The notes under the pieces were generated by a model. It made no database searches. It was not told where the DNA came from and saw nothing but the letters and a program-made list of their open reading frames with translations. The position numbers and the translations under genes were made by a program. Source: Clostridia bacterium (lineage in GTDB: Bacteria; Bacillota; Clostridia; Oscillospirales; CAG-272). Taken from it: DNA of 10,155 bases. This document shows, in pieces, positions 1-10,155 of this stretch (positions are counted from its first letter, which is position 1; every line of letters starts with the position of its first letter). The stretch lies in assembly GCA_017559555.1 (NCBI GenBank), contig JAFYRH010000301.1, positions 1 to 10,155 on the forward strand. Direction: 5' to 3'.

Positions 1-1350
1 GCCTGCTTTTGCTCGGGAGTTTTAGCAGCGGCAAGAGCAGCATTGAATGCTTCGATTTCTGCCAAGAGGGCATCATTGCGAGCATCATTGCGGGAAACGC
101 CTTGTTTCTTTGCCTTTACAATGGTTTGCTTTTGCTTTTCGGTAACTGCTTTCTTTTGCTCGGGGGTCTTTGCAGCAGCGTAAGCAGTATCGAGCTTCTT
201 CATATCGCTCTCGAATTTAGCCTGTTCAGCAGTTTTAGCAACCTTAGTGGATTTGCTTGCTGCAACCTTTTGGGTCATAGCCTGCTTTTCGGCAACGATA
301 ACAGCCTGTTTTTGTTCGGGAGTTTTAGCGGCGGCAAGGGCAGCATTGAATGCAGCGATTTCGGCAGCGGTTGCATCAAGCTTGGAGGAGCTGGAAACAC
401 CTTGCTTCTTTGCCTTGATAATGGTTTGCTTTTGTTGTTCGATAATATTTTGTTGTTCTTCGGGCGTTACAGCGGTGGTCAGGGCAGAGTCAAGAACGTT
501 CATTTCAGCTTCGAATTGATCTTGTTCTCTGGTTCTTGCAATCGATTGCTCGGGTGCGGGACCAACCATAGCTTGCTTTTCGGAACGGATTAGAGCATAT
601 TTTGCCTGAGGAGTCTTAGCTGCATTGTAAGCGGCATTGAAGGTAGCAATTTCGGACTCGATAACATCGGAGCCGACTTTCTTTGCGGCGCGTTGCTTCT
701 TTGCCTTGATAATAACTTGCTTTTCTGCCTCGATGACAGCTTGCTTTTGTTCCTCGGTCTTAGCACTCTTGAGCTCGTTGCCCAAAGCGTTCATTTCGGC
801 CTTGAATTGAGTTTGTTCTTCGGTGAGAACGGGAGCCTGCTTGCTTGCCTTCAGCATAGACTTCTTTTCTGCTTGAATAACAGCGTGCTTTTGCTTAGGC
901 GTTTCAGCTAACGCAAGGGCAGTGTTGAATGCAAGGATTTCGGACTCGATATCCTCGGGGGTAGTAGCCTTTGCCATGCGTTGCTTCTTTGCTTTGATGA
1001 TAGTTTGCTTTTGAACGTCGAGAATTGCCTTCTTTTCGTCCTCAGACTTAGCGGTCTTCAAAGCGGAGTCGAGAGTGTTCATATCCGACTCAAATTGCAT
1101 TTGCTCCTCGGTTTTAACGGTAGCGCGAGCGGGCTCCAGCATAGCTTGCTTTTCTGCTTCGATAACAGCTTGCTTTTCTGCGGGTGTCTTTGCAGCTTGC
1201 ATAGCCGAGTTGAATTCAACGATTTCCGAGTCGGCAACAGCAGGAGCTGTGGAGTAAGCAGCCAGAACTTGCTTTTCAGCTTCAATAATAGCTTGCTTTT
1301 CCGCAGGAGTGCTTGCAGCGAGAAGGGCAGCGTTGAATGCCATGATCTCC
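1..1350 (-). repeat. Tandem A/B coding repeats, superperiod about 285-303 bp
   Basis: Two helical modules alternate within the GerW-like gene. Module A has the core AFNAALAAAKTPEQKQAVI followed by AEKQAM. Module B has the core QFESDMNTLDSAL, then KTPEEKK and TIIKAKKQ. The A core (codons for A-F-N) ends at plus coordinates 1340, 1217, 932, 644, 353 and 50, so steps are 123, 285, 288, 291 and 303 bp. The 123-bp step is an A-A junction lacking B. Four complete B modules lie between the later A modules. Each module looks like a helix, a TPEEK turn and a second helix, which suggests stacked helical hairpins or coiled coil (inference). The array continues past position 1. Confidence 0.93.
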
Positions 1351-2318
1351 GCTTGGATTTGAGCTTCTCTTTCTTCGGGAGTCATAGCGGCAATGCGCTT
1401 GTTCTTCTTACCGCCAACAATGATAGAAGAGGAATCGTATTGAGTGGAAGCATAAGCGGGAGAAGCATCGGCAATCGCTTGTTGTTCAACCGCGATTTGA
1501 GCTTGCTTTTCACCCTCAAGTTGAGCATCGATTTGAGCCTCGGTAAGAGCGGATTGGATATATTGCTTTTCTTCGGGAGTTTGAGCTGCATCCAAAGCCA
1601 TTTGAAGAGCCAAAATATCGGCTTGGATCTTTGCCAATATTGCAGCACTCTTGTCTGCCTTCTTTTGCAGTTTTGCAGCTTCCTTGTCTCTCTTCTTTTG
1701 TTCCTTGAGATCGAGCTTCATTTGCTTGCGACCCATTCTGGATTCAGCAAATGCCTCACCCTCATCCGCATACAGAATTTGTTCGGTTGCGGCAACGGCA
1801 TCATCAGCGAATATAGGAGCGATAGCCGTGGTATCAGTGTCACCTTCGGCAAGGAGTTGCTCTTCGTATTCTTGAGCGATTTCAGGCTGAACGTCGATAT
1901 CGACATCTGCCGAAGATTCTTGGTAACCGTTCATCAACACGTTCTTGATACGGCCGATGATGTCGGGAGAGTTGTAGATAAGGTCTGCAACAACCTCTAC
2001 GGGGGTAAGCTTTTCCGACGTCATGGGGATCATATCCACCTTGCCCTCGGGGGTGATGGTCAAAAAGCCAACGGGAACTACGCTAACACCTGTTCCACCA
2101 ACACCGCCAAAGTTTTTCTTTCCGCTCTCGTCTGCAAGCTTCGAGGGCAGATCCAAACCACCTGTGGCAATACCCATAGAGAGCTTGGAAATCGGAATAA
2201 TCACCAAACCGCTAGAGGTAACGATCTGATTACCAACAATGGTGTCCGCATCAATAACGGTGCGCACTTGTTCCAGCGAATTCCGGATTATTTCCTTGAT
2301 AGAAGATTCGTTTTCCAT
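1..2318 (-). CDS. ytfJ: GerW/YtfJ-family sporulation-type protein with very long C-terminal repeat array (partial, 3' end outside window)
   Basis: The frame is open for 772 codons from ATG 2318 to the left edge, so the C-terminus is missing. Residues 1-130 match the Spore_YtfJ (GerW) family: an N-terminal helix, the strand IVGNQIV, then the Gly-rich block NFGGVGGTGVSVVPVGF (about 69-85) and a final helix ending NVLMN. In Bacillus, GerW is a spore protein needed for germination through SleB; relatives also occur outside spore formers. Bacillus-type GerW is only about 150 residues long. Here an acidic linker (about 131-190) leads to a Lys-rich helix (about 195-225) and then to alternating A and B repeats (about 233-772 and beyond). 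No signal peptide or membrane segment is visible. The SD GAAAGGA lies 9 nt before the ATG. The start overlaps the DUF2953 gene by 31 bp, the same pairing as Bacillus ytfI-ytfJ. The domain call is firm; the role of the repeats is unknown. Confidence 0.88.
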   Translation of the reverse strand, partial: MENESSIKEIIRNSLEQVRTVIDADTIVGNQIVTSSGLVIIPISKLSMGIATGGLDLPSKLADESGKKNFGGVGGTGVSVVPVGFLTITPEGKVDMIPMTSEKLTPVEVVADLIYNSPDIIGRIKNVLMNGYQESSADVDIDVQPEIAQEYEEQLLAEGDTDTTAIAPIFADDAVAATEQILYADEGEAFAESRMGRKQMKLDLKEQKKRDKEAAKLQKKADKSAAILAKIQADILALQMALDAAQTPEEKQYIQSALTEAQIDAQLEGEKQAQIAVEQQAIADASPAYASTQYDSSSIIVGGKKNKRIAAMTPEEREAQIQAEIMAFNAALLAASTPAEKQAIIEAEKQVLAAYSTAPAVADSEIVEFNSAMQAAKTPAEKQAVIEAEKQAMLEPARATVKTEEQMQFESDMNTLDSALKTAKSEDEKKAILDVQKQTIIKAKKQRMAKATTPEDIESEILAFNTALALAETPKQKHAVIQAEKKSMLKASKQAPVLTEEQTQFKAEMNALGNELKSAKTEEQKQAVIEAEKQVIIKAKKQRAAKKVGSDVIESEIATFNAAYNAAKTPQAKYALIRSEKQAMVGPAPEQSIARTREQDQFEAEMNVLDSALTTAVTPEEQQNIIEQQKQTIIKAKKQGVSSSSKLDATAAEIAAFNAALAAAKTPEQKQAVIVAEKQAMTQKVAASKSTKVAKTAEQAKFESDMKKLDTAYAAAKTPEQKKAVTEKQKQTIVKAKKQGVSRNDARNDALLAEIEAFNAALAAAKTPEQKQ
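1503..1622 (-). repeat. Degenerate first A module of the repeat array
   Basis: Residues about 233-272 of the GerW-like protein (DILALQMALDAAQTPEEKQ and following) align by eye with the A module, with LQ where later copies have FN. About 90 residues further on, GGKKNKRIAAMTPEERE resembles the end of a B module plus the junction to the next A. This suggests the array originally began here and its oldest unit has decayed. The alignment is by eye only. Confidence 0.6.
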
Positions 2319-3124
2319 AATGAATGATCCTTTCGTATACGTGTTAATATATTTTTTAAATTAAATCGAGGTTTGTTGCGCTGTTCGCGTTGGCGGAGAG
2401 CCGCTTTGCGATAAGCGATTTTCTTTTCTGCATCATAGGCATCTACCATATCTATAAAGATAACGAGTGCGCGCCAAATTTTTGCAGAGAGGACGATGTC
2501 GACGTCGGCACTGCATTCGGTGGAAACATAATCGGGGGTCACCGAAAGGTTTTTGTCTCGACCTTCGAGAAGTGCGTAGTTGTTTTCGACGTACGTTATA
2601 ATTGTGTGAAGAAGTTGTGTTACAACGCCGTAAAGGATTGCTGTGTGTGCAGCCTCGTCGGCAGAAACGCGAATGTGTAATTTGTTGATTCGAATTCTGA
2701 TTTTGCCGCGTGTTTTGTAATAAAACTTTTTGAGCAACGCCAAAACCATTTCCAAATTTTCTTTGATATTGGGAACAGGGCAATACTTTTGCGGAATGCC
2801 GATTTTTTTCTCGGAACGTTTTGCCGCTTTTCTTGCCGCCCGTTCTTTTTTGCGCTCGGCTTTTGCCTTTGCACGTTCCTGGCGCTTCAATTCCCGTCGC
2901 AGGACTGCTTCGGGATTTCGGCAACGTGCAAGATTTCTCGGTTTCTTGTTCGAAGCAGCTTTTTTATCTGGGTAGATCGTAAAGGAAATACCGCAGATGG
3001 AAGCTATAACGCGTATTTGATCTTTTGTAACAACGCGAATTTTGGCGTTTCCAAAGAAAAAGATCAATACAGCCGAAACAAGAATCGCACCGAGTATAAT
3101 AAATATGGTAATCAATACAGTCAA
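2288..3124 (-). CDS. DUF2953 (YtfI-like) membrane-anchored protein
   Basis: 278 residues. Residues 2-24 form one N-terminal hydrophobic helix ending in FFFGNAKIRV. Next comes a very basic, Ala/Lys/Arg/Glu-rich stretch (about 77-107) that is probably helical. After it lies the likely DUF2953 core (about 120-235), with the strand KIRIRINKLHIRVSAD and the segment DEAAHTAILYGVV, where the family usually has a Gly-rich TGD-type segment. The function of the family is unknown. In Bacillus the homologue ytfI sits directly before ytfJ (gerW), and the same pairing is seen here, so a joint role is plausible. The start is TTG 3124, chosen because GGAGGA lies 6 nt upstream and because TTG shares bases with the scpB stop TGA (TTGA junction, translational coupling). 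The last 31 bp overlap the GerW-like gene. The family call rests on motif and context, not a search. Confidence 0.82.
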   Translation of the reverse strand: MTVLITIFIILGAILVSAVLIFFFGNAKIRVVTKDQIRVIASICGISFTIYPDKKAASNKKPRNLARCRNPEAVLRRELKRQERAKAKAERKKERAARKAAKRSEKKIGIPQKYCPVPNIKENLEMVLALLKKFYYKTRGKIRIRINKLHIRVSADEAAHTAILYGVVTQLLHTIITYVENNYALLEGRDKNLSVTPDYVSTECSADVDIVLSAKIWRALVIFIDMVDAYDAEKKIAYRKAALRQREQRNKPRFNLKNILTRIRKDHSLWKTNLLSRK

Positions 3125-3885
3125 GGCAGCTCCTCCTTGTCATCGGAGTCAGCCGTGGGAGGCGGGGCAGCGGAAAGTGCCTCAATGGCAACGTCTTCCT
3201 CTTCGCCGTCAACCGGTTCGGTGTATTCACTCGGTATTGCCTCGTCATCCACCTCAAACGTCAGTTGTTCTGCCTCTTCGGTCTCTTGTCCTGCCTCCGA
3301 CCCTTCTGCTTGTGCTGCAGCCACACTCAAAGCCTCGGTTTCGGGGAGCTCATCCAGAGCATTGAGCCCGAATACACGTAGGAACTTGTCGGTGGTGACG
3401 TAAAGCATTGGGCGACCGGGGGCGTCAAGACGGCCGGCGGCTTCTATCAAACCCTTGTCGAGAAGTGAATTGACGGCATAGGAGCTATCCACACCGCGCA
3501 CCAAATCGATGTACGATCTTGTTACGGGTTGGTTGTAGGCGACAACCGCAAGCACTTCCATCGAAGATGCCGAGAGGTTTCCGCCACGGCGAATGCCGAG
3601 AGCTTCTCTGATGTAGGGGGCGTAACGCTCCTTTGTAGCAAGCTGACAGGTGGTGGGGTAGAGCAGGAGTTGAATTCCGTGGTGAGTATCCTCAAGGGCG
3701 AAATGATCTGCCATTGAGCGCACCAAGGTTTTTACGTCCTTTGTGCTCAAGCCCAAAAGCTCACCCAGCTTATCGTAACGTATCGGGTAGCCTGCGGCGT
3801 ACAGGATAGCCTCAATGGCTTGCTTCAGATCCTGCTCGCTTGTTAACTGCTCGAGGTACGGAGCGGCTTCTTTCTTTTGTTCCAT
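3121..3885 (-). CDS. scpB: Segregation and condensation protein B (ScpB)
   Basis: 254 residues. ScpB binds as a dimer to the kleisin ScpA and, with SMC, forms the bacterial condensin that compacts and helps separate the chromosome. Two winged-helix domains are visible. The first is about 18-82 (QAIEAILYAAGYPI, then LGELLGL). The second is about 104-175, with the family signature LEVLAVVAYNQP-type segment at about 109-120, VTRSYIDLVRGVDS at 121-134, and GRPMLYVTTDKFLRVFGL at 157-174. After residue 176 comes an acidic, Pro/Ala/Glu-rich tail of about 75 residues that looks disordered; it accounts for most of the excess over the usual length of about 180-200. The gene starts 43 bp after scpA. Its GAAAGGA is about 15 nt from the ATG, rather far. 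It ends in TGA overlapping the next start. Confidence 0.96.
   Translation of the reverse strand: MEQKKEAAPYLEQLTSEQDLKQAIEAILYAAGYPIRYDKLGELLGLSTKDVKTLVRSMADHFALEDTHHGIQLLLYPTTCQLATKERYAPYIREALGIRRGGNLSASSMEVLAVVAYNQPVTRSYIDLVRGVDSSYAVNSLLDKGLIEAAGRLDAPGRPMLYVTTDKFLRVFGLNALDELPETEALSVAAAQAEGSEAGQETEEAEQLTFEVDDEAIPSEYTEPVDGEEEDVAIEALSAAPPPTADSDDKEELP
3131..3136 (-). promoter_or_regulatory. Strong Shine-Dalgarno for the TTG-started DUF2953 gene
   Basis: On the minus strand GGAGGA lies 6 nt before TTG 3124 and inside the last codons of scpB. It decides the unusual TTG start and differs from the GAAAGGA type used by most genes of the operon. Confidence 0.75.
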
Positions 3886-3928
3886 AATATCTGCGCTAAA
3901 TCCTTTCGGGGAATTTTATCGTCAATCT

Positions 3929-5065
3929 TTATTGAGTGTCATCGGGGAGATTTTTTGCTTGTTCTGCCATCGACTTGATGATGTCGTTGATATCCAAACC
4001 CATATCGTCCATGATATCCTCATCATCTTCGGAGAGTTGATCGTCAAGCATTTGTGCAATTTTTGCTTCGGCTTCAAGATCGCTATCGTCCTCGGGAATG
4101 ATGTCGGCTTCAATAAGCGACTCCGCGAGAGCGGCTTCCTTGGCACGGAGGCGTTCCTCTGCGCGGCGCGCACGCTCTTCGGCGCGCACGCGCTTCTTTT
4201 CGGCAAGCTTTGCTTCACGAATGATGCGTCGTTGCTCGCGATGCATTTCTGCCTTGGAGGAAAGCGGAATCGGCTCGTCTCCGTGAACGGCAGGATTGTA
4301 TTCTTTTTGTTCCTCACCCTCGGCAGGAGGCGCATCGTTGATAACGAAGCGCGTGTCAACGCCGTGAATAACGGTGTAGGAATCGGGATCTTCATCGATT
4401 AAAATTTTGCGAACCTTAACAAGCTCCAAAATACCCAAGAAGATGGCGATCATATCGTTGAGTGATACGGCATCGTGAAGAATTTCCTGCAAGGAAGTTT
4501 CTCTCTTGCGAGACATTCTGTGAAGAATGCCCACGATCTTGACGTCAACGGGAATGATGGGCTTGGCAACCAGAGGTGCAAAGGTTTGTCTTTCCGCGCG
4601 CGGGCGCGATTCGTTTGCCGCAATGATGCGACGGACAGCAGCACAAAGTTGGGTAACTTCTTGGTCGCTTACGTAAGAGGTGTCGATCGAAATTTCGTCG
4701 GTATCTTTCACCATACGACCGCTGTAGGTTTGGTAAAGGGGAATCATTTTTGCCACAGCTTGCTTTGCTTGTTGATAACGCAAAAGGGCTTCGGCAAGGT
4801 CGGCACGGGGATCCTTTTCGTCTTCTTCAACTCTGGGGAGGAGCAGGCGGCTCTTGATGAGCATCAGTTCGCTCGCCATAACGATGAATTCACCCGCGAT
4901 CTCCATATCCATATCCTGCGCCGCCTTGAGGTATTCAAGGTATTGGTCGCAGATGAGCGCGATGGGAATATCGATAATATTCACTTTGTTCTTTTGAATC
5001 AGCATCAAAAGCAGGTCAAGGGGACCTTCGAACTGATCCAATCGGTAAGTGATTGTGGCTTCCAT
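3929..5065 (-). CDS. scpA: Segregation and condensation protein A (ScpA), C-terminally extended
   Basis: 378 residues, against about 240-260 for a typical ScpA. It is the kleisin bridging the SMC heads and binding ScpB. The N-terminal helical domain carries the hallmark FEGPLDLLLMLI (12-23) and the ELMLIKSRLLLP segment (66-77). The C-terminal winged helix that contacts the SMC head is about 170-235 (VGILHRMSRKRETSLQEIL, FLGILELVKVRKI). Beyond about 245 there are some 135 extra residues: a linker, a highly charged Arg/Glu/Ala helix (about 272-318) likely to be coiled coil, and an acidic tail (323-357) ending in a short helix. The start ATG 5065 has GAAAGGA about 14 nt upstream. The gene follows the M50 protease gene by 30 bp and precedes scpB by 43 bp, so the three are very likely co-transcribed. 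Confidence 0.96.
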   Translation of the reverse strand: MEATITYRLDQFEGPLDLLLMLIQKNKVNIIDIPIALICDQYLEYLKAAQDMDMEIAGEFIVMASELMLIKSRLLLPRVEEDEKDPRADLAEALLRYQQAKQAVAKMIPLYQTYSGRMVKDTDEISIDTSYVSDQEVTQLCAAVRRIIAANESRPRAERQTFAPLVAKPIIPVDVKIVGILHRMSRKRETSLQEILHDAVSLNDMIAIFLGILELVKVRKILIDEDPDSYTVIHGVDTRFVINDAPPAEGEEQKEYNPAVHGDEPIPLSSKAEMHREQRRIIREAKLAEKKRVRAEERARRAEERLRAKEAALAESLIEADIIPEDDSDLEAEAKIAQMLDDQLSEDDEDIMDDMGLDINDIIKSMAEQAKNLPDDTQ

Positions 5066-5095
5066 AAGGTGCGGTAGGATCCTTTCTGTAATGAA

Positions 5096-5815
5096 TTATG
5101 CTAAAAAGCCAAATAGCTTTCCAAAAAGTTCAAAAGTGGGATTTGCTACAAGATCGGTCAAGTTGTAGGCAATCCAAGAGAAGGGCGAGAAGCCCAAACG
5201 GGAGAGTAACATCAAGGTGACGAGCAAACCAATCATAATCTGTCTTTCATATCGCATAATTCCAAAGTATGCCTTGGGGGGCAGGAACACAAGTGCGATG
5301 CGAGAACCATCAAAAGGCGGAATCGGAATGAGATTGAACGCCATGAACAAAAGATTGTAAATTGCTGAGAGTTCAAACAGAATGGTTGTGTAGGAGATGC
5401 AGGTCAAAATGAAGTCGGAAGCACCCGAGAAAGCAAGGTGATAATAAAGCGCCATGGTAAAACCAAGCAAAGCTGCGCTGATCAATCCCAAAATTGCATT
5501 TGCGAGGGGACCGGCCAAGGCGGAGAGCGCCATACCACGCTTGGAGTTGCGGAAGTTGCGTGTGTTGATCGGTACGGGTTTTGCCCAACCGAAGCCGAGC
5601 AAAAGCATGCACAAAAATCCTGCGGGATCAATGTGCTTGAGGGGGTTGAGTGTCAAACGCCCGAGGTTGTAAGCGGTGTTGTCACCGCATTTGTACGCTA
5701 CGTATCCGTGAGCAGTCTCGTGCAGGGAAAGCGCGAGCAAAATAATGGGCATACTGAATACGAGCGAAATGATAATATCGCGGATATCACCGCCGGAAAG
5801 AATATCAAATAACAT
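5096..5815 (-). CDS. Site-2 protease family (M50) intramembrane metalloprotease
   Basis: 239 residues, nearly all membrane-spanning. The zinc motif HETAH is at 32-36 in the first membrane helix region. The second conserved motif NLIPIPPFDGSRI is at 161-173, with Asp169 as the expected third zinc ligand. LGRLTLNPLKHIDP (51-64) and GWAKPVPIN (76-84) are typical of the YwhC-like subgroup of M50 proteins without a PDZ domain. Such proteins are presumed to cleave substrates within the membrane; the substrate of this subgroup is unknown. Location directly before scpA is recurrent in Clostridia, from general knowledge. The gene lies 29 bp after engB. The ribosome binding site is weak (GAAAGTGAG about 14 nt from the ATG), so translation may depend on coupling to upstream genes. 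Confidence 0.94.
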   Translation of the reverse strand: MLFDILSGGDIRDIIISLVFSMPIILLALSLHETAHGYVAYKCGDNTAYNLGRLTLNPLKHIDPAGFLCMLLLGFGWAKPVPINTRNFRNSKRGMALSALAGPLANAILGLISAALLGFTMALYYHLAFSGASDFILTCISYTTILFELSAIYNLLFMAFNLIPIPPFDGSRIALVFLPPKAYFGIMRYERQIMIGLLVTLMLLSRLGFSPFSWIAYNLTDLVANPTFELFGKLFGFLA

Positions 5816-5844
5816 TTCGAAAAACGGTTCTCACTTTCGGTAGA

Positions 5845-6453
5845 TTACAGTTTCAAGCCAGTGTAGTCTGCAATCAGCTTCCAAAGATCGGCTCTGCCTT
5901 CACCCTTGAGTGCCGAGTAGAACACGATGGGTGTGTCGGCAGGGATGTCGGGGTGGCTCCCCAGCATTTCTTCGGACTTTCTGCGCTCGGTAGCATTGAG
6001 TTTATCCGACTTTGTGGCAACTACCAAAAAGGGGATATCTGCTTCACGCAAGAAGGAGAGCATCATTTCGTCATCTGCGGTGGGGCCGATGCGGCTATCC
6101 ACCAATTGGATGACGAGCTTGAGCAAATCAATGTTGGGGTTTTGCGTAAAATAACCGTCTGTCAGCGCCGACCATTGTGCCTTATCGGCAGGAGCTCTTT
6201 TTGCAAAACCGTAGCCGGGCAGGTCAACAAGAAAGAGGGTCTTGTCAACGTCGTAAAAGTTGATGGTGATCGTTTTTCCGGGAGAGGAGCTGACACGCGC
6301 CAAAGACTTGCGACCGAGCAGAGAATTGATCAACGAGCTTTTGCCAACGTTCGAGCGACCCGAAAAAGCAATTTGTACCATTGCATCACGGGGGAATTGC
6401 TTGGGCAGACCTGCGCTGATGCGAAGCTCGGTTTTGTTGAGGTTGAGTGCCAT
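5845..6453 (-). CDS. engB: Ribosome biogenesis GTP-binding protein YsxC/EngB
   Basis: 202 residues, the normal family length. It is a TrmE-Era-EngA-EngB type GTPase needed for late assembly of the large ribosomal subunit. All guanine-nucleotide motifs are present: G1 GRSNVGKS (32-39), switch I SSSPGKTITINFY (55-67) with Thr61, G3 DLPGYGFA (77-84), G4 TKSDK (147-151) and G5 SALKG (180-184). The ATG is preceded by AGAAAGGAG with a 7-nt spacer, a clear start. The gene begins 26 bp after the lon stop, the same lon-engB order as in Bacillus (lonA-ysxC), so it is probably read from the lon promoter. Confidence 0.97.
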   Translation of the reverse strand: MALNLNKTELRISAGLPKQFPRDAMVQIAFSGRSNVGKSSLINSLLGRKSLARVSSSPGKTITINFYDVDKTLFLVDLPGYGFAKRAPADKAQWSALTDGYFTQNPNIDLLKLVIQLVDSRIGPTADDEMMLSFLREADIPFLVVATKSDKLNATERRKSEEMLGSHPDIPADTPIVFYSALKGEGRADLWKLIADYTGLKL

Positions 6454-6479
6454 GATATGTCTCCTTTCTCGAAACTGAA

Positions 6480-8903
6480 TTACAGACGAACCTGAGGTTG
6501 TGTGTTAACGGTTGGAATGAATGCGGAAGCCGCAACTGCATCGGTGGAGTTTTCCATTTCGATGGGAGCGGTCTTTTTGGCAGGCAGGAGCGCTGTCTGC
6601 AATACGTCAGCTGCCTTGCGGCAGGGAATAAAGTGCAAATTGTCGCGTGCCATCGAGTCGATCTTTGCGAGGTCTCGCATGTTCTCCTCGGGAATGAGCA
6701 CGGTCTTAACACCTGCGCTGTAAGCGGCCATGGTCTTTTCTTTAAGACCGCCGATTGCGAGCACGTTGCCGCGCAGGCTGATCTCACCTGTCATGGCAAC
6801 GTCACGGCGAACGGCTCTGCCCGTAAGAGCACTGATCAGAGCGGTTACCATTGTAACGCCTGCAGAAGGGCCGTCCTTCGGGATTGCACCCTCGGGGAAG
6901 TGGATGTGAATATCTTTGGTTTTGTAGAAGTCGGTGGGAATGCCGAATTCCTTTGCAACCGAGCGAACGTAGCTGACGGCAATTTGTGCCGATTCTTTCA
7001 TTACGTCGCCAAGAGAGCCGGTGGTTTCGATTTTGCCGGTTCCGTCGAGAACGGCAACTTCAACCTTGAGCAGGCTTCCGCCAAGCTCTGTGTAGGCAAG
7101 CCCGTTAACACATCCTACGGGATCTTCGGCATCAATGGTTTCGGGCAGGAGCTTTCTCTCACCGAGATAAGCTTTAATGTCACCCGCTTTTACGGTAATG
7201 CTCTTGAGCTCGGTCTCCAGCATTTTTTTGCCTGCCTTGCGGCAAAGGGTTGCAATGGTACGTTCCAAATTACGAACGCCGGCTTCACGTGTGTAGTAGT
7301 CGATGATTTCTACTAGCGCGTCATCCGCAATTTTGAGCATCTTCTTGGTCATTCCGTGACGCTTCAGTTGCTTGGGAATGAGATGGTCTTTTGCAATCGC
7401 GAGCTTTTCGCGCTTGGTGTAGGTGGAGAGCTCGATGATCTCCATACGGTCGATCAAGGGCTTTGGAATGCTACCGAGATCGTTTGCTGTTGCAATAAAG
7501 ACGCAATCGGAAAGATCGAAGGGGAGCTCTACAAAGTGGTCGCGGAAGTTTTTGTTTTGCTCACCGTCAAGAACCTCGAGAAGAGCAGAGGTGGGGTCAC
7601 CGTGAGAGTCACGGGTGAGCTTGTCAATCTCGTCTAGCAGAATCAAGGGGTTCTTAACCTCGGCTTGGATCAGCGCAGTAATGATGCGACCGGGCATTGC
7701 GCCAATGTAGGTTTTGCGGTGACCGCGAATATCGGCTTCATCGCGTACGCCTCCGAGTGATATGCGCACGTACTTGCGGTTCATCGCACGCGCGATAGAA
7801 GCAGCGATCGATGTTTTACCAACACCGGGAGGGCCGACAAGGCAGAGGATTTGGTTGTTGAGCTCGGGGTTGAGCTGCTTTGCGGCAATGTATTCAACAA
7901 TGCGCTCTTTGACTTCTTCCAAACCGTTGTGGTCGGCATCAAGAACCTTTTGCACAGCGCTAAAGCTAAGGCGGTCCTTGGTGGTTGCGTTCCACGGAAT
8001 GGAGAGGCAGGTGTCAAGGTAATTTGCCAGAACGGTTGCTTCGGCAGAACCGAAAGGTGTTTTGGCAAGTCGGTCGTTTTCTTTGGTCAGCTTTGCCTCA
8101 ACCTCACGGGGGAGGGAAAGGCTTTGAATCTTTTCGGCAAATTCCGCAACGTCGTCGCCCTCGCCGAGTTCTTCTTGAATGACTTTGATCTGCTCGCGCA
8201 GGTAATATTCTTTTTGGTGGCGGTTCATACGCGCGCTCACGCGTTTGCGTATGAGCGACTCTTCTTCCATCACAACCACCTCTTCGGCAAGAATGCCCAA
8301 AACGACTTCGGCACGCGCAAAGGGATCAATGCATTCGAGAACCGCCTGCTTGTCAGCGGGGCGAACAAGAATGTGTGCCGCAATAAAATCGGCAAGCGCG
8401 CCGGGGTCTTTGAAGGTGCGAACGGTGTTCAGAAGATCGCTCGATTCTGCAGGGAGCATACGCATGTTTTTTTCTGCCGCGCGGCGAAGTTCACGCAAAG
8501 CGGCTGTGCCACGAGCGGCGGCATCGGGGGAGATGGTTACGTGTGTGCAAACGAGGTCTGCCTCGGTGTAACCGAGAATGGTGCGATAAGATTGAACGGC
8601 GGCTCTGACAAGTCCTTCGGCAATGATACGGGTTTGTCCTTCGGGAGTGCGAATCATTTGTTTGATACGAACAACGGTGCCAAAGCGATAGTAGGGGAAT
8701 TCAGGTTTCTCGTCCCCCTCGAGATATTCGTTGTAAGAGGTCAGGAAGAGAAAAGAGGTGCTTGCCGCGGCAGCTTTTGCGGCGGTTGCGGCGCTCTCGT
8801 CGCCTGCCTCAAAATTGATTGTCATTTTGGGGAAAGCTACCGTGCCTCGCAGGGCGATGACGGGTAGCGTAACGGGTTCGGTATTTTCGATATATCCGGG
8901 CAT
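6480..8903 (-). CDS. lon: ATP-dependent endopeptidase La (LonA)
   Basis: 807 residues, close to the usual length. Lon is a cytoplasmic hexamer that unfolds and degrades damaged and selected regulatory proteins. Domains in order: N-terminal LON substrate-binding domain (about 8-205, beginning [13 protein letters not shown]), helical linker, AAA+ module with Walker A GPPGVGKT (357-364) and Walker B LILLDEID (420-427), then the protease domain with catalytic Ser680 in [11 protein letters not shown] and Lys723 in GGLKEKT. The Ser-Lys spacing of 43 equals that of E. coli (679/722). A tail of about 35 residues after the last conserved helix, rich in Ala, Thr and Pro, looks disordered. ATG 8903 has GAAAGGA with a 7-nt spacer. 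It is the first gene of the leftward operon. No CtsR- or CIRCE-type heat-shock operator was seen upstream. Confidence 0.98.
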
Positions 8904-8955
8904 TCTAAAATCCTTTCAGGTGGGGTTCAAACGATACTTTTCACTATTTCATCTT

Positions 8956-8984
8956 ATTATAACACAAACTTTTCAAAATTTCCA
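8956..8984 (-). promoter_or_regulatory. Sigma-A-type promoter of the lon operon
   Basis: On the minus strand the -35 box TGGAAA (8979-8984, 4 of 6 to consensus) and a perfect -10 TATAAT (8956-8961) are separated by exactly 17 bp. Transcription would begin near 8949, giving a leader of about 45 nt before the lon ATG. A/T tracts lie just upstream. Confidence 0.8.
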
Positions 8985-9110
8985 TAGTTTTTCAAAAAAA
9001 AGTTGCACAAATTTCTCGATTTTTTTTGCTTTTTTCGCCAAAAAGCCATCTGTTTTAGGCATTGCAACCAAACAACTGCAAAAAGTGGCGAAGGAAAATA
9101 AAAAAAGCCC

Positions 9111-9139
9111 TTTACTTGTCGCAAAAAATGTGGTATACT
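9111..9139 (+). promoter_or_regulatory. Promoter with extended -10 for the rightward unit leading to uvrB
   Basis: TTTACT (9111-9116, 4 of 6) and TATACT (9134-9139, 5 of 6) are separated by 17 bp. TGG directly before the -10 gives an extended -10 element. Transcription would begin near 9146, about 57 nt before ATG 9203. It is the only good rightward promoter seen before uvrB. Confidence 0.72.
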
Positions 9140-9177
9140 GTAGGGTACGAGAAAATTTTGACCGAAAGGAAAACTTC

Positions 9178-9270
9178 TTGAGTAAGATTGCGAGGTTAGA
9201 AAATGAACGGCAAGAAATTCGATATCGAGAGAGATGGAAAAGAATATTTTATCGGCCTTTCTTGGAGTGA
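9178..9270 (+). CDS. Possible 30-codon leader ORF, TTG start
   Basis: GAAAGGA, the SD used by lon, scpA and the GerW-like gene, occurs at 9164-9170, 7 nt before TTG 9178. This opens a 30-codon frame (LSKIARLENERQEIRYRERW then KRIFYRPFLE) ending in TGA at 9268-9270. It overlaps the following gene out of frame from 9203. The peptide is strongly basic and unlike anything I recognise. It could be a regulatory leader, or the SD may be fortuitous. Low confidence as a real gene. Confidence 0.25.
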   Translation: MSKIARLENERQEIRYRERWKRIFYRPFLE

Positions 9271-9424
9271 TTGGGAAGGCTCCTTTTCACCACGTGTGAA
9301 ATTTAAGCTGATTGTGAATGATGAGCTTGTTGAGGAAGGCGTTATGAATTGGCAACACTACCATTGGGTATATGGCTTTGAGAAAGATGGATACAAATTC
9401 ACTTTAGTTGCTCAAATTTCTTAA
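9203..9424 (+). CDS. Hypothetical protein, N-terminal fragment of an interrupted frame
   Basis: 73 codons from ATG 9203 to the in-frame TAA at 9422-9424. GAGG lies 7 nt upstream, and TAG and TGA codons just upstream in this frame exclude an earlier start. The product (MNGKKFDIERDGKEYFIGLS, later NWQHYHWVYGFEKDGYKF) looks like a series of beta strands rich in aromatic residues, with no signal peptide or membrane segment. I do not recognise the family. The same frame stays open after the TAA up to 9823, so this is probably the front part of a 206-codon gene. If translated alone it would end in the middle of a beta-strand pattern. Confidence 0.6.
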   Translation: MNGKKFDIERDGKEYFIGLSWSDWEGSFSPRVKFKLIVNDELVEEGVMNWQHYHWVYGFEKDGYKFTLVAQIS

Positions 9425-9532
9425 TTCGATTACAAGACCAATGCCGATTCCATTGAGGTTTCTTGTTACGCGGATGGCATTTCTCAAACCGATGGGAGCG
9501 ATTTGGATGCGCTTTGCGAGAGGTTTGAGAAG

Positions 9533-9823
9533 ATGCGTTGGTGGCAGAGGTTGTTTGGAATTTTTAACAGCGAAGACCGCAAATATCATCTGCGCGGAGC
9601 GTGGATTTGCCTTGTTGCTTTTCTCGCATCGGGAATAGTATCATTCTTTCTCAAATTGTGGAAAGGGATAGCCCCATGGGAAGCCTTAAGCGATACATTT
9701 ATCAACTTGTTGATTTATTCTGTCGCAATTTGTATCGGTTGGTCTATCGTGCACAGTAAATGCGGACAGAGGCGAAAATTGATACAGCAATTGAAAGAAC
9801 AGTCAAAAATCTCCAAAAGGTGA
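9533..9823 (+). CDS. Small two-helix membrane protein, C-terminal part of an interrupted frame
   Basis: 96 residues if started at ATG 9533, which has GAGAGG 9 nt upstream; TTG 9503 in the same frame is an alternative with a poorer SD. It begins MRWWQRLFGIF and has two hydrophobic helices, AWICLVAFLASGIVSFFLKL and FINLLIYSVAICIGWSIV, then a basic tail ending in KISKR, so both ends would be predicted on the cytoplasmic side. The family is not recognised. It ends 27 bp before uvrB and is probably on the same transcript. It shares its frame with the 9203 fragment. It could be a reinitiated separate protein or simply the back half of a broken gene. Confidence 0.5.
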   Translation: MRWWQRLFGIFNSEDRKYHLRGAWICLVAFLASGIVSFFLKLWKGIAPWEALSDTFINLLIYSVAICIGWSIVHSKCGQRRKLIQQLKEQSKISKR

Positions 9824-9840
9824 CTTACATAACGAATTTT

Positions 9841-9846
9841 AGGAGG
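9841..9846 (+). promoter_or_regulatory. Shine-Dalgarno of uvrB
   Basis: AGGAGG lies 4 nt before ATG 9851; it is strong in sequence but closely spaced. It fixes the uvrB start. Confidence 0.75.
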
Positions 9847-9850
9847 ACGT

Positions 9851-10155
<305 letters not shown>

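Follow-up and report, generated by a model that had tools for sequence, protein, structure and literature searches.

A GerW-family protein carrying a long, predicted helical repeat array in two related uncultured gut bacteria

GerW (YtfJ) of Bacillus is a short single-domain protein of about 150 amino acids. In Bacillus, transcription of gerW takes place in the forespore and is ascribed to sigma F, with the protein found in the soluble spore fraction of B. subtilis (PMC4366231). The same source places GerW homologues in spore-forming Bacillales and Clostridiales, finds no germination phenotype following loss of gerW in two Bacillus species and leaves the role of GerW undetermined (PMC4366231). 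For Moorella thermoacetica, a second source includes a GerW/YtfJ orthologue in its list of spore protein orthologues (PMC8745062). No title on GerW with repeats was found among the titles listed from the open-licence PMC literature.

The DNA analysed here, referred to as the window, is the entire contig C383 (10,155 bases) of a genome (G000) of 1.66 Mb in 384 contigs and 69% complete. On its minus strand a gerW frame runs from an ATG at 2318 to position 3, comprising 772 codons with no stop and remaining open at the contig end, with the following features of the gene and of the genes upstream:

3 to 2318, minus strand: gerW-array gene, N-terminal 772 amino acids (open reading frame list and orthologue in a second species, G003)
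2326 to 2333, minus strand: probable ribosome-binding site AAAGGATC ahead of the ATG at 2318 (sequence reading)
1929 to 2318, minus strand: GerW/YtfJ domain, residues 1-130, with the Pfam match at residues 33-114 (1977 to 2222) (Pfam)
1737 to 1928, minus strand: acidic linker, residues 131-194, pLDDT mostly low (charge of residues 131-222 and AlphaFold2)
1467 to 1736, minus strand: predicted long charged helical hairpin, residues 195-284 (helices 195-244 and 248-284), holding module 1 (turns and AlphaFold2)
1380 to 1466, minus strand: linker, residues 285-313, largely low-confidence (AlphaFold2)
1137 to 1379, minus strand: bead 1, residues 314-394 (modules 2 and 3), four predicted helices (turns and AlphaFold2)
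846 to 1109, minus strand: predicted bead 2, residues 404-491 (modules 4 and 5, types B and A) (turns and AlphaFold2)
564 to 821, minus strand: predicted bead 3, residues 500-585 (modules 6 and 7, types B and A) (turns and AlphaFold2)
252 to 530, minus strand: predicted bead 4, residues 597-689 (modules 8 and 9, types B and A) (turns and AlphaFold2)
3 to 230, minus strand: predicted bead 5, residues 697-772 (module 10 and part of module 11), cut by the contig end (turns and AlphaFold2)
2288 to 3124, minus strand: DUF2953 gene (PF11167), upstream of gerW and overlapping the gerW start by 31 nt (Pfam)
3121 to 3885, minus strand: scpB, upstream in the same gene run (Pfam)
3929 to 5065, minus strand: scpA, upstream in the same gene run (Pfam)

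The gerW-array gene, overlapping DUF2953 at its start, may be transcribed from upstream. A scan of the window with a sigma-F consensus, allowing up to two mismatches, returned nine matches where chance predicts 6.95 (nine or more in 51 of 200 shuffles), those on the gerW strand including one inside the gene and none directly before it. ScpA (378 amino acids) and ScpB (254 amino acids; 3121 to 5065 together, minus strand) have long charged or acidic C-terminal tails past their Pfam matches (residues 22-224 and 23-182, respectively), such that charged extensions at the locus are not confined to GerW. Elsewhere in the window lie genes that we take, by eye, to be lon, engB and, truncated at the contig end, a uvrB-like gene, with a small open reading frame of 106 amino acids with hydrophobic stretches between lon and the uvrB-like gene (9503 to 9823, plus strand). 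Two open frames opposite the array on the plus strand (3 to 593, 196 amino acids; 981 to 2327, 448 amino acids) were rejected as genes, probably being shadows of Glu, Lys, Gln and Ala codons, since variation is greatest at the third codon positions of the minus-strand frame.

The N-terminal domain matches Pfam PF09579 (Spore_YtfJ) at residues 33-114 with E 1.7e-14 and 54.2 bits against a cut-off of 25 (58.6 bits in the genome search). Against the NCBIfam equivalog TIGR02874 the protein scored 81.8 bits, below the cut-off of 116.3; this cut-off was missed by all 13 proteins of the genus tested (the window protein, those of G003 and G032 and ten others) while nearly the whole model was covered, so that the shortfall is not due to the array, and the threshold may be overly stringent for proteins of this lineage. 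The preliminary description had called for a check of sporulation genes. Matches above cut-off to spo0A, spoIVA and a SleB-family gene (Hydrolase_2) were found in both the window genome and G003. For spoIIE, G003 and G032 each gave candidates scoring under the curated cut-off, and the incomplete window genome gave short weak matches only. By analogy with the Bacillus protein, the window protein is probably a sporulation protein, located presumably in the forespore.

The repeats begin near residue 225, past an acidic linker of about 65 residues and the beginning of a long charged helix. The array within the window comprises eleven modules of about 48 residues, the final one cut by the contig end, with hairpin turns of the A-x-T-P-E-x-K type at residues 247, 337, 378, 425, 473, 521, 569, 618, 666, 718 and 767, the first gap being 90 residues and the later gaps 41-52. 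Mean pairwise identity among the ten complete modules was 16.2 of 44 residues compared with 4.2 in shuffled sequence (sd 1.95, maximum 12). The consensus of type A is I.SEI.AFNAAL.AAKTP..KQAVI.AEKQAM and that of type B is TEEQ.QFESDMN.LDSALKTAKTEEEKKAIIE.QKQTIIKAKKQ. The domain and a long array of two alternating modules had been described as lying in one uninterrupted frame. The single frame is borne out by the stop-free 772 codons, the PF09579 match and the orthologue in G003, and the alternation, with a larger unit of about 97 residues, holds from module 3 onwards, the two types separating in a tree of the modules built on 44 columns only (91/91). It does not extend to the start of the array, where a divergent module 1 is followed by two type A modules in succession (2 and 3). 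At the DNA level Tandem Repeats Finder detected three short arrays only, and the longest exact repeat within the window array is 21 nt, indicating that the array copies are not recent.

AlphaFold2 predicted helical hairpins across the array, as had been proposed from the sequence, with pTM 0.35 for the 772-residue model and 0.50 for a model of two superunits. The grouping of the hairpins in these models suggests four-helix beads on a string with poorly defined junctions over a single rigid rod. Segments below pLDDT 50 occur at all four between-bead junctions (residues 397-400, 493-496, 587-595 and 688-694), which together with the pTM of the full model speaks against the long rod of the preliminary description, this being weak evidence since two of the five within-bead junctions drop likewise (356-358 and 642-644); the string is at any rate not evidently stiff. 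Structure comparison with the two-superunit model found no clear relative, the fold matches being no better than common helical arrangements. Among PDB sequences, phmmer with the array (E up to 1) and a search with the GerW domain each gave no match, and an array profile gave two weak matches, both to designed proteins (E 0.21 and 0.22). Pfam on the 772 residues (E up to 1) returned Spore_YtfJ alone, with no repeat model above cut-off in the array, and scans of ten array segments gave, for the 25 of 28 families listed, weak and scattered matches (best E 0.0017) to at most two segments each.

A complete orthologue of 1,248 amino acids, with 19 modules and a clear stop, is encoded in G003, a second species of the genus, and is 61% identical to the window protein over query residues 1-767. 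The G003 genes upstream of gerW, lon through DUF2953, show collinearity with those of the window. Contig C12 of the window genome opens with a frame of 151 amino acids. Aligned over 156 columns, this frame shares 63% identity with the end of the G003 protein. Next on C12 come a D-Ala-D-Ala carboxypeptidase-like gene (all its NCBIfam matches below cut-off), a presumed pseudouridine-synthase-like gene assigned by eye, a small open reading frame and Spo0A (above cut-off), which is the gene order after gerW in G003. Because of this identity and gene order the C12 frame is probably the C-terminal end of the window gene, bringing the window protein to at least 923 residues. Extension to a full reading frame, as had been suggested, thus recovered a probable last 151 residues but left the middle of the array missing.

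The same combination of GerW domain and repeats is confined to these two related uncultured gut bacteria among the genomes searched in the genus, family, order and class, which answers the earlier suggestion of listing the lineages that share it. A GerW match was obtained in 32 of 35 genomes of the genus, extending past query residue 251 in G000 and G003 only. Beyond the genus, draws of genomes were searched as overlapping samples, those of the order and class evidently not including G003. In the order draw (394 genomes, single-sequence search, E up to 1e-6) only the window genome was found, up to three first-look candidates per genome being scored among the matches listed, and in the class draw (391 genomes, profile search, E up to 1e-5) only G000. 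The family draw (395 genomes, profile search, E up to 1e-3) gave G000, G003 and one weak match (E 7e-4), rejected as an array in that it falls in the C-terminal helical part of what we take, by eye, to be a valyl-tRNA synthetase. No array match was detected in phages by tblastn (E up to 0.01), and of 237 pattern hits in viral contigs none was confirmed. With the array present in 2 of 35 genomes of the genus, GerW generally has no need of it.

For a closer comparison 30 of 33 GerW genes were examined (29 relatives and the window, leaving out one G025 gene, the second of its two, and those of G007 and G029). The 28 proteins other than the array carriers are 136-265 amino acids long. A tree built on residues 1-132 places the window and G003 proteins as sisters (100/98) inside a foursome with G032 and G026 (96/93). 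A C-terminal tail of the KGKISEKTL type is present in six of the 30 genes, at any linker length (G003, G032, G023, G026, G011 and, via C12, G000), so the array can be read as extending a pre-existing link between the GerW domain and the tail. The array sits between domain and tail, complete in G003, within a linker that is variable across the genus. A module ancestor was sought in the short genes: of the 28, 17 with an extension of at least 40 residues were tested and none held a single-copy module above chance, the best being G011 (matched by 21 of 200 shuffles), and a look-alike in G032, ALKDAQTEEELAEAI, was rejected at -2.4 bits with the module HMM, 69 of 200 shuffles scoring equal or better. 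Another common C-terminal tail, of the ASFDYADED type, occurs in a different GerW subclade of the genus (L008, L011 and L013). Two gerW genes were seen in the G025 genome (contigs C87 and C89), each contig with a spo0A match, reflecting either real duplication or a mixed assembly.

The module tree pairs window and G003 modules one to one for module 1 (100/99), 2 (96/91), 3 (93/92), 7 (88/85) and the last (97/76), with modules 4, 5 and 6 lacking a resolved placement, and groups G003 modules 8/10/12 (98/97) and 9/11/13 (100/99) in clusters of their own. The cross-species pairs and the G003-only clusters imply that an array was present in the common ancestor and that at least the G003 lineage kept duplicating the two-hairpin unit. 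As such the array clearly exemplifies the emergence of repeats within one genus, with early modules shared and later ones species-specific. At the protein level the GerW domain is 92% identical between the two species, compared with about 51-53% in the array. Among the neighbouring genes, identity runs from 68% (DUF2953) and 77% (the M50 peptidase, identified by Pfam) through 89% (lon) to 91-92% (scpA and scpB) and 95% (engB). The dN/dS estimate is 0.12 in the GerW domain; in the array it is 0.27 (0.32, 0.20 and 0.26 by thirds). These values are rough, since dS approaches saturation, with no defined value in the linker. Third codon positions differ most and second positions least between the two species, which suggests selection on the array protein, and in comparisons within the array second positions differ least in 15 of 18, with one tie and two opposite.

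The reading given somewhat better than even chances is that of a GerW-family sporulation protein whose linker has lengthened into a string of helical beads, serving as a length-variable tether or scaffold. Repeated duplication of the two-hairpin unit of about 97 residues would have lengthened the linker between the GerW domain and the C-terminal tail, with the hairpins pairing into four-helix bundles. Presumably made in the forespore like Bacillus GerW, the protein may then hold the GerW domain away from the binding target of the tail or gather several partners.

The main rival to a tether or scaffold, although rather unlikely, is that a charged helical linker grew in one lineage through slippage and unequal recombination, under selection only for solubility and frame, giving a string without a specific task. 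Such near-neutral growth would account for an array found in two sister species only, for the unequal expansion seen in the G003-only clusters, for a linker already variable in length among the 28 other proteins of the genus and for the fast divergence of the array compared with the GerW domain, this last point being qualified by the variability of DUF2953 and the M50 peptidase. It fits less well with alternation and turn residues that repeat across 19 modules in G003, with five module pairs retained one to one between species and with second codon positions that are least different both between the species and in most comparisons within the array. That gerW was joined to an unrelated repeat gene during assembly is highly improbable. 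The contig does stop inside the array and the assembly is incomplete and fragmented, but the same fusion, uninterrupted to its stop and with collinear neighbour genes, is found in the separate assembly of G003. Because the architecture is the same there, the fusion is judged genuine, and the misassembly or frameshift that the preliminary description had named as grounds for its refutation finds no support.

A further proposal, quite improbable, is that the array is a multivalent binder in which the Lys-rich helix ends of the type B modules contact DNA, teichoic acid or another polyanion, decorating spore chromatin or an envelope layer. IIKAKKQ-type ends are indeed seen repeatedly among the window's type B modules, and a forespore location is probable, the B. 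subtilis protein being placed in the soluble spore fraction (PMC4366231). Against this, the net charge of the array is about 0 in the window (residues 223-772) and +6.4 over the 1,026 residues of G003 (223-1248), and G003 modules 8, 10 and 12 have VVDAKK, VVDAKN and VVDAKN in place of the IIKAKKQ-type end. The binding of a polyanion through Lys clusters, raised when the repeats were first described, is accordingly weakened.

To return to the tether or scaffold, the enlargement of about fivefold over the nearest relatives, with domain and tail both kept, suggests that domain and tail each act in a different place. A more specific form of this reading, offered tentatively and considered unlikely, is that one spore structure is bound by the GerW domain and another by the tail, with the number of beads (at least five in the window protein and about nine in G003) setting the distance or the number of partners, such that the array would be an evolving molecular ruler or scaffold. 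If so, the two-ended linker would offer a handle on what GerW actually touches.

Compared with known systems, the array is best read as a lineage-specific addition on an otherwise ordinary sporulation protein. With the GerW/YtfJ family (PF09579; TIGR02874) the window protein shares the N-terminal domain over nearly the whole model and a spo0A-bearing genome, and in G003 gerW likewise lies near a D-Ala-D-Ala carboxypeptidase-like gene and spo0A; it differs in its predicted helical array and its size, at least 772 amino acids and 1,248 in G003. The extended GerW proteins of the genus (G032, G023, G026 and G011) resemble the array protein in their tail type and in a linker that is first acidic and then rich in Lys and Glu, but at 229-265 amino acids they hold no module distinguishable from chance. 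Tandem helical-bundle strings, such as designed helical repeats and alpha-catenin-like four-helix bundles, are resembled by the array in its predicted helix-turn-helix units, and one array superunit aligns to four-helix bundles, at a level no better than common helical arrangements.
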